A DNA stretch of 64,000 bases from Planctomycetaceae bacterium (GTDB lineage Bacteria; Planctomycetota; Planctomycetia; Pirellulales; PNKZ01). Position numbers and translations under genes: made by a program. Positions within the stretch are counted from its first letter, which is position 1; each line of letters begins with the position of its first letter. Shown piece by piece: positions 1 through 64,000 of this stretch. The stretch spans positions 186,001 through 250,000 of the forward strand of contig JAEUIN010000273.1 in assembly GCA_016793115.1 (NCBI GenBank). Reading direction: 5' to 3'. The notes under the pieces were generated by a model that saw only the letters and a program-made list of their open reading frames with translations, did no database searches and was not told the DNA's origin.

Positions 1-980
1 CGACCGAGCCGCGCCAAGAGCGAGAGATAGACCTCGACGGGCGTCGTATCCTGATCTTCGAGCGACGACTCCGCTTCCGCTTTGAAATAGGCGACCGCTT
101 CTTCGACGTTCTCCCCCAGCAACGCGCGGAAAAACAACGCGTGGTGTTCGTAAACCTCGTTAAACGGCGCACGCCCCGGAAACTGATACGACGGGCTCAA
201 GCGGCGACCGTACTCGGTGAGGTCGAGCGCCAAACGCAGCAACCGCGGATCGTCGAGCACGACGGCGAAGCGGACGATCGACTGCAGATGCGTGGCGTCG
301 GTATGGTAGTTGTCGTTCTCGAACAGCCACTCGCGGTCGCGAACCAAGTCGGCCAGCGTCGTTTCTTCCGGCGGCGAGCCGGCCTGCTGGGCGATGTCGT
401 TGCGGACGTTGGTCATCAATTCGTCGTGGATGTGTTCGACGAGCAGTCCGGCGACCGCTTGGCGATCGGCCTTGGGTCGATTGTGCATCGACGAGTCGTA
501 CGTCGTCACGCAGTTGCAGAGGCCGTAGTTTTCCAGCATCAGCTTGAATCCGAGCCGCGGGGCGACGTTTTCATTCAGCGCGATGTCGATCACGTCTTCC
601 GAAAGCGTGGCGTCTTCTTCGACGATCTGCTCCAGCGCCTTTGCCAGTTCGGCCTTCTCGCCGGTCGGTCGGAGATACATCCACGCCTCGCGGACGCGGC
701 CGATTTCCAACAGCCCGCGCCCCACTTCCTTGCAGGCGACGAGCGAGGCGTCTTCCACGGCCGTGCGAGCCGGTTCGGGTAGATCCTCCATCGTCTTCGT
801 CCAGATGATCGGCTGGCCCTGCTTGTGGCGAGCCTGCATCAAACGGACGTCGAACAGGTCGTGAAAGCGAAACGACGATTTGAAGTGCGCGGCGAGTTTC
901 TCAAGCGCTGGTTCGACGCCGCCCGATTGCATGGCGGCGGCGAGTTCGTCGTAGATCGAGGTTTCGGTCGAAGAGGCCAT
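1..980 (-). CDS. Conserved hypothetical protein, C-terminal end cut by window edge
   Basis: The frame is open from the ATG at 980 down to base 3, giving at least 326 residues; the stop lies outside the window. The protein is soluble, without signal peptide or membrane segment, rich in Glu/Leu/Ala and apparently helical. It begins MASSTETSIYDELAAAM and contains the stretch ENYGLCNCVTTYDSSM near residue 175, followed by a region rich in His and Asp. I do not recognise a family and assign no function. It is divergent from the haem genes, with about 160-200 bases between starts. Coding is supported by codon-position GC bias, a sensible start and absence of stops; the plus-strand frames over the same bases give Arg/Val-rich, unnatural proteins. 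Confidence 0.75.
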   Translation of the reverse strand, partial: MASSTETSIYDELAAAMQSGGVEPALEKLAAHFKSSFRFHDLFDVRLMQARHKQGQPIIWTKTMEDLPEPARTAVEDASLVACKEVGRGLLEIGRVREAWMYLRPTGEKAELAKALEQIVEEDATLSEDVIDIALNENVAPRLGFKLMLENYGLCNCVTTYDSSMHNRPKADRQAVAGLLVEHIHDELMTNVRNDIAQQAGSPPEETTLADLVRDREWLFENDNYHTDATHLQSIVRFAVVLDDPRLLRLALDLTEYGRRLSPSYQFPGRAPFNEVYEHHALFFRALLGENVEEAVAYFKAEAESSLEDQDTTPVEVYLSLLARLG

Positions 981-1179
981 CGGCGTGTGCGTGCTGAGGG
1001 ACGAACGGGATGTGTGTCGGCGGGGAGACCGGTGAGTCGCCGTGGGTGTGACGGAAACGACCTCGGCGGGCGAGAATCCATCCTATCAGAGCCCTCGGCG
1101 GCGGGCAGCCTCCTTTTTTGCCGTCGCCGGGCGGGTTAGCATGGCTGGTCAACGAAATTCGTCTAGAGAAAGAATCGGC

Positions 1180-3123
1180 GTGAGCGAAGCAGCGGCAAAG
1201 TTCAACGGGTTGCGCGTCGGGGCGTTCGAGAGCCGACGAGCGGAAGAAATGGCGCGCCTCATCGAGCGCTTCGGCGGCGTGCCGTTCGTATCGCCCTCGC
1301 TCCGGGAAGTCGGGCTGGAGAGCAATCCCGACGCCGTCGATTTCGCGCAGCGCGTGATCCACGGCGAGATCGACATCGTGGTGTTGATGACCGGCGTCGG
1401 CACGCGGCATCTCGTGTCGCAGATCGAGCGCCACGTCGACAAGCAACGTTTCCTCGATGCGCTCAGCGACGCCGTGACGATCGTCCGCGGCCCCAAGCCG
1501 CTGGCCGTGCTGCGCGAGTGGGGCGTTCAGCCGAAGCATAAAGCGCCCGAGCCGAATACTTGGCGCGAGGTGCTGGCGCTCATCGATTCCTCGGTGCCGG
1601 TCGCGAATCAGGTCGTCGGCGTGCAGGAATACGGCAAGCCCAACGTGAGCCTCACCGCGGGACTGGAAGCGCGCGGGGCGACGGTTCGCACCGTCAAGGT
1701 CTACGGCTACGACTTCCCCGTCGACACCGGCCCGCTCGAGGCCAACGTGCGCCGGCTCGCGGCCGGCGAACTCGACGTGGTGCTGTTCACCTCGGCCCAT
1801 CAAGTGATCAACCTGCTGCGGATGGCCGAACAACTCGGCTTAGGCGACGCCGTGCGCGAGGGGCTCGACCGGGTCGTGGTCGCGTCGATCGGCCCGACGA
1901 CGAGCGAATCGCTCGACGACAACGATGTGCGGGTCGACATCGAACCGCAGCACGGCAAGATGGGGCAACTCGTGCAGGCCGCGGCCGAGCACGCGCGCGA
2001 GATCATCGCGCGGCGCAAGGCCGGCGGCGTGCGCAGCGTGGCCAAAGATCGTCAGGCGGCCGATGCGCTGCGGCGCGCGGCCGACAAGAGCGCGCCGTGG
2101 CACGACTCGCCGTTCATGAAAGCCTGCCGCCGCGAACCGTGCAAGCGCACGCCGGTCTGGCTCATGCGGCAAGCCGGCCGCTATATGCAGGAATACCGCG
2201 ACATTCGCGCCAAGGTTTCGTTTCTGGAACTCTGCCGCGATCCGGCGCTGTGCGCCGAGGTGATGATCACGGCCGTGAATCGGATCGGCGTCGACGCGGC
2301 GATCATCTTTTCCGATCTGCTGCCGATGCTCGAGCCGATGGGAATCGACCTCACGTTCGAAAAGGACGACGGGCCGAAGATCCACAACCCGGTGCGCGAG
2401 CCGCGCGACGTGGAGCGGATTCGCGAACTCACGACGCTCGAAGAATTGAACTTCGTCACGGAAACGGTCCGCCAAACGCGGGCCGGGCTGCCCGGGCACA
2501 TTCCGGTCATCGGGTTCGCCGGCGCGCCGTTCACGCTCGCCAGCTACGTCGTCGAAGGGAAAGGAAGCCGCAATTACGAGCACACCAAAGCGCTGATGTA
2601 TCGCGAGCCCGGCGCTTGGCACGAACTGATGACCAAGCTCGCGCGGAGCATCACGCTGTACCTCAACGGGCAGATCGCCGCCGGGGCGCAGTGCGTGCAA
2701 ATGTTCGATAGCTGGGTCGGGTGTCTGGGGCCGGACGACTATCGCCGCTACGTGCTGCCGTACGTGCGGCAGATCGTCGAAGGCCTGACGCCGGGCACGC
2801 CGCTCATCAACTTCGGCGCGGGCAATCCGGCGTTGCTCCCGCTGTACGCGGAGGCGGGCGGGGCGGTGATCGGCGTCGATTGGCGCGTGCGGCTCGACGA
2901 CGCTTGGGCGGCCGTCGGCTACGATCGGGGCGTGCAAGGCAACCTCGATCCGCTGGTGCTGCTCTCGACGCCGGAGCTGATTCGCGAAAGGGCCCACGAA
3001 ACGCTTCGCCAAGCCGGCGGGCGCCCCGGGCACATCTTCAATCTGGGTCACGGCATCTTCAAGCAGACGCCGGTCGACAACGTGATCGCGTTGGTCGAAG
3101 CGGTAAAAGAGTGGCGGAACTAA
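1180..3123 (+). CDS. hemDE (hemD-hemE fusion): Fused uroporphyrinogen-III synthase / uroporphyrinogen decarboxylase
   Basis: Two consecutive haem-pathway enzymes in one chain of about 647 residues. The N-terminal part (about 1-290) is HemD-like: it opens with the GLRVGAFESRRAEEM strand/helix and has the late GPTTSE motif, and would cyclise hydroxymethylbilane to uroporphyrinogen III. The C-terminal part (about 310-647) is HemE, with both classic signatures, PVWLMRQAGRYMQEYR and IGFAGAPFTLASYVVEG, and would decarboxylate uroporphyrinogen III to coproporphyrinogen III. I chose the GTG at 1180 because AGAGAAAG lies about 8 bases upstream; ATG at 1141 is the alternative. An internal ATG at 2116 sits at the domain junction but has no obvious ribosome site. 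Only 12 bases separate it from the protoporphyrinogen oxidase gene, so the two are probably co-transcribed. Confidence 0.9.
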   Translation: MSEAAAKFNGLRVGAFESRRAEEMARLIERFGGVPFVSPSLREVGLESNPDAVDFAQRVIHGEIDIVVLMTGVGTRHLVSQIERHVDKQRFLDALSDAVTIVRGPKPLAVLREWGVQPKHKAPEPNTWREVLALIDSSVPVANQVVGVQEYGKPNVSLTAGLEARGATVRTVKVYGYDFPVDTGPLEANVRRLAAGELDVVLFTSAHQVINLLRMAEQLGLGDAVREGLDRVVVASIGPTTSESLDDNDVRVDIEPQHGKMGQLVQAAAEHAREIIARRKAGGVRSVAKDRQAADALRRAADKSAPWHDSPFMKACRREPCKRTPVWLMRQAGRYMQEYRDIRAKVSFLELCRDPALCAEVMITAVNRIGVDAAIIFSDLLPMLEPMGIDLTFEKDDGPKIHNPVREPRDVERIRELTTLEELNFVTETVRQTRAGLPGHIPVIGFAGAPFTLASYVVEGKGSRNYEHTKALMYREPGAWHELMTKLARSITLYLNGQIAAGAQCVQMFDSWVGCLGPDDYRRYVLPYVRQIVEGLTPGTPLINFGAGNPALLPLYAEAGGAVIGVDWRVRLDDAWAAVGYDRGVQGNLDPLVLLSTPELIRERAHETLRQAGGRPGHIFNLGHGIFKQTPVDNVIALVEAVKEWRN

Positions 3124-3135
3124 CGCTCCCTTGCC

Positions 3136-4596
3136 ATGACTGACCCATCTCATTCGGCCGCCGACGCCTCGCTTACGAAACGAATCGCCGTCGTCGGCGG
3201 CGGCATCGCCGGCCTAGCGGCCGCGCAGCGCTTGCTTACGCTCGCGCCGACGGCCGAAGTCGCGCTGTTCGAAGCCTCCGGCCGACTCGGCGGAGTGTTG
3301 CGAACCGATCGCGTCGACGGGTATCTCATCGAACGCTCGGCCGATAATTTCATCACCAACTTGCCGTGGGGGCTGGAACTCTGCCGCGAGTTGGGAATCG
3401 AAAGCGAGCTGCTGCCGACGGACCCGCAACGTCGTAAAGCGTTAGTCGTCTCGCGTGGGAAGCTGCACCCGGTGCCGGCCGGGTTTCAACTGCTCACGCC
3501 TTCGCAAGCGTGGCCGCTGGCGACGTCGCCGCTGTTGAGCTTCGGCGGAAAGCTCCGCATGGCGGCCGAGTATTTCGTGCCGCGGCGCAGCCCCGGCCTG
3601 ACGGACGAGAGCTTGGAGTCGTTCGCCGTGCGCCGACTCGGTCGCGAAGCCTACGAGCGGCTCGTGCAGCCGCTCGTGTCGGGCATTTTCACCGCCGATC
3701 CGCGAAAGCTCAGCATGCGGGCCGCGCTGCCGAAGTTTTGGGAGGTGGAACAGCGCTACGGCGGGCTCATTCGCGCCGCGCGCGCCACCGGCGGCGATGA
3801 AAAGACTTCGATGCGCGAAGCCTCCGGCGCGCGCTACGGCATGTTCGTCGCCCCGCGCGACGGCATGGGGCGCATCGTCGACGCGCTGGCCGCGAAGTTT
3901 CCGGCGGGAAGCGTTCGCTTGAACACGCCCGTCGCTCGTTTGCGGCGCGACGGCGAACTGTGGCAACTCACGACTTCCGCCGGCGACGCGCAGGCGTTCG
4001 ACGCCGTCGTCGTCGCGCTGCCCGCTCCGCAGGCTGCGAAGTTGCTCGCCGACGTCGATGCGCCGCTGGCCGATGATCTGGGCCGCATCGAATATGCCGG
4101 AGCCACGATCGCCATCAGCGGCTACCGGCTCGAGCAAATCGCGAACCCGCTGGAGTGCTTCGGGTTCGTCGTGCCCGACGTCGAGAAGCGCGACATCCTG
4201 GCGGCGAGCTTCAGCAGCCGCAAGTTCCCGGGCCGGGCGCCCGAGGGCTGCGTGCTCGTGCGCACGTTCTTAGGAGGCGCGCTGCGTCGCGATCTGCTGG
4301 AGATCGACGATGCCGAAGTGCGCCGGATCGTGCAGCGAGAGCTGGGCGAATTGATCGGGGCGAAGGGAGAGCCGCATCTATTCGAAGTCGCCCGCTGGAA
4401 CGGCGCGATGCCGCAGTATCACGTCGGCCACGTCGATCTCGTCGAGCGGATCGAAACCCGCGCCGCGGCGTTGCCCGGCTTGGCGCTCGTCGGCAACGCG
4501 TATCGAGGCGTCGGCGTGCCGCAATGCGTTCACGGTGCGCGCACCGCGGCCGAACGGATTCTCGGCGTGAAGCCGAGCCGCGGTTCGAAGGGGTAA
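3136..4596 (+). CDS. hemG: Protoporphyrinogen oxidase (FAD-dependent, HemY type)
   Basis: A 486-residue flavoprotein that oxidises protoporphyrinogen IX to protoporphyrin IX (or coproporphyrinogen III in the coproporphyrin-dependent branch; the window does not decide between them). The dinucleotide-binding loop VVGGGIAGLAAAQRL lies at about residues 19-33, followed by FEASGRLGGVLRTDR, typical of the HemY/monoamine-oxidase fold. The tail carries GLALVGNAYRGVGVPQCVHGAR, the usual C-terminal FAD contact. Length matches the family (about 460-490). It starts 12 bases after the HemD-HemE fusion gene and ends 8 bases before the stop of the convergent PEP-CTERM gene, with no room for a terminator between them. 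Confidence 0.92.
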   Translation: MTDPSHSAADASLTKRIAVVGGGIAGLAAAQRLLTLAPTAEVALFEASGRLGGVLRTDRVDGYLIERSADNFITNLPWGLELCRELGIESELLPTDPQRRKALVVSRGKLHPVPAGFQLLTPSQAWPLATSPLLSFGGKLRMAAEYFVPRRSPGLTDESLESFAVRRLGREAYERLVQPLVSGIFTADPRKLSMRAALPKFWEVEQRYGGLIRAARATGGDEKTSMREASGARYGMFVAPRDGMGRIVDALAAKFPAGSVRLNTPVARLRRDGELWQLTTSAGDAQAFDAVVVALPAPQAAKLLADVDAPLADDLGRIEYAGATIAISGYRLEQIANPLECFGFVVPDVEKRDILAASFSSRKFPGRAPEGCVLVRTFLGGALRRDLLEIDDAEVRRIVQRELGELIGAKGEPHLFEVARWNGAMPQYHVGHVDLVERIETRAAALPGLALVGNAYRGVGVPQCVHGARTAAERILGVKPSRGSKG

Positions 4597-4604
4597 CTTC
4601 CTCG

Positions 4605-7600
4605 TCACACGACGGCCGGCGCATCGACGCCGTCGTCCGTAGTGAATTGCTCACCCTTGCGGCGGCGGTAGCGCCACCACACCAGGGCGCCGAACAGTCC
4701 GCAGCAGGCCAAGCTGCTCGGTTCGGGCACGGCGGAGTAGGTGAGATAGAGTCCGTTGTCGAACGAACTCACGTAGAACGATCCGCTCACTTGTCCCTGA
4801 TAGGGAGCGCCGACGCCGAACAGCGACGCATCATCGACGAGGATGCTGCTGACGATCGGATCGCCCGTGAAGACGAGTTCCGCGGCCTGCGCGATTTGCC
4901 ATTGATACGGGGTCGCCGGATTGAACGTCGCGCCGTCGGCCAAGCCGAGCTTGATCGAGAGGGGCGACAATTCCGTGGCTTGCACGATCAGGCGGCCGTT
5001 GACGACGTTGAGAAAATCCCAATCGGTGCCGGGCACGATGCCGTCGGCGTTGAAAATATCGAAGTAAAAAGTCGATCCTCCGGCGAGCGTCACGGCGTCG
5101 TTCGCGCCCGCGACGGTCAACGTGCCGACGCCGCCGGCCGAGCCCGAGGCCGCGTCGCCGGGCGAGATGCCGCCGAGCGCGCCGATTTGTACGGTACCGT
5201 TAATGGTGCCGGAGCCGGCGACGACGCCGTCGGCGATGACTTGCGTCGCGGCGCCGCCCAAGGAGCCGTTGACGTTGAGGACGGCGCCGGTCATGACCGA
5301 AGCGCCGGCGATATTGTTCATTGAGCCGCCGGAGCCGACGGCGAGCGTGCCGCCGAACACGTCGAGCGAACCGGCGAAGGTGTTCACGCCGGTGAACGTC
5401 TGCGTTCCCGAGCCGACTTTCTGCAGATTGCCTGCGCCGCTGACGACGCCGCCGTAGGTCGCCGCGGCGACATTACCTTGGCCGACCGTGAGCGTCACCG
5501 CCGCGTCTGGGCCGATCACGACCGAGCCGGCGGTCCCTTCGACGGCGCCCACGGTTTGATTGTTGCCGTTGAGTTGCAGCGTGCCGTTGACGGTGATGCG
5601 CGTCGATACGGGCAAGGCGTTTTCGGCGGCGAGGCGCATCGTATGGTTAGCGCCGACGGTCGTCGTGCCGACGTAGTTGCTTTGTCCGCCGAGAGTGATC
5701 GAGCCGGCGGAACCGGAGAACGAGACGTCGCCGGTGCCGGTAATGACGCCGTTGAAGGTGTTTTGCGCCGTCGAACTCGAACCCAAATCGGCTCCCGCAC
5801 CCAATTGCACGGTGCCGGAGCCGGTCAGGGCGCCGAACGCTTCGCCGTTGCCGTTGAGGTCGAGCGTGGCACCGAACTCGACGAAGACGCCGCCGGTGAG
5901 AAAATTGCCGGAGCCGGCGCTGCGGCTCTTCAGCGTGCCTTGCAAGACTCGCAGGAGGCCGCTGCCCGATTGGCTTTCGATCGTCAGCGTGCCCGAACCG
6001 GTTTTCGTAAAGATGTTGCCGCCGTTGGCCAAGGACGTGTCGCCGAAGATGTACATATCGTAGCCGTGGGTGTCGATCGTCGCGCCGCCCGTGCCGACGG
6101 TGACGATTCGCGTCGCGCTGGAAAAGATCAGGTTCGCGGAGAGTTGCAGGATGGCGCCGCCGCTGAGGGCGATCGTTCCCGGAGCGCCGAGCGTCAGCTC
6201 ATTGCCCACTTGCAGCGTGCCGGCGGAGACCGTGACGCCGCCGGTGAAGGAGTTCGAGGGGTTGCCGATCGTGAGCGAACCGCCGCCGGTTTTCACGAGC
6301 CCGCCGGTGCCGGTGATGTAGCCGTAGAGAGCGACGTCGTTGCCGTTGGTGTCGAACACGGCGTTATTGACGGTGATGTTGCGGTCGTTGAACACGCCGC
6401 CGGTGGTGCGCAGAATCGCATTGGTGAGCGAGAGCGGAGTGGAAGCCGCGCCGAGCGAATCGTCGCCGGCGATCACCAGCGCCCCGCCGTTGACGACGGT
6501 GCCGCCTCCGTAGGTGTTGCTTCCGGCGAGCGAGAGCGTGCCGAGACCGGTCTTGGTGAGTTTGCCCGCTCCGGAGATGGAGTTGGCGGGGCCGATCGTG
6601 AGATTGAAGCCGTTGGTGTCGAGCGTGCCGCCCCCGGCGAGGAGCGTAATGGCGCGTGAGCCGAGCGTCGCGTTGACCGTCGTCGGCCGCAACACGCCGC
6701 CGCCGAAGGTGATCGCGCCGCTTGGGTCGCCCAAATTCGCGGCATCGGCGAAGAGCACGGTGCCCGCATTGATATTCAAACCGCCGGTGAAAGTGTTCGA
6801 GGCCGAGAGCGTGAGCGTGCCGGTACCGCTCTTGGTGAAGCCGGCGGAACCTTGAATGGGCGCGCCGATTTCCAGCGACGCGGCCGCGGTGTTGGTGACG
6901 AACGCGAAACCTTCGGACATGCCGAAGTTGATGCCGGTGAAGCCGGTGAGCAGCACCGCGCCGGTCCCCGAGACGAGAATCGTCCCGCCGCCGAGGTCCA
7001 GCGCCGTCGCGCCGTCGCCGGTGACGAGCGCCGCGGTCGAGCCGTTGTCGATGAGGAGCGATTGAATCGTCTTGCCGGTCAAGCCGGTGGCGCTCGCCGT
7101 AAGCCGCACGTTGCTTTGGGCGCCCGCGGAAGCGAAATCGGCATACTCCGTCGTGAGATTCAAGGGCCGCACGCCGGTGCCGGCCGTATAGGTGACAAGC
7201 GTATTGCCGTAGCCGGCCGGCGAAAGATCGCCCACCGCATAAGGGAGAATGCCGAGATTCGTGGTGCCCGGCGTAACGTTGGGGTTGGAAAGAGCCGGCG
7301 CCGCGGTGAAGACGACGTTCGCAGCGCCCGCGCCCGCCGTGTTGCCGAGATTCGCGCCGCGAAAGAGCACGGTGCCCGTGTTGCGCAACAAGCTCGCGGC
7401 CGTGAGTTGCGATTGAGCTCCGCCGGCGGTGATCGTCACGTTGCCGAAGCCCCCTTCGAGCGACAATGCTCCGAACGCTTCGTTGATCGCCGTAGCCGTG
7501 TGGCCGCGCAAGGCGAGGCCGCCGTCGCCGCTGAGCGTCACAGGAAACGCGCCGATCCGATTCGTCTGGGCCGTGGCGTTGTTGTCGAGGAAGAGCGTCC

Positions 7601-10283
7601 CTGCGGAGCGCACGTTGAAGGCCGTGATGTTGAGCAAGCGGCCGGCGCCGGAGAGAGTGAGCCCGCCGGCAACGTCGGCCGTGCCGCTGGCCGTATTCCC
7701 GGTATTGGTGAGCGCGAACGTTCCCGTGCCGACGACGCTCAGCGTACCCGATCCGCTGACGACGCCGGAGAGAATCGAGGCGAAGCCGCCCGGATCGAGC
7801 GTACCGCCGCCGGCGGCGAGGGAGACGGGCCGCGTATACGTGAGCGCGGCCGTGGTGAGCAGCGTGCCGCCGTTGAAGGTGAGCGTATTCGTGCCCGCGG
7901 TCGACGTGGGCAGATTGTTGGCCGCACCGATCGACACGGCGCCCTGGAGAATCGTGATGCCGCCGGTAAAGGTGTTCACGCCGGAGAGCGCGAGCGTGCC
8001 GTAGCCGTCTTTGACGAGCGGCTGCGATGCGCCGCTGATCACGCCGGACATCGTGGAGTTCCAACCGGCCGTGTCGATCACGCCGCCGCCGCTCTGCAGC
8101 GCCACGGCGCGGGCATTCGTCAGCGGCGCATTGTAGCGCAGTCGCGATCCGCCGCTGAGAACGACCGTGTTGTCCGTGCCGGCGCCGCCGAGGCCGCGAT
8201 TGTCGACGACGGCCACCGTGCCGCCGGCGATGACGAACGGTCGCGAGTAGGTATTGGTGCCGTACAGCGAGAGCGTTCCCGAGCCGGACTTCTGCAGGAG
8301 GCCGCCGCTGCCGCTGATCACGCCGTAGAGGTAGGCGTCGGAGCCGTTGGTGTCGATGACGCTCGTCAGAGCGTCGACCCCGACTCCGGCGTTGACGGCG
8401 ATGGCGCGCCGCGAACTCCATTCGCCCAGCAAGCGCAAGCTCGCGGTGTTGATGGCCAGAGTGTTCGTCGCGGCTCCTAAAGCGGCGTCGGAGGCGAACG
8501 TAAGCGTGCCGCCGAGTACCCGCAGATTGCCCGTGAACGTGTTGACCGCGCCGAGTTGCAGCTCGCCGGGTCCGGACTTCGTCACGCCTCCCGAACCGGC
8601 GATCGGATCCTCGATCCAGAGGACGCCGCTCGGGTTGGTGATCGAGAACAGCAACTCCGCGGTTCCCGCGGTCACCGACTCGAAGCCGACGATATGCGCG
8701 GTGCCCGGCCCGACCGCGAGAACCGCTCCGGACGACACGCGCAGACTGCCGCCGGAATAGGTCGTGAGGTCGAGACCGGAGAAGCTTGTATCGAGCAGCA
8801 ACGAGTTGACGGGCTTCGCCGTCACGGTTTCCGAAAAGTTGACGCGGACGTTGTCGCCGACGGCCGCCGTCTCGAACACCTGAGCCAGTTCCGTCGCCAA
8901 GCTGAGCGGTCGAACGCCGGTCGCCGGATCGTAGGTGACGAACGTGTTGCCCAAACCGGTCGGGGAGAGATCGCCCACGGCCCAGGGAATGATGGAGATG
9001 TTACGCGATCCGGCCGCGCCGCCGCCGCCGACTAAAGCGGGCGGAGCGTTGATGTAGACTGTGGCGACGTCGGCACCCGGCGCCGCGCCGAGATTCGCAC
9101 CGCGGAAGAGCACGGTGCTGAAATCGGTGCGGGTGAAGCCGCCGACGGTGAGAGCCGCGCTTTGGCCCAAGCCGGGCACGACGGTGATCGTGTTCATGCG
9201 GCCGCCGAGGCTCAGCGAGCCGAGCGTTTCGGTCGTCGACGACGACGACGAGCCGAGCAGAGCGATCTGCGAGGCGTCGCGAAACGTCATGCCGGCCGCA
9301 TCGAGAACGCGATTGCCGTTATTGCCGGCCGTGTTGTCGAGCGTGAACGCCGTCGCCCACAAACGATAAGAAGCGGCGGCCAGCGAGCCGCCGAGCCCGG
9401 TCAGCGTGGTTCCGCCGCCGGAACTTGTGTATTGACCGGTCGCGGTGTTCGTACCCGACAGGGTCCAAACGCCGTCTCCTTCTTTGGTAATGATCGCGGC
9501 GACGGCGCCTCGATCTTTCATGACGCCGGAGAATGATTCGTTGGTGTTGAAGGCGAGTCCGAAGCCGCCGACGACCGTTCCCGAGCCGATGATGACGCCG
9601 AGTCCTTCGGCGAAGCCGCCGAAGTCGAGCGTTCCGGCGGAGCCGACGTCGACGATCGTCGAGCCGCCGAAGAGGCCGCCGTCGAAGTTCGTGGTGACGA
9701 GGCCGGCCTGGATATTGAGCCGCGCGAGCGCCGTCCCCGTGTTTTGAAAGATCAGCGTGCCGGCGCCGGTTTTGGTGATCACCGCGCCGGCGGCCGCGCC
9801 GTTGAACGTTTGGCCGGAAGCCGAACTATTGCCGAGAATCAAAGTGCCCGCGGCGTCGTCGACGTTGATCTCTCCGCCGGTCGCCATGTTCATGTTCATC
9901 TCGAAGGTGAACGTGCCGCCGCCGAGCATCCGCAACAGCGGATTCGCCCCGGTCAGGACCAGTTGGTTGGTGAGCGTCGTCGCGGTGATCTTGTTCGTGC
10001 GTCCCGCTTCGGCGGTCAGCAACAACTGGTTGACGTTGAACGGCGACGTCGCGATGTCGATCGTCGACGTGTAATTCGCCGCACCGTTGCCGAACTCGAG
10101 CACGGTCGTCGGATCGCTGACCGGAATCCCGCCGGTCCAATTGGCAGCGTTGTTCCAATTCGAGGTCGTACCGTTCCAGGTGAACGTCGCGCCGTTGACG
10201 GCGACGCTCGTCGTTTGCAGGCACACGCACATCAAAGCGGCGGCGCGAAACAGCCGCCGACCGCGAAGCTTCAAACCTTGCAT
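4605..10283 (-). CDS. Giant autotransporter-repeat surface protein with PEP-CTERM anchor
   Basis: A 1892-residue exported protein. A signal peptide (LKLRGRRLFRAAALMCVCLQ) is followed by FTWNGTTSNWNNAANWTGG, the usual opening of autotransporter-associated beta-strand repeat proteins. About twelve repeats follow with the core K(S/T)GxGTLxLxGxNTYxGG...GGTL, expected to build a long parallel beta-helix. Two related modules of roughly 280 residues, each with VLFRGANLG, (A)VGDLSP and TGVRPL, centre near residues 390-600 and 975-1175 and interrupt the simple repeats. The tail has the PEP-CTERM signal: VPEPSS near residue 1852, a hydrophobic stretch, then RYRRRKGE. It should be processed by an exosortase and displayed at the surface. 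Function is unknown; such proteins are common in planctomycetes. No beta-barrel domain is present, so it is not a true autotransporter. Confidence 0.92.
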   Translation of the reverse strand: MQGLKLRGRRLFRAAALMCVCLQTTSVAVNGATFTWNGTTSNWNNAANWTGGIPVSDPTTVLEFGNGAANYTSTIDIATSPFNVNQLLLTAEAGRTNKITATTLTNQLVLTGANPLLRMLGGGTFTFEMNMNMATGGEINVDDAAGTLILGNSSASGQTFNGAAAGAVITKTGAGTLIFQNTGTALARLNIQAGLVTTNFDGGLFGGSTIVDVGSAGTLDFGGFAEGLGVIIGSGTVVGGFGLAFNTNESFSGVMKDRGAVAAIITKEGDGVWTLSGTNTATGQYTSSGGGTTLTGLGGSLAAASYRLWATAFTLDNTAGNNGNRVLDAAGMTFRDASQIALLGSSSSSTTETLGSLSLGGRMNTITVVPGLGQSAALTVGGFTRTDFSTVLFRGANLGAAPGADVATVYINAPPALVGGGGAAGSRNISIIPWAVGDLSPTGLGNTFVTYDPATGVRPLSLATELAQVFETAAVGDNVRVNFSETVTAKPVNSLLLDTSFSGLDLTTYSGGSLRVSSGAVLAVGPGTAHIVGFESVTAGTAELLFSITNPSGVLWIEDPIAGSGGVTKSGPGELQLGAVNTFTGNLRVLGGTLTFASDAALGAATNTLAINTASLRLLGEWSSRRAIAVNAGVGVDALTSVIDTNGSDAYLYGVISGSGGLLQKSGSGTLSLYGTNTYSRPFVIAGGTVAVVDNRGLGGAGTDNTVVLSGGSRLRYNAPLTNARAVALQSGGGVIDTAGWNSTMSGVISGASQPLVKDGYGTLALSGVNTFTGGITILQGAVSIGAANNLPTSTAGTNTLTFNGGTLLTTAALTYTRPVSLAAGGGTLDPGGFASILSGVVSGSGTLSVVGTGTFALTNTGNTASGTADVAGGLTLSGAGRLLNITAFNVRSAGTLFLDNNATAQTNRIGAFPVTLSGDGGLALRGHTATAINEAFGALSLEGGFGNVTITAGGAQSQLTAASLLRNTGTVLFRGANLGNTAGAGAANVVFTAAPALSNPNVTPGTTNLGILPYAVGDLSPAGYGNTLVTYTAGTGVRPLNLTTEYADFASAGAQSNVRLTASATGLTGKTIQSLLIDNGSTAALVTGDGATALDLGGGTILVSGTGAVLLTGFTGINFGMSEGFAFVTNTAAASLEIGAPIQGSAGFTKSGTGTLTLSASNTFTGGLNINAGTVLFADAANLGDPSGAITFGGGVLRPTTVNATLGSRAITLLAGGGTLDTNGFNLTIGPANSISGAGKLTKTGLGTLSLAGSNTYGGGTVVNGGALVIAGDDSLGAASTPLSLTNAILRTTGGVFNDRNITVNNAVFDTNGNDVALYGYITGTGGLVKTGGGSLTIGNPSNSFTGGVTVSAGTLQVGNELTLGAPGTIALSGGAILQLSANLIFSSATRIVTVGTGGATIDTHGYDMYIFGDTSLANGGNIFTKTGSGTLTIESQSGSGLLRVLQGTLKSRSAGSGNFLTGGVFVEFGATLDLNGNGEAFGALTGSGTVQLGAGADLGSSSTAQNTFNGVITGTGDVSFSGSAGSITLGGQSNYVGTTTVGANHTMRLAAENALPVSTRITVNGTLQLNGNNQTVGAVEGTAGSVVIGPDAAVTLTVGQGNVAAATYGGVVSGAGNLQKVGSGTQTFTGVNTFAGSLDVFGGTLAVGSGGSMNNIAGASVMTGAVLNVNGSLGGAATQVIADGVVAGSGTINGTVQIGALGGISPGDAASGSAGGVGTLTVAGANDAVTLAGGSTFYFDIFNADGIVPGTDWDFLNVVNGRLIVQATELSPLSIKLGLADGATFNPATPYQWQIAQAAELVFTGDPIVSSILVDDASLFGVGAPYQGQVSGSFYVSSFDNGLYLTYSAVPEPSSLACCGLFGALVWWRYRRRKGEQFTTDDGVDAPAVV

Positions 10284-10480
10284 CGTGATCTACATCCTGC
10301 GAGTTCGTGCCGACGGCGAAGTGCCGAAGCTGCGACTCGAAGTCGCACTCGCCTTGCCATGTGCGAGCCGACGGGACGATGCTAGACGCCGCGTATTGCT
10401 TAACTGCGACGCCGCGATGATGTGCGGATTCGACTTTTGTTAGCGATTTGCGACGAAACTACACACAGTGCAGGGGATCG

Positions 10481-10513
10481 AGAAAAAGCCGCAAATATCG
10501 CAAAAAAAGCGGC
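10481..10513 (-). terminator. Weak terminator-like hairpin after the LOG-family gene
   Basis: Read on the minus strand, GCCGC and GCGGC can pair around a 16-base A/T-rich loop and are followed by TTTTTC. The stem is only 5 bp and the loop is long, so this is a tentative call. Confidence 0.3.
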
Positions 10514-10541
10514 GTTCATTAACTCTAGACCGAGGCTGGAA

Positions 10542-10557
10542 TTAGCGAGGGCGCTAA
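10542..10557. repeat. Small palindromic element TTAGCG-AGGG-CGCTAA
   Basis: A perfect 6-bp inverted repeat with a 4-base loop in the intergenic region. It could be a dispersed planctomycete repeat or a regulatory hairpin. I found only this copy in the window. Confidence 0.35.
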
Positions 10558-10795
10558 CCGGACGCCGTTCAGGACGGGGGTTGGCGCGGCGTACCGCCGA
10601 CGGTCGCGAATCCCCCACCTTGGATGCGACTCAACGAAGCGCGCACGCCGACTCGAGCGCGCGTTTCAGGACCAAGCGGCGGATGCGCGCCGTCGGGGCG
10701 AATTCGCGGAGTCGAGTTGGGGCCTCGCTTCGCTCCGCCCCAGGCACCCGCGACGACAACGAGCTAACAAACGCCGCAGCGACTGCTTCGGCGCG

Positions 10796-11905
10796 CTAGT
10801 TCGCGGCGGACGTGCCGCGGCAATTGGCGTTCAGCCAATCGATGAGTTGGCGCAATCGGCCGAGGCTGCGGCGATTGAAGTGCATGACGAGGCGCGGCAA
10901 GCCCATCAGCTCGGTCTCGTCGCGTTCTTCTTCCATGGGTTCCAAATGAAGCTCGAATTTCCCGGAGGCCAAGACATCGGCGAAGCGCTCGTTGATCGTC
11001 GCCATTTGTTCTTCGCTGGGCGCATGCTGCAGGCGCATCACGAGTCGATCATGCACATAGCGCATGCTGTGGTACGTGTGAAAGAAGTCGACGATTTCCC
11101 GCACCGCCTCGTCGACGTCTTCCGTCACCTTAAACAGCGATAAGTCTTCCGGCGAGATCATGCGGGCGTCGAGCAACTGTTTGTTGACGAACTGCGCGAA
11201 GTCGCGCCAGTAGCTGCCGCCCGGCGCGTCGAGAAACACGATCGGCACCATGTCGCGCTTGCCCGTTTGCAGCAGCGTCAGCACTTCCGTGGCTTCGTCG
11301 AGCGTGCCGAAGCCGCCGGGCATGCAGCAGAGAGCGTCGCACTCCTTCACGAACATCAATTTGCGCGTGAAGAAGTATTTCATGTGCACGAGCTTCTTGT
11401 CGCCCGCGATGATCGGATTAGAGCCTTGCTCGAAGGGGAGCATGATGTTGATCCCCATCGAGTTTTCGCGGCCTGCGCCGACATGGCCGGCCTCCATGAT
11501 GCCGCTGGCCGCGCCGGTCACGACCATCCAGTTCTGCGCGGCGATCGCCTGTCCGAACTTCACCGCCTGCCGATACGCCGGCTCGTGCTCCTTGGTGCGG
11601 GCCGACCCGAACACCGTGACTTTGCGGATCCGCCGAAACGGCGCGAAGACCTTGAACGCGTAGCGCAGCTCGCGCACCGTGCGGCTGATGATCTTGAGAT
11701 CGCCGCGGCTCACGCGGTCGGCCGCCATTTTGTCGACCGTTTCCTTGAGCAGCGCCACCAAGTCGCCGATGCGCTCGTCGACTTCGACCGGTTCGATGCG
11801 GTTTTTCGGCGCGGGTGCGCCTTGCGACTCCGGCAGACGAATGAAATCGCCGAACAACGAATCGTTCGGGCCTCGGGGGTCGCGCTGATTCCGATCTTCC
11901 TTCAC
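10796..11905 (-). CDS. LOG-family protein (nucleotide 5'-monophosphate nucleosidase-like)
   Basis: About 369 residues with the LOG fold in the middle: the glycine-rich TGAASGIMEAGHVGA and the signature PGGFGTLDEATEV. Members hydrolyse nucleoside monophosphates to base and ribose 5-phosphate (cytokinin-activating LOG enzymes, PpnN) and were formerly misnamed lysine decarboxylases. The protein is longer than a minimal LOG (about 190 residues): it has a polar N-terminal extension of about 100 residues and a helical C-terminal extension, features of the longer PpnN-like group, so substrate is uncertain. I placed the start at GTG 11905 because AAGGAG lies 6-7 bases upstream; an in-frame TTG at 11920 overlaps that site. 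A strong terminator separates it from the upstream ParA gene, so it is transcribed independently. Confidence 0.85.
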   Translation of the reverse strand: MKEDRNQRDPRGPNDSLFGDFIRLPESQGAPAPKNRIEPVEVDERIGDLVALLKETVDKMAADRVSRGDLKIISRTVRELRYAFKVFAPFRRIRKVTVFGSARTKEHEPAYRQAVKFGQAIAAQNWMVVTGAASGIMEAGHVGAGRENSMGINIMLPFEQGSNPIIAGDKKLVHMKYFFTRKLMFVKECDALCCMPGGFGTLDEATEVLTLLQTGKRDMVPIVFLDAPGGSYWRDFAQFVNKQLLDARMISPEDLSLFKVTEDVDEAVREIVDFFHTYHSMRYVHDRLVMRLQHAPSEEQMATINERFADVLASGKFELHLEPMEEERDETELMGLPRLVMHFNRRSLGRLRQLIDWLNANCRGTSAAN

Positions 11906-11975
11906 GTTCGGCTCCTTCAAACCTCGCTCCGACGATCCGCCTCTTCGAACCGCTTACAATCGTATTCACGAGCGC

Positions 11976-12005
11976 AAAAAAAAGCCCGCCCAATTCGGGC
12001 AGGCT
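11976..12005 (-). terminator. Rho-independent terminator of the ParA gene
   Basis: Read on the minus strand this is AGCCTGCCC, loop GAATT, GGGCGGGCT, then eight T residues: a 9-bp stem with one T-G wobble. It lies 27 bases after the ParA stop and before the LOG start. Confidence 0.88.
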
Positions 12006-12031
12006 CGGTCGAGGGCGTGAGTTTGTGCCGG

Positions 12032-12853
12032 CTATGCGGCCCGTACCGTGGTCGCGCGAGCGGCCCCGGCCGCGGCGACCACCTCTTCCGCCAGCCGGCG
12101 GTAGTCTTCCGCGCCGTTTGAGTCGGCGGCGTAGTCGAAGATCGACTGTCCGAAACTCGGGGCCTCGGCCAAGCGAATGTTGCGGCGAATGCGGGTGCGA
12201 AACGGCGCGGCCTGCGACCAAGGCGCGGCGCCGCCGCGGTTGCGCTCGAAGAACTCGTCGACGTCGCGCGTCACTTCCGTCGCCAGCCGAGTCGCCGCTT
12301 CGTACATGCAAAACACGACGCCGCCGAGCTTCAGGCGGCCGTTGATCCTGCGGGCCACGACGTCGATCGTCTCGAGCAGCTTGCTCAAACCGTGCAGCGC
12401 GAGAAAGTGCGGCTGCAGAGGAATAATGACTTCATCGACCGCGGCCAGAGCGTTGAGCGTGAGCACGCCGAGCGACGGCGGGCAGTCGAGCAGCACGTAG
12501 TCGTATTCCGCCGCGACGTCCGACAAGTGGTCGCGCAGCAAGAGTTCGCGTCCGACTTCTCCGGCCAATTCGACTTCCGCGGCGGCCAAATCGATCGTGG
12601 AGGGGATCAGGCTGAGATTCTCACCCACCGCGCGAACGGTTTCCGGTAACCGCGCATCGCGGCACAACACGTCGTAAATGCCCGCCACCTCGTTGTCGGG
12701 CGTGACGCCGAGATGCAGTGTCGCGTGAGCCTGCGGGTCGAGATCGATCAGCAGCACGCGTTTGCCGAGTGCGGCCAAGGCGGCGCTCAAATTGACGGCG
12801 GTCGTCGTTTTTCCGACGCCCCCTTTTTGGTTGAGAATCGCAAGTTGCGGCAT
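12032..12853 (-). CDS. parA: ParA/Soj-family ATPase, no adjacent parB
   Basis: A 273-residue P-loop ATPase of the ParA/MinD group. The deviant Walker A KGGVGKTT (residues 10-17, signature Lys10 and Lys15) is followed by LLIDLDPQAHAT (Walker A') and VLLDCPPSLGVL. Such proteins position chromosomes, plasmids or large protein complexes by ATP-dependent binding to nucleoid DNA. No ParB, parS site or centromere-like repeat is visible nearby, so it is an orphan ParA here and its cargo cannot be inferred. ATG at 12853 is preceded by AGAGGG about 7 bases upstream. A terminator follows directly. Confidence 0.92.
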   Translation of the reverse strand: MPQLAILNQKGGVGKTTTAVNLSAALAALGKRVLLIDLDPQAHATLHLGVTPDNEVAGIYDVLCRDARLPETVRAVGENLSLIPSTIDLAAAEVELAGEVGRELLLRDHLSDVAAEYDYVLLDCPPSLGVLTLNALAAVDEVIIPLQPHFLALHGLSKLLETIDVVARRINGRLKLGGVVFCMYEAATRLATEVTRDVDEFFERNRGGAAPWSQAAPFRTRIRRNIRLAEAPSFGQSIFDYAADSNGAEDYRRLAEEVVAAAGAARATTVRAA

Positions 12854-13068
12854 GTTCGCCCTCTCTCCGCGCAGATCAACGTGAAGCCCGACGGTTTCGG
12901 CGGACGATCATAGGGAGACGGTGCCGGCGCGACCAGAGCAGCGGCGGGCGTCGCGGGGGAGAGTTCCGCCGCCCGGCCGAGCGATTACAATAGCGTCCTT
13001 AAGCTCGGCCGCCTGCATTGCCGGCGACATCCTTCGTTCACGACACCTCCGTTACACTTCCACGCAGC

Positions 13069-13872
13069 ATGCGCGTCATCGTCGAGTCTGATTCCGAAAC
13101 CGTCGCTCGTAGCGCCGCCGTCTTCGTCGCCGCCCTCGTCCGGAAGAAGCCGACTTGCGTGCTCGGCCTGGCTACGGGCGGCACTCCGCTGGGGCTCTAT
13201 CGCGAACTGATTCGCCTGCATCGCGAAGAAGGCCTCGATTTTTCGCGAGTGACGTCGTTCAACCTCGACGAGTACGTCGGCCTGCCGCCTACGCATCCGC
13301 AGAGCTACCGCTACTTCATGAAGTCGAACTTCTTCGACCACATCAACATCGATCAGCGCAACACTCACGTGCCCGACGGCCGCGCCGAAGATTTTGAAGA
13401 ACACGCCGAAGAATATGAACGCCGCATCAAGGAAGAAGGGGGCATCGATCTGCAGGTGCTCGGCATCGGCAGCGACGGTCACATCGCGTTCAACGAACCC
13501 GGCTCCTCGCTCGGCAGCCGTACGCGATTGAAGACGCTCACTTCGGAAACGGTGCGCGACAACGCCCGCTTTTTCGACAAGCCGGAAGAGGTGCCGCGGC
13601 TGGCGCTCACGATGGGCGTCGGCACGATTCTCGAATCGCGGCGGTGCCTGCTCTTGGCCTGCGGCAAACACAAGGCCGAAGCCATCCGCGCGACGATCGA
13701 AGGCCCGGTCACGGCGCAGATCACCGCTTCGGCGCTGCAACTGCATCGCGACGTCGTCGCCGTCGTCGACGAAGAAGCGGCGACGAACCTCTGGCGACGC
13801 GACTACTACCGCGAAGTCGAGCAAGCTCAGCAAGCGCTGCAGTCCGGGAAGTTCAAGTTTCTCGGGCAGTAA
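13069..13872 (+). CDS. nagB: Glucosamine-6-phosphate deaminase
   Basis: Converts glucosamine 6-phosphate to fructose 6-phosphate and ammonia, the committing step of amino-sugar catabolism. At 267 residues from the ATG at 13069 it matches the E. coli enzyme (266). Recognisable family segments are LGLATGGTPLGLYREL (phosphate-binding loop), SFNLDEYVGL (catalytic Asp/Glu region) and GIGSDGHIAFNEPGS (catalytic His and acid). A TTG at 13018 would add 17 residues that do not resemble the family, so I rejected it. It stands alone; nagA is not in the window. It could supply carbon from chitin, mucin or peptidoglycan amino sugars. Confidence 0.95.
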   Translation: MRVIVESDSETVARSAAVFVAALVRKKPTCVLGLATGGTPLGLYRELIRLHREEGLDFSRVTSFNLDEYVGLPPTHPQSYRYFMKSNFFDHINIDQRNTHVPDGRAEDFEEHAEEYERRIKEEGGIDLQVLGIGSDGHIAFNEPGSSLGSRTRLKTLTSETVRDNARFFDKPEEVPRLALTMGVGTILESRRCLLLACGKHKAEAIRATIEGPVTAQITASALQLHRDVVAVVDEEAATNLWRRDYYREVEQAQQALQSGKFKFLGQ

Positions 13873-13880
13873 GTTGGGGA

Positions 13881-13906
13881 GCGAGGCCATTCCGCGTGGG
13901 CCTCGC
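13881..13906. repeat. Hairpin in the nagB/sppA convergent junction
   Basis: GCGAGGCC (13881-13888) and GGCCTCGC (13899-13906) form a perfect 8-bp stem with a 10-base loop. A second imperfect hairpin (ACCACGG/CCGCGGT) follows. No T-tract is present, so this may be a repeat element or a factor-assisted terminator serving both convergent genes. Confidence 0.45.
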
Positions 13907-13949
13907 CGACCACGGCTGTGCCGCGGTGCCCGTCGACCCACCCAACGAA

Positions 13950-14990
13950 TTAGCGTTGCGGGAAGGCGAACAGGTAGTAGGCCCGCGGCGTGCCGAGATC
14001 GAGGAGTTGCCGGAGTTGGTTCGGCTGACTCACGGCGGCCGAGGCTCCGAGGAGGGCGTCGACGACCGTCGTCGGCTTGTGATACTTCACGACCTTGGTC
14101 GTCGCTTTATCGAGCGACGCCAGTTGCAAACTCCGCTCGATCGCGTCTTCCAAGAAGCCTTCTTTGTCGACCAAGCCGAGTTCGAGCGCTTGCTTCGTGG
14201 TGAAGACTTGCCCGGTCGTCGCTTTCTTCATTTGATCGTCGGTCAGCTTCGGCCTGCCCGACTTCACGATCGACTTAAACCGCTCGAAGCTTTCCTTCAC
14301 AAGCGTTTCCAGCACCTGGCGCTCCTCGGGCGTCATCGGCTTCGTCGGACTGCCGACCCCCTTGAGCGGCGCGCTCTTGATGCTGTCGTCTTCAATCGCG
14401 AGCTTGTCCATCAACCCGGCGACGCTGTAGTGCGGGATGATCACGCCGATCGAGCCGGTCCAGGTCGTCGGCTCGGCGTAGATGACGTCGTCTTGCTTGC
14501 CGCAGGCCATGGCCGAATAGTAGCCGCCGCTGGCCGCGAGCGCGCCCATGCTGACGACGATCGGCAACTTCCGCTCGGCGACGAGTTGCTTGACGTGGTG
14601 ATAGATGTAGTCGCTGCCGGTCACCGTGCCGCCCGGGCTGTCGATGCGCAACACGAGGGCCTTCACCGCGTCGTCGGCCCGGATCTTATCGATCTGCTTC
14701 TTGACTTCCTTCCCGTCCATGATGGTGCCGTCGATCTCGATGATCGCAACCTTGTTGACGCCGTCTTTGGCGAGCGACACGTACCGTTCTTCCAGCTTGT
14801 TGTCGGGGTCGCTCGAGAGCGTGTTCGGCGCGAACATCATCGTGAGGACGACGAGCATGAAGAAGCCGAAAGCCAGCCACTGCAGCAATGTGAACAAGCG
14901 TGCTAGCACGCTCGGCCGCTGCTGCATGGGAACGGGAATATAGATCGGTTGGCCCGGAGCGGGCTGCTCGGGACTCGGGTATGTCGACAT
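13950..14990 (-). CDS. sppA: Signal peptide peptidase SppA-like serine protease (S49)
   Basis: A 346-residue membrane-anchored S49 peptidase that would degrade leftover signal peptides or other membrane peptides. The start at 14990 is supported by GGAAGG about 8 bases upstream. A Pro/Gln-rich cytoplasmic N-terminus is followed by one membrane segment (LFTLLQWLAFGFFMLVVLTM). The peptidase core has RIDSPGGTVTGSDYIYHHV, the region that carries family substrate-binding residues, and GALAASGGYYSAMACG with the nucleophile Ser. At about 346 residues it corresponds to the short, single-domain SppA form (as in Bacillus), not the double-length E. coli one. Confidence 0.9.
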   Translation of the reverse strand: MSTYPSPEQPAPGQPIYIPVPMQQRPSVLARLFTLLQWLAFGFFMLVVLTMMFAPNTLSSDPDNKLEERYVSLAKDGVNKVAIIEIDGTIMDGKEVKKQIDKIRADDAVKALVLRIDSPGGTVTGSDYIYHHVKQLVAERKLPIVVSMGALAASGGYYSAMACGKQDDVIYAEPTTWTGSIGVIIPHYSVAGLMDKLAIEDDSIKSAPLKGVGSPTKPMTPEERQVLETLVKESFERFKSIVKSGRPKLTDDQMKKATTGQVFTTKQALELGLVDKEGFLEDAIERSLQLASLDKATTKVVKYHKPTTVVDALLGASAAVSQPNQLRQLLDLGTPRAYYLFAFPQR

Positions 14991-15277
14991 GAAAAACACC
15001 TTCCAGAAGAATAGGGCGCGGCGTTTCGCCGCCGCCGCATCGAATCGGCCGTAACGCTTCGATTTTATAGGCGTCGGCCTCGCGGGCCAACGGGGCTCGA
15101 ACGACGCGGCAAATACGCCGGTCGGAACGGGACGCAGGATGCATCGGCGGCCGGGCCGCCCCGACATCCGGCTTCCGTCGGCGGGCCGACGGCGGTAAGC
15201 TATCGCGCTTAATGAGTTAACGCGTGCCGGCGGGGCCGGGTTTGCGCGTCGTCGCCGTTCGTGCTAGGGAGAGTCAC

Positions 15278-16033
15278 GTGTTCGTCGCAGCCTCAACGGA
15301 TTGTTTTCAAAAGCTTACGCTCGACGCCGCTCTGAAGAAGATTTTCGACCTCGAATACACGCGAGTCGAAATCGTGCTGCGCGAGTCGGGCAATCAGCTC
15401 AAGCCGTCGCAAGTGGTGGCCGATCTCGATAGCGCCGTCGTCGCCTGCCGCGATACGCACCGCCTCACGCCGGTCGCCTACTACTTCGACGCCGATCCGG
15501 AAGGCCCGGAGTTCTATAAGCAGTTCACCGCGATCTGCAAACTCGCCAAGGCGACCAAGGTCGTCGTCGTCACCGTGCGAGCCGGCGAGCTCGGCACGCC
15601 GTTCAACGCCGAAATCGAACGCTTGCGCGAACTGGTGAAAATCGCCACGATCGAAGGTGTGCTCGTCGGCTTGCGCACCGAAGCCGACCGCATGACGCAA
15701 GACCCCGACACGGCCAAGGTGCTCTGCGACAACGTGAAGGGGCTCTGCCTCACGCTCGACCCGAGCCATTACCATCACGGGCCGATGTACGGAGCGAAGT
15801 ACGACCATTTGTTCCCGTATGTCTGCCACACGCAGCTGCGCGACTCGAATAAGAAGCACTTCCAAGTGAAGGTGGGCCAAGGCGAAATCGAATACGGCCG
15901 CATTATTTCGCACCTGCAGAAGTTCAAATACAACCGGGCGTTCTGCGTGAACATCGAGGATAAGGAAGATCCCGAGATCGACCACCTCGGCGAAATGCGG
16001 AAAATGCGTCTGCTGTTGGAGAGCCTGCTGTAG
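15278..16033 (+). CDS. TIM-barrel sugar isomerase/epimerase-like protein
   Basis: About 251 residues resembling the xylose-isomerase-like/AP-endonuclease-2-like TIM-barrel superfamily. Visible elements include VEIVLRESGNQLKPSQVV early, VRAGELGTPFNAEIERLRELV, LTLDPSHYHHGP (a metal-ligand-rich strand end typical of the fold) and HTQLRDSNKKHFQVKVGQGEIEYG near the C-terminus, with FCVNIEDKEDPE as the last strand. Substrate cannot be told; planctomycetes have many paralogues. The GTG at 15278 is chosen because AGGGAGAG lies at 15266-15273. It is convergent with the next gene with only 36 bases between stops. Confidence 0.8.
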   Translation: MFVAASTDCFQKLTLDAALKKIFDLEYTRVEIVLRESGNQLKPSQVVADLDSAVVACRDTHRLTPVAYYFDADPEGPEFYKQFTAICKLAKATKVVVVTVRAGELGTPFNAEIERLRELVKIATIEGVLVGLRTEADRMTQDPDTAKVLCDNVKGLCLTLDPSHYHHGPMYGAKYDHLFPYVCHTQLRDSNKKHFQVKVGQGEIEYGRIISHLQKFKYNRAFCVNIEDKEDPEIDHLGEMRKMRLLLESLL

Positions 16034-16069
16034 GGCGTGCTTCGGGGTAGGTTGGTCGATGCCGGCGAC

Positions 16070-17119
16070 TCACTGCGATTCGACCGTCCAGTTCATCTCC
16101 CGCTTCAAGCCGGCCAACGTGCCTTTGCCGCGGACGAAGAAATTGAACTGCTGGAGCCAAGGAAGCGTCTTCGTGCCGAAGTAGACGCTGTCGACCTTCA
16201 ACTCGGGGTCGACATGCAGCGTGAGAAAATCGCCCGGGTCGTTGCCGAAATAGCGTAGCTTCTCGGCCGTGCGATCGTGCAGCACGGCCGAGGAACAATC
16301 GACCGGGACCCAGCCGACGCCGTCGGCGAAGAACTCCGCTTTGACGTGCGTCTGGTAGTAACGCACGCCGTTGAGCATGCCGTCGGCCGCGGCCGACTTC
16401 GCCCAGCACCCGACGAGAGCGCGCGCCGGAACTCCGCCCGCTCGCAGCGCGGAACAAAACAGCACGGCCATGCCGCCGCAGTCGCTGGAGCCGGCCGTGC
16501 AAACGTGCGACGCCTCCCGACTCATCTCGCTCTTGTAATCGTATTCCGTACTTCGCACCACCGCTTGGAACACGCGCCGCGCGAAGTCGACTTCTTGCTC
16601 CTCGTCGCGGCGGTGCAAGTCGTGCTCATCGAGCCAGGCTTGCAATTGCGGCGACCGATAGTCGAACAGCGGCGTCTTGCGCAAGGCGTCGTCGCGTTCC
16701 CGTCGCGACAGCGACGGCGCCGTCGCCGCGGGCGCCTCCTCGCGCCGTTCTAGGCGTCGGCTGAACAGCACCGCTTCATACTTCACGCTTGAAGCCAGCC
16801 GCTTCTCCTGTTCCGAGCCCGGCTTCACCGGCACCCGGAGCCTTAGCACCTCGCGGCCAAAGCCTGCTTGTTCGCGATACACTTCGGCCCGCGGGTCGAA
16901 CGTGGTTTTGAGTTCGCGCTGGCCCGGCAACTCCGGCGGCTTGGCGACGAAGACGATCCAATCGATTGCCTTGAGCTTCGGCGTTTCGATCGTGAACGCG
17001 AGTTCGGCCTCGATCCGCTGCGCCTCCCTGACGGCCATCGTATAGCGCGGCTCCGCGACGGCGACGCCGGCCCACAACCATGCCGCGACCAAGATGCCCA
17101 GAGGGCGATGATGAATCAC
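16070..17119 (-). CDS. Secreted transglutaminase-like protein
   Basis: A 349-residue exported protein with a transglutaminase/protease-like core in its C-terminal half. The putative catalytic Cys lies in GSSDCGGMAVLFCSALR, His in YQTHVKAEFF and Asp in WVPVDCSSAV, so the triad is complete. A signal peptide is evident (LGILVAAWLWAGVAVAEP). Bacterial relatives are usually cysteine peptidases or peptide crosslinkers; the substrate is unknown. The start is GTG at 17119, with GGGAG about 8 bases upstream. It is divergent from the sulfatase gene with about 150 bases between starts. Confidence 0.83.
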   Translation of the reverse strand: MIHHRPLGILVAAWLWAGVAVAEPRYTMAVREAQRIEAELAFTIETPKLKAIDWIVFVAKPPELPGQRELKTTFDPRAEVYREQAGFGREVLRLRVPVKPGSEQEKRLASSVKYEAVLFSRRLERREEAPAATAPSLSRRERDDALRKTPLFDYRSPQLQAWLDEHDLHRRDEEQEVDFARRVFQAVVRSTEYDYKSEMSREASHVCTAGSSDCGGMAVLFCSALRAGGVPARALVGCWAKSAAADGMLNGVRYYQTHVKAEFFADGVGWVPVDCSSAVLHDRTAEKLRYFGNDPGDFLTLHVDPELKVDSVYFGTKTLPWLQQFNFFVRGKGTLAGLKREMNWTVESQ

Positions 17120-17267
17120 TTCCGCAACTCCCGTTCTTGTTTTCGAGGCGGCGCGGCGTTCGCGACGGTCGAATTCCGACCTCGGCTTTGCCTTCCGACG
17201 GCCTGCGACCTATCATCAGCGCAGACTTGCTACGCTTCCGTTAGTGTATGACATCGAGGTGGCAACT

Positions 17268-18776
17268 ATGAAACGGGCTCGTCGAAAGATCGTTTTACTG
17301 ACGTTCACGGTCGGTTTACTGGCATCGGCGTCGCCGCGACAAGTCGCAGCGCAGGCCGTTCCCGCGCCGCCGCAGGTGCCGCCGGCGCGGATGAACGTGC
17401 TGCTTATCATGGCCGACGATTTCCGCTTCGAACTTAGTTCGCAAGGCTCCGCCGCGCTCACGCCCAACATCGATCGCCTCGCGGCCCGCGGCGTCACCTT
17501 CACGCGGGCTTATTGCCAGCAAGCGCTCTGCAACCCGTCGCGCTCGTCGATGCTCACCGGTCTGCGACCGGACACGCTCGGCCTGTGGTCGAACAGCGTT
17601 CATTTTCGGGATCGGAAGCCCGACGTCGTGACGCTTCCCGAGCAGTTTAAGAAGCACGGCTACTCGACGCGCGATATCGGCAAAATCTTCCACAACTGGC
17701 ACACCAAAGTTCACGGCGATCCCCAATCGTGGAGTGAACCGGAATTCCTGCACTACGCCAACCATGGCGACGACAAACCGCAGATCGAAGGAAAAGTGCC
17801 TCCCAGCGCGGCGACCGCGCCGAAATGCGAGCGCGTCGACGTGCCCGACGTCGCCTACTACGACGGGCGCGTGGCCGACGAAGCGGTGCGCGAGCTGCAA
17901 ACCGTGGTCGCGGGGCGGCCGTTTTTCTTGGCCGTCGGCTTTTGGAAGCCGCATGCACCGTTTAACGCACCGAGCCGCTATTGGGAACTGTACGATCGTG
18001 CCAAGCTGCCGAAAGCGAACCTCGACCCGCCTGCGGGCGCTCCGAAGTTGGCGCTGCATCCGAGCAGCGAAATCAAAGGCGCCGGCAAGGATCGCGTCGA
18101 GGAATTTACGCCGGAAGAAGTCGCGGAGATTCGCCACGGCTACTACGCCAACATCGCCTACATGGATACGCAAGTCGGCAAGGTGCTGGCGGCCCTCGAT
18201 CAATCGGGACTCGCCGCCTCGACGATCGTCGTCTTCGTGGCCGACCACGGCTATCACATCGGCGAGCATAGTTTGTGGGGGAAGACGTCGTGCTACGAGC
18301 TCGATGCCCGCGTGCCGCTGATCATCGCGCCGCCGGGATACGCCGCCCCCGGCGCAGTGAGCAACGCCTTGGTCGAGCTGGTCGATCTGTATCCCACGCT
18401 GTGCGATCTTTGCGGAGTGCCGCCGCCTCAGCAACTCGACGGGCTCTCGCTGCGACAAGTGCTGGGCTCTCCACGTGCGCAGATTCGCCAAGGAGCCTTC
18501 ACACAGCACCCGCGGCCCAACTACTTCGACCGCACGGAGTCGGGCAAACCGGAAGCGATGGGCTACGCCGTGAAAACCGAGCGGGCGCGGTATGTGGAAT
18601 GGCGCGAATGGGGCACCGATAAACTGCTGGGCCGCGAGCTGTATATCCACGAAAACGACCCGAACGAGACGGTCAACGTGGCCGAGCAGCCCGAACATCA
18701 GGCCGTGATGGATGAAGCGGCGAAGCTGGTCGCCAAGCAGTTTCCGATTAAGCCGCCGACGCCGGCCGCGCAGTAA
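17268..18776 (+). CDS. Secreted sulfatase (iduronate-2-sulfatase-like)
   Basis: A 502-residue sulfatase with an N-terminal signal peptide (about residues 1-29). The formylglycine motif C88-N-P-S-R92 lies in YCQQALCNPSRSSML, which needs oxidation of Cys88 by a maturation enzyme not found in this window. Metal/sulfate-binding segments include LLIMADDFRFEL, KPHAPFN and VFVADHGYHIGEHSLWGKTSCYE; this set is typical of the iduronate-2-sulfatase branch, with CDLCGVPPPQQLDG and YIHENDPNETVNVA late. It probably removes sulfate from polysaccharide. ATG 17268 is preceded by GAGGTGG about 5 bases upstream; an upstream in-frame start at 17244 is less likely. Confidence 0.93.
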   Translation: MKRARRKIVLLTFTVGLLASASPRQVAAQAVPAPPQVPPARMNVLLIMADDFRFELSSQGSAALTPNIDRLAARGVTFTRAYCQQALCNPSRSSMLTGLRPDTLGLWSNSVHFRDRKPDVVTLPEQFKKHGYSTRDIGKIFHNWHTKVHGDPQSWSEPEFLHYANHGDDKPQIEGKVPPSAATAPKCERVDVPDVAYYDGRVADEAVRELQTVVAGRPFFLAVGFWKPHAPFNAPSRYWELYDRAKLPKANLDPPAGAPKLALHPSSEIKGAGKDRVEEFTPEEVAEIRHGYYANIAYMDTQVGKVLAALDQSGLAASTIVVFVADHGYHIGEHSLWGKTSCYELDARVPLIIAPPGYAAPGAVSNALVELVDLYPTLCDLCGVPPPQQLDGLSLRQVLGSPRAQIRQGAFTQHPRPNYFDRTESGKPEAMGYAVKTERARYVEWREWGTDKLLGRELYIHENDPNETVNVAEQPEHQAVMDEAAKLVAKQFPIKPPTPAAQ

Positions 18777-18873
18777 GCCGGGGGCCGCGTCGCCTCGCGC
18801 TGCTACACTGGAGGCTACTTACCTTTTTGCCGGCGCTCCGGCTCGCCGGTCTGCTGCGCGATCAGCAAGACGC

Positions 18874-19947
18874 CTAGTTCGTCGTCTCCAGCAGTTGGCG
18901 AATGAACTTCACGCCCGGATTGCCTCCCTTGCCGGTGAGGTATTCGGCCACGTAACGCATCCGATCGCGCGGCTTTTCCGGCACCTGGAAGTTGTCGCCC
19001 TTTTGCAGAATCGGGCGGTGTTCAGTGATCCCGCCGAATTCGCGCGTGCCTGCCGCTTGACAGGGGAACCAATAGCCCTTGCCTTCGGAGTCTTCCAAAT
19101 AGAACTCCGGATAACAGTGGTCGGGTACCCAAACGATGCGCGCCGGGATGTTCGATGCACGGCAGACGGCGATGAACAGCGAACTGAGTTCTTCACAATC
19201 GCCGTTGCCGTCGTTCAAGGCGCGAAGAGCGCCTTTGATCGGGCCGTTGACGTATTCGACGTGCTCGCGCACCCAATCGTAGATCGCTTCCACCTGCTTC
19301 CACGCCGGCTCGCCTTTGTGGGCCGTTTGCAGTTCGCGAGCGATCGTGCGAATCTTCGTGTGATTGCTTTCGATCATCGGGCTCGGCAATAAGAACTGCC
19401 GCAACTCTTTCGGCAGCTTCTTGTCGTTGGGGAGCACGTAAACGCTCGTGTCGGCCGGAGGCGTCAGCGAGTAGCGACGGATTTCGAGCGTGACGAGCGC
19501 TTTGGCTTCGTCGCCGGGGGCAATGTAAGGCATCGAAACGAGCATCTGCTTCACGGTGCCGCCGACCATGCGGTAGTCGACCTTTTGCACGTTGGGCGAC
19601 ATCTCTTCGCTGATGATCTGCACCGATTGCTCGGGCCAATCGATCGGCACCGGCGCGGTGCCGTAGATGCCGGTGCAAGCGCCGCCGCGGGCCGTGATCA
19701 CCATGCCGATCTGATAACGCTGCGTAAGGTCCTTCGCCAGTTGCGGGCCTTTGCCGTCAGGCGGAGGACCGAATTGAGTGGTAACGCCGAAGCCGCTCGT
19801 GGAACCGCCGGCCGCGGGAGGCGTGGTCGCGACAGGTCCGCCGAGCGCCTGACCGCGAGCGCGGTCGGTGAACAACGACACGGCCATGAGCGTCATGCCG
19901 ATCGAAATCAAACGAATGAGCAACACCACGGGCCGAGCCTCCGCCAT
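18874..19947 (-). CDS. Secreted transglutaminase-like protein, possibly incomplete triad
   Basis: About 357 residues with an N-terminal hydrophobic signal/anchor (PVVLLIRLISIGMTLMAVSLF). The transglutaminase-like core has Cys in GDCEELSSLFIAVCRASNIPARIVW and His in PDHCYPEFYLED. Where the family Asp is normally found (W-x-P-x-D) this protein has YWFPCQAAG, so the third catalytic residue is not evident. About 180 residues before the core look like an all-beta domain (PNVQKVDYRMVGG). I took ATG 19947; a TTG at 19983 is the alternative. It is divergent from the Gfo/Idh operon. It could be a peptidase, or a non-catalytic transglutaminase fold. Confidence 0.78.
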   Translation of the reverse strand: MAEARPVVLLIRLISIGMTLMAVSLFTDRARGQALGGPVATTPPAAGGSTSGFGVTTQFGPPPDGKGPQLAKDLTQRYQIGMVITARGGACTGIYGTAPVPIDWPEQSVQIISEEMSPNVQKVDYRMVGGTVKQMLVSMPYIAPGDEAKALVTLEIRRYSLTPPADTSVYVLPNDKKLPKELRQFLLPSPMIESNHTKIRTIARELQTAHKGEPAWKQVEAIYDWVREHVEYVNGPIKGALRALNDGNGDCEELSSLFIAVCRASNIPARIVWVPDHCYPEFYLEDSEGKGYWFPCQAAGTREFGGITEHRPILQKGDNFQVPEKPRDRMRYVAEYLTGKGGNPGVKFIRQLLETTN

Positions 19948-20306
19948 GCGCGAACGAATCGGCTTCCAAGGTTGCCGGAACAATCCTGTCGATCGTACTA
20001 GTTTAACTCGCCGTTAAGGGCCGGTGAGCCGCCGGGCCGGTATTCCGCAGAGCTGGGGTGGCGCCGGTTTTGCGCGTTGTAACGAGCCCCCCGCCGCGGC
20101 GGCGCTCGGCGGCTTGCGACGCCGATTCCGTGTTTTTTCCGGGAATTATCTATTGTCGAAGCCCTTTTGACAGCCGAGCTTCGATCACCGAAGATGCATA
20201 CTTCGCCGCATCCGACGACCTTTCGACACAGGTCGAAGACTTCGTCGGTGGCGCCGACCTGCCGCAATCCCGCCTTCCGAGCCCCAGTCCTATCGAGAGG
20301 TTTGCA
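19948..20306. other. Divergent intergenic region upstream of the Gfo/Idh operon
   Basis: About 360 bases without a credible gene between the transglutaminase-like gene (minus) and the Gfo/Idh gene (plus). It should contain both promoters and a plus-strand leader. Confidence 0.6.
20167..20195 (+). promoter_or_regulatory. Candidate sigma-70 promoter of the Gfo/Idh operon
   Basis: A perfect TTGACA (20167-20172) is followed after 17 bases by GAAGAT (20190-20195), a poor -10 box. The position, about 110 bases before the start codon, is reasonable. It is a pattern match only. Confidence 0.3.
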
Positions 20307-21653
20307 ATGAGCCTTCCTGAGCGCGCCGTCGAAAACTCGTCCGTGGAGTCGAATGCCTCTTCGCGACGTGAGTTTCTCAAATCGTCGGGCATCATGACGA
20401 CCGGTTTGATGACCGGTGCGGCCGTCGCCGGACAACTCGCCGTGGCGCGCAGCGCTCATGCGGCCGGCAGCGACGTGCTCAAGGTCGGCCTCGTGGGTTG
20501 CGGCGGACGCGGCACCGGCGCGGCACTGCAGGCCTTGAAGGCCGATAAGAACACGAAGCTCGTCGCGATGGGCGACGCCTTTCCGGACGCCATCCAGTCG
20601 AGCTTGGCGAACCTGAAGAAGTCGTCGGAAGCGGACCGCGTCGACGTGCCGGCCGAACGTCAGTTCTCCGGCTTCGACAATTACAAGAAGGTCTGCGACG
20701 CCGACGTCGACGTAGTGCTGCTGGCCGCGCCGCCTCACTTCCGACCCGAGCACTTTGAATACGCCGTGAAGGCGGGTTGTCATTCGTTCGTCGAGAAGCC
20801 GGTCGCCGTCGACGCGCCGGGCGTGCATCGCATTCTCGCCGCCGGCGAAGAAGCGCAGAAAAAGAACTTGGCCGTCGTTTCGGGTCTCTGCTGGCGCTAC
20901 GATTTCGGCGCTCGCGCGTCGCTCGAACAGATCGGCGAAGGGAAGGTCGGCGACATCGTCGCAATTCACGCGCAATACAACACGCCGGGCTTGCCGAAGT
21001 GGCCGATGCTCAAGCGGGAATCGAGCTGGAGCGACATGGAGTACCAATTGCGCAATTGGTACTACTACACGTGGCTCTCGGGCGACGGCATCGTCGAACA
21101 AGCGATTCACAGCCTCGACAAAGCCGCGTGGGCGATGAAGGACGAGCCGCCGATTTCCTGCACCTCGCTGGGCGGTCTGCAATCGCGGCTGGCTCCGGAA
21201 CGGGGCAATATCTTCGATCATCACTCGGTCTGTTACGAATACGCCGGCGGCGTCCGCGTGTTTTTCAATTGCTGTCAGATCGAAGGCGTGAGCGGCGACG
21301 TCAGCACGATGGTCATGGGCTCCAAGGCCAACTGCCTCGTCGAACGTCCGACGATTACCGATCGGGCCGGAGAGTCGCTCTGGCGCTATCGCGGACCGAA
21401 AAACACCATGCACCAAACCGAGCACGATGAACTCTTCGCCGGGTTACGCGCCGGCAAGATCATCAACAACACGGTCTACATGGCGCGCAGTTCGATGCTC
21501 GCGATCATGGGCCGCATGGCGAGCTACACGGCGAAGAAAATCACCTGGGAGCAGGCGATGAACAGCCAAGAGAACCTGTCGCCGGCTCGTTATGAGTGGG
21601 GCCCGCTGCCGACGCCGACGATTGCCATTCCGGGTGCGACGAAGTTCGTGTGA
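20307..21653 (+). CDS. Gfo/Idh/MocA-family oxidoreductase with Tat signal
   Basis: A 448-residue NAD(P)-dependent oxidoreductase predicted to be exported folded through Tat: SRREFLKSSG near residues 20-30, then a hydrophobic stretch ending in ARSAHAAG. The Rossmann loop is VGLVGCGGRGTG and the sugar-binding motif is FVEKPVAV. Substrates are usually sugars or polyols. Such secreted Gfo/Idh enzymes are expanded in planctomycetes. ATG 20307 has GAGAGG 6 bases upstream. It is followed after 85 bases by a Tat-exported amidohydrolase, suggesting a shared pathway. Confidence 0.93.
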   Translation: MSLPERAVENSSVESNASSRREFLKSSGIMTTGLMTGAAVAGQLAVARSAHAAGSDVLKVGLVGCGGRGTGAALQALKADKNTKLVAMGDAFPDAIQSSLANLKKSSEADRVDVPAERQFSGFDNYKKVCDADVDVVLLAAPPHFRPEHFEYAVKAGCHSFVEKPVAVDAPGVHRILAAGEEAQKKNLAVVSGLCWRYDFGARASLEQIGEGKVGDIVAIHAQYNTPGLPKWPMLKRESSWSDMEYQLRNWYYYTWLSGDGIVEQAIHSLDKAAWAMKDEPPISCTSLGGLQSRLAPERGNIFDHHSVCYEYAGGVRVFFNCCQIEGVSGDVSTMVMGSKANCLVERPTITDRAGESLWRYRGPKNTMHQTEHDELFAGLRAGKIINNTVYMARSSMLAIMGRMASYTAKKITWEQAMNSQENLSPARYEWGPLPTPTIAIPGATKFV

Positions 21654-21738
21654 CATCGAGGGGCGCCGTTCCGAATTTTAGGCTTCCACGCATCCTTAGC
21701 CTGCGCACAAGCAGGCGGATTACTTTTTGCGGCGTGAT

Positions 21739-22749
21739 ATGACAATTCATAATGAACCCGCCGACCGCTGGTCGCGCCGCGAAATATTGAAGTGTTCCGG
21801 AGCCGGTTTGGCCGCGCTGGCGGCATTGACCGGGAGTTCGACGGCACGCGCCGCCGAGGACCCTGCGAAGGCCAAGCAGCCCGCGGCGGAAAAGCCCAAG
21901 CCGCCCGCCAAGCCCGACGGCTACATCGACGCGCATGTGCACGTCTGGACGCCCGACGTTAAGAAGTATCCGCTCGCCGAAGGCTTTCAGCCGAGCGACA
22001 TGCAGCCGAAGTCGTTCACGCCGGAAGAACTCTTCGCACATGCCCGGCCTTGCGGCGTCGGCCGAATCGTGCTCATCCAGATGAGCTACTACAAGTACGA
22101 CAACTCCTACATGCTCGACAGCATCGCCGCGCATCCGGGGGTCTTTTCCGGCGTGGCGATCATCGACCATTCCAAGCCGAACGTCGCCGAGACGATGCGC
22201 GACTTGGCGAAGCGCGGCGTCCGCGGCTTTCGACTTGCGCCCGGAAATGCGCCGCCGGAATCGTATTTCAGCGGCGACGGCATGGAAGCGATGTGGCGCG
22301 CCGGCGCCGAGCAGAATCTGAAGATGTGCCTGCTCATCAATCCCAACGCTCTGCCCATCGTCGATAAGCTCTGCGAAAAGTACCCGGATACGCCGGTCGT
22401 CATCGATCACTTCGCCCGCATCGGCATCAACGGCGCGGTCGCCGACGGCGAGCCCGCCCAACTCTGCCACTTGGCTCGCCACAAAAACACCTACGTGAAA
22501 ACGTCGGCCTTCTATGCGCTCGGCAAGAAGATGTCGCCGTATTTGGACCTGCAGCCGATGATCCGGCTGTTGCACGAAACCTTCGGGCCGCAACGGTTAA
22601 TGTGGGCCAGCGATTGCCCGTTCCAAGTGCAGAACGGACACAACTACCGCGACTCGATCGATCTGATTCTCAAGCGCTGCGACTTCCTCAACGACGACGA
22701 CCGCAAGCACCTGCTCGGCGGCACGGCGGAGAAAGTGTTCTTTAGCTAA
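21739..22749 (+). CDS. Amidohydrolase-2 family protein with Tat signal
   Basis: A 336-residue metal-dependent hydrolase. A Tat signal (SRREILKCSGAGLAALAALTG) is followed by an Ala/Lys/Pro-rich linker, then the first metal motif H66-V-H68 in YIDAHVHVW. Further family segments are VVIDHFARIG and the late WASDCPFQ with the conserved Asp. Relatives include lactonases and decarboxylases acting on sugar lactones or aromatic acids. Next to a Gfo/Idh oxidoreductase, hydrolysis of a lactone made by that enzyme is a reasonable inference. ATG at 21739 was taken because it directly precedes the Tat signal. The CDGSH gene starts 14 bases after its stop. Confidence 0.88.
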   Translation: MTIHNEPADRWSRREILKCSGAGLAALAALTGSSTARAAEDPAKAKQPAAEKPKPPAKPDGYIDAHVHVWTPDVKKYPLAEGFQPSDMQPKSFTPEELFAHARPCGVGRIVLIQMSYYKYDNSYMLDSIAAHPGVFSGVAIIDHSKPNVAETMRDLAKRGVRGFRLAPGNAPPESYFSGDGMEAMWRAGAEQNLKMCLLINPNALPIVDKLCEKYPDTPVVIDHFARIGINGAVADGEPAQLCHLARHKNTYVKTSAFYALGKKMSPYLDLQPMIRLLHETFGPQRLMWASDCPFQVQNGHNYRDSIDLILKRCDFLNDDDRKHLLGGTAEKVFFS

Positions 22750-22763
22750 GCGACGGACCCGAC

Positions 22764-22994
22764 ATGGCCGACGTCGTCATCCGGACCCGCAAAAACGGTC
22801 CGCTCGTCATCGACGGCTCCTTCACGCTCGTCGACCAGGACGGCAATCCGTTCCCGCTTCCCACAGACAAGCCGCTGGTGGCGCTGTGCCGCTGCGGGCA
22901 GTCTGGGAAAAAGCCGTTTTGCGACGGCACGCACAAGACGTGCGGGTTCGCGGCCGAGGAGCTCGCGCCGCGGTCGGAGCAGGAATCGGACTAA
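22764..22994 (+). CDS. CDGSH-type iron-sulfur protein
   Basis: A small 76-residue protein with one CDGSH motif: C42-x-C44, then C53-D-G-T-H57, the three-Cys/one-His ligand set that binds a redox-active, acid-labile 2Fe-2S cluster (mitoNEET family). The N-terminal half forms a short beta-rich piece (GSFTLVDQDGNPFPL). No signal peptide, so it is cytoplasmic. It is 14 bases downstream of the amidohydrolase and probably co-transcribed, acting as a small electron carrier or cluster donor. Short length is normal for the family. Confidence 0.93.
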   Translation: MADVVIRTRKNGPLVIDGSFTLVDQDGNPFPLPTDKPLVALCRCGQSGKKPFCDGTHKTCGFAAEELAPRSEQESD

Positions 22995-23189
22995 CACCTT
23001 ATCCCCAACGCGCGTGAATTTTTTTGGCTGCGCGCAGCGGCCATTCTTCGCGGTGCGGCGCAGTTTGTGAAACCTTGCCGCCGCGCCGTTTCATCCGGCA
23101 CTTGGGACCGCCGGAGGGCGTTCGTAGAATCGGGCCTTCACGTCATTCGCCCGCAGGATTTCGGTCGTCATCACGAGGATTGCCCGCGC

Positions 23190-24017
23190 ATGGAATTGTC
23201 CGCTTCGAATGAATCGAGCGTTGAAAAGGAACCCGTCGAACTCGTCGCCGCCTCGCAGCCGTTCGTCGGCCGCTGGGGGCGGTTGGTCAGCCAAACGAAT
23301 TGGGAGAAGGGTAAGATCATCGCCGAGTGGCGCGAGGCGCTCATCGCCGCCGGGGCCGCCCCGCACGACTACGCCGATGAAACCTGGGCCAAACTGGTCG
23401 GGCAGGTCACGGCCCAACATGTCGGCCGTTTGCGCCGCACCTATGTGCGGTTTCACGCTCAACAGGCGTCGTTTGCCGGACTCTATTGGAGCCACTTCCT
23501 CGCCGCGCTCGAATGGGACGACGCCGAGCTGTGGCTCGAAGGGGCCGTGCAAAACGACTGGTCGATCAACGACATGCGTTCGAAGCGCTGGGAAACGCTC
23601 GGCGGGCCGCCGGCCGACGAGCCCCGTGAAGTCGTCACGGGCGACGTCGATGAAGACGCCCCGGCCGACGGCCTCGGTGCCGCCGCCACGCTGGCCGAAG
23701 TGCGCGATCCGGAAGCTCGCCAATTCGACGCCGACGAAGAAGGCCCGCGCCACGACGGGCCCGACTTCGGCGACGAAGAATCGGCCGCAGCCGGCGAAAT
23801 CGCCGCCGGGACCGATCTCGATGTGCCGTTCGAATCGGCGAGCCCGCAACGACCGTTCGAAGGTCTGCCGGATCTTCCGCCCGATTTGCGCGACGCGGTG
23901 GAATCGTTCAAGCTGGCGATCCTGCATCACAAGATGCGGGAATGGGCCGACGTGGCGCCGAGCGACGTCATCGCGTCGTTACGCGCGTTGGAGCAGCTCG
24001 TCGGAGCGCCCAGCTAA
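23190..24017 (+). CDS. Conserved hypothetical protein, helical N-domain with acidic linker
   Basis: A 275-residue cytoplasmic protein. The first 130 residues are helical and contain YWSHFLAALEWDDAELWL and AVQNDWSINDMRSKRWE. This pattern resembles the N-terminal DNA-associated part of DUF1016/YhcG proteins (LSWSHHxxLL...AIENGWSVRELxRQI), but the PD-(D/E)XK nuclease part is missing. Residues about 140-220 are a Glu/Asp/Ala-rich linker, and a short helical C-terminus ends the protein. ATG 23190 with ACGAGG about 11 bases upstream is the likely start. It overlaps the convergent thioredoxin gene by 4 bases. The similarity is from memory of the motif, so function remains open. Confidence 0.72.
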   Translation: MELSASNESSVEKEPVELVAASQPFVGRWGRLVSQTNWEKGKIIAEWREALIAAGAAPHDYADETWAKLVGQVTAQHVGRLRRTYVRFHAQQASFAGLYWSHFLAALEWDDAELWLEGAVQNDWSINDMRSKRWETLGGPPADEPREVVTGDVDEDAPADGLGAAATLAEVRDPEARQFDADEEGPRHDGPDFGDEESAAAGEIAAGTDLDVPFESASPQRPFEGLPDLPPDLRDAVESFKLAILHHKMREWADVAPSDVIASLRALEQLVGAPS

Positions 24018-24346
24018 GCCGGCCGCTCGTCGAACGCGGCGAACGCCTTTTCCAGTTCCGCATCGGCGGGACGCACGACCTCCGCGACGGGTTTGCCGTC
24101 GCGGAGAAAGATCAGGGTCGGCCAGAGCTTCACGCGAAAGGACCGCCCCAGCGGCTTGCCTTTGCCGTCTTCGATTTTGAGATGCTTCACGTCGGGATGC
24201 TCGCTGAGCAACCGCTTGAGACTCGGCTGCACGGCTTGGCAATGCGGGCACCAGCTCGCGCCGAATTCCAAAACCACGTCGCCGGTGAACTGATCGACCG
24301 ATTCACGAGCCGGCTCCGGACCGCTCACGGCCATGTAGGGGGCCAT
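24014..24346 (-). CDS. Thioredoxin-like protein
   Basis: A 110-residue thioredoxin fold with the active site W-C33-P-H-C36 (FGASWCPHCQAV) and a cis-Pro in LWPTLIFLRDGKPV. The CPHC motif is closer to DsbA/TlpA-type sites than to CGPC. No signal peptide is seen, so it is probably cytoplasmic. Its ribosome site AAAGGAGA overlaps the end of the upstream sugar-dehydrogenase fusion gene (2 bases between the stop and this ATG), indicating translational coupling. Confidence 0.9.
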   Translation of the reverse strand: MAPYMAVSGPEPARESVDQFTGDVVLEFGASWCPHCQAVQPSLKRLLSEHPDVKHLKIEDGKGKPLGRSFRVKLWPTLIFLRDGKPVAEVVRPADAELEKAFAAFDERPA

Positions 24347-24348
24347 CG

Positions 24349-27300
24349 TCAGTCTCCTTTCGAATTCTCAGGCGTTTCGCCAGAGGGTTGCGCGGCCGGC
24401 AACGAACGAATCCAGCGCCGCACGACGTCGACGCCGACGGGATCGACCAGCGCCGAAGCGACCGGCGGCATCTGTCCGCGACCGCGCAGCGCCATGCGAT
24501 GAAGGAGCAAACTTCGTTCCGGACTCCCCGGCGCGACGAGACGTGCGTCGATGAGACCGAACGAAGAATGGACCGGCCGCGCGTCGAACAACCGCGTTTC
24601 CGCCGGCGTCGACCAGTGGGCTGCGTCGAACTGCGCATTGCCCCCGCCGGCCGCGACGTGGCAATGCGCACAATTCGCGTGCAGGTACGATCGCGCTCGG
24701 CTCTCCAGCGAGGCCGTATCGTCGGCGGGATCGACCAGTCGCGGCAACAAGTCGACGCCTAGATCAGGGAGTGAATCGCTCGCCGGCGTTCTTTGTTTCG
24801 ACGCTTTGCGCAGCGACGCCCAATACTGATCGGCATCTTTTGTCGACAACCCGCGATTCGCGGCGGCCGACGTCACCGCATCGCGAAGCTCCGTCGCCGC
24901 ATCGAGCTTGATGAGGCCGATATGGGCCAGCGTGCGAAGTTGATTGTCGCGCCGACCGGCATAGTCGTTTTCGCAGTTGAGTTGAGCGGTCGATGCGCCG
25001 AGAACGAAGTTCGCGGCGCGGCTGTGGCAGACCATGCACTCGGCGCGGCTCGGGTAATGCCATAGGTGTTGGCGTTCGCCGCCGGACGCGCCTGCGTTGC
25101 GAATCGCAAACTCGCGATCACGCCCCTTGGCCTCGACTAACACCGCGTCGGTCTGCTCGTCGTTCCACTCATACGAGTAGCCGACCCATTCGTTTTGCTG
25201 CTTGGTAAGAAATCGAGTCTCGATCCATCGGCGCGACTTCGGATCACCGGCCGTCGTTTCTAAGGCGAACGATTTGATGAGAACCGTACCCTCGGGAAAG
25301 TCCCAGGTCTTGCGCGGTGCGTAAGCGATCGGTTCCACGCCCGGGACCGCGAAGAATCGTTCTTTGTAGGTTCCGTCGCTCCAGAGGGGCGAGTTGACGC
25401 GATACGGCACGACGCCCGGAACCACTTCATGCCCGCGACCGGCGGCGAACAAGCCGCTTTCGCTCAGCCGACGAGGAAACGTCGACGGGGCGTCGTTCTT
25501 GGGAGTCGGCTCAAGATGGTAAAGCCCACCCTCCCCTCCGCCCCGGTAGTCGAACACGAGCAGTTCGCCTTGGGAATCGAGCGCGAAACCGGTGATCGCC
25601 AAAGTCGTATCGGCGATTTCTTCGTTGTACGTCGCGCGTTTGCCGTCGTGGCGCACCGCCCAAATTTTGCCTGTCGAATAGTCGCCGTAGAGGTAGCACC
25701 CGCGAAGTTGAGAAAACTTCTTGCCGTGATAGACGACGCCGCCCGTCAGCGAGCGGGCCTCGCTATGCGGATGCTCAGCGGCAGGAGGCACGATCGGGGT
25801 CGGTCCGCGTTTGCGTTCGGTATAGAAGGGCGCGCTCCCTTCGGTCACGCTCCAGCCGAAGTTGTCGCCGGGGCGTACGAAATAAACCTGCTCGAAAAGA
25901 TCTTGGCCGTTTTGCGTAACCCAGAGATGGCCGGTTCGCTCGTCGAACGCCAACCGCCAAGGGTTGCGGAGACCGTAGGCCCAGGTCTCCGGCCGTGCAC
26001 CGGGTAGCTTCGTAAACGGATTGTCGGCAGGCACGCTATAAGCGCGCCCGGCCGCTCGATCCATTTCCGTGATGTGGTCGACGTCGATCCGCAGAACCTT
26101 AGCCAACAACGTCGACATATCTTGCCCGACGTTATCGTCGTCGCTATCGCTCGTGCCGTCGCCGGCCGTGACGTAGAGCATTCCGTCCGGTCCGAACGCC
26201 AGGGCCAAGCCGTTGTGACCGTCGGACTGCCACTCGATGATCTTCGTTTCCGAGTCCGGAACAAGTCGATGAGGCGGCTTGCGATCGACGGTGAACCGCG
26301 ACACGCGGGCCATCTTCTCCGGCTTAGGAGCTTTCAGAGGACCGGCGAAGCCGACGTAGAGGTAGCCGTTTTCGGCGAATCGCGGATGAAACGCGATATC
26401 GTAAGCGAGCCCGTCGAGCGAGCGGAGCGTTTCGAACGCGGCAACGTCGGCGCGATCTTCAAACCGAACCAACTCGGTCGGCGCGCCCTGCTTCGTCTGG
26501 GCTAAGCCGTAGAACCGTTGCGACGTCGGCTCGAATTCCACCATGATCGGATGGTCGAGCTTGAGTTGCGGATACGAGCGAACCACGCGAAACGGCGGCG
26601 GTGGATCGGGAGAGCCGACGACGCGCGAAGTCGTCAACGGTATGCGCTCCGTCAAACCATACGGGCGACGCTCGGGCGCCGGCGGGCCGACGAACTTCAA
26701 CGATGAGTAGTCTTCAAACCGGTGGAAGTTCGCTTCCTTGAGCGGAGCGCTGCTGGAAATCGTCGGCTCCTTGTCGGCTTTGTCGTAATCGTAGCGGCAG
26801 AGCGCGAACGTCCAGGCTTCGTCAACGGCCGGCCGTCCGCCGGTGTGAGCCAAGTCGCTCCAAGGAATGCGGCCTTCGACCGACCAACCACCGTCCTGAT
26901 CGTTGCGATTCTCGAGCTTACCTCGCCTTACGACCGCGGTTTCCCAAGCGAAGGGATCGCGTTTGGCAAACTTCGCAAAGGCTTGCTTATCGCGCTCCGG
27001 CAGGAACATCTCCATACGCGTGCCGGCGGCGTTGACCTGAAACTCGTAGTACCCGGCATGTTTGGCGCCGGGCTTGAAGAACAATTCAAAAACGTCGTTT
27101 TGCCAGGTCGGCGAGTCGTGCTCTTTGAGGTCGGCGAAGAGATCCGCGTCGTCGAGTTCCGCGAAGAAGTAGAGGTGGCTCGCATCCCATAGCAGCTTGG
27201 CTCGTGTCCGCGACGCCTGCTTGTTGGTCGCCGGTTTGTCCGAACGCCACGCTTGGCCAAATTCCGAAACCGCCGCGGCGGACCTCCAGACGGGGTCGTC

Positions 27301-27444
27301 GTCAATCCCGTCGATTCGCGGCGACGTCGACGTCCAGCGGCATTCATAATTCGGCGGCTGCGACACTTCGCCGCGCACCGCCGTAGCGAATGAAAGCAGA
27401 GCCGCGATCCCAAGAGCAATTCGCGAGTGAAATATCGTCGTCAA
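24349..27444 (-). CDS. Three-module secreted protein: CBM9-like, PQQ-type sugar dehydrogenase, dihaem cytochrome c
   Basis: A 1031-residue exported protein. After a signal peptide (IALGIAALLSFATAVRGE), residues about 30-250 form a CBM9/DOMON-like beta-sandwich (PRIDGIDDDPVWRSA, YYEFQVNAAGTRMEMF). Residues about 290-640 are a soluble-glucose-dehydrogenase-like six-bladed propeller (DGHNGLALAFGPDGMLYVTAGDG, YGLRNPWRLAFD), the fold of PQQ-dependent aldose dehydrogenases. The last 380 residues resemble the dihaem cytochrome family found with such propellers, with C803-M-V-C-H807 and C925-A-H-C-H929 and a possible axial Met in GRGQMPPV. It probably binds a carbohydrate, oxidises it in the periplasm and passes electrons to haem. 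The start is TTG at 27444, the only one giving a full signal peptide. Confidence 0.88.
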   Translation of the reverse strand: MTTIFHSRIALGIAALLSFATAVRGEVSQPPNYECRWTSTSPRIDGIDDDPVWRSAAAVSEFGQAWRSDKPATNKQASRTRAKLLWDASHLYFFAELDDADLFADLKEHDSPTWQNDVFELFFKPGAKHAGYYEFQVNAAGTRMEMFLPERDKQAFAKFAKRDPFAWETAVVRRGKLENRNDQDGGWSVEGRIPWSDLAHTGGRPAVDEAWTFALCRYDYDKADKEPTISSSAPLKEANFHRFEDYSSLKFVGPPAPERRPYGLTERIPLTTSRVVGSPDPPPPFRVVRSYPQLKLDHPIMVEFEPTSQRFYGLAQTKQGAPTELVRFEDRADVAAFETLRSLDGLAYDIAFHPRFAENGYLYVGFAGPLKAPKPEKMARVSRFTVDRKPPHRLVPDSETKIIEWQSDGHNGLALAFGPDGMLYVTAGDGTSDSDDDNVGQDMSTLLAKVLRIDVDHITEMDRAAGRAYSVPADNPFTKLPGARPETWAYGLRNPWRLAFDERTGHLWVTQNGQDLFEQVYFVRPGDNFGWSVTEGSAPFYTERKRGPTPIVPPAAEHPHSEARSLTGGVVYHGKKFSQLRGCYLYGDYSTGKIWAVRHDGKRATYNEEIADTTLAITGFALDSQGELLVFDYRGGGEGGLYHLEPTPKNDAPSTFPRRLSESGLFAAGRGHEVVPGVVPYRVNSPLWSDGTYKERFFAVPGVEPIAYAPRKTWDFPEGTVLIKSFALETTAGDPKSRRWIETRFLTKQQNEWVGYSYEWNDEQTDAVLVEAKGRDREFAIRNAGASGGERQHLWHYPSRAECMVCHSRAANFVLGASTAQLNCENDYAGRRDNQLRTLAHIGLIKLDAATELRDAVTSAAANRGLSTKDADQYWASLRKASKQRTPASDSLPDLGVDLLPRLVDPADDTASLESRARSYLHANCAHCHVAAGGGNAQFDAAHWSTPAETRLFDARPVHSSFGLIDARLVAPGSPERSLLLHRMALRGRGQMPPVASALVDPVGVDVVRRWIRSLPAAQPSGETPENSKGD

Positions 27445-27462
27445 TCGTCGATTCCCGTTAAT

Positions 27463-28413
27463 TCAATGCGACTTTAATCGACTCAGCAACCGCAACGTTC
27501 CTTGAGCACGCCCGATGCGCGCGTCGCCCGATTGGTTTTTGTCGACGGCGAGGTGCCGCAAATCATCGGCGTCGCCGCGCAGGCCGAGCACGAGGGCCCC
27601 TTCGTACTGCTCACCGACGGTTCCCAGCGCCATTTGCGCGAGCAACTTGGATTTGCGATCGTTTCGTCGGGCATCGTCGCACGTGAGGAGCGCGGCAGCC
27701 AAGAGGTATCCGCAAGCAGGCGAATCGGACGGTTCGGCATCGGCCGCGGCAATGAGCGCCGCACGACTTTCCACGGAGAGGCTCGGCAATCGGGCCAACA
27801 CGTATCCGGAGGCCAACCGAGCGATCGGATCGTCGGCCTTGAGCAAGGCGACGAGTCGTGATTCGGCGGAGTTCTCACCTGCCAGCGCCAAGACCCAAAG
27901 GCAGTGGCAAGCATGCGCCGGCTTCGAAATCTCCGCCAATTGCTCGACCGCCGTTCGATCGGCGACGAGCTTCTCGCCGAGTTTCGCCAGCGACTCGGCG
28001 GCGTGGATTCGATCGGCTGCGCCGGGCGTCAGCATGACTTCGCGAAGCCGCGCGACATAAGCCGCTCGTTCAGCCGGCGATTTCGCGCAGCGAGCCATGG
28101 TTCGCCACACCCCGACGCGCCGAATCGGCGGCGCTGTTTCCACTTCAGCGCTCAGCGCGGCGGCGACATCTTTGAATTCGCCCGCCTCGACGAGCGCTTC
28201 CGCCGCGTGGATTTGCACGAACTCCCTTTCTCGAACGAATGAATCGTTGAGCAATTCAATCATCGATCGTCGGAGCGACTCTGAATTCGCGACCTGATCG
28301 CACTCCGCTTCAACCATGAATGACTCCTGCGCCCGCCCGACGGGCGATAGGCCCGGCACCATCGACAAGACGACGATCGCGACCGTCGCTCGACCGCAGA
28401 TCTTAGCACTCAT
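27463..28413 (-). CDS. Secreted HEAT-repeat-like protein
   Basis: About 316 residues. A signal peptide (GRATVAIVVLSMVPGLSPVGRAQE) is followed by repeated pairs of helices with the pattern IHAAEALVEAGE, IHAAESLAKLGEKL, ARLASGYVLARLPSL, typical of HEAT/PBS-lyase-like repeats that act as binding scaffolds. No catalytic motif is seen. Its stop lies 18 bases before the start of the CBM9/dehydrogenase gene on the same strand, so they are likely one operon. It is divergent from the sialidase-like gene. I placed the start at ATG 28413; ATG 28461 or further upstream is possible, as no strong ribosome site decides. Confidence 0.75.
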   Translation of the reverse strand: MSAKICGRATVAIVVLSMVPGLSPVGRAQESFMVEAECDQVANSESLRRSMIELLNDSFVREREFVQIHAAEALVEAGEFKDVAAALSAEVETAPPIRRVGVWRTMARCAKSPAERAAYVARLREVMLTPGAADRIHAAESLAKLGEKLVADRTAVEQLAEISKPAHACHCLWVLALAGENSAESRLVALLKADDPIARLASGYVLARLPSLSVESRAALIAAADAEPSDSPACGYLLAAALLTCDDARRNDRKSKLLAQMALGTVGEQYEGALVLGLRGDADDLRHLAVDKNQSGDARIGRAQGTLRLLSRLKSH

Positions 28414-28552
28414 GCCGACTTCGCTTGCGGGAAGGGAGGAAACGCGACACCGGCTTTTCATGATAACGAATCGAGTTCCGACAAATTGTATATTCACCCG
28501 ATGATCGAGGCTCACACCCGATTTTCTTGCTCCGATCACCAGGGGAAGTAAG

Positions 28553-29815
28553 ATGGCGGCGAGTCGGCCGATTCATGCGTCTCTCGCCGCTGCGGAGGTC
28601 CTAATGATATCCATCCTTTCGGCGCGCACATTGGGTGGGATCCTCCTCACGATCTCGTCCATCGATGTCGCATCTGGGGCATCGGCGGCCGAGCCTGCCG
28701 TCCAAGCCGCTCAGACGGCGGCGAAAGTCCGGCCGGCGGCGGCTGCGGCACCGTCGAACATGACATACGATTCGCGCGTGACGAAGCTGCCTCATGCCTA
28801 TCAGGGCCCGTTTGTGCAATTGCCCGGCGGCACGATCGTCGGTATCGAGGCGAACCAAGTGATTCGCAGCGCCGACGGCGGCAAGTCTTGGTCGGCAAGC
28901 GATGTCTTTTCACCCGAGCAAAAAGACAAGCTCAATCTTTCGATCTCCAATGAGCGAGCATTGCTTCGCACCCGCGACGGTACGCTCGTGCTTGGTTGCA
29001 TGAATTTGAACTCACGCCGTTGGACATGGGACAAGACGATTCACGACGCTCCGGGCGCGGTGCTTGCCACGTGGGTGATGCGCAGCACCGACGACGGCAA
29101 GACCTGGATCGACGTTCAAAAACTGCACGACGAATGGACGGGCGCGGTGCGCGACCTCATTCAAATGAAGTCGGGCCGCTTGGTGCTCACCAGCATGAAG
29201 TTGCTGCACGATCCCGGTCGCCACGCCGTGTTGACGTATGTATCGGACGACGACGGCAAGACGTGGATGCCCAGCAATCTGATTGATCTCGGCGGCTCGG
29301 GGCATCACGGCGGCGTCACGGAGCCGAGCGTCGTGGAACTTGCCGATGGTCGGCTCTGGCTCTTGATTCGCACCAATTGGGGCGAGTTTTGGTCGGGCTA
29401 TTCCGTCGACGGCGGTCGGTTCTATCGCACGCTGCAACCATCGGGCATCGGTGCGAGCAGCGCCCCGGGATTGGTGAAGAGATTGGCGAGCGGCCGTTTG
29501 GCACTGGCCTGGAATCGTCCGTTTCCTGAAGGTCAGACAAGCTATCCGCTCCGCGGCGGCGATATGGAATGGTCGGACGTGCCGGTCAGCAATCATCGCG
29601 GCGAGCTTTCCTTGGCCTTCTCCGAAGATGACGGCAAGACATGGACGAAGCCGGTCGTCGTGGCGCGGGAGGCCGGCAAGTCGCTTGCCTATCCCTATCT
29701 CTTCGAACCGAGCCCGGGCGTGCTTTGGCTCACGACCATGCAAGGCGGGGTGCGCGTGCAGTTTCGGGAGGGCGATCTGCTTGGAGCCGGCGCTACAAAG
29801 GGAGCTGATCGATGA
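28553..29815 (+). CDS. Secreted sialidase-like Asp-box propeller protein
   Basis: A 420-residue exported protein with an exo-sialidase/neuraminidase-like beta-propeller. Five Asp-box (BNR) loops are readable: SADGGKSW, STDDGKTW, SDDDGKTW, SVDGGRFY (degenerate) and SEDDGKTW. The N-terminus has a signal peptide and an Ala-rich linker to residue 75. Many planctomycete proteins of this type are annotated as sialidases but act on other glycans or are only fold relatives; substrate is uncertain. ATG 28553 is preceded by AGGGGAAG. Its stop overlaps the start of the FMN-oxidase gene (ATGA), so the two are translationally coupled. Confidence 0.85.
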   Translation: MAASRPIHASLAAAEVLMISILSARTLGGILLTISSIDVASGASAAEPAVQAAQTAAKVRPAAAAAPSNMTYDSRVTKLPHAYQGPFVQLPGGTIVGIEANQVIRSADGGKSWSASDVFSPEQKDKLNLSISNERALLRTRDGTLVLGCMNLNSRRWTWDKTIHDAPGAVLATWVMRSTDDGKTWIDVQKLHDEWTGAVRDLIQMKSGRLVLTSMKLLHDPGRHAVLTYVSDDDGKTWMPSNLIDLGGSGHHGGVTEPSVVELADGRLWLLIRTNWGEFWSGYSVDGGRFYRTLQPSGIGASSAPGLVKRLASGRLALAWNRPFPEGQTSYPLRGGDMEWSDVPVSNHRGELSLAFSEDDGKTWTKPVVVAREAGKSLAYPYLFEPSPGVLWLTTMQGGVRVQFREGDLLGAGATKGADR

Positions 29816-31017
29816 TGCGTCGCCGCGCGTTCGGACGCGCACTCTTCGGCGGGGCCGCCGCGCTGGCGTCCGCTTCGCAAGTCGAAGCGAAGGGAGAAGC
29901 GGAAGCGCTCCCGCGCGACTCCACCGATGCTCCGGCGGCGTTGTCGCCGGGAGATGCGGTTTGCGTTGCCGACTTTCGCCGTATCGCCGCAGTTCAATTG
30001 CCGAGGCCGACGTTTGAATACATCGAAACCGGCTCCGCCGATGAAGTGACGCTGCGCGACAACGTCGCCGCATTCCAGCGAATCAAGCTTTTGCCGCCGA
30101 TTCTCTCCGGAGTGGCGACGACCGATCTCTCGACGACGGTACTCGGCGTACCGATTAAGCTGCCGATCCTGCTGGCTCCCGTTGCGGCGCAACGAATGTA
30201 TCACCCTCACGGAGCTTTGGCCGCGGCCCGCGCCGCAGCGGCCTGCGGCACCGTGTTTGGGGTCAGCAGCAGTGCGGCCAACAGCATCGAAGAAATCGCC
30301 GCGGCGGCAGATGGGCCGAAATGGTATCAACTCTACGTCCCGAAGAATCGCAACATCGCGCGCCGGCTCGTGGAACGAGCCGAAAAGCTGAGTTATAAGG
30401 CGATCGTCGTCACGGTCGATCTCGGCGAATGGAAGGACGCCGATCGCCGCAACCGCTTCATGCTTCCGCGCGAGATGCTGCTCAAGCACCTGCAAGATGT
30501 CGGCTTTCCCGACGTCGATCCCGGGATGAGCCACGACCAGCTGATCGCCTACAACGCCGCGGCCTGGGACCAGGCCCTCTCATGGGACTTCTTCGATTGG
30601 CTCCGTTCGGCGACGAAATTGCCGCTGATCATCAAAGGCATCCTGCGGACCGACGATGCCCGCCGCGCCGTCGACGTCGGCCTCGACGGCATCGTCGTAT
30701 CAAATCACGGCGGACGCCGACTCGACGGCGTGCCGGCTTCGATCGACCGTGTGGCGGCCATCGTCGAAGCGGTCGGCGGAAAGGCCGAAGTGTTCATGGA
30801 CGGCGGCGTGCGCCGCGGCACCGATGTGGTCAAAGCCCTCGCTTTGGGTGCGCGAGCCGTTCTCATCGGACGTCCGTACGCGTGGGCTCTCGCCGCCGAC
30901 GGTGAGGCCGGCGTGCGACGAGTCGTCGAACTGCTGCGCGACGAGCTTCAAAACGCGCTCGTCGCCTGCGGCTGCCGAAGCGTGCGCGACGTTCCGAAAT
31001 CCTTGCTGCTCGGTTGA
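29812..31017 (+). CDS. FMN-dependent alpha-hydroxyacid oxidase/dehydrogenase
   Basis: A 401-residue TIM-barrel flavoprotein of the lactate/glycolate oxidase family, oxidising 2-hydroxyacids to 2-oxoacids. The active-site signature is V-S-N-H299-G-G-R-R-L-D-G, with the catalytic His299 and substrate-binding Arg. FMN segments include LLAPVAAQRMYHPHGALAAARAA, KWYQLYVPKN and EVFMDGGVRRGTDVVKALALGA. The N-terminus (MRRRAFGRALFGGAAALASASQVEA) looks like a Tat signal, unusual for this normally cytoplasmic or membrane-associated family, so it may act in the periplasm. Coupled to the sialidase-like gene by a 4-base overlap. Confidence 0.92.
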   Translation: MMRRRAFGRALFGGAAALASASQVEAKGEAEALPRDSTDAPAALSPGDAVCVADFRRIAAVQLPRPTFEYIETGSADEVTLRDNVAAFQRIKLLPPILSGVATTDLSTTVLGVPIKLPILLAPVAAQRMYHPHGALAAARAAAACGTVFGVSSSAANSIEEIAAAADGPKWYQLYVPKNRNIARRLVERAEKLSYKAIVVTVDLGEWKDADRRNRFMLPREMLLKHLQDVGFPDVDPGMSHDQLIAYNAAAWDQALSWDFFDWLRSATKLPLIIKGILRTDDARRAVDVGLDGIVVSNHGGRRLDGVPASIDRVAAIVEAVGGKAEVFMDGGVRRGTDVVKALALGARAVLIGRPYAWALAADGEAGVRRVVELLRDELQNALVACGCRSVRDVPKSLLLG

Positions 31018-31036
31018 ACGCAATCGCGGCGTTTAT

Positions 31037-31777
31037 CTACGTCGCCGACTTTGCCGGCGCCGCGCTCACGCAATCGGCGAAGCCGTATTTGGCAATCAGC
31101 CGTTGCACGTGGGCTCGCTTTTCGCGCGGGCGGATGTCGGTCCGGCGAAGGTACTGGTGCACTTCGTGCTCGAAGGCCCGATTTCGCACGCATGCTTCCG
31201 GGAGTCGCTCGAGGCAGCCGCCGGGGATACGGATCACTCCCTCGCTGCCCGCGTGAACGACGTCGCCGGGAGAAATCGTGACTCCGCCGATCTCCACGGG
31301 CCGGTCGACCGCCTTGAATCGCAGGGCTCCGTGATGCACGGCGCGGCCCCGGCAATACGCGGCAAACGGCGTGGTCAACAACCCGGGAATGTCGCGCACG
31401 CGACTATCGGTCACAATTCCCAAGCAGCCTACGGAATAGAGCGACTTCGCCATGCCGTCGCCGATCATGCACTCATGGTCCGGGCGCGATCCGACCGCTT
31501 TGACGACCCACACGATCGGCAAGTCGGTGTCGGCCATCCGTTCGAGTTGATCGTAATAGAGTTCGGTGTCGCCGCCGCCGCCCGGCGTACTGCTGTCGAT
31601 CTCCGCCGTGAAGGCCACGCCGACGGTCGGTCCCAACGGAGGCGTGACCGATTGAATCTCACCGCTCAAATACCACTCATGCGTCGGCGTCTTGTCGATA
31701 AAGTTGATCGTGTTGGCGACCAGACAAGTATCGAACTCACGCAATTCTTCAAGCAAGGCCTTCGAAACGATACTCAT
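31037..31777 (-). CDS. RraA-like / HMG-aldolase-like protein
   Basis: A 246-residue RraA-fold protein (formerly misnamed demethylmenaquinone methyltransferase). The key segment GDGMAKSLYSVGCLGIVTDSRVRDIPG matches the family, including the D-x-R-x-R-D type site that in the HMG/CHA aldolases holds metal and pyruvate. Relatives with this extended C-terminus are often lyases for 4-hydroxy-2-oxoacids rather than RNase E regulators. Beside an alpha-hydroxyacid oxidase (convergent, 19 bases apart), cleavage of a 2-oxoacid is a plausible role. Cytoplasmic, no signal peptide. Confidence 0.85.
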   Translation of the reverse strand: MSIVSKALLEELREFDTCLVANTINFIDKTPTHEWYLSGEIQSVTPPLGPTVGVAFTAEIDSSTPGGGGDTELYYDQLERMADTDLPIVWVVKAVGSRPDHECMIGDGMAKSLYSVGCLGIVTDSRVRDIPGLLTTPFAAYCRGRAVHHGALRFKAVDRPVEIGGVTISPGDVVHAGSEGVIRIPGGCLERLPEACVRNRAFEHEVHQYLRRTDIRPREKRAHVQRLIAKYGFADCVSAAPAKSAT

Positions 31778-31982
31778 GGCGAATCTGACGAGGGGTATGC
31801 GGCGGTCGCAGGGCCGACCTGAAGCCGCTCATCGTACCGAGACCGACCGCTGAAGGCGACGAAGTTACGAAAGTCTTCCACGCCGCGGCGGAATTTACAG
31901 AGTTTGAGGCGCATAAACGGCTCGCTTTGCTCGTCATTCGTTAAGAAAAGCCGCCGCTCACTCCACTTCGCCCGAGACCACT

Positions 31983-33461
31983 ATGAATCTCCATCGCTCC
32001 CTGCCATCGAATTCCTGGTTGGCGACTCTGCTTCTCACTCTTACCTCGGCCCTAGCAGCCTCCGCGGCAGCGGCCGCCGAAGGACAGCCCAACATCGTCT
32101 TCATTTTGGCGGACGACCTCGGCCCGACGGATCTCGGCTGCTACGGCAGCGGATACTACGAGACGCCGAACATCGATCGGCTCGCCGCCGACGGGATGAA
32201 GTTCACCGACGGCTACACCTGCGGTCCCAATTGCCAGCCGACCCGAGCGGCCTTGATGAGCGGACAATACGGTCCGCGGACGGGCGTTTACACGGTCGGC
32301 CACACGAGCCGGTTCGATTCCTCAAAGCGGCCGTTGGTCCCCGTGCCGAATGCGGAGAGTTTGTCGCCGAAGGTCACCACCGTTGCCGAAGCGCTACAAG
32401 CCAAGGGATACGCGACCGGGATGTTCGGCAAGTGGCACCTCGGCGGCGATCGCGACGGCACCAGTCCGTCGGCGCAAGGCTTTGACGAAGCGATCGAATC
32501 CAGCGGGAAGCATTTCAACTTCGCCACGAAGCCGAAGGTCGACGTTCCGAAAGGCAAGTACTTGGCGGACTTCATCACCGACAACGCCGTCGGGTTCATC
32601 GAGCGCCATAAGAGCGAGCCGTTTTTCCTTTATGTCCCACATTTCGGCGTTCATTCTCCGCATCAAGCGAAAGAGGTGCTGATTGCCAAGTTTCGCGACA
32701 AGCAGGCAGTGGGCGGGCACAACAATCCCACCTATGCCGCGATGATTGCGAGCGTCGATGAAAGCGTCGGTCGCATCGTCGGCAAACTGGACGAATTGAA
32801 ACTCTCGGAAAATACGCTGGTGATCTTCTCGTCCGACAACGGCGGCGTCGGCGGTTATGTTCGAGAAGGAATCAAAAAAGGGGGCGATGTCACCGACAAC
32901 TCGCCGTTTCGAGGCGGCAAAGGCATGCTTTATGAAGGAGGCACGCGCTGCGCCTATATTTTCCGCCGGCCCGGCGCCATTGCGGCCGGAAGCGTCAGCC
33001 ATGAGCCGATCTGCAGCGTCGACCTGTACCCCACCTTGCTTGAGCTCACCGGGGCCGCCGCGCCGCAACACCAGCCGCTCGACGGCGTGAGTTATCTGCA
33101 AGTCTTGCAACAGGGCGGAAAGCTGACGCGTGACGGCATTTACTGGCACTTCCCGGGGTATCTCGGAGCGGGCGACGACACTTGGCGTACGACGCCCGCC
33201 GGGGCGATTCGCTCGGGCGACTACAAGTTGCTCGAATTCTTCGAAGACGATCGAGTCGAGCTCTATAACCTGCGCGACGACGTCGGACAGAAGAATAATC
33301 TGGCCAAGAGCGAACCGGAAAAGACCGCGGAACTGCTCGGCAAGCTCCGCGCTTGGCGGCGGGAGATCAAGGCTCCGATGCCGGAGAAGCGCACGGATCA
33401 GGCGCCGACGGAGTCGAAGCCGAAAAATAAAAAAGGAAAGAAGAATCGCGTCGCCAAGTGA
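31983..33461 (+). CDS. Secreted sulfatase (arylsulfatase A-like)
   Basis: A 492-residue sulfatase with signal peptide (about 1-32). Formylglycine motif C84-Q-P-T-R88 in CGPNCQPTRAALMSGQY, metal-binding IVFILADDLGPTDLGCYG, and VIFSSDNGGVGG plus FRGGKGMLYEGGTRCAYIFRRPG, the set typical of the arylsulfatase A branch. The C-terminus ends with a Lys-rich stretch (KPKNKKGKKNR). It is followed, on the same strand, by an SDR and a sulfotransferase. Together with the sulfatase at 17.3 kb it points to breakdown of sulfated polysaccharide. Confidence 0.93.
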   Translation: MNLHRSLPSNSWLATLLLTLTSALAASAAAAAEGQPNIVFILADDLGPTDLGCYGSGYYETPNIDRLAADGMKFTDGYTCGPNCQPTRAALMSGQYGPRTGVYTVGHTSRFDSSKRPLVPVPNAESLSPKVTTVAEALQAKGYATGMFGKWHLGGDRDGTSPSAQGFDEAIESSGKHFNFATKPKVDVPKGKYLADFITDNAVGFIERHKSEPFFLYVPHFGVHSPHQAKEVLIAKFRDKQAVGGHNNPTYAAMIASVDESVGRIVGKLDELKLSENTLVIFSSDNGGVGGYVREGIKKGGDVTDNSPFRGGKGMLYEGGTRCAYIFRRPGAIAAGSVSHEPICSVDLYPTLLELTGAAAPQHQPLDGVSYLQVLQQGGKLTRDGIYWHFPGYLGAGDDTWRTTPAGAIRSGDYKLLEFFEDDRVELYNLRDDVGQKNNLAKSEPEKTAELLGKLRAWRREIKAPMPEKRTDQAPTESKPKNKKGKKNRVAK

Positions 33462-33476
33462 TGGGCCGGCAAGCCG

Positions 33477-33514
33477 GCCAACGGCGCGCATAATAAGCGA
33501 CGTCCGCCGTTGGC
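33477..33514. repeat. 10-bp perfect inverted repeat between sulfatase and SDR genes
   Basis: GCCAACGGCG (33477-33486) pairs with CGCCGTTGGC (33505-33514), leaving an 18-base loop. It could form a strong hairpin in the transcript between the two genes, serving as a processing or attenuation site, or be a dispersed repeat. No T-run follows. Confidence 0.5.
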
Positions 33515-33548
33515 GTCCCGTCCCGCTTCGCTTTTCCGACGTGATTCG

Positions 33549-34337
33549 ATGAACGAACTCCCGTTTCAAGGCCGTACGGCGATCGTGACCGGCGGCGCAG
33601 AAGGAATCGGCCGCGCTACGGCGGTACGGCTTGCATTGGGAGGCGCGCGCGTCTTCACCGGCGACATTCAAGTCCGTCCGGAAAACAGCGAGCGCTTCGC
33701 CAAACTCGGCATCGAGCCGCTGGAATGCGACGTTCGTAGCGACACCGCGGTACGGAGACTCGTCGAAACCGCCCTCGCGAAGACCGGGCGCCTCGACATC
33801 CTCGTGAATAATGCCGGGATCGGCATGGTGAAGCAAATCCCCGACGTCACGGAGGAAGAATGGGATCGGGTGCTCGACACGAACCTTAAAGCCGTATTCC
33901 TCACCTGCAAGTACTCGATCGGCCCAATGCGAACGGGCGGCGGGGGAAGCATCGTTAACGTTTCGAGCAACGCCGGCATTCTGCCGCGGGCCCACGATCC
34001 AGTTTATAGTACCAGCAAGGGTGCGCTGATCGCCCTGACGCGCAGCCTCGCGTTGTGCCATGCTCGCGATAAGATCCGCGTCAACGCCGTTTGCCCCGGA
34101 CCGGTAGGGGACACCGGCATGATGAACGCCGATCTGGCGAAAGCGACCGACCCACAAGCATTCGCCGATCAAATGATCGACGCCAGCCCGCTGGCTCGCG
34201 CCCATCGTCGGATGATCACGCCCGACGAGGTGGCGGAATCAATTTGCTATTTGGCGAGCGATGCCGCGATCATGGTTACCGGGACGAGCATCGCCATCGA
34301 CGGCGGCAAATCGCTGGGAGTTCCGCCGAAGGCCTAG
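33549..34337 (+). CDS. Short-chain dehydrogenase/reductase (SDR)
   Basis: A 262-residue classical SDR. The cofactor loop T-G-G-A-E-G-I-G lies at residues 14-21, NNAG at 87-90, catalytic Ser140, Tyr153 and Lys157 (YSTSK), and Asn112. Asp39 at the end of the second strand (VFTGDI) suggests NAD(H) preference. The alcohol or ketone substrate cannot be deduced; a sugar or polyol is likely from the surroundings. It lies between a sulfatase and a sulfotransferase, about 90 bases from each. Confidence 0.92.
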   Translation: MNELPFQGRTAIVTGGAEGIGRATAVRLALGGARVFTGDIQVRPENSERFAKLGIEPLECDVRSDTAVRRLVETALAKTGRLDILVNNAGIGMVKQIPDVTEEEWDRVLDTNLKAVFLTCKYSIGPMRTGGGGSIVNVSSNAGILPRAHDPVYSTSKGALIALTRSLALCHARDKIRVNAVCPGPVGDTGMMNADLAKATDPQAFADQMIDASPLARAHRRMITPDEVAESICYLASDAAIMVTGTSIAIDGGKSLGVPPKA

Positions 34338-34428
34338 AAACGGCAAGGGGACGATCGCGTCGAGGCTATGTAACGGCGAGAACAAGTTCGCGCTCTCGAG
34401 ATCGACAACCGTAAGAGAGCGGCCACAG

Positions 34429-35547
34429 ATGGACGGAGCGACCACACGAGGCGCGAAGCGAAATGTGCGCTTCTATCATTTGCGCAATTGGCTTGGAATG
34501 CCGCTCTCGGTCTGGCTTCCTCTCTTAGCCGAAAACCGCTTCGCCGTCACCCGAATCGGCCAAGCGACGCGGCAGACCTTCTTCTCGTGCGGCAATTCGC
34601 TATTTCATCGCCTCGATCAGCTATTCTATTCCAAGAGAGTCGCCGCCTCGGCGGAGCCGAAACCGCCGCTATTTGTGATCGACCATTGGCGAACCGGCAC
34701 GACGTTGCTGCATGAATTGCTCGTCCAGGATAAACAATTCAGCTATCCGACGACCTTTCAAGTTCTAGCGCCGCATCATTTTTTGCTGACCGAGCGGTGG
34801 TTGCCGCGTCTGCTGAGTCATGCCGTCCCCAACCGACGGCCGATGGACAACATGCCGTTCGGACTGCAAGCGCCGCAGGAAGATGAGTTTGCCCTGTGCA
34901 ACATGGGCGTGGCGTCACCGTACTTGCGTTGGGCATTTCCTCGGCACTACGTCGAGGCCGGCTGGTGTCTCGACATCGAAGCGCTTACGGCGCGCGAGCG
35001 AGATCGTTGGTCCGCAGCCATGACTCGATTCGTGCGACGCTTGACGTGGCGCGACGCGCGGCGTCTGGTGCTTAAGTCGCCGACGCACACGGCACGTATT
35101 GCGACGCTGTCACGTTTGTTTCCCGGCGCGCAGTTTGTGCACATCGTTCGCAATCCGTACCAAGTCTTCGCCTCTACGATGCACACTTGGCGGCAACTCT
35201 GGGAATCGATGGGTTTTCACAGCCCGAACTTCGAAGGGCTGGAAGAATATGTCTTAGCCACATTGGCGCGGATGTACGAAAGCTTCGAACGAGCGCTCCC
35301 GAATCCGCCCTCACAACAACTCTGTGAATTGCGCTACGAAGACCTATTGCTTGATCCGCTCGGCGAGTTGAAAAAGATCTACGACCGATTGGAAATCGAC
35401 GGGTTCGAGGATGCTCTTCCCAATATGCAGACGCTCCTCGCCAAACGAGCTTCCTACCAAACGAATCGGCACGAATTGTCAGACGACCTGCGCGGCGAGA
35501 TTCGTAACCGCTGGCAAGGCTACTTCGCTCGTTACGGCTACACGTAG
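34429..35547 (+). CDS. Sulfotransferase-family protein
   Basis: A 372-residue PAPS-dependent sulfotransferase-like protein. The 5'-phosphosulfate loop is DHWRTGTTLLHELL (R88-T-G-T-T92) and the 3'-phosphate region is FVHIVRNPYQVFASTMHTW, both as expected. No export signal is obvious, so sulfation would occur in the cytoplasm, possibly on lipid-linked sugars. ATG 34429 is preceded by AAGAGAG. Co-directional with the sulfatase and SDR genes. The pairing of a sulfotransferase with a sulfatase is notable because they catalyse opposite reactions. Confidence 0.88.
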   Translation: MDGATTRGAKRNVRFYHLRNWLGMPLSVWLPLLAENRFAVTRIGQATRQTFFSCGNSLFHRLDQLFYSKRVAASAEPKPPLFVIDHWRTGTTLLHELLVQDKQFSYPTTFQVLAPHHFLLTERWLPRLLSHAVPNRRPMDNMPFGLQAPQEDEFALCNMGVASPYLRWAFPRHYVEAGWCLDIEALTARERDRWSAAMTRFVRRLTWRDARRLVLKSPTHTARIATLSRLFPGAQFVHIVRNPYQVFASTMHTWRQLWESMGFHSPNFEGLEEYVLATLARMYESFERALPNPPSQQLCELRYEDLLLDPLGELKKIYDRLEIDGFEDALPNMQTLLAKRASYQTNRHELSDDLRGEIRNRWQGYFARYGYT

Positions 35548-35622
35548 CTGCTGCGGAGCCCGAAAGAGAGGATTCGGAGAGTCGCCTTCGATTCCCGGCC
35601 TTAGGTCGGCCTCCGCACCGCG

Positions 35623-36882
35623 TTAGCTTCCAAATGGGTTGGCGGCGGCAGGTACCGCGCCGCCCGCCGGTGGCGCAGCTTCCGCCGGTGCGGTTCCGTC
35701 GGCAGGTGCGGGTGCGGGCGCCGCCCCGGGTTTTACTTCCGGCGCGATGGCGAACCCGGCGACGTGCTCCAGCGGCTTCGTCTGCTGCACTTCCCGTAGG
35801 CATTGAATCAACCCGGTCGTCGTGCCCAGGTAGATTCGATCGCTATCCGCGTTAACGATCTGGAGTTCGAGCCCCGGGATCGGCATCGCGCCAAGACGCG
35901 CTCCGCTCGCGGCGTCGAGCACCGCCAGTTGGCCTGACATATCGACTACGTACACCCGCGACGAACTTTGGGCGAGAAACCTGCCGACGCCGACTTGATG
36001 CCAAACTTGGTGCCCCGTGCGGGGATCAAGTCGCACCATGTCTCCCGTTTCCGTCACGACGTAGAGCGCGCCGTTGATCGCCACGAGACGATGCGAGATC
36101 GAATTACCTGCGGAAAAACTCCAGACGTCGAGCCCCGACTCTTGATCCAAGCAGTAAACGGTGCCGCGCCGCGAGGCCGCGTAAACGAACGGCGACATGA
36201 AGAGCGGCGCCGCGACGGCGTCGTCGTTCATACGAAACCGGAATTGAACGACATCCTTTGACAACTCGCGTGAGTACACGTAGCCCGCCGGCGTCGTCCA
36301 CAATAGCCGATTGCCTTCGATCACAGGCGGACGTTGTGCGGCGCCCGTACCCATATAGCGCTGCGGCACATGGTCGATCAGCGCTTCGCGCTCCAGCTTG
36401 TAGCTCTCCAAGATCCCGCTGTCGAGCGGCACGACGATATGCTCGCCGTCGATTGCCGGCCCTGCCGAAGGGGAGCCGCCAAGGCGCTGTTGCCAGAGCA
36501 AGGCTCCCGTGGCTCGATCCAGCAGGTAGAGCGTCGCGCCGTTCGTCACTCCAATAAACTTGTCGCCGACGGCCGGCGCGAGCGTCGGGTAACTCGGCTT
36601 GCCGACCTCGGACGTCCAATAGGCTCGGCCGTTTTCGGCGTCGAGGCATTGAATGACCCCTTGGCTCGTTTGTACGACGCAGATACCGCGGTGAACTCGG
36701 ACACTCTCCACACGTCCACGCGACGGATCGACTCGTACGTACGCCGCCCACGCCCGCTCCAGCCCAAGTTGTCGGGCCAGCGGATTCGAAATGAGTTCGG
36801 CACCCAGTTGCGCCGAGCAGTCTTTTGCGGCGGCCAAACACACAATGCCGGCGACAATGCCGGCGAGCGCGCGAGAAAGCAT
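35623..36882 (-). CDS. Secreted PQQ-repeat (BamB-like) beta-propeller protein
   Basis: A 419-residue protein with a signal peptide (ALAGIVAGIVCLAAAKDCSA; a Cys near the cleavage site leaves lipoprotein status open). It contains at least five PQQ-like blades with the pattern VYCLDQESGLDVWSF, LYLLDRATGALLWQQ and VRLDPRTGHQVWHQ. The last 50 residues are Ala/Pro/Gly-rich and probably disordered. Such propellers are scaffolds (as in BamB) more often than dehydrogenases; no quinone-binding residues can be claimed. Divergent from the 1326-residue unknown gene. Confidence 0.85.
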   Translation of the reverse strand: MLSRALAGIVAGIVCLAAAKDCSAQLGAELISNPLARQLGLERAWAAYVRVDPSRGRVESVRVHRGICVVQTSQGVIQCLDAENGRAYWTSEVGKPSYPTLAPAVGDKFIGVTNGATLYLLDRATGALLWQQRLGGSPSAGPAIDGEHIVVPLDSGILESYKLEREALIDHVPQRYMGTGAAQRPPVIEGNRLLWTTPAGYVYSRELSKDVVQFRFRMNDDAVAAPLFMSPFVYAASRRGTVYCLDQESGLDVWSFSAGNSISHRLVAINGALYVVTETGDMVRLDPRTGHQVWHQVGVGRFLAQSSSRVYVVDMSGQLAVLDAASGARLGAMPIPGLELQIVNADSDRIYLGTTTGLIQCLREVQQTKPLEHVAGFAIAPEVKPGAAPAPAPADGTAPAEAAPPAGGAVPAAANPFGS

Positions 36883-37141
36883 GACGATTCGCCTGTCGGG
36901 AGAACTTCGGAACTTGCGACGGTTCGGAATCTAGGCGGTTTCCCGCCACGCGGCCCTCGCCGCTATTCTGACGGCGCCAATGACGGACAGTCTGCTGCCG
37001 TGGCAGTCCCGGCAAGATGGGGGGCAATGGCGTACCGAGGCCGCGGCTTCTATGATAATCACTTGGGCGTCGACGGAAGATGCAAAATTGGGCTCATTTG
37101 GGCGATTTACCCGTCTCTGCAGGCCTGCGATTGCGAAGACC

Positions 37142-40100
37142 ATGGATGTAGCGAACGTGACGCCGCCCGAACGCTCGCTGAGCCAAGAAATCGTCGGCTA
37201 TCTCAACTTTTCGGAAGGACCGGCGGACCCCCGGTTTTATCGGGCGATCAGCGACGCGTATCGGCAACTCGATGCCGAGTCGTCGCCGGGCAAACCAACT
37301 CCCCTTCGGCGTCGCTTCGTCGACTGGCTTCGTTCGGAAATGGCACGTCTTGAAGCCGAAGGCCAAGCTTTCCGCAATCTAAGCCAGGCCCGCGACGTGT
37401 TTGAGGCGACCGTCGACCGCCTGCTGCCGGCCTACCGCGACTTCCATCGCGACCTGCTGTTCCACCAGACCGACGATGAACTATTCCGACCGTACTTCCT
37501 AGCCCGCGCGCTGCAGACGGTGCTGCGTCTTCGTTTGGCCGGTACCGACGACGTGGATCTCGTGCCGCAGGCGTTGGACAAGCTTAACGACTTTCTCGGC
37601 CATCGCCCGACGGCCGTCTTGCAGAACGACCGCAAACTGGAACCGTACGAGCACGAATGGGTCGCACCGCTTCCGGTCTACGTCGCCGGTGCGGGCTTGG
37701 CCCATGATCGCTACCGCCTCGTATTGGAGAAGGCTTTGGCGATTCTCTCGGAGACCGATTCTGAAGTCTTGCTCCAAGCATATTTTGATCCGGCGCTCAT
37801 TGAAGAACTCGCGATCGATCCTCGGGCCTACGACTTCGATCATCCGGTGAACAAGCGGCCGAACTATCACTTCGGCCAATGGGATCCGCACCATATCGAC
37901 GGCCGCGGCCGTTACCGCCGCTTTGTGTTTCAAGAAGTGACCCTGCACGCCATCTGGCAACGCTCGCAAGAAGAAGCGGAGGCGACGGCCGACGAACTGT
38001 TGTTCGAAGCCGGAGCGGTGCTGGCGGGCACGATGCTGATGGCGTCGGCGGTCAGCGGCAACGGGCCCGACGCGCACGATTCAAGCGTCACGCTGTCGAC
38101 TTTGTTGCCGCGAATCGTGCGGTGCCGCGAAGAGTTCTACGCGCGTTTGCTCCAACGAGTCGGAGGGGCGCACGGCGACCGCTTGCGCGCGGAAGCGGAA
38201 ACGTTGCGTCAGCCGTTCGGCGGCGCGCGCCAGCACTTGAATCAGAGACTCGCGCGGTTGCGGGCGGTGCAATTGCAGCACGTTCATCTCGCACAACTTT
38301 TCGCCAAGATGGGTTACGCGGAGGCGGGTCGACGGCAGGCGCAAATCGTGCCGGTGGCCAGCGCACGCATGCTCTGCGAAATCAACGGCGTCATCACGAC
38401 GATTCATCAGCTGGTGGATCGCGGACAATTGCCCCAAGCCGCGGCGGAAGTTCCCGAAGCGGTTTCGCTGCTGCATCGAGCGATCGAATGCGGAGCGCTC
38501 GTCGACCCGTGGAACATACTGGGTTTCCAAGGTCAATTCAGTTTGTTTCCGGCGCTGGAAAACACCGTTCGCGATCATCGCGTCGACGTGTTAGTGCATC
38601 TCGTCAAACGTATCTTTGCGTTGCTCGTGCGGCTGGTGGGAGAAGCGGCGGCAAGCGGCGAACACGACTTGCGCGACAAACTCCAGGGGTTGCTCGACTC
38701 CATGTCGGAATGGTGGGACCAGTTCGCTTCGACGACCGTCTCCGGAGTCGACCCGGTCAGCGGTCACGACGCGGTGCTGTCGGCCGAACAGATCGCCGAA
38801 GCGCTCGGCGCTTGGCAACAAGGAGGCGCGGAGACCGGCGACATTCAATTCTGGCGTAAGCACGTCGCCCATTTCAGCAGTCCTAAATCGTATGCCTTGG
38901 TGGTGGAGACGCTTCTTGACAAACACGACTACGTCGCATCGATGGGCTTGCTCATGCAGTGGCTCGGTCGCTTCGGCGATTTACCCTTAGTCGAAGGGGA
39001 TTTTTCGTTTCACGCGCTGGCGACGCGCTGGCTGCAAGAGATGCTCGGTAATGAGGCGCGCTCCGGCTTTGCGGATCCAGGCGCGCGGCGCGATCTCATC
39101 GCCAAGTTTTTCGACTATCTCGAGGCGAACGCCGACGAGAACTGGTCGGTCCCGCGATTTGAGTTGGCCGAAAACGGGCGTCGGCCACGACGCGAGACCC
39201 GAACGCTCGGCGACGAACTGGAATCGGACGACGACGATGAGGAGTCGGAAGAAAAGGCGCTGTTCGGCGCGGCGTACGAAGACGTCGTCTATCGCGACAG
39301 TACGCGCGACGGCAACGAGGGCGACACCGTGGGCGACGACGAAGATCAGTCCACGGAATACGAGTTGGAGAGCGAGGCGCAGCGCGTCATCACGCGTTTG
39401 GCCCTGATCGAAACCGCTGCGCGGCTGTGGAAGACCGTCGCCGTGGGCAGCGGTAACCAACCGACCGAAGGCGAGACGTTCCACATCGACCAAGACCGTC
39501 TCGTGTCTTGGTTGCGGCAGGCGGAAGACAATCGCCTCGGCCTCCTCAGATTGCTTGACCAATTGCATGACCACCGTTTGCCGGAGCCGCGAGGAACTCA
39601 CGCTTCTCTTGTCGAGTACGATCGCCGCCGGCAGGTGAAGGAAGACCTTGAAGCGCGGATCATCGTGACTGCGGTCGAAACGATCGAAGCCGGTCGACTC
39701 TTGCTCGCCGCGATCGATCAGCCGCCGGCTGATCTGCAGGCGCACGAATGGTCGGTGCGGTTCGTCGAAGCCGTAAGCCGGCTCAAGCGAGGCGATCGCG
39801 CCGCGCTCGTCGAAGGAATGCCGCGATTGCGCGCCGAATTGCTGGAGCGGCCGATCCTCTATGTTCCGCTGGCGAAAGGGGGCAAACCCCGTGAAATCGT
39901 CGATGTCCAGAGCATCCAGGCGGCGGCGGTCACGTTGCTGCAGGCGTTGCCTCGAGCCGGTTTGCTGGCCGAAACCTATCGCATGGTTTCCACGGTCCAA
40001 CTCATGGAGCGGCACCGGCCGGTCGGCGAAGGCGCTGTAACGGAGTTTGATCGACTGTTTCAAGTCGGATTCGACGCTTCCGTGCATGCCTTAATCGACG

Positions 40101-41122
40101 CCGTGGAATTCGGATCGCCGTCGGTGAGCTACGGAGAGGACGTGGAACACTCCACTGAATTGTTTGAAGGGTTGCAAACGCTCACCGAAGGTTGGCTCAA
40201 GCGTTGGAACACGCACTCCCGCAGCCTGCGGTTGTCGTCGCTTGAAAAGGCGGCCGATAAAAAGCGGTGGGAGCAACTCGTCGAGTTTATCAAGCGCTAC
40301 GGCAAAGATCTCTTCACGCCGAAGTTCTTAAACCTCGGCAATCTGCGGGCCGTGCTGCATCAGCGCGTCGACGTTTATCTTCGTCGACTGGAAGAGGACG
40401 ACTACGCCGAAAGCCGACCGACGCTTCTCGACGCGCTCGATAAAGACATTCAACGCCACGAAGCGGTTGAATTACTGACGATCGTCATCGAGACTCTGAT
40501 CGAAAACTACGCGGAATTCAAAGACTACAACAGCACGACGACGCAGAGCGACCAAGGCGATTTGCTCTACATTCTGCTCGACTTCCTACGCCTACGGCTG
40601 GGCTACGAACGTTTCGCCTGGAATTTACGCCCGGTCATGATGGTCCACGAAGTGCTCGTGCGGCGTCAAAAGACTGCGACCGCCGAACTCTGGCGTCGTG
40701 CCGTTACGGAGCGGACCTGCGAAGCCGCCGACTGGAACCTCAAACACCTGCGCGATCTGACGCGGCTCTACGGCGTTCGGCTGCCGACGATTTCCGATCG
40801 ACTCGGCGAACGATTCGTGCGGCCTTTGGCCGTGGATCGCCTTCGGGCGCTGATTCGGCCGGCGATCGTCGAGCTACGAAACGGCGACGAGCACACGGCT
40901 TTTTCATTGCTGGAGCAGGAACTTCGCGAGTTCACCGATAATCCGTGCGGTTCCGGACTCGATGTCCCGGCTTGGCTGCTGGCGCTGGAAGATGAAGCTC
41001 GCCGCGTACAAGCGCAAGTCGACCGGCGAGCCGCGATACCGCCGAGTCTGCCCGAACGCATTCCGCGCGTCACGCTCACTTGGGAAGAAGCCCTCCAGCA
41101 ATTGAGAGCGTGGGACGTTTAG
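37142..41122 (+). CDS. Very large unknown protein, possibly partner of the nuclease-like gene
   Basis: A 1326-residue soluble protein starting MDVANVTPPERSLSQEIVGYL; no signal peptide or membrane segment. It is predominantly helical throughout, with many Leu/Arg-rich helices, and resembles no family I know. Residues about 690-745 form a strongly acidic linker (ELESDDDDEESEE, then GDTVGDDEDQSTEYELESE) dividing it into an N-terminal part of about 690 and a C-terminal part of about 580 residues. The C-terminal part contains LLYILLDFLRLRLGYERFAWNLRPVM. I see no Walker, protease, kinase or nuclease motif. The next gene on the same strand encodes a coiled-coil protein with a nuclease-like domain, 119 bases downstream. 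ATG 37142 is chosen as the first good start after the divergent promoter region. Confidence 0.8.
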   Translation: MDVANVTPPERSLSQEIVGYLNFSEGPADPRFYRAISDAYRQLDAESSPGKPTPLRRRFVDWLRSEMARLEAEGQAFRNLSQARDVFEATVDRLLPAYRDFHRDLLFHQTDDELFRPYFLARALQTVLRLRLAGTDDVDLVPQALDKLNDFLGHRPTAVLQNDRKLEPYEHEWVAPLPVYVAGAGLAHDRYRLVLEKALAILSETDSEVLLQAYFDPALIEELAIDPRAYDFDHPVNKRPNYHFGQWDPHHIDGRGRYRRFVFQEVTLHAIWQRSQEEAEATADELLFEAGAVLAGTMLMASAVSGNGPDAHDSSVTLSTLLPRIVRCREEFYARLLQRVGGAHGDRLRAEAETLRQPFGGARQHLNQRLARLRAVQLQHVHLAQLFAKMGYAEAGRRQAQIVPVASARMLCEINGVITTIHQLVDRGQLPQAAAEVPEAVSLLHRAIECGALVDPWNILGFQGQFSLFPALENTVRDHRVDVLVHLVKRIFALLVRLVGEAAASGEHDLRDKLQGLLDSMSEWWDQFASTTVSGVDPVSGHDAVLSAEQIAEALGAWQQGGAETGDIQFWRKHVAHFSSPKSYALVVETLLDKHDYVASMGLLMQWLGRFGDLPLVEGDFSFHALATRWLQEMLGNEARSGFADPGARRDLIAKFFDYLEANADENWSVPRFELAENGRRPRRETRTLGDELESDDDDEESEEKALFGAAYEDVVYRDSTRDGNEGDTVGDDEDQSTEYELESEAQRVITRLALIETAARLWKTVAVGSGNQPTEGETFHIDQDRLVSWLRQAEDNRLGLLRLLDQLHDHRLPEPRGTHASLVEYDRRRQVKEDLEARIIVTAVETIEAGRLLLAAIDQPPADLQAHEWSVRFVEAVSRLKRGDRAALVEGMPRLRAELLERPILYVPLAKGGKPREIVDVQSIQAAAVTLLQALPRAGLLAETYRMVSTVQLMERHRPVGEGAVTEFDRLFQVGFDASVHALIDAVEFGSPSVSYGEDVEHSTELFEGLQTLTEGWLKRWNTHSRSLRLSSLEKAADKKRWEQLVEFIKRYGKDLFTPKFLNLGNLRAVLHQRVDVYLRRLEEDDYAESRPTLLDALDKDIQRHEAVELLTIVIETLIENYAEFKDYNSTTTQSDQGDLLYILLDFLRLRLGYERFAWNLRPVMMVHEVLVRRQKTATAELWRRAVTERTCEAADWNLKHLRDLTRLYGVRLPTISDRLGERFVRPLAVDRLRALIRPAIVELRNGDEHTAFSLLEQELREFTDNPCGSGLDVPAWLLALEDEARRVQAQVDRRAAIPPSLPERIPRVTLTWEEALQQLRAWDV

Positions 41123-41164
41123 TTGATCCGGCAAAGATAAACAAAACCTGCCCATGGTTAACTA

Positions 41165-41192
41165 GTGACGGGCTTCGACCTTCTGTTATATT
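41165..41192 (+). promoter_or_regulatory. Candidate promoter before the nuclease-like gene
   Basis: GTGACG (41165) and TATATT (41187-41192) are separated by 16 bases, a weak match to a sigma-70 promoter. It would allow the downstream gene to be expressed separately from the 1326-residue protein. Confidence 0.25.
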
Positions 41193-41241
41193 GAACACCC
41201 GTTCAGTGCCCGCCGTTCCACCGTTGCGAAAGGATGCCGCC

Positions 41242-42921
41242 GTGTCGGACACGATCCCCATCGAATCCGCCCGCTATGCGACCGCTGAATCGGAAACGCC
41301 CACGTCAATGTTCCTCCAGTTGGAGGTGGATGATCCCGAGACGGTCGTCGCTCTGAGCCAACATCCGGAGGGGCTTGCTCGCGACGCCTTCGCACTCAAG
41401 GCACTGCGCATCGGCGTGCTGGCGCTCGGCCAAGCCCGCGGTCAGATCGACGCCGCCGCGGTGCGCAATGAGTGCCAACGCATGTTGGAACTGGTCGCCG
41501 TGCAACTTCGCGAGCACTCGGGAGCGCTGCAACAGCGACTCTCCGGCACGCTGCATGAGTATTTCGATCCGCAGAACGGCCGCTTTCACGACCGGGTCGA
41601 GCGCCTCATCAAGCGCGACGGCGAACTCGAACAGGTGCTACGCCGCCAAATCGGTCATGACGATTCCATCCTCAGCAAGACGCTTTCGGCCCACTTCGGC
41701 CCCGACAGCCCGTTGATGAAGCGGCTCAGCCCCAACGAAGCGGAAGGGCTACTTTGTGCGTTGCGTGAAACATTCGGCAAGCAGTTGGAAACGCAACGCG
41801 AGACGGTGCTGAAGGAGTTTTCGCTGAACAACCGCGAAGGCGCGCTGGCCCGCTTGGTACAAGAGCTCACCGAAAATCAGGGCAAACTCACGCAAACGCT
41901 CCAGGGGAAGATCGACACGGTCGTGAAAGAGTTTTCGCTCGACGCCGACGACTCGGCCTTGAGCCGGCTCGTGAAAAACGTCACGGCCGCGCAGCAAACG
42001 ATCTCCAGCGAATTCTCGCTGGACAACGAGCAGTCGGCCCTTTCACGACTGACGAAGATGCTCAAGAGCGCCGACGCGGCGATCCACGACAACCTGACGC
42101 TCGACAGCGACACGTCGGCTCTCGCGCGCCTCAAGCGCGAGCTCGTCACGATTCTCGACGCACAATCGAAAACGAATCGCGAGTTTCAAGAAGAAGTCAA
42201 GGTCGCAATCGCGACGATCACCGCCAAGAAGCAAGCCGAGCAACAGACCACGCGGCACGGATTGGTCTTCGAGCAGGCTTTATTCACGTTCTTGCAAGAC
42301 CTCTGTCGACCGTCGAACGACATGGTCGAGTTCACCGGCAACTCGACCGGCTTGATCAAGAATTGCAAAAAGGGCGACTGCCTGATCGAACTCGGCCCCG
42401 AGCATGCCGCGGCCGGAGCGAAGATCTGCGTCGAGGCCAAAGAAGTCGTCGGCTTCGACATCCGCCAAGCGCGGGCCGAGATTGAAGAGGGACGGAAAAA
42501 TCGCGCGGCGCAGATCGGGTTGTTCGTTTACTCGAAGAAAACGGCCCCGGCGGGCTTTGAGCCGATCACCCGTTTCGGCGACGACGTGTTCGTCGTCTGG
42601 GACGCCGAAGACGCGACGACGGACCAGTTTGTCAAGCTGGGCCTGACTGTGGCTCGTGCGCTTTGCAGCCGCGCGGAAGCCGAACGCCAGGCGCAGCAGG
42701 TCGACTTCACCGCAGTTGATAAGGCGATCTTGGCCGTTCAAAAGCGGTACGACGACTTCGACCAGATCAACAAATACGCCGACGGCATCATGAAGACGAG
42801 CGACGACATCAAAGAACGCGTTCGCATCATGCGCAAGGCGATCGAACGCGAGGTCGTCGAAATCTCGCGCCAGATCGAAGATTTCAAGCAATTTGTTCAA
42901 TCGGTCGGCGGAGCGGAGTGA
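41242..42921 (+). CDS. Coiled-coil protein with 27-residue repeats and a PD-(D/E)XK-like C-terminal domain
   Basis: A 559-residue cytoplasmic protein. The first 340 residues are helical/coiled-coil and include four repeats of (F/L)(S/T)L(D/N)xxxxAL(S/A)RL near residues 193, 231, 258 and 285, the last three exactly 27 apart. A second region starts at RHGLVFEQALFTFL and resembles restriction-endonuclease-like folds: D379 in KKGDCLIEL and E398-A-K400 in CVEAKEVVGF fit the D...ExK pattern, with NRAAQIGLFVYSKKTAP and DVFVVWDAED after it. This suggests DNA binding or cleavage, but activity is inferred. A C-terminal helix follows. The GTG at 41242 has AAAGGA about 8 bases upstream. I recall relatives in many bacteria but no named function. 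Confidence 0.78.
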   Translation: MSDTIPIESARYATAESETPTSMFLQLEVDDPETVVALSQHPEGLARDAFALKALRIGVLALGQARGQIDAAAVRNECQRMLELVAVQLREHSGALQQRLSGTLHEYFDPQNGRFHDRVERLIKRDGELEQVLRRQIGHDDSILSKTLSAHFGPDSPLMKRLSPNEAEGLLCALRETFGKQLETQRETVLKEFSLNNREGALARLVQELTENQGKLTQTLQGKIDTVVKEFSLDADDSALSRLVKNVTAAQQTISSEFSLDNEQSALSRLTKMLKSADAAIHDNLTLDSDTSALARLKRELVTILDAQSKTNREFQEEVKVAIATITAKKQAEQQTTRHGLVFEQALFTFLQDLCRPSNDMVEFTGNSTGLIKNCKKGDCLIELGPEHAAAGAKICVEAKEVVGFDIRQARAEIEEGRKNRAAQIGLFVYSKKTAPAGFEPITRFGDDVFVVWDAEDATTDQFVKLGLTVARALCSRAEAERQAQQVDFTAVDKAILAVQKRYDDFDQINKYADGIMKTSDDIKERVRIMRKAIEREVVEISRQIEDFKQFVQSVGGAE

Positions 42922-42989
42922 TACCGGCCGCGCAGATGCCCAAGAATGCGGAATGCTGAGTGGGGAATCCGAGCTCATCCACTTTTCGC

Positions 42990-43019
42990 TCCGTGTTCTC
43001 CGCGCCATCCGTGGTGATT
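42990..43019. repeat. Intergenic repeat, copy 1 (TCCGTGTTCTCCGCGCC...)
   Basis: About 30 bases alike to the segment at 51837-51866 (roughly 25 of 30 positions identical). Both lie in short gaps next to gene ends. It resembles the CTCCGTG/GTGGTGA-type repeats I have seen scattered in environmental bacterial genomes. Confidence 0.5.
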
Positions 43020-43030
43020 AGAATTCTCGC

Positions 43031-43963
43031 ATGAACGAGCGACTCTGCTACTTCAACGGCCGCTTCCTACCTGAGCACGAGGCGAAGATTTCGATCTTCG
43101 ATTCCGCACTCCAGGTCGGCGATATGGCGTTTGAAGTGACCCGCACTTGCAACGGCCGGCCGTTTCGCCTGCGCGATCACCTTGATCGACTCTGGAACAG
43201 CTTGGCCGCGCTGCGAATCGAGCCGGGCGTGTCGAAAGAGGAATTGGAGTCGATCACTCACGACGTCTTAAAACACAATCGTCCGACGGAACCCGCCGAC
43301 GTCGATTGGACGATCTTACACGACGTCTCGCGCGGGCCCGCCTCGGCGTTCCGTTCGCACTTTTCGGCCGAGGAAATTCGGCCGACGGTGATCGTCGCCT
43401 GCTATCCGCTTGCCGAGAAGATGGCCTCGCTTGCGGCGACGTATGAGACCGGCATCGATTTGGTCGTGCCGGAACAACGCTCGCTACCGCACGAATTGTT
43501 GAGCGCCGGGATCAAATGTCGCAGCCGTGTTCACTATCAACTCGCCAATCTGCAGGCCGAGGCGAAGCGGCACGGTGCGACCGCGATTCTGCTCGATCCC
43601 GACGGATTCATCACGGAAGGAACGACCGGCAACGTATTCTTCGTTCGAGAGGGCAAGCTACTTACGCCGACCACTCGTAATATTCTGCCCGGCGTCACGC
43701 GACGCACGGTACTGGAACTCGCCGCCGCGCTCGGCCTCACCGCGCAAGAGGCCGACATCACGCTTGACGTCGCGATTGAGGCCGAAGAGGCCTTCGTCAC
43801 TTCGACCAGCATCGGCATCATTCATGCCCGTACGCTTGAAGGCCGGCCAATGGGCGACGGCGCCATCGGGCCGATCGCGCGGCGGCTGCGCGACGCGCTA
43901 ACGGCGGAAGTCGGCCTCGATTTCGCCGCGCAGGCGGCCGCCTATGCGGCGCGCCTGTGCTGA
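43031..43963 (+). CDS. Class IV PLP aminotransferase (branched-chain/D-amino-acid type)
   Basis: A 310-residue fold-type IV PLP enzyme. The N-terminal domain opens YFNGRFLPEHEAKISIFDSALQVGDMAFE, as in IlvE/Dat. The PLP-Lys region is GIKCRSRVHYQLANLQA, followed by AILLDPDGFITEGTTGNVFFV with the conserved Glu, and LTPTTRNILPGVTRRTVLELA. It could be a branched-chain aminotransferase, D-amino-acid aminotransferase or aminodeoxychorismate lyase; sequence alone does not settle this. A paralogue with the same KCRSRxHYxLA box is at 49.8 kb. Confidence 0.88.
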   Translation: MNERLCYFNGRFLPEHEAKISIFDSALQVGDMAFEVTRTCNGRPFRLRDHLDRLWNSLAALRIEPGVSKEELESITHDVLKHNRPTEPADVDWTILHDVSRGPASAFRSHFSAEEIRPTVIVACYPLAEKMASLAATYETGIDLVVPEQRSLPHELLSAGIKCRSRVHYQLANLQAEAKRHGATAILLDPDGFITEGTTGNVFFVREGKLLTPTTRNILPGVTRRTVLELAAALGLTAQEADITLDVAIEAEEAFVTSTSIGIIHARTLEGRPMGDGAIGPIARRLRDALTAEVGLDFAAQAAAYAARLC

Positions 43964-43990
43964 GAATTCAATCGTCCGCGAAGAAGCGCG

Positions 43991-44851
43991 CTACGCAGCG
44001 CCGTGCTTCTGGAACCAAGCCTGCAGACGCTGCCAGCCGTCGTCGGCGTCGGCCTTATTGTAGCTCGGACGGTAGTCGGCGTGAAAACCGTGTTGGGCGT
44101 CGGGGTAGACGTGAATCTCCGACGGCTTGTCGGCCTTGGCGATCGCTTCCTGCATCTGCTTGACGGCGTCGAGCGGAATGCCGGAATCCTGTCCGCCGTA
44201 GAGCCCGAGCACCGGCGCGTGGAGGTTCGCGGCGACGTCGACCGGATTTTTCGGATGCAAGTCGTCGGTCGGGCCGACGACGCGGCCGTACCATGCGACA
44301 CCTGCCTTGAGCTTCGGGTTGTGAGCCGAGTAGAGCCATGTGATGCGGCCGCCCCAGCAGAAACCGGTAATGCCGAGTTTCGAGACGTCGCCGTGCCCCG
44401 ACTTTTCGGCCCAGCCGACGGCGGCGTCGAGATCGCTCATGACTTGCGCGTCGGGCACTTTCGAGACGACCTCTTTAATGAGCTTGGGAATATCCGTCAT
44501 GCCGGAAACGTCGCCTTGGCGAGCATAAAGCTCGGGTGCGATCGCCAGGTAGCCTAGTTTCGCGAAGCGGCGGCAAATGTCTTTGATGTGCTCATGCACG
44601 CCGAAGATTTCCTGCACGACGAGCACCGTGGGAAACGCGCCGTCTTTCGCGGGGCGAGCCATATAAGCGGGAATCTCACCGTCGCTTACCGGAATCTTCA
44701 CCTCGCCGGCTTCCAGACCTGCGGTGTCGGTCGTGATCGTCGCCGCAGCGACGGGACGCACAGCCGCGGCAAAGCCGGCCGCGAGACTTGTGACGACGAA
44801 CCCGCGACGGCTGAAATCGAACGGCGACGACGGGCGAATCTCTTCGTGCAT
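43991..44851 (-). CDS. Dienelactone hydrolase-family protein with Tat signal
   Basis: A 286-residue alpha/beta hydrolase. The Tat signal is [25 protein letters not shown]. The dienelactone-hydrolase triad is visible: nucleophile Cys in ITGFCWGGR, Asp in YGGQDSGIP and His in [33 protein letters not shown] is the usual opening. Family members hydrolyse dienelactones, but exported forms probably act on other lactones or esters. It is convergent with the aminotransferase gene; its start is about 170 bases from the groEL terminator. Confidence 0.9.
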
Positions 44852-45021
44852 GTCAAACTCCGTGAGCGAGATCGAAACGAACGCGCGACGCGGCGCATTT
44901 TAAGCGCCCGGCGAAGCCCGTCCAACAATCAGCGGTTTATGAGTTCGTGAAACTCGCCGCGGAGGGACCGGTCTCATCCGCGGTTGCCGTGACTCCCGAG
45001 TAACAATAATGCGCCGCGCGT

Positions 45022-45057
45022 AAAAAAAGAGCGGCGAGCCTCACGACCCGCCGCTCT
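45022..45057 (-). terminator. Rho-independent terminator of groESL
   Basis: On the minus strand AGAGCGGCG and CGCCGCTCT form a perfect 9-bp stem with a 12-base loop, followed by seven T residues. It lies about 50 bases after the groEL stop. Confidence 0.9.
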
Positions 45058-45105
45058 TCAGTTCTTTCCGACTCGCTGCTATCGACTGGCAACTAGCAAC
45101 ATCGA

Positions 45106-46740
<1,635 letters not shown>

Positions 46741-46818
46741 CTAAATGCGGATGGAAAAAATGTTCGGTGTTCGAAATTGATCGGCCGCCGACGAAGGCCG
46801 GCGACCGACGGGGCGTCG

Positions 46819-47148
46819 TTACTCGATGACGGCGAGGATGTCGTCTTCGCGCATCAGCAACAACTCTTGATCGCCGACTTTGAACTCGTCTCCGGCGTAG
46901 GAGCTGAACAACACGCGGTCGCCGATCTTCACTTGCAACGGCTTACGCGTTCCATCCTTGGAGAGCTTGCCGTCGCCCACGGCTTTGACCGTGCCGCGAG
47001 CAGGCTTGTCCTTCGCCGAATCGGGGAGCACAATCCCGCCGGCCGTCTTGCTTTCCGACGACTCCCGTTCGATCACGACGCGATCACCGAGCGGTTGCAA
47101 CGTCGTCTTGCCGGACTTCGCCTTCTTGTCTTTGGTGGCCGTGCTCAT
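46819..47148 (-). CDS. groES: Co-chaperonin GroES (Hsp10)
   Basis: A 109-residue GroES: LQPLGDRVVIERE, then the mobile loop ESSESKTAGGIVLPDSAKDKP and the roof/end VGDQELLLMREDDILAVIE. It has about 14 extra Lys/Ser/Thr residues at the N-terminus (MSTATKDKKAKSGKTT) compared with the E. coli protein of 97. ATG 47148 is used; GGAGG lies 11 bases upstream. First gene of the groESL operon. I see no CIRCE element upstream. Confidence 0.96.
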   Translation of the reverse strand: MSTATKDKKAKSGKTTLQPLGDRVVIERESSESKTAGGIVLPDSAKDKPARGTVKAVGDGKLSKDGTRKPLQVKIGDRVLFSSYAGDEFKVGDQELLLMREDDILAVIE

Positions 47149-47629
47149 CTCTCGTAAAACCTCCGAATATGCGAAAACAGCGGATGTGGGGAATGCGGCG
47201 GTGGAGCGCCGGGGGCGGCCTTCGCTCAACGCTTGGCCGTCTGAGCCTGCCAAACAGGCGCAGCCCGGGCGCAGGTGCGAGCCTGTAATGCAACGGGCGC
47301 GCCAAGCGGCGACTCTTCAATCGCAAGCACTTGACAGAGTTCAGCTTACATCGCCACACGACGTCTCTTGGTCCATACTGCTCACCTGCCATCGAAGTCT
47401 CTTTCGCGAAAAACAGCGGTGGCGCTGCCAATATGGCAGCAAGGTTGAGCGAACTACGAAGTGTTACTGACGGGTAGGCATTTAATCCCGAAAATCACGA
47501 GTCGAAAGCTTGCTGCAAGTAGACGCGCGTGATTCGTTGCGTGGGGCGAATTGCCCCCCTATGCTGCGTAGCATGCGGCCGGCAGCACTCTTGTTACTCG
47601 CTCTCCAATCGCCACGTGAGACCTTAAAG
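47149..47629. other. Divergent intergenic region groES / secreted unknown gene
   Basis: About 480 bases without a credible gene. It should hold the groESL promoter (minus) and the promoter for the gene at 47630 (plus). It contains a 17-base perfect inverted repeat and a TTTCGCGAAA palindrome at 47402-47411. No CIRCE-type TTAGCACTC-N9-GAGTGCTAA is present. Confidence 0.6.
47424..47440. promoter_or_regulatory. Perfect inverted repeat GCTGCCA-ATA-TGGCAGC
   Basis: Seven-base arms around ATA, a shape expected of a dimeric repressor/activator operator. It sits about 275 bases from groES and 190 from the divergent gene. A regulatory role is inferred from symmetry and place only. Confidence 0.4.
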
Positions 47630-49486
47630 ATGATCTCTCGATCCAGCAATTTCCTTTACGTCACGGCCCTCGTCCTATCAGCTCACTTCGGGGTGAGCGG
47701 TTCGATGGTCCCCGCACAGGCGCAAGCTCTGCCGCATTCGTTGGTCGCGTTGGCCCCGGCGACCGGCGACATACCGATCGACCTTAAAGTCGACGTGCTT
47801 AAGGTCGTTCCCGACGATGCGTTGGGCGTCGCGCTACTATCCGATTTCGATCAAACTCGTGACACGGTCGAGGCGGTTCTCCGCAAGCTCAAGATCCCCT
47901 TCGATACCTCGCGTGAATATGCCGACTTCAACGACTTCCTGGAACGGCTCGAGGGCTGGGACTTCAAAAGCACGCATGCCTTCGCCCTCGTCGGCGATCC
48001 GAAACGACCGCATCCGTTGATCTTTATTCCCGTCACGGACTACGCGAAATTCGCCAAGAGCCTTGAGGCCGAAACGACCGACGGCTCGCCGACCAAAGTG
48101 TCGACATTCGGCGAAGACTCCTTAATGGCCGAAAAAGCCGGCTTCGCCGTTTTCACCGAGCCGAGCGCGGGCGTCGAATACCTGCAATCGGTCGTCGATT
48201 CGAAGAGTTCGATCGCCGCGTCGTGCGAGCCGATTCGAGGCTGGCTGGCCAAGCAGCAGATCGCGGGCGTTGTGTTGTCGCCGTCGATTCAACTGGCCTG
48301 CGATGAAATGCTTAAGGGCCTGAAGGAATTGGAAACCGAATTGGAGCGGGCAAAAGACGACGACGAAAAGGCAAAGTTCGTTCCGATCGGGCAACTGGCT
48401 CGCGGAGTCGGCGTCTCGATTGTCGAGGCGGCCAAGCGCGAATTGACGCACCTGACGATCGGCGCACGCGTGAATGAGAAAACCGGCCTGGCATTTAACG
48501 GCCAAGCTTATTTCAAACCAGGCGGAAAGTTTTCCGAATTTGTAAAGGCGAGTGCGCCGTTGCCAGCGGATTGCCTCCGCAATTTACCCGACGAGCAGTA
48601 TGTCGCCGCGGGGGCCTACAAATACCCGCGCGAGAGCGTAAAAGCCTTTTCAGACTTCATGGAGAAAGTTCTCGACGAAGCGACGAAGTTGGAGGACTTA
48701 CCGTTTGACGCGGCGAAGCTCAAAGAGACGTTCGCGGAAGGGCGGAAGATGGTCGAACAGTTGGAGTTTATCGCGCAATCGCAAAGCGTGGCCGGCGCCA
48801 ATATGTACGACGGCGTTTTCGCCGTTTACCACGTCGACGATTCCGCTCTCTTTCTGCAGCGCAACAAAGCTGGAATGAAGAGCCTACTTGCGGCACTTGA
48901 GAAATTCAAAGATCAACTGACGGGCGTCAAGATCGGGGAGAAGAAGATCGGTGAGATCGAAGCGACGACAATGTCGATCGACCTCATCGACGTCATGAAA
49001 AAGTTCGGCGCCAAGGAAGACGCTCAACAAGAAATGGTCATGAAGAGCATGTTCGGCGGCGACGGAACGTTTACGTTTTACCTGGCCGCGGCGACGAAGG
49101 ATAAAGTCGTCATGTCATATAGCGAGTCGGGTCTAAAGCTGGTCTACGACGCCGCGAAGTCGGACGCTCCAGGACTTGCCGATGACGTGATGATCAAGAA
49201 GACCGCCGCTCTCCTACCTAGCGACGTGATGATGGCCGGCTACTTCGACATCGGCGGTTATCTGGAATTGATCAAGAAAGTCATGAACACGATGATGGCC
49301 GCGCAGGGGCAGGGCGCGTTCCCGATTCCGATTCCTCCGTTCCCGTCGTCGCCGCCGATCGGCTATACGTTCAAGGCGGCAAGCAACACCGCCTCGCTAG
49401 ATCTCGTCGTACCGATGGAACTCATGGAAAACACGCGCGACTACGTCATGCAAATGCAGGCGCTGATCGGCGCGTTCGCACGCTAA
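47630..49486 (+). CDS. Secreted planctomycete-type unknown protein
   Basis: A 618-residue exported protein with signal peptide (FLYVTALVLSAHFGVSGSMVPAQAQA). After it comes VVPDDALGVALLSDFDQTRD, then long alternating helix/strand segments that resemble DUF3352-type planctomycete proteins (a protein-level impression only), with a Lys/Glu-rich helix KELETELERAKDDDEKAKF near residue 230. The C-terminal part carries DVMMAGYFDIGGYLELIKKVMNTM and a Pro-rich loop. No catalytic motif. ATG 47630 is chosen because it opens the signal peptide. Confidence 0.78.
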   Translation: MISRSSNFLYVTALVLSAHFGVSGSMVPAQAQALPHSLVALAPATGDIPIDLKVDVLKVVPDDALGVALLSDFDQTRDTVEAVLRKLKIPFDTSREYADFNDFLERLEGWDFKSTHAFALVGDPKRPHPLIFIPVTDYAKFAKSLEAETTDGSPTKVSTFGEDSLMAEKAGFAVFTEPSAGVEYLQSVVDSKSSIAASCEPIRGWLAKQQIAGVVLSPSIQLACDEMLKGLKELETELERAKDDDEKAKFVPIGQLARGVGVSIVEAAKRELTHLTIGARVNEKTGLAFNGQAYFKPGGKFSEFVKASAPLPADCLRNLPDEQYVAAGAYKYPRESVKAFSDFMEKVLDEATKLEDLPFDAAKLKETFAEGRKMVEQLEFIAQSQSVAGANMYDGVFAVYHVDDSALFLQRNKAGMKSLLAALEKFKDQLTGVKIGEKKIGEIEATTMSIDLIDVMKKFGAKEDAQQEMVMKSMFGGDGTFTFYLAAATKDKVVMSYSESGLKLVYDAAKSDAPGLADDVMIKKTAALLPSDVMMAGYFDIGGYLELIKKVMNTMMAAQGQGAFPIPIPPFPSSPPIGYTFKAASNTASLDLVVPMELMENTRDYVMQMQALIGAFAR

Positions 49487-49610
49487 GCAATGCGCCGGAA
49501 GCCTCGAATTGAGGATGAAGAAGAGGCGAAAAGTCTTCCGCCGTCGAACTGCGGCAGCGGCTTCGAACTTCAGCATTTTTCGCCCGGAATTTCCCCTTAA
49601 AGGCTCGGCG

Positions 49611-49645
49611 TGACTTGGCCGATGATCATAGTCGTCGGCAAGTCA
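49611..49645 (+). ncRNA. Hairpin immediately 5' of the tRNA-Cys gene
   Basis: TGACTTG (49611-49617) pairs with CAAGTCA (49639-49645) and CCGA (49619-49622) with TCGG (49635-49638), giving 11 pairs with one bulged G and a 12-base loop that includes TGATCA. It ends one base before the mature tRNA 5' end, so it may be a structured leader, processing signal or part of a larger RNA. Confidence 0.5.
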
Positions 49646-49646
49646 T

Positions 49647-49717
49647 GAGGATGGAGCCAGACGGCCAGGCACCCGGCTGCAACCCGGTTGAAGTGGGTTC
49701 GACTCCCACCGTCCTCT
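49647..49717 (+). tRNA. Non-canonical tRNA-Cys (anticodon GCA)
   Basis: A 71-base cloverleaf with anticodon GCA at 49679-49681 in the loop CTGCAAC. The acceptor GAGGATG pairs with CGTCCTC (one T-G pair). The T-loop TTCGACT is canonical and the D-arm is GCC/GGC with GG in the loop. Departures from the norm: position 8 is G rather than T, position 14 is not A, and the anticodon stem has one terminal C-T mismatch. G8 can instead pair with C65, giving an 8-bp acceptor and a 4-bp T-stem (8/4 form). Minor cysteine tRNAs with such 8/4 shapes have been reported in bacteria. The discriminator is T; CCA is not encoded. Confidence 0.75.
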
Positions 49718-49736
49718 CTTCGCGGATCTCGTTGGA

Positions 49737-49781
49737 CCCCCGACGTCGGGCGATAAACTCGACGTCGGGGGTTTCTCATTT
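49737..49781 (+). terminator. Strong terminator downstream of the tRNA-Cys gene
   Basis: CCCCCGACGTCG (49737-49748) and CGACGTCGGGGG (49760-49771) form a perfect 12-bp stem with an 11-base loop, followed by TTTCTCATTT. It lies 20 bases after the tRNA, showing that the RNA is a stand-alone transcript ending here. Confidence 0.85.
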
Positions 49782-49834
49782 CGTCACGTCTTACGGCGAC
49801 TTATCCGCTTAGGCGTCACTGCGTTCGACCTGCG

Positions 49835-50764
49835 TTACACGCGAGCGGCAAACCGGCGCGCTTGTGCGGCGATGTCGATGCCGACCTCTTCGCTCCACGC
49901 GGCGAGCAGTTTGCGGTAAGTCGGCCCCGGCTTCCCGTCGCCGATCGGCAAGTCATCGAGCGCCACGACCGGCAACACGCAGAACGGCGTGCTCGTCAGC
50001 ATCAACTCAACGAACTCATCGGCCAATTTCGCCGGCTGCGATTGGCCGGAGGAAAACTCTCGCATCGCTAGGACTTGGTACGCCAGTTCGTGCAGCGTCG
50101 CTTGGCTGATGCCCGGCAAGATGCCCTCTCGCAGCGGCGTCCAGAGCGTCCCAAACTTCGTGAGCCCGACTACGTTTGCCGTCGACGTCTCGTTGACGTA
50201 GCCGCGCTCGTCAAGCAGAAGGGCTCGCGTGCCCGGAATGCGCCGACTTACTTCTTGATCGGCCAGATAATAGTGCATGCGGCTGCGGCATTTCATTTCG
50301 CGCGGCCACGATTCGGCGGGAACCTGGCGGACCTTGCTCGTCGCCAACCGCTCGCCTCCGTCGTACTTTTGGGCCCAGTTGCGAAACGGCAAGGGATACG
50401 TGCTCATACCGATCGTGGCGCGCCGCGGTACATTCGGCGGCGCAAAGGTGCCATAAGGTCCCGGTGTCACGAAGAGCGACAATCCGAGATCGTCGGCCGG
50501 ATCGAGCAGCTTATGATTCGCCGCGACGAGTTCTTCAGCCCAAGCGGCGAATTCTTCGACGGTGCAGCCTGGGTCGATCGCGGCGATCTCCAGTCCGCGA
50601 CGTAGTCGCGAAAGGTGCTCGGTCAGCTTGAAGAGCCGGCCGCCGAACGTGCGCAGTTGTTCGCTCACCGTCGCGCCGAGCACGAAGCCGGCGTCGTACG
50701 CCGGTATCGTCAACTCGTCCGCCGGAATCATTCGTCCGTTCAAAAATGCCCAAGACTTTCGCAT
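49835..50764 (-). CDS. Class IV PLP aminotransferase (second copy)
   Basis: A 309-residue fold-type IV PLP enzyme related to the one at 43.0 kb: AFLNGRMIPADELTIPAYDAGFVLGATVSE at the N-terminus, Lys box EMKCRSRMHYYLADQEV, and RALLLDERGYVNETSTANVV. The Glu-x-x-x-x-N end (NETSTANV in place of TEGxxxN) differs from standard branched-chain enzymes, so D-amino-acid aminotransferase or aminodeoxychorismate lyase activity is possible. ATG 50764 is preferred over TTG 50797. It is divergent from the Gfo/Idh gene, with only 66 bases between the starts. Confidence 0.87.
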   Translation of the reverse strand: MRKSWAFLNGRMIPADELTIPAYDAGFVLGATVSEQLRTFGGRLFKLTEHLSRLRRGLEIAAIDPGCTVEEFAAWAEELVAANHKLLDPADDLGLSLFVTPGPYGTFAPPNVPRRATIGMSTYPLPFRNWAQKYDGGERLATSKVRQVPAESWPREMKCRSRMHYYLADQEVSRRIPGTRALLLDERGYVNETSTANVVGLTKFGTLWTPLREGILPGISQATLHELAYQVLAMREFSSGQSQPAKLADEFVELMLTSTPFCVLPVVALDDLPIGDGKPGPTYRKLLAAWSEEVGIDIAAQARRFAARV

Positions 50765-50830
50765 CGTGCTATTATGCTCCGGCGCGGCCGCGATCAAAAA
50801 CTAAAAACCAATAACCGAAAACTCTGCTTT

Positions 50831-51796
50831 ATGTCGCAACGTCTTCGCATCGGCATCCTCGGCTGTGCCCGCATCGTTCGCCGTTCGATCGCCGGCGCGT
50901 TGAAGAATCACCCGTCGGCGACATGGCACGGCCTCGCCGGACGCGACGCCGCGACGGCGGCCGCTTGGGCGCACGAATTCGGGGTGCCCAAGCACTACGG
51001 TTCCTACGAAGCCCTGGTCAGCGATCCCGAGATTGACGCCGTTTATCTGCCGCTCCCCAACGAGTTGCATCGACCTTGGGCGCTGGCGGCGGCGGCCGCC
51101 GGCAAACATGTGCTGTGCGAAAAACCGTTGGCGCTCGACGTCGCCGACGCCGAATGCATCGTCGAGGGCTGCCGCGCCGCAGGCGTCGTCATGATGGAAG
51201 CCTTCATGTGGCGGCACCATCCGCGCGTCGCCTTAGCGCGGCATATGATCGCCGACGGCAAGCTCGGAGCGCTACGCTTTGTAAAGATGGACTTTTCGTT
51301 CCCGATCGATTTAGGCGACTGGCGCCTCGACGCCGCTCGCGGCGGAGGAGCGCTCTACGACCTCGGCTGCTACGGAATTAACATCTCGCGGCTCTTCACC
51401 GGCGCGGAGCCGTCGGAGGTGCACGCGCGAGCCCGATACCGCTCCCCCGGCGTCGACATGTCGCTCGGCATGCAACTCACGTTTCCCGACGGCGTGCAGG
51501 CCCTGCTCGATGCGAGCTTCGAATGCCCGAACCGCAACCGCTTCGAATTGATCGGCACGCAGGGAATGCTCGAATTTCTCGAAGGCGTGCTCCCACAACT
51601 GGAATCGACGATTCACTACAAGACCGATTCCGGAACCGAGGTCATTCGCATTCCGGCCGCGGATCAATACGCGGAAATGATCTCCTGTTTCGTCCGCTCG
51701 GTCGCGGCGGGCCGACTTGAAACGCCGGCCGAAGACGGGTTGGCAAACATGCGCGTCGTCCAACAAGTACGCGATGCGGCGCTCGCCGAGGTCTAG
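50831..51796 (+). CDS. Gfo/Idh/MocA-family oxidoreductase (cytoplasmic)
   Basis: A 321-residue NAD(P)-dependent dehydrogenase without export signal. The Rossmann loop is IGILGCARIVRRSIAGAL, the catalytic/NAD motif VLCEKPLALD, and MMEAFMWRHHPRV is typical of the sugar/dihydrodiol dehydrogenase subgroup. Substrate is unknown, probably a sugar or its derivative. It differs from the Tat-exported paralogue at 20.3 kb in length and motifs. Confidence 0.92.
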   Translation: MSQRLRIGILGCARIVRRSIAGALKNHPSATWHGLAGRDAATAAAWAHEFGVPKHYGSYEALVSDPEIDAVYLPLPNELHRPWALAAAAAGKHVLCEKPLALDVADAECIVEGCRAAGVVMMEAFMWRHHPRVALARHMIADGKLGALRFVKMDFSFPIDLGDWRLDAARGGGALYDLGCYGINISRLFTGAEPSEVHARARYRSPGVDMSLGMQLTFPDGVQALLDASFECPNRNRFELIGTQGMLEFLEGVLPQLESTIHYKTDSGTEVIRIPAADQYAEMISCFVRSVAAGRLETPAEDGLANMRVVQQVRDAALAEV

Positions 51797-51836
51797 CAGG
51801 ACTTTGCCGCCGAGGCACGGAGGATTTCACTTTCCT

Positions 51837-51866
51837 TCCGTGTTCACCGCGCGTCCGCGGTGAATC
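51837..51866. repeat. Intergenic repeat, copy 2
   Basis: TCCGTGTTCACCGCGCG and its continuation match copy 1 at 42990-43019 at about 25 of 30 positions. A related fragment, GAGGCACGGAGG, lies just upstream at 51812-51823. It sits in the gap between the Gfo/Idh gene and lysA, which are convergent. Confidence 0.5.
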
Positions 51867-51875
51867 CAGAGCCGT

Positions 51876-53159
51876 CTACACCGGAATTACTTCGCCGCGA
51901 ATCAGATCGTCGGGAGTTTGGCGCGCGCGGATCAAGTGGGCTTGGCCGTTGCGGAGCAACACTTCCGCCGCATACGGCTTGCTGTTGTAGTTCGATCCCA
52001 TCGCAAAACCATACGCTCCGGCACACTCAATGACGAGCAATTCGCCGACTTGGGCCGTCGGCAGCGAGCGAGTGCAAACGTAGCCCCCTTCGGCTTGCGT
52101 GAAGATGTCGCCCGATTCGCAAAGCGGTCCGCCGACGATCACGTCGGCCTTTGGACGCTCGTCAACCGCAATGGTTCCCACCTCGTCCAACGGCCCGGGC
52201 ACGATCGACATCGGATGGTGCGATCCGTAGAGAATCGGTCGGGCCAAGTTGTTGAAGCCGGCGTCGAGCAAGTAGAAGGTGTTCTTGCCCATTTTCTTAA
52301 TGGCCCGAATCTCGGCGACGAGGTAGCCGCTTTCCGCGACCAGATACCGGCCTGGTTCGAGTTCCAACGCGAGCTTGTGGCCGAACTGCGCTTCGAGTCG
52401 CTTGCGCGAAGCATCCCACAGCTTGTAGTAGGCGGCAACGTCGACATACGTGTCGCCTTCCTGGTAGATCGTCGGCAGACCACCGCCGGCCGAGATCGTC
52501 GTTAGAGTGCGTCCGACGTCAGCGGCCAGCTTTTCCATCGCGCCGCAGACTTGCGAGAGATGCTCCATATCGGTGCCCGAGCCGATGTGCAAATGCAACC
52601 CGGTGACGCTCAGTCCGTGGCGATCGGCGATGCGGAGGCAATCGTCGAGTTGTTCGTGCCAGATGCCGTGCTTCGACTGTTCGCCGCCGGTGTTCGTCTT
52701 TTGGCTGTGGCCATGGCCAAAACCGGGATTGATACGGAGAGTGACGTTCGCTCCCGGCTTGCGCGCACCGTACTGTTCAAGCATGTCGGGCGAGCCGCAG
52801 TTCACGTGAATGTCGTGCTTCAATACCATTTCGAGCGCATCGCGGTCGAAGATATCCGCCGTATAGACGATCGGGTGCGGCGCCCCCGCGGCGGCGTGCG
52901 GCTGAAAACCGGCTTTAAGCGCGCGATGGATTTCGCCGGCGCTGACCGCATCGACGACGACCCCCTTGCGGCGCATCAAATCCAAGATCGCAATGTTGGA
53001 GCACGCTTTTTGCGCATAGCGCACGACATCGAACGCCTTTAAATCGTCAATCTTCCTCTCGATCGTCGCGGCGTCGTAAACGAACGTAGGCGTGCCGAAG
53101 CGACGGGCGACGTTGCGGAGCGAAACTCCGGCGATCTCGGAGCGCAGAGCGGGAAACAT
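51876..53159 (-). CDS. lysA: Diaminopimelate decarboxylase
   Basis: A 427-residue fold-type III PLP enzyme that decarboxylates meso-diaminopimelate to lysine. The PLP Lys51 lies in VRYAQKACSN; other motifs are SAGEIHRALKAGF, LHIGSGTDMEHLSQV (typically HIGSQ in this position), ISAGGGLPTIY and the phosphate-binding GGPLCESGD with the active Cys. Length is normal. It stands alone rather than with dapF or other lysine genes. Start ATG 53159; a lysine-sensing riboswitch is not visible in the 99 bases upstream. Confidence 0.95.
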   Translation of the reverse strand: MFPALRSEIAGVSLRNVARRFGTPTFVYDAATIERKIDDLKAFDVVRYAQKACSNIAILDLMRRKGVVVDAVSAGEIHRALKAGFQPHAAAGAPHPIVYTADIFDRDALEMVLKHDIHVNCGSPDMLEQYGARKPGANVTLRINPGFGHGHSQKTNTGGEQSKHGIWHEQLDDCLRIADRHGLSVTGLHLHIGSGTDMEHLSQVCGAMEKLAADVGRTLTTISAGGGLPTIYQEGDTYVDVAAYYKLWDASRKRLEAQFGHKLALELEPGRYLVAESGYLVAEIRAIKKMGKNTFYLLDAGFNNLARPILYGSHHPMSIVPGPLDEVGTIAVDERPKADVIVGGPLCESGDIFTQAEGGYVCTRSLPTAQVGELLVIECAGAYGFAMGSNYNSKPYAAEVLLRNGQAHLIRARQTPDDLIRGEVIPV

Positions 53160-53258
53160 GACGTGAGTCGAACTCTCAATTGGTGAACAAACGACGGAAA
53201 ACAGACCTTGGAGCCTATCGCGCAGATTGCGGGCCGGAAAGGGGCCGCCTGCCCACGA

Positions 53259-54095
53259 TCAGGCCGAATCGCCGCCCTTTCGGCGACGACGGCTTTCCCT
53301 GCGGCGGCGACGTCGCTTTCCGGATGATCCGGAGGAATCGCGCGTCGTCGAATCACGTGGAGAAGCGTCGTCCGGCGGCGTCAGGCCCGACTTCTGAGGA
53401 GCTTCCGGCGGCGAAAAAGGTTCGCGTCGCTCTCGCCGGTGAGAGCGATCTTCGCCATGGCCCGGTCGGCCCGTACGTCGGCCCTCACGGCGTCGAGTCT
53501 CATGGTGTCGGCGTTCGCTCCGCCCGCTCTCGTGGCGTCGACTGCGTCGGCGACGACGACGACGGCTTATCGGCCGAGCATCGTCGACTAAAAAGATCTC
53601 GATGACCAAGTGCGCGCAGACGCCGAACGCCGCACCAAAAAGATCGGCCTCCCAATCCGCGGCGTCGGCCGTGCGACCGGCAAGCGGTTGTGTTTCTTCA
53701 TCGATGATACCGAAAAGCGCACATCCGCAGAACACGAGAGCGTATGCGAAAACCGGCGCACGCATGCCGCGGGACGAACGTCGATATTGAGCATCGAACG
53801 TACGGCAGACGAGCGCAGCCAAGAAGAAATACGCGACGCCGTGGGCGTAAACGTCGTTGCCGGGAGCGAATCTAAGAAATTCCGGAATGGAATCCGGCGA
53901 CAAATGGGTGAGCACAAACAGCAGCAGACCGTAGCAGACGGTCACAAACAACCAGACGTCGGCGGCATGCAGCGGGTCGCCGCGCAACTCGTCGTCGACC
54001 GAGTTGCGTACGCGTGAACGGCGATGAGAACCGGAATCGGGCATAGACGACGGCGCGGAAGAACATTTCGCGGCGGCTCGCGGCCGAACTTCCAT
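53259..54095 (-). CDS. VanZ-like membrane protein with Arg-rich C-terminal tail
   Basis: About 278 residues. The middle is a VanZ-like domain of about four membrane segments (VWLFVTVCYGLLLFVLTHL, AYFFLAALVCRTF, VFAYALVFCGCALFGIIDE, ADLFGAAFGVCAHLVIEIFL) with the family acidic DEETQPL and D-x-x-D elements. After it a tail of about 105 residues is dominated by Arg, Glu, His and Ser, with runs of seven and six Arg, probably disordered and able to bind nucleic acid or phospholipid head groups. VanZ proteins are linked to glycopeptide tolerance and envelope roles; the tail is not part of the family. ATG 54095 avoids overlap with the kinase gene. Confidence 0.78.
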   Translation of the reverse strand: MEVRPRAAAKCSSAPSSMPDSGSHRRSRVRNSVDDELRGDPLHAADVWLFVTVCYGLLLFVLTHLSPDSIPEFLRFAPGNDVYAHGVAYFFLAALVCRTFDAQYRRSSRGMRAPVFAYALVFCGCALFGIIDEETQPLAGRTADAADWEADLFGAAFGVCAHLVIEIFLVDDARPISRRRRRRRSRRHESGRSERRHHETRRREGRRTGRPGHGEDRSHRRERREPFSPPEAPQKSGLTPPDDASPRDSTTRDSSGSSGKRRRRRRESRRRRKGGDSA

Positions 54096-54150
54096 CGTAG
54101 CATGCCGCGGCGCGCTTGCCCGCCCCGGCCGCCGGACTTTTCGAGCGAAC

Positions 54151-56628
54151 TTAAGCCTCGGCCATCGAACGAAATAAGGAGTAGAGCGACGCCACGGAGA
54201 TCGGCTTGACCCAATGCTCATCAAAGCCCGCCTCGTGCGCGCGTCGCCGATCTTCCGCTTGGCCGTACCCCGTCAGCGCGATTAGCTTGGTTTGACGAAA
54301 CTTCGGATCTTCACGCAGTCGCTTGGCGACGTCGTAGCCGCTTAGGCCGGGCAGGCCGATGTCGAGAAAAATGAGATCCGGTAGGAACTGCTCGGCGGCT
54401 TCGATCGCGGCGACTCCGTCGTGAACGACGCGAATGTCGTGCTTCCAGAATCGCTCCAACATCGCGGCGAGGGTGCGCGCGGAACCGACGTTGTCTTCCA
54501 CGACGAGCACCTTGCACGGCCGAATTTTTCCGTCTGATTGATCCGCAGGCGCGCGAGGAGCCGCATCTCGATGAATCGGTAACCGGACGATGAATTCAGA
54601 CCCGCGCTCCGGCCCGTCGCTCCGCGCCTCGACGGAGCCGCCGTGCATTTCGACGATGCTGCGCACGACCGTCAGCCCGATGCCCAATCCGCCTTGAGCG
54701 CGCTCGATGGTTCTTTCGGACTGGGTAAAGAGTTCGAACACGCTGTCGAGTAAACCGGACTCGATGCCCATACCTTGGTCGCGCACGGATACGGCAACTC
54801 CTCCCGTTTCGGCGGTCGCCGTAACTTCGATCGTCGTCCGCTCCGGCGAATACTTCATGGCGTTTTGCAGGAGGTTAACAAGCACCTGACAGAGGCGTAC
54901 GACGTCGCCGTAAATCGCAATTTCGTCGTCGGGAATCTTTACGATGAGTCTCTGATCGCGTTCTTCACAAGCCGGTCCTACGGTTTCGACGGCGCGCCTG
55001 ACGACGTCGGACAACGAGACCGATTCCATTTTGAGTTCAACCTTCCCGCGCATGATGCGGGAGACGTCGAGCAGATCGTCGACCATCCGAACGAGATGCT
55101 CCACTTGCCGGCTCATGATCGCGACGAGTTCGGTGCGGAGCGTTTCGTCGACGTCGGTTTCGGTAAGTATTGCCAAAGCATTGCGAACCGGTGCGAGAGG
55201 ATTTCGCAATTCGTGGCCTAACATGGCGAGGAACTCGTCCTTGCGGCGGTCGGCCTCACGCAAATCGCCGTGCAGCCGTGCGTTGTCGACGGCGACCGAG
55301 GCGCGACGGGCCAACTCTTCGGAGGCTTCGAGATCCTCACCGTCGTAGGGCGGCTTGTTCTCTCCGGCAACAAAGATCAGTCGCCCCAGGCGGCGAGTGC
55401 GGATGGAGAGCGGCACGCAGAGCAAGGTCCGCGGACGAAGCTCGGCCAGATACGAACATCCCCGCTCGTCGAGCCCCAGCAGCGCCGCGATCTCCGACTC
55501 GGCCGTCGCCAAGACGGGCTCGACGGCGGCGGCTCGGCTGCTGTCCGAAGCATGCGCCAGCATCGCCTCGAAGGTCTTCGCCAGCGCGGGATCATGGTGT
55601 TCGCCGAAACGACGGACCACGGCGCCGTCGTCGCCGAATAAATCGAAGATACACCAATCGGCGAAACGAGGCACGGCGAGATCGGCGACCAGTTGAATCG
55701 TCCCGGCTAAGTCGGCGGCACCGACCAGCGCTTCGCTCGCGTCGGCCAGGAAGCGAATACGGCGTTCGCTGCGTCGCCGATCCTGAACGTCTTGAAAGAC
55801 CAAAACGACGCCGCGTACTTCGCCATTCTCGGCGCGGATCGGGGCCGCGCTATCGTCGACGGAGATGCGCCGGCCGTGACGCGAAATCAGCTGGGCGTGC
55901 TTCGACACGCCGACGACGGTGTTGTCGCGCAGCGCGCGCGTAATCGGATTTTCCAGCGGACGCCCGTCGGCTTCGTTGACGATTCGAAAAATCTCTTCGC
56001 ACTCGCGTCCTTCCGCTTCCTCCCCCGTCCAACCGGTAAGTTGCTCGGCGCACGCGTTCATAAACGTCACTCGACCATGGGCATCGGCGGCGATGACGCC
56101 GTCGCCGATGCTGGAGAGCGTCACTCGGTAACGCTCTTGCTGCTCGCGAAGCGATTGTTCGATGCGTCGACGTTCGCGAATCTCCGAGCGCAAGGCCTCA
56201 TTCGCTTGGTGTAGCTCCGTGGTTCGTTGCCGAACCTCTCGCTCCAACGAATCGGGACTTCGCATCGACAACACGCGCGGCACGTTGGGAATGAGGGCAA
56301 ATACCGTCGCCCAAGAAACCACGGCTGTGGCCAATTTGATCAATCCGGCGAGTCGGTAGTAGGGCTTCCAAAAAATCACCGCTTCCATCAGATGAGTTGT
56401 TCCGCACAACAAAATGAAAGCGCCGAACAGCAGGAAGACCTTTTTGAACGGTAAATCGCGTTTGCGAGCCGCAAAATAAACCAAAATCAGCGGAATCGTG
56501 AAATAAGCGCTCCAAATCGCAAGGTCGGAAGCGATATGCAGCCAACCGTGCGGTTCGCTCCAATTACCGCAATGCCAGCGCTCCGGAAAATCGTCGGTGT
56601 CGAAAAGATGGGCGAAGAAGTCAAGCAT
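54151..56628 (-). CDS. Hybrid histidine kinase with ethylene-receptor-type sensor
   Basis: An 825-residue membrane sensor kinase. Residues about 28-120 form three membrane helices that match the ethylene-binding domain of plant ETR1: D35, Y42, I45, P46, I72, C75 and H79 correspond to ETR1 D25, Y32, I35, P36, I62, C65 and H69 with a constant offset of 10, including the Cys/His that bind Cu(I). Then come a coiled coil, a PAS domain (YRVTLSSIGDGVIAADAHGRVTFMN), a GAF-like domain, HisKA with H472 (LGHELRNPLAP), an HATPase domain (GGLGIGLTVVRSIVEMHGG) and a receiver domain with D756 (LIFLDIGLPGLSGYD). It probably phosphorylates its own receiver domain and a separate partner. ATG 56628; no adjacent response regulator gene. 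Confidence 0.92.
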   Translation of the reverse strand: MLDFFAHLFDTDDFPERWHCGNWSEPHGWLHIASDLAIWSAYFTIPLILVYFAARKRDLPFKKVFLLFGAFILLCGTTHLMEAVIFWKPYYRLAGLIKLATAVVSWATVFALIPNVPRVLSMRSPDSLEREVRQRTTELHQANEALRSEIRERRRIEQSLREQQERYRVTLSSIGDGVIAADAHGRVTFMNACAEQLTGWTGEEAEGRECEEIFRIVNEADGRPLENPITRALRDNTVVGVSKHAQLISRHGRRISVDDSAAPIRAENGEVRGVVLVFQDVQDRRRSERRIRFLADASEALVGAADLAGTIQLVADLAVPRFADWCIFDLFGDDGAVVRRFGEHHDPALAKTFEAMLAHASDSSRAAAVEPVLATAESEIAALLGLDERGCSYLAELRPRTLLCVPLSIRTRRLGRLIFVAGENKPPYDGEDLEASEELARRASVAVDNARLHGDLREADRRKDEFLAMLGHELRNPLAPVRNALAILTETDVDETLRTELVAIMSRQVEHLVRMVDDLLDVSRIMRGKVELKMESVSLSDVVRRAVETVGPACEERDQRLIVKIPDDEIAIYGDVVRLCQVLVNLLQNAMKYSPERTTIEVTATAETGGVAVSVRDQGMGIESGLLDSVFELFTQSERTIERAQGGLGIGLTVVRSIVEMHGGSVEARSDGPERGSEFIVRLPIHRDAAPRAPADQSDGKIRPCKVLVVEDNVGSARTLAAMLERFWKHDIRVVHDGVAAIEAAEQFLPDLIFLDIGLPGLSGYDVAKRLREDPKFRQTKLIALTGYGQAEDRRRAHEAGFDEHWVKPISVASLYSLFRSMAEA

Positions 56629-57097
56629 GGTGCATGGCCGAATTTTACCGTCGTCGCACTCGGGAGCCGCGCCTGTTTTGCGGGACGGCCCGACACGAAT
56701 TCCGAAGCTTACTGTGCAAATGGAAAGCCGTCCGTCGCCGGCACCCTACGGTAAAACTTCTCAAGGGGACGTCAATCTTGGTCGGCGGTTTACGATGCCG
56801 TGTTAGATTTTAGCGGCGATAAGCGCTTTGCCGAACCGGCGTGCGCAGCCAACGACCATCACAGTTCCAATGTGCCCCTTGGAATCCGGCTGGAATAACA
56901 TGTGGCGCGAGGTTTGCTTATGCCGACCGCCGACAACATCGACGGACGTCGGCTGCTCGCGAAGGATTGCCCAGCCCGCTCGTCGATTTCACGATATTGT
57001 CGACGTGTCCGCTCGCCTGTTCTCTTCACGAAACGACGGACGGACACGTCGCTTTGCCGAAGTTGAAAACACTTTCGCATTGCGGGGGTTCGGCACC
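56629..57097. other. Divergent intergenic region, kinase / methyltransferase
   Basis: About 470 bases holding the promoters of both flanking genes. The methyltransferase reading frame continues upstream to 56828 but lacks family features there, so I treat it as leader. I see no RNA gene or clear motif. Confidence 0.5.
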
Positions 57098-57928
57098 ATG
57101 ACGTCGTCGGCTTTGCCCGACTATTCCGAGCAACTTAGCGCTTTTCATCGAGCGTTTGCTATGGAATTACGGACGATCGTACAAAACCTTCCGCTCGCGC
57201 CCACGATGGAAGTGCTCGACGTCGGCTCCGGCGACGGGTTTTATATGGCGCTGTTGGCCGAACGTTTGACCGCTCCGGGACGGATCGTCGGACTCGACAA
57301 GAACGAAGCTTATATTGCGGCCGCTCGGGAGCGAATGGCGGCGGCCGAAGTGAAATGCGAATTCGAGTTTCGCCATTCCGATCTGAAGTCTCTGAGTGAA
57401 AGCCCGCCGCAATATGACTTGGTGTGGTGCGCTCAAAGCCTATACAGCTTGGCCGAGCCGGTCTCCTCGCTGTCGCAGATGCGCGCAGCGGTACGGCCGG
57501 GCGGCTTCGTCGTCGTGCTGGAAAACGATACGCTTCATCAGTTGTCGCTCCCTTGGCCGCCGAAGCTGGAGCTCGCGCTGCGGACCGCCGAATTCCAAGC
57601 GCTGCGCGAAGAATCGAGTAAGCCGGAGAAGTTCTACGTCGGCAGGCGGTTGCCTGCCGTGTTGGCCGCCGCCGGGTTGGAACCGCTCGGGGTCAAGACA
57701 TATTGCATCGATCGCATGGCTCCGCTTGGGGACGATCTAGAACAGTTTGTGAGCGCCTACTTGCAAGACTTGTTTGAGCGAACAACTCGCTTTCTCGACG
57801 AGCGTGCGATCCGCCAAATTGCCGAATACCTGCTGCCGTCGGGCGACTCTTATCTACTGCGCGAACCGTGGTTCGCACTGTGTTGGACTAACGTCGTCGC
57901 ATGGGCACGTCGACCGGTCGGCGATTGA
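57098..57928 (+). CDS. SAM-dependent class I methyltransferase
   Basis: A 276-residue methyltransferase of the Rossmann type. SAM motif I is VLDVGSGDGFYMALLAERL, motif II IVGLDKNEAYIAAARERM, and motif IV YDLVWCAQSLYSL; RAAVRPGGFVVVLEND corresponds to motif V/VI. This is the UbiE/small-molecule-methyltransferase layout; the target cannot be deduced. ATG 57098 is the probable start, as the upstream extension looks unlike coding sequence. Convergent with the TMTC-like gene, 26 bases between stops. Confidence 0.88.
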   Translation: MTSSALPDYSEQLSAFHRAFAMELRTIVQNLPLAPTMEVLDVGSGDGFYMALLAERLTAPGRIVGLDKNEAYIAAARERMAAAEVKCEFEFRHSDLKSLSESPPQYDLVWCAQSLYSLAEPVSSLSQMRAAVRPGGFVVVLENDTLHQLSLPWPPKLELALRTAEFQALREESSKPEKFYVGRRLPAVLAAAGLEPLGVKTYCIDRMAPLGDDLEQFVSAYLQDLFERTTRFLDERAIRQIAEYLLPSGDSYLLREPWFALCWTNVVAWARRPVGD

Positions 57929-57954
57929 GGTCCGACGACGGGGAAAACTCACCG

Positions 57955-60012
57955 CTACCTCAAAGCGGCGAGCGCTTTACGCACCTCTTCCGCATCGCGG
58001 CCGGCGGGTGGAACTAAACGGAGCGCAGCTTCAAACTCCCGCCGCGCATCCGACGTCTTGCCGGACGCCGCCGCGGCCAGTGCGAGGTTGTGATGCGCTG
58101 CGAACGATGCGCCGTCGAGTCGTACGGCTGCGGCAGCTTGTTTCGCGGCCAAAGCAAACTTACTCAACGAGTAATAGCAATTAGCTAGATCGATTCGTGC
58201 TTCTAGCGAGCGAGGGTCGCCGGCGACGACGCGCTCCAGCATAGGCGCGGCATCTTTGAAGCGACCGATCTCCAGCAGGACGCGCCCTTGTCGACGATCG
58301 ATCTCCGCAAGGTAAGGTTGCCGATCGCGAGCTTCGAGAAACGCCGCATCGGCCTCCTCAACGCGTCCTCGGCGGTAGAGGAACTCTCCCAGGATTACGA
58401 ACGGGAGATGTTCGGTGGGGAAGCTCGCTCTAACGGCTCGCCGATATTGCTCTTCCGCACCTTCAAAATCCTTCTGCAGGGCCAAAGCGTCACCCAATGC
58501 GATCAACATCTCGGTAACATTCGGATCGATCTTGAGGGCTTTGCGATACTCCGCAACCGCGTCGTCGACTCGATTCAAAGCTACGAAACTCAGTCCGCGA
58601 TTGTAGTAAGCCCAGAGATAGTCGGGCCGCAACTGAGTGACGCGTTCATAATGACTTAAGGCCAAACCGTACTGCTTGTCGAGCCGGTATCGATAGCCGA
58701 GATTGAGGTTCGCCATATAGCTGTCGGGGTTCACCGTGATGGCATGGCGATACAACGTCCAATCGTCGCGCCACGTGGCGCATTGTTCCATAGTGCGGTG
58801 CGCCCAGAATCCGAGCAGTGGTGCAAGGGTGATAAGCAGCGCGATTCTCGCTCGGCTCACCGCCAAAAGCGCGGCCGACATGAGACCGAATCCAAACAAT
58901 GGAATCGCCATGTAGCGGTCGGCCACGGTCGAAATCGACTGGTAGAGAAACGGCACAATGCCGCTAACCGGCGCGATGGCGAACAGGAAGACGGCGTAGC
59001 AGGCGAGCCAAATCCGCCGCCGCGGAAGACATGCGAAAACGGCGGCGACGAGCGTCGGCAACAGCCAAGCACGGTAGAACCAAGGGGAAGCCGCAGCGAT
59101 ATGCGGCATCCGGCCGTAGTCGAACGCCATCTCGAACGCCCAAGCGAACTTCACCAAGTAGAACGCATAGGCGTCGCCGGCCACGAACGGCCGCTGCCAC
59201 AGCGGCATCACGGCGGGCCCATACATAATCGCCGTCTTTTGATAATACTTAGTGAGCGCAGTGACGGCCGCGGCCGCAATCAACCAAGGAACCATTCGCA
59301 CGAGCGCCGTGCGCCATTGCCTTCGCAGGAGCGAGGCGTCGATCGTCATCACGATCAACGGCCAAGCCGCGGCCGACGGCTTCGAGAGCAGCGCAGCGGC
59401 ATAGCACAGCGACCCCAATACGTAATCTCGCCGGCATTGCGGCCGCGGTTCAAACGGTTGCACCGCGAAAATCCCCCGTTCCGGATCAACGCCTGCGAAC
59501 TTCAAATAGAACCAGAGCGAGGCGAAACAAAACAGCGTGCAAAGCAGTCCGCGGGCTTCACCGACCCAAGAAACGCACTCCGCCTGAAACGGGTGTAGCG
59601 CATACAGCAGCGCTCCACAGCAAGCCGCAGGTGCGCTCTTAACCAACTTGAGATAGAGGCGGTAGGCAAGCAGCGTTCCGGCCAAGTGAACAAAGACATT
59701 GCCGATGTGGAAGATCGCCGGATTCAATCGCTCGCTTGGATCCGGGCTTGGAAACCAATTCGCCACGGCGACTTCGAGGCCGTAGAAGTTGTAAGAAATT
59801 GGAACGTACAGATAGATATAGGAGTAGACCCAAAAATGCGTAAAGCTACGCCACGTCAGCGGCTGAAAATACTGGTTGTCGCTGACGTGCTGGTCGTCGT
59901 CCCACGTGAGGAGCTTGAATTCAAACGTGCCGCGATAGACGAAATAGACGGCCGCAGCGATGAACAAGCCAAGCACGACGGCGAGCAGGCGCGAATCGCG
60001 ACGAACGATCAT
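57955..60012 (-). CDS. TMTC-like membrane glycosyltransferase-type protein with TPR repeats
   Basis: A protein of about 685 residues. The N-terminal half has about ten membrane segments and the early GT-C-like acidic loop LLTWDDDQHVSDN after the first helix, plus LHPFQAECVSWVGEARGLL, as in TMTC proteins and bacterial relatives with PMT-like folds. The C-terminal 250 residues are TPR repeats (AYYNRGLSFVALNRVDDAVAEYRKALKIDPN and following). It may transfer sugars from a lipid carrier to exported proteins, but this is inference. ATG 60012 is taken; GTG 60066 would be 18 bases from the preceding stop. The upstream gene's stop is at 60084, so they are probably one operon. Confidence 0.82.
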   Translation of the reverse strand: MIVRRDSRLLAVVLGLFIAAAVYFVYRGTFEFKLLTWDDDQHVSDNQYFQPLTWRSFTHFWVYSYIYLYVPISYNFYGLEVAVANWFPSPDPSERLNPAIFHIGNVFVHLAGTLLAYRLYLKLVKSAPAACCGALLYALHPFQAECVSWVGEARGLLCTLFCFASLWFYLKFAGVDPERGIFAVQPFEPRPQCRRDYVLGSLCYAAALLSKPSAAAWPLIVMTIDASLLRRQWRTALVRMVPWLIAAAAVTALTKYYQKTAIMYGPAVMPLWQRPFVAGDAYAFYLVKFAWAFEMAFDYGRMPHIAAASPWFYRAWLLPTLVAAVFACLPRRRIWLACYAVFLFAIAPVSGIVPFLYQSISTVADRYMAIPLFGFGLMSAALLAVSRARIALLITLAPLLGFWAHRTMEQCATWRDDWTLYRHAITVNPDSYMANLNLGYRYRLDKQYGLALSHYERVTQLRPDYLWAYYNRGLSFVALNRVDDAVAEYRKALKIDPNVTEMLIALGDALALQKDFEGAEEQYRRAVRASFPTEHLPFVILGEFLYRRGRVEEADAAFLEARDRQPYLAEIDRRQGRVLLEIGRFKDAAPMLERVVAGDPRSLEARIDLANCYYSLSKFALAAKQAAAAVRLDGASFAAHHNLALAAAASGKTSDARREFEAALRLVPPAGRDAEEVRKALAALR

Positions 60013-60083
60013 CGAATCCGCATGAGGAGCCGGAACCGATGCAGAGTCCTCCGATTCCGTAAGCACGGTGAGCCTGATTCCGA

Positions 60084-61658
60084 CTAAGCTTTCTTGGCGC
60101 CCGCGCGCTGAAGGAGATTGTGCGTGATGATTTGGACGCGCTCGTCGGGGCCATGCGGTCGCGACCAATGCGACCAAGGTAGCATATGCCCGGGCGGACT
60201 CGCGAGTCCCTGAGCCCACCAGATCGTCGAGGCGTTGAAGACGAAGTTGTCGTGGGGGCCTGGGTAGATGGTAGCGGTCCAATGCCCGGGTCTTACGCCG
60301 CCGGAAAGCACCGTTCCTTCTCCCACGACCTCTAATCCCGGTATCTTCGCCGGCTCGCCGTGATATTCCCAACCGATTAGGCCGGGAATGCGGTCGCCCG
60401 CCCTCATGCCGGTTCCGGCAAACATCCAGTGGTCCGGCTTCGTGCAGATCCAATCCCCTGCGCCGTTGAACGGCACGATCGTTCGCGCTCCGATTAACAA
60501 TCCTTCGTCAGGTCCGGCCGACGGAAACGGACCCATCATCTGGCCGTAATTCCTTGTCTCTTCTTCCGACATCGGGCCGAAGCTCGCTCGGCGCGTAATC
60601 ACGCGATCGGCCGTGCCGTCGGCGGCCGGCGTAAAAGGCGAAACCATATAAGCGGTGTTCGCCGACAAAAACAGGATACTCACGCCTTGCTTCACGGCGT
60701 TCTCGAGCGTTTCGTATTGGCGCACGTCCCAATATTCGTCGTGTCCGACGCTGAGCACCACTTTCGATCGTAGCGGTTCATCGCGATCGATCATATCGAC
60801 GTTCGAACAATAGGTGACGTCGTATCCCTGTTGCTCGAGCCAATAACAAAGCGGGAATTCCCACAACAGAAACTCGCCGGAGCCGACCGACATCGGTGCA
60901 TCGACGATCTGCGGATACTTGGCATACGGACGATCGAATGACACTGCGACGTCGGGTACGTGCGCACCGTCGGGATGCGTATAGAGCGAGTACGAATCCG
61001 GCCATTTATTGTAGGCCTGCCATGTGTTGTCGCTGCACTGAAATAGGATGTCCGCCTTACGTCGATCACGGACGATGAAAACGACGTAGCTTTGCCAATA
61101 ACCGGAACCGCCGCTCTCGGTAAGCGTCGTGAGGCGACCAAGATAGACGCCGCTTAGCCAATCGCTCGGAATTTGAATTTCAGCGCTCGTCGACCAACGA
61201 CATTCGCGGACCCGATTCGGACCAACTTCAGGAATCGGTTGCGGTTTCCCCGCCAGCGGTCCCAACGTTTGCATCAACCGAGCCCCTTTACCGCCGTAGT
61301 AGCCGAGGCGGAAGATCTCAATCTGAAACGGCGCCGCAGGGTCGCAGGAAACCTTGAACGCGATCCTTTGTCCCGCCTCAACGCTTTGACGCGAACAATA
61401 ACCTTCGATGGCGGGTGAACGGCTTCCCCCGGTTTTGTCGAGCCGCACACGTGTGAGCTGCCAATCGTTCGAGCCGGCCAAGTCGTTCTCGGCCGCGACG
61501 ACATTGGACGACTCCGCTGTCCGTCGACAAGGAGCGGCATCGGCCGCTTGAGCGCCGGGTGCGATCAATCCTTCTCCAGTCGAGGAAACGGCTAAGGATG
61601 CCGCTAACCCTTGTTTGAGAACATCCCGTCGACTCGATCGTCGAATGCTGTCGGCCAT
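60084..61658 (-). CDS. N,N-dimethylformamidase beta-subunit-like secreted protein
   Basis: A 524-residue protein with a Tat signal (SRRDVLKQGLAASLAVSS) ending near residue 40. The body matches the N,N-dimethylformamidase large-subunit fold: EIFRLGYYGGKGARLMQ, then WQAYNKWPDSYSLY, YDVTYCSNVDMIDRD and VLSVGHDEYWDVRQYETLENAV. Exported versions are common in environmental bacteria, and dimethylformamidase activity is unlikely to hold for all. ATG 61658 has GAGTGG six bases upstream; a start at 61712 is possible. Divergent from the phytochrome gene with about 160 bases between starts. Confidence 0.83.
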   Translation of the reverse strand: MADSIRRSSRRDVLKQGLAASLAVSSTGEGLIAPGAQAADAAPCRRTAESSNVVAAENDLAGSNDWQLTRVRLDKTGGSRSPAIEGYCSRQSVEAGQRIAFKVSCDPAAPFQIEIFRLGYYGGKGARLMQTLGPLAGKPQPIPEVGPNRVRECRWSTSAEIQIPSDWLSGVYLGRLTTLTESGGSGYWQSYVVFIVRDRRKADILFQCSDNTWQAYNKWPDSYSLYTHPDGAHVPDVAVSFDRPYAKYPQIVDAPMSVGSGEFLLWEFPLCYWLEQQGYDVTYCSNVDMIDRDEPLRSKVVLSVGHDEYWDVRQYETLENAVKQGVSILFLSANTAYMVSPFTPAADGTADRVITRRASFGPMSEEETRNYGQMMGPFPSAGPDEGLLIGARTIVPFNGAGDWICTKPDHWMFAGTGMRAGDRIPGLIGWEYHGEPAKIPGLEVVGEGTVLSGGVRPGHWTATIYPGPHDNFVFNASTIWWAQGLASPPGHMLPWSHWSRPHGPDERVQIITHNLLQRAGAKKA

Positions 61659-61818
61659 GCGATCCACTCGAGTGAATAAAGTTGGTCGAAGATCGATCAT
61701 CTTACCACTCAAAATCGCATCATTAAAATGCGATAGAATCCGCCGGTGATCGCCGGACTTCTCGCTGCGCTCGCCCGCTTTTTAGTACCGCAATTATTGC
61801 CGGAGAGAAGTCTGCTGC

Positions 61819-64000
61819 ATGACGAGGCCCACGCGTTCGCAAATCGACGTCACGGATTGCGATCGTGAGCCGATATGGATTCCCGGAAGCATTCAGCCCC
61901 ATGGGTTTTTGTTGGTGCTGGAAGAACCGTCGTTCCAGGTCGTTCAAGCGGCCGTCGATACGACCAGCTTCCTTCAAGGCGTCGATCCGCTGGGCAAAAC
62001 TCTCGATGAAATCTTCGGCCCAAAGCTGGGTCGTCAATTGGCGATGGATTTGGGGCACGATGCCTACAGCGACACGCCTCGCCAGTTGAGAACTTTCCAA
62101 CTTGCCGGCGATCTCGAACTTCGCGCAATTGCCCATCGGCATCAGGGCCGGCTCATCGTCGAATTCGAAAAAACAACTTCGGCGGCCGAGGCGGAATTCG
62201 TCAACCTGTATTCGATGTCGACGCGCTTCGTCGGCGCGCTGCAATCGGCGGTCGACGTCGCCGAACTGCAGTCGATCGCGGCCGAAGAAGTACGCAAGCT
62301 CACTGGGTTTGATCGGGTTCTTGTGTATCAATTCGACGATGAATGGAACGGCACGGTCGTCGCCGAATCGCGTAACGAACGTCTTCCTTCTTATATGGGC
62401 CTGCGATTCCCGGCGAGCGATATCCCGGCGCAGGCGCGCGATCTCTATCGCTTGAATCGGCTGCGCATGATCGTGACGGCCGATTACCGGCCCGTACCGT
62501 TGACGCCGGCCGTCGACCCGGCGACGGGCAAACCGCTCGACATGAGCTATTGCGTGTTGCGCAGCGTCTCGCCGGTTCATTTGGAATACATGCGCAACAT
62601 GGGCACGGCGGCATCGATGTCGATCTCCGTGATCGACCGAGGCAGACTGTGGGGACTAATCTCCTGTCACCATGCCGAACCGCGACTCGTACCGTTCGTG
62701 GTTCGTAGCGCGTGCGACTTCATCGGCCAAGTGCTGGGACTGCAGATCCAATCGCGCATGCGTTCTGCCGATGCGGAGCAACGCCTGCGGCTGAGATCGA
62801 AAGAGTCGCGATTACTGACCGCCATGGCGGCGTCGGACGACTATCGAGTCGGGCTCATTACCGAGGCGGACGACCTTTTGGCCATCGCCTCGGCCCAGGG
62901 GGCGGCCGTCGTAACCGAAGACAAACTGCTCACGGTCGGAGCTACGCCGGGCGAAGCGGAGATTCGCCGCATCGTAGGTTGGCTCGCGCAAGACGTCCGT
63001 CGAGAAGTCTTCACTTCATCGCAACTTCCGGAAGAAGCGCCTCAACTGAATGCGAACGTCGCCGGTCTGGCGGCCATCGCAATTTCAAAACTGCATCGGA
63101 GCTATGTGCTGTGGTTCCGCTCCGAATTCGCAACGATCGTCACTTGGGCCGGCGATCCGCGTAAATCGACGTCTTCGGAGCCCGGCGATTCGTATTTGCA
63201 TCCGCGCAAATCGTTCGAACGCTGGATTGAGACCGTCCGCGGGCGTTCCTTGCCGTTCAGCGACGTCGAGATCGAAATGCTCGTCGAGTTGCGCAACTCG
63301 ATCCTCGGGATTGTTCTTCGCACTGCGGAAGAGATGGCGGATCTCACTGCGGAACTGCGGCGCAGCAACCAAGAACTGGAAGCCTTCAGCTACTCGGTTT
63401 CTCATGATTTACGAGCACCGTTTCGGCACATCGTCGGCTACTCCGAATTGCTGCGCGAACGAGCTCAATCGCGCCTCACGCCGGACGATAAACGGCATTT
63501 AGCGATCATCGCCGAGTCGGCGCAAACGGCCGGCCAACTGGTCGATAATCTTCTCGCCTTTTCCCGCATGGGGCGAGCAAGACTTGAGCGGAGATTGGTC
63601 GACCTGAACTTGGTGCTAGCCGAAGCCCGTGACGATGTGATGCTCGACGCCAAGGGGCGAGCGGTTCGATGGGAAATCGCTGAATTGCCCGAGGTTTACG
63701 TCGATCCGGCGATGCTTCGCTCTGCGGTACACAATTTGCTTTCGAATGCGTTGAAGTTTACCCGCCATCGCGCGGAAGCAGTTGTGCGCGTCGAAGCGTG
63801 GGATACGTCCGACGAGCACGTGATTGCAGTGCGCGACAACGGCGTCGGCTTCGATATGGCGTACGTCGACAAACTCTTCGGCGTGTTCCAACGTATGCAT
63901 CGAATGGAAGACTATGAAGGTACGGGCATTGGATTGGCCAATGTCCGCAGAATCATTTCGCGCCACGGCGGACGCACCTGGGCGGAAGGGGAACCGGACC
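61819..64000 (+). CDS. Bacteriophytochrome histidine kinase, 3' end cut by window edge
   Basis: At least 727 residues of a red/far-red light sensor kinase, nearly complete. N-terminal Cys14 (DVTDCDREPIWIPG) is the biliverdin-attachment position. Then follow PAS, GAF (PASDIPAQARDLYRL with D201), conserved H254 (VSPVHLEYMRNMG) and H284 (ISCHHAEP), matching the bacteriophytochrome D207/H260/H290 set with a constant offset of 6, and PHY with the PRxSF tongue (HPRKSFERW). HisKA has H529 (SYSVSHDLRAPFRHI), and the HATPase has NLLSNALKF and GTGIGLANVRRII. GGAGAGAAG lies 8 bases before ATG 61819. No response regulator is visible before the edge; one may follow. I identified it directly from the sequence because it runs off the edge. 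Confidence 0.95.
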   Translation, partial: MTRPTRSQIDVTDCDREPIWIPGSIQPHGFLLVLEEPSFQVVQAAVDTTSFLQGVDPLGKTLDEIFGPKLGRQLAMDLGHDAYSDTPRQLRTFQLAGDLELRAIAHRHQGRLIVEFEKTTSAAEAEFVNLYSMSTRFVGALQSAVDVAELQSIAAEEVRKLTGFDRVLVYQFDDEWNGTVVAESRNERLPSYMGLRFPASDIPAQARDLYRLNRLRMIVTADYRPVPLTPAVDPATGKPLDMSYCVLRSVSPVHLEYMRNMGTAASMSISVIDRGRLWGLISCHHAEPRLVPFVVRSACDFIGQVLGLQIQSRMRSADAEQRLRLRSKESRLLTAMAASDDYRVGLITEADDLLAIASAQGAAVVTEDKLLTVGATPGEAEIRRIVGWLAQDVRREVFTSSQLPEEAPQLNANVAGLAAIAISKLHRSYVLWFRSEFATIVTWAGDPRKSTSSEPGDSYLHPRKSFERWIETVRGRSLPFSDVEIEMLVELRNSILGIVLRTAEEMADLTAELRRSNQELEAFSYSVSHDLRAPFRHIVGYSELLRERAQSRLTPDDKRHLAIIAESAQTAGQLVDNLLAFSRMGRARLERRLVDLNLVLAEARDDVMLDAKGRAVRWEIAELPEVYVDPAMLRSAVHNLLSNALKFTRHRAEAVVRVEAWDTSDEHVIAVRDNGVGFDMAYVDKLFGVFQRMHRMEDYEGTGIGLANVRRIISRHGGRTWAEGEPD

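Follow-up and report, generated by a model that had tools for sequence, protein, structure and literature searches.

The 64-kb stretch of planctomycete DNA analyzed here (the window) carries a single tRNA gene, a tRNA-Cys with an unusual core that stands between two pronounced stem-loops. Does this gene provide the cell with its ordinary cysteine tRNA, has it been kept for some other task, or is it a remnant in decay?

Results

A tRNA-Cys with an aberrant core

ARAGORN finds one tRNA in the entire window, a tRNA-Cys(GCA) whose 3' end lies at 49717/8, and the Rfam covariance search with RF00005 scores it at 46.6 bits against a cut-off of 29, as befits a cloverleaf tRNA. An earlier note on this DNA, made from its letters, is thereby borne out in its recognition of a tRNA with a GCA anticodon, and its remark that position 8 is a G and that no A occupies position 14 agrees with what we see in the sequence. 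The locus comprises the following features.

47510..49486, plus strand: upstream protein with no Pfam match, conserved neighbor in f1 genomes (synteny cluster 7)
49610..49646, plus strand: leader hairpin of ~16 pairs, flush with G1 of the tRNA (folds; outlier among 48 tRNA leaders; alignment)
49647..49717, plus strand: minor tRNA-Cys (GCA), 71 nt (ARAGORN; Rfam RF00005; kept in 17 other sampled genomes)
49734..49774, no strand given: G+C-rich long stem-loop, probably a transcription terminator (fold z -4.4; between the tail-to-tail tRNA and aminotransferase genes)
49835..50797, minus strand: aminotransferase class IV gene, conserved tail-to-tail neighbor (Pfam PF01063; synteny)
50759..51796, plus strand: Gfo/Idh/MocA-type oxidoreductase, conserved neighbor, start approximate (Pfam PF01408, PF22725; synteny)

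The tRNA has U73 as its discriminator and lacks an encoded CCA, as do the other tRNAs of its genome (G000). Position 8 is a G, the canonical A14 is missing or replaced, and position 48 is an A. Among the 48 distinct tRNAs of this genome, position 8 is a U in 45 and an A in two tRNA-Ser species, and it is a G solely in the tRNA-Cys of the window. Three tRNA-Ser genes score below it, so that it is not the lowest scorer of the genome. A C27.U43 mismatch is private to the window copy, while the other stem pairs are kept when the copies of this type are compared.

These peculiarities belong to a type of gene, which we call solitary and which is marked by the acceptor sequence GAGG[A/C]UG. The near-universal U8-A14 tertiary pair, whose loss usually harms tRNA function, is absent from it throughout: G8 and a position 14 that is either G or deleted are invariant across all solitary copies. 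Likewise, all 12 distinct solitary sequences have A48, whereas the canonical tRNA-Cys copies combine G15 with C48; the 15-48 pair is part of CysRS recognition in E. coli. The same 12 sequences, without exception, retain U73 and the GCA anticodon that characterize a tRNA-Cys, and U33, A37 and the T loop are intact. The retained features, together with compensated stems, fit a tRNA that would be processed, CCA-tailed and charged by CysRS; the loss of the U8-A14 and 15-48 pairs suggests that its charging or use may be unlike that of the normal tRNA-Cys.

Two canonical tRNA-Cys genes and one CysRS

The gene in the window is the third tRNA-Cys of its genome; contig C271 holds the two canonical tRNA-Cys(GCA) genes, separated by 1.6 kb. 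The earlier note had looked to a second, canonical tRNA-Cys as support for a special role and had held that a sole tRNA-Cys with an unconserved hairpin would speak against it; two such genes are present. Canonical copies were found in 18 of the 21 genomes checked, two in each of the four congeners, and the three genomes with no match rank near the bottom of the set in completeness (75-83%). With the canonical copies of its own genome, the window tRNA has in common the GCA anticodon, U73, an A13/A22 mismatch, a possible 7/5 fold and the lack of an encoded CCA. In the solitary type, by contrast, the canonical U8, A14 and C48 are replaced, C32/C38 occur in the anticodon loop, the anticodon arm reads CCGGCUGCAACCCGG instead of the canonical GCGGAUUGCAAAUCCGC, and the mean identity to the canonical copy of the same genome is 66.6%. 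All four congeners retain the canonical pair, even though one gene each serves most other anticodons, and a gene for a predicted secreted protein lies between its members (L014 and L029, contig C271). Identical tRNA-Pro(GGG) and tRNA-Ser(GGA) genes on different contigs (L065/L066 and L075/L076) may perhaps reflect assembly duplication or contamination, which is estimated at 7.9%.

A PF01406 search finds one CysRS per genome and one full CysRS in G000; other matches, which are short, partial and in other open frames, we read as related synthetases. A dedicated second CysRS was consequently rejected, as none was found. The CysRS proteins of G005 and G011 (L241, L242) sit on very long branches of the CysRS tree, which suggests replacement by gene transfer.

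Distribution and inheritance of one locus

A pattern search with at most two mismatches in 397 genomes of the order (Pirellulales-type) matched 24, of which 18 hold the GAGG type without mismatch; the rest differ in the acceptor and represent a type found in tRNA arrays. By our own count of sampled genomes, the solitary type thus occurs in 18 of 23 members of families f1, f2, f5, f14 and f19, and in none of about 374 others. An acceptor-blind pattern yielded 48 loci in GTDB species genomes, nearly all in planctomycete-titled records, and in that scan the GAGG type appeared only in Pirellulales-like records, e.g., Pirellula sp. PB1.007 and UWPOB_PLAC3.

In ten genomes an aminotransferase class IV gene, the same in each, faces the solitary gene tail-to-tail, and the same Gfo/Idh/MocA gene adjoins it in four more, so that conserved neighbors are present in 14 in total. 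No second tRNA was found near any of ten solitary loci scanned over 5-20 kb. On the CysRS tree, possession of the solitary tRNA requires 3 changes, where shuffled labels need 9.7, and an AU test does not reject one clade (p-AU 0.186). The family-limited spread, the synteny and this clustering argue together for vertical inheritance of one locus. The gene is missing from some f1 and f2 members (G004, G005, G026, G050 and G074), which reflects either loss or late acquisition; G004 (L243) still has the aminotransferase and oxidoreductase genes side by side at the corresponding place, and no remnant of the tRNA was found there. A mobile-element or plasmid origin of the solitary copy itself was rejected, since the array-type sequence has no plasmid match and the synteny is conserved.

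Conservation on a par with the canonical gene

Across families, the 15 genomes that hold both genes show 93.3% identity in the solitary tRNA-Cys and 93.8% in the canonical one. Among the four congeners the solitary tRNA is nearly invariant in an alignment in which its flanks hardly align. Where stem positions of the solitary type do vary, they change as pairs (A-U or C-G at 5-68; C-G or U-A at 28-42), and pair 3-70 is G-C in all solitary genes but C-G in the array copies. Array rows with one extra variable-loop base were misregistered in the position table and were left out. All 18 solitary copies score between 43.7 and 49.9 bits with RF00005. Judged by its sequence, the odd tRNA-Cys is not in decay but is conserved like a normal gene across five families.

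This bears directly on the possibility that it is a decaying, no longer functional relic of a tRNA array. G8, the missing A14 and the window-private C27.U43 mismatch would suit such a relic, and tRNA clusters of planctomycetes have been described as degenerate (PMC4807772). A cross-family identity equal to that of the canonical tRNA-Cys, compensatory changes within barely alignable surroundings and the scores of all 18 copies largely contradict it, however, and we consider a relic very improbable.

Flanking hairpins

The leader hairpin (-21.9 kcal/mol, z about -5 against shuffles) ranks first among the 48 tRNA leaders of G000 when stability is expressed relative to shuffles (z -5.5; runner-up -3.1). 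The strong hairpin noticed earlier is therefore real, although it has ~16 pairs rather than 11 and abuts the tRNA directly instead of ending one base before it. Only the congeners G001 and G003 have a homologue of this hairpin, which is less stable there and carries some compensating changes low in the stem; folds and alignment show none in the third congener, G002, an unrelated one in G006 and none that is consistent in other families. A conserved leader RNA element was consequently rejected, as the hairpin is confined to three congeners, is absent in the fourth and is inconsistent elsewhere. It is a lineage feature outside the conserved gene that perhaps protects or shapes the precursor. The support that the earlier note had sought, another tRNA-Cys and conservation of the odd one together with its hairpin in relatives, thus came in part: the other genes exist and the tRNA is conserved across five families, but the hairpin accompanies it in two congeners only.

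Nineteen bases 3' of the tRNA begins the second stem-loop, with a perfect 12-bp core from 49737, ~17 pairs and a stability of -33.1 kcal/mol (z -4.4). The 12-bp stem of what had been called a strong terminator 20 bases on is hence present, whereas its strength is doubtful: the U tract is weak (UUUCUCAUUU; as a T tract, TTTCTCATTT) and a scan for terminators gave no call there. In G002 and G003 this position is taken by unrelated stem-loops followed by six T, which makes termination there plausible with a sequence that is free to change. No sigma-70 promoter was found in a search that is uninformative for this phylum. A block at 49597-49608, TTAAAGGCTCGG, which lies about 40-50 bases 5' of the tRNA and has similar counterparts in G003 and G006, is a possible promoter element. 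Other Rfam elements were rejected; the tymovirus and mascRNA entries, which are tRNA-like, matched below threshold by chance.

Kinship with tRNAs of planctomycete arrays

Clusters of partially degraded tRNAs have already been reported in Planctomycetes as "degenerate tRNA gene clusters" (PMC4807772); our literature search on tRNA-Cys found no publication on planctomycete tRNA-Cys. The core of the solitary type (G8, A9, a short D loop and A48) recurs in the tRNA-Cys that ends long tRNA arrays of many Planctomycetia, typically after Trp-Thr-Arg-Arg-Arg, and the window tRNA bears the full array-type signature of G8-A9, short D loop, CUGCAA[A/C] loop and A48. With the Cys of such clusters and arrays (PMC4807772; PMC5966550) it also has in common the GCCAGAYGGC D arm and the lack of CCA. 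It differs from them in standing alone at a syntenic locus, in an acceptor stem of its own (GAGG[A/C]UG instead of GACGCUG or AACGCUG; G3-C70 instead of C3-G70) and in not being sporadic within its families. The arrays are sporadic, as 20 of 398 genomes in the class contain a match to the pattern of one array-type Cys; both types coexist in G003, G007, G010, G019, G024 and G035. The broad occurrence of the array type, next to the narrow one of the solitary type, suggests an array origin for the solitary gene.

Long arrays at L080 (G007), L081 (G003), L082 (G031), L085 (G026), L087 (G027), L114 and L132 have a nearly common order, Phe-Glu-Pro-Ile-Lys ... Trp-Thr-Arg-Arg-Arg-Cys, with up to about 40 genes in some of them, and U8 is lacking in 85 of 242 array tRNAs. 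Near one array lies a serine recombinase gene (L080:16449-18110). An array of 26 tRNA genes on a 103 kb IMG/VR contig (L158:223-5080) contains an array-like tRNA-Cys and encloses a gene for an HNH endonuclease; this viral contig is a possible vehicle for array-type tRNAs.

8/4 and 7/5 folds

The alternative 8/4 acceptor/T-stem pairing proposed in the earlier note can form, but it is not supported over the 7/5 fold. The two differ by 0.2 kcal/mol in the window tRNA (-25.3 for 8/4, -25.5 for 7/5), and ensemble pair probabilities are 0.62 for G8-C65 and 0.32 for G49-C65, with equal values in a congener; the 5-bp T stem is intact in array homologues that have A8. An 8/4 fold is therefore possible in the model but is unsupported by the comparison of homologues. 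The selC* tRNA-Cys, defined by an 8/4 structure, an A51a bulge and a long variable arm (PMC7609411), is likewise a minor tRNA-Cys of unusual structure and also has GCA and U73. The window tRNA, however, falls outside that group, as it has no T-stem bulge and a 4-nt variable loop; it belongs to another phylum and is accompanied by one full CysRS, whereas some selC* lineages have a second CysRS or SelB copy.

Discussion

Our discussion starts from what is directly observed, namely the gene, two canonical copies, its conservation, its synteny, its array kinship and one CysRS. As two canonical genes exist and the odd tRNA is conserved at one syntenic locus, the window gene is an extra, non-housekeeping tRNA-Cys. 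The proposal of a regulatory or special-purpose RNA thus holds insofar as the molecule is not the housekeeping tRNA-Cys; its regulatory part is not supported, since conservation covers just the tRNA itself. A suppressor was rejected, since a GCA anticodon does not read stop codons and hence makes no ordinary suppressor.

On balance, though with modest assurance, we favor an auxiliary tRNA-Cys gene that descends from the planctomycete array tRNA-Cys and became established at a single chromosomal site during the ancestry of the five families. The window tRNA would be transcribed alone as leader hairpin, tRNA and terminator, and its precursor would be trimmed before a CCA-adding enzyme supplies the CCA end. 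The single housekeeping CysRS would then charge it through U73 and the GCA anticodon, so that it could decode UGU and UGC codons as a reserve cysteine acceptor. Its altered elbow, with no U8-A14 and a different 15-48 pair, and its different anticodon arm may evade a limit on the normal tRNA-Cys, for which a modification or a tRNA-cleaving toxin are candidates; the advantage gained would lie there. Several points speak against an auxiliary acceptor. Cysteine is a rare amino acid for which two canonical genes are in place, so that the need for a further decoder is not obvious; U8-A14 is lost, the 15-48 pair is not kept, the C27.U43 mismatch is private, and some f1 and f2 members do without the gene.

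A bolder version, which we offer tentatively and regard as rather unlikely in its entirety, holds that a mobile-array tRNA-Cys was recruited as a fixed gene for a dedicated role outside housekeeping, as a resistant reserve or a non-ribosomal cysteine donor, its alternative elbow core with no U8-A14 being under selection as strong as that on the normal tRNA-Cys.

Should resistance to nucleases or stress be the main purpose, the gene would replace housekeeping tRNA-Cys cut by a toxin or a defense system, as phage tRNAs do. The divergent anticodon arm suits this explanation, and the source arrays look mobile, given their sporadic occurrence, the serine recombinase near one of them and the array-like tRNA-Cys on a viral contig. 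By analogy, changes in the anticodon loop let phage tRNAs escape anticodon nucleases (PMC10264068), and tRNAs of phages are able to evade defense (PMC11555353); an extra isoacceptor, an altered anticodon arm and array kin on viral contigs are common to both cases. Unlike such phage tRNAs, the window tRNA is chromosomal and vertically inherited, and its nuclease, a tRNA-Cys-specific toxin, is hypothetical; moreover, UGCAA of the anticodon loop is identical in both tRNA-Cys types. We judge resistance as the main purpose to be unlikely.

Quite unlikely, in our estimate, is a role as a non-ribosomal cysteine donor or regulatory tRNA, e.g., for an aminoacyl-tRNA-dependent ligase or in the sensing of cysteine or stress. 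Such a role would account for strong conservation with no need of decoding capacity, for an altered core conserved as such, and for the three GCA genes of clearly different make in G000, where other anticodons have one distinct gene (CAU, common to different tRNAs, aside). The leader hairpin is not conserved, though, and no functionally linked gene is, the neighbors being tail-to-tail metabolic genes. A PEARL/LanB ligase partner was rejected, as the LanB-type/PEARL family PF04738 is absent from all solitary-bearing genomes tested.

An 8/4, selC*-like cysteine tRNA that works with a CysRS or elongation factor of its own, for which the possible G8-C65 pair would speak, can be practically dismissed in view of the energy tie, the 5-bp T stems of the A8 homologues, the missing bulge and long arm, and the single CysRS.

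The usual view of tRNA arrays is that mobile elements or phages carry them as dispensable baggage. Degenerate tRNA clusters of planctomycetes are known; what this locus adds is, most likely, an array-type tRNA-Cys that became a single gene, fixed and strongly conserved. As a conserved tRNA that does without U8-A14, it makes the need for that pair testable, and as a syntenic gene conserved like a housekeeping one, it provides a simple, deletable case for the function of odd tRNAs.
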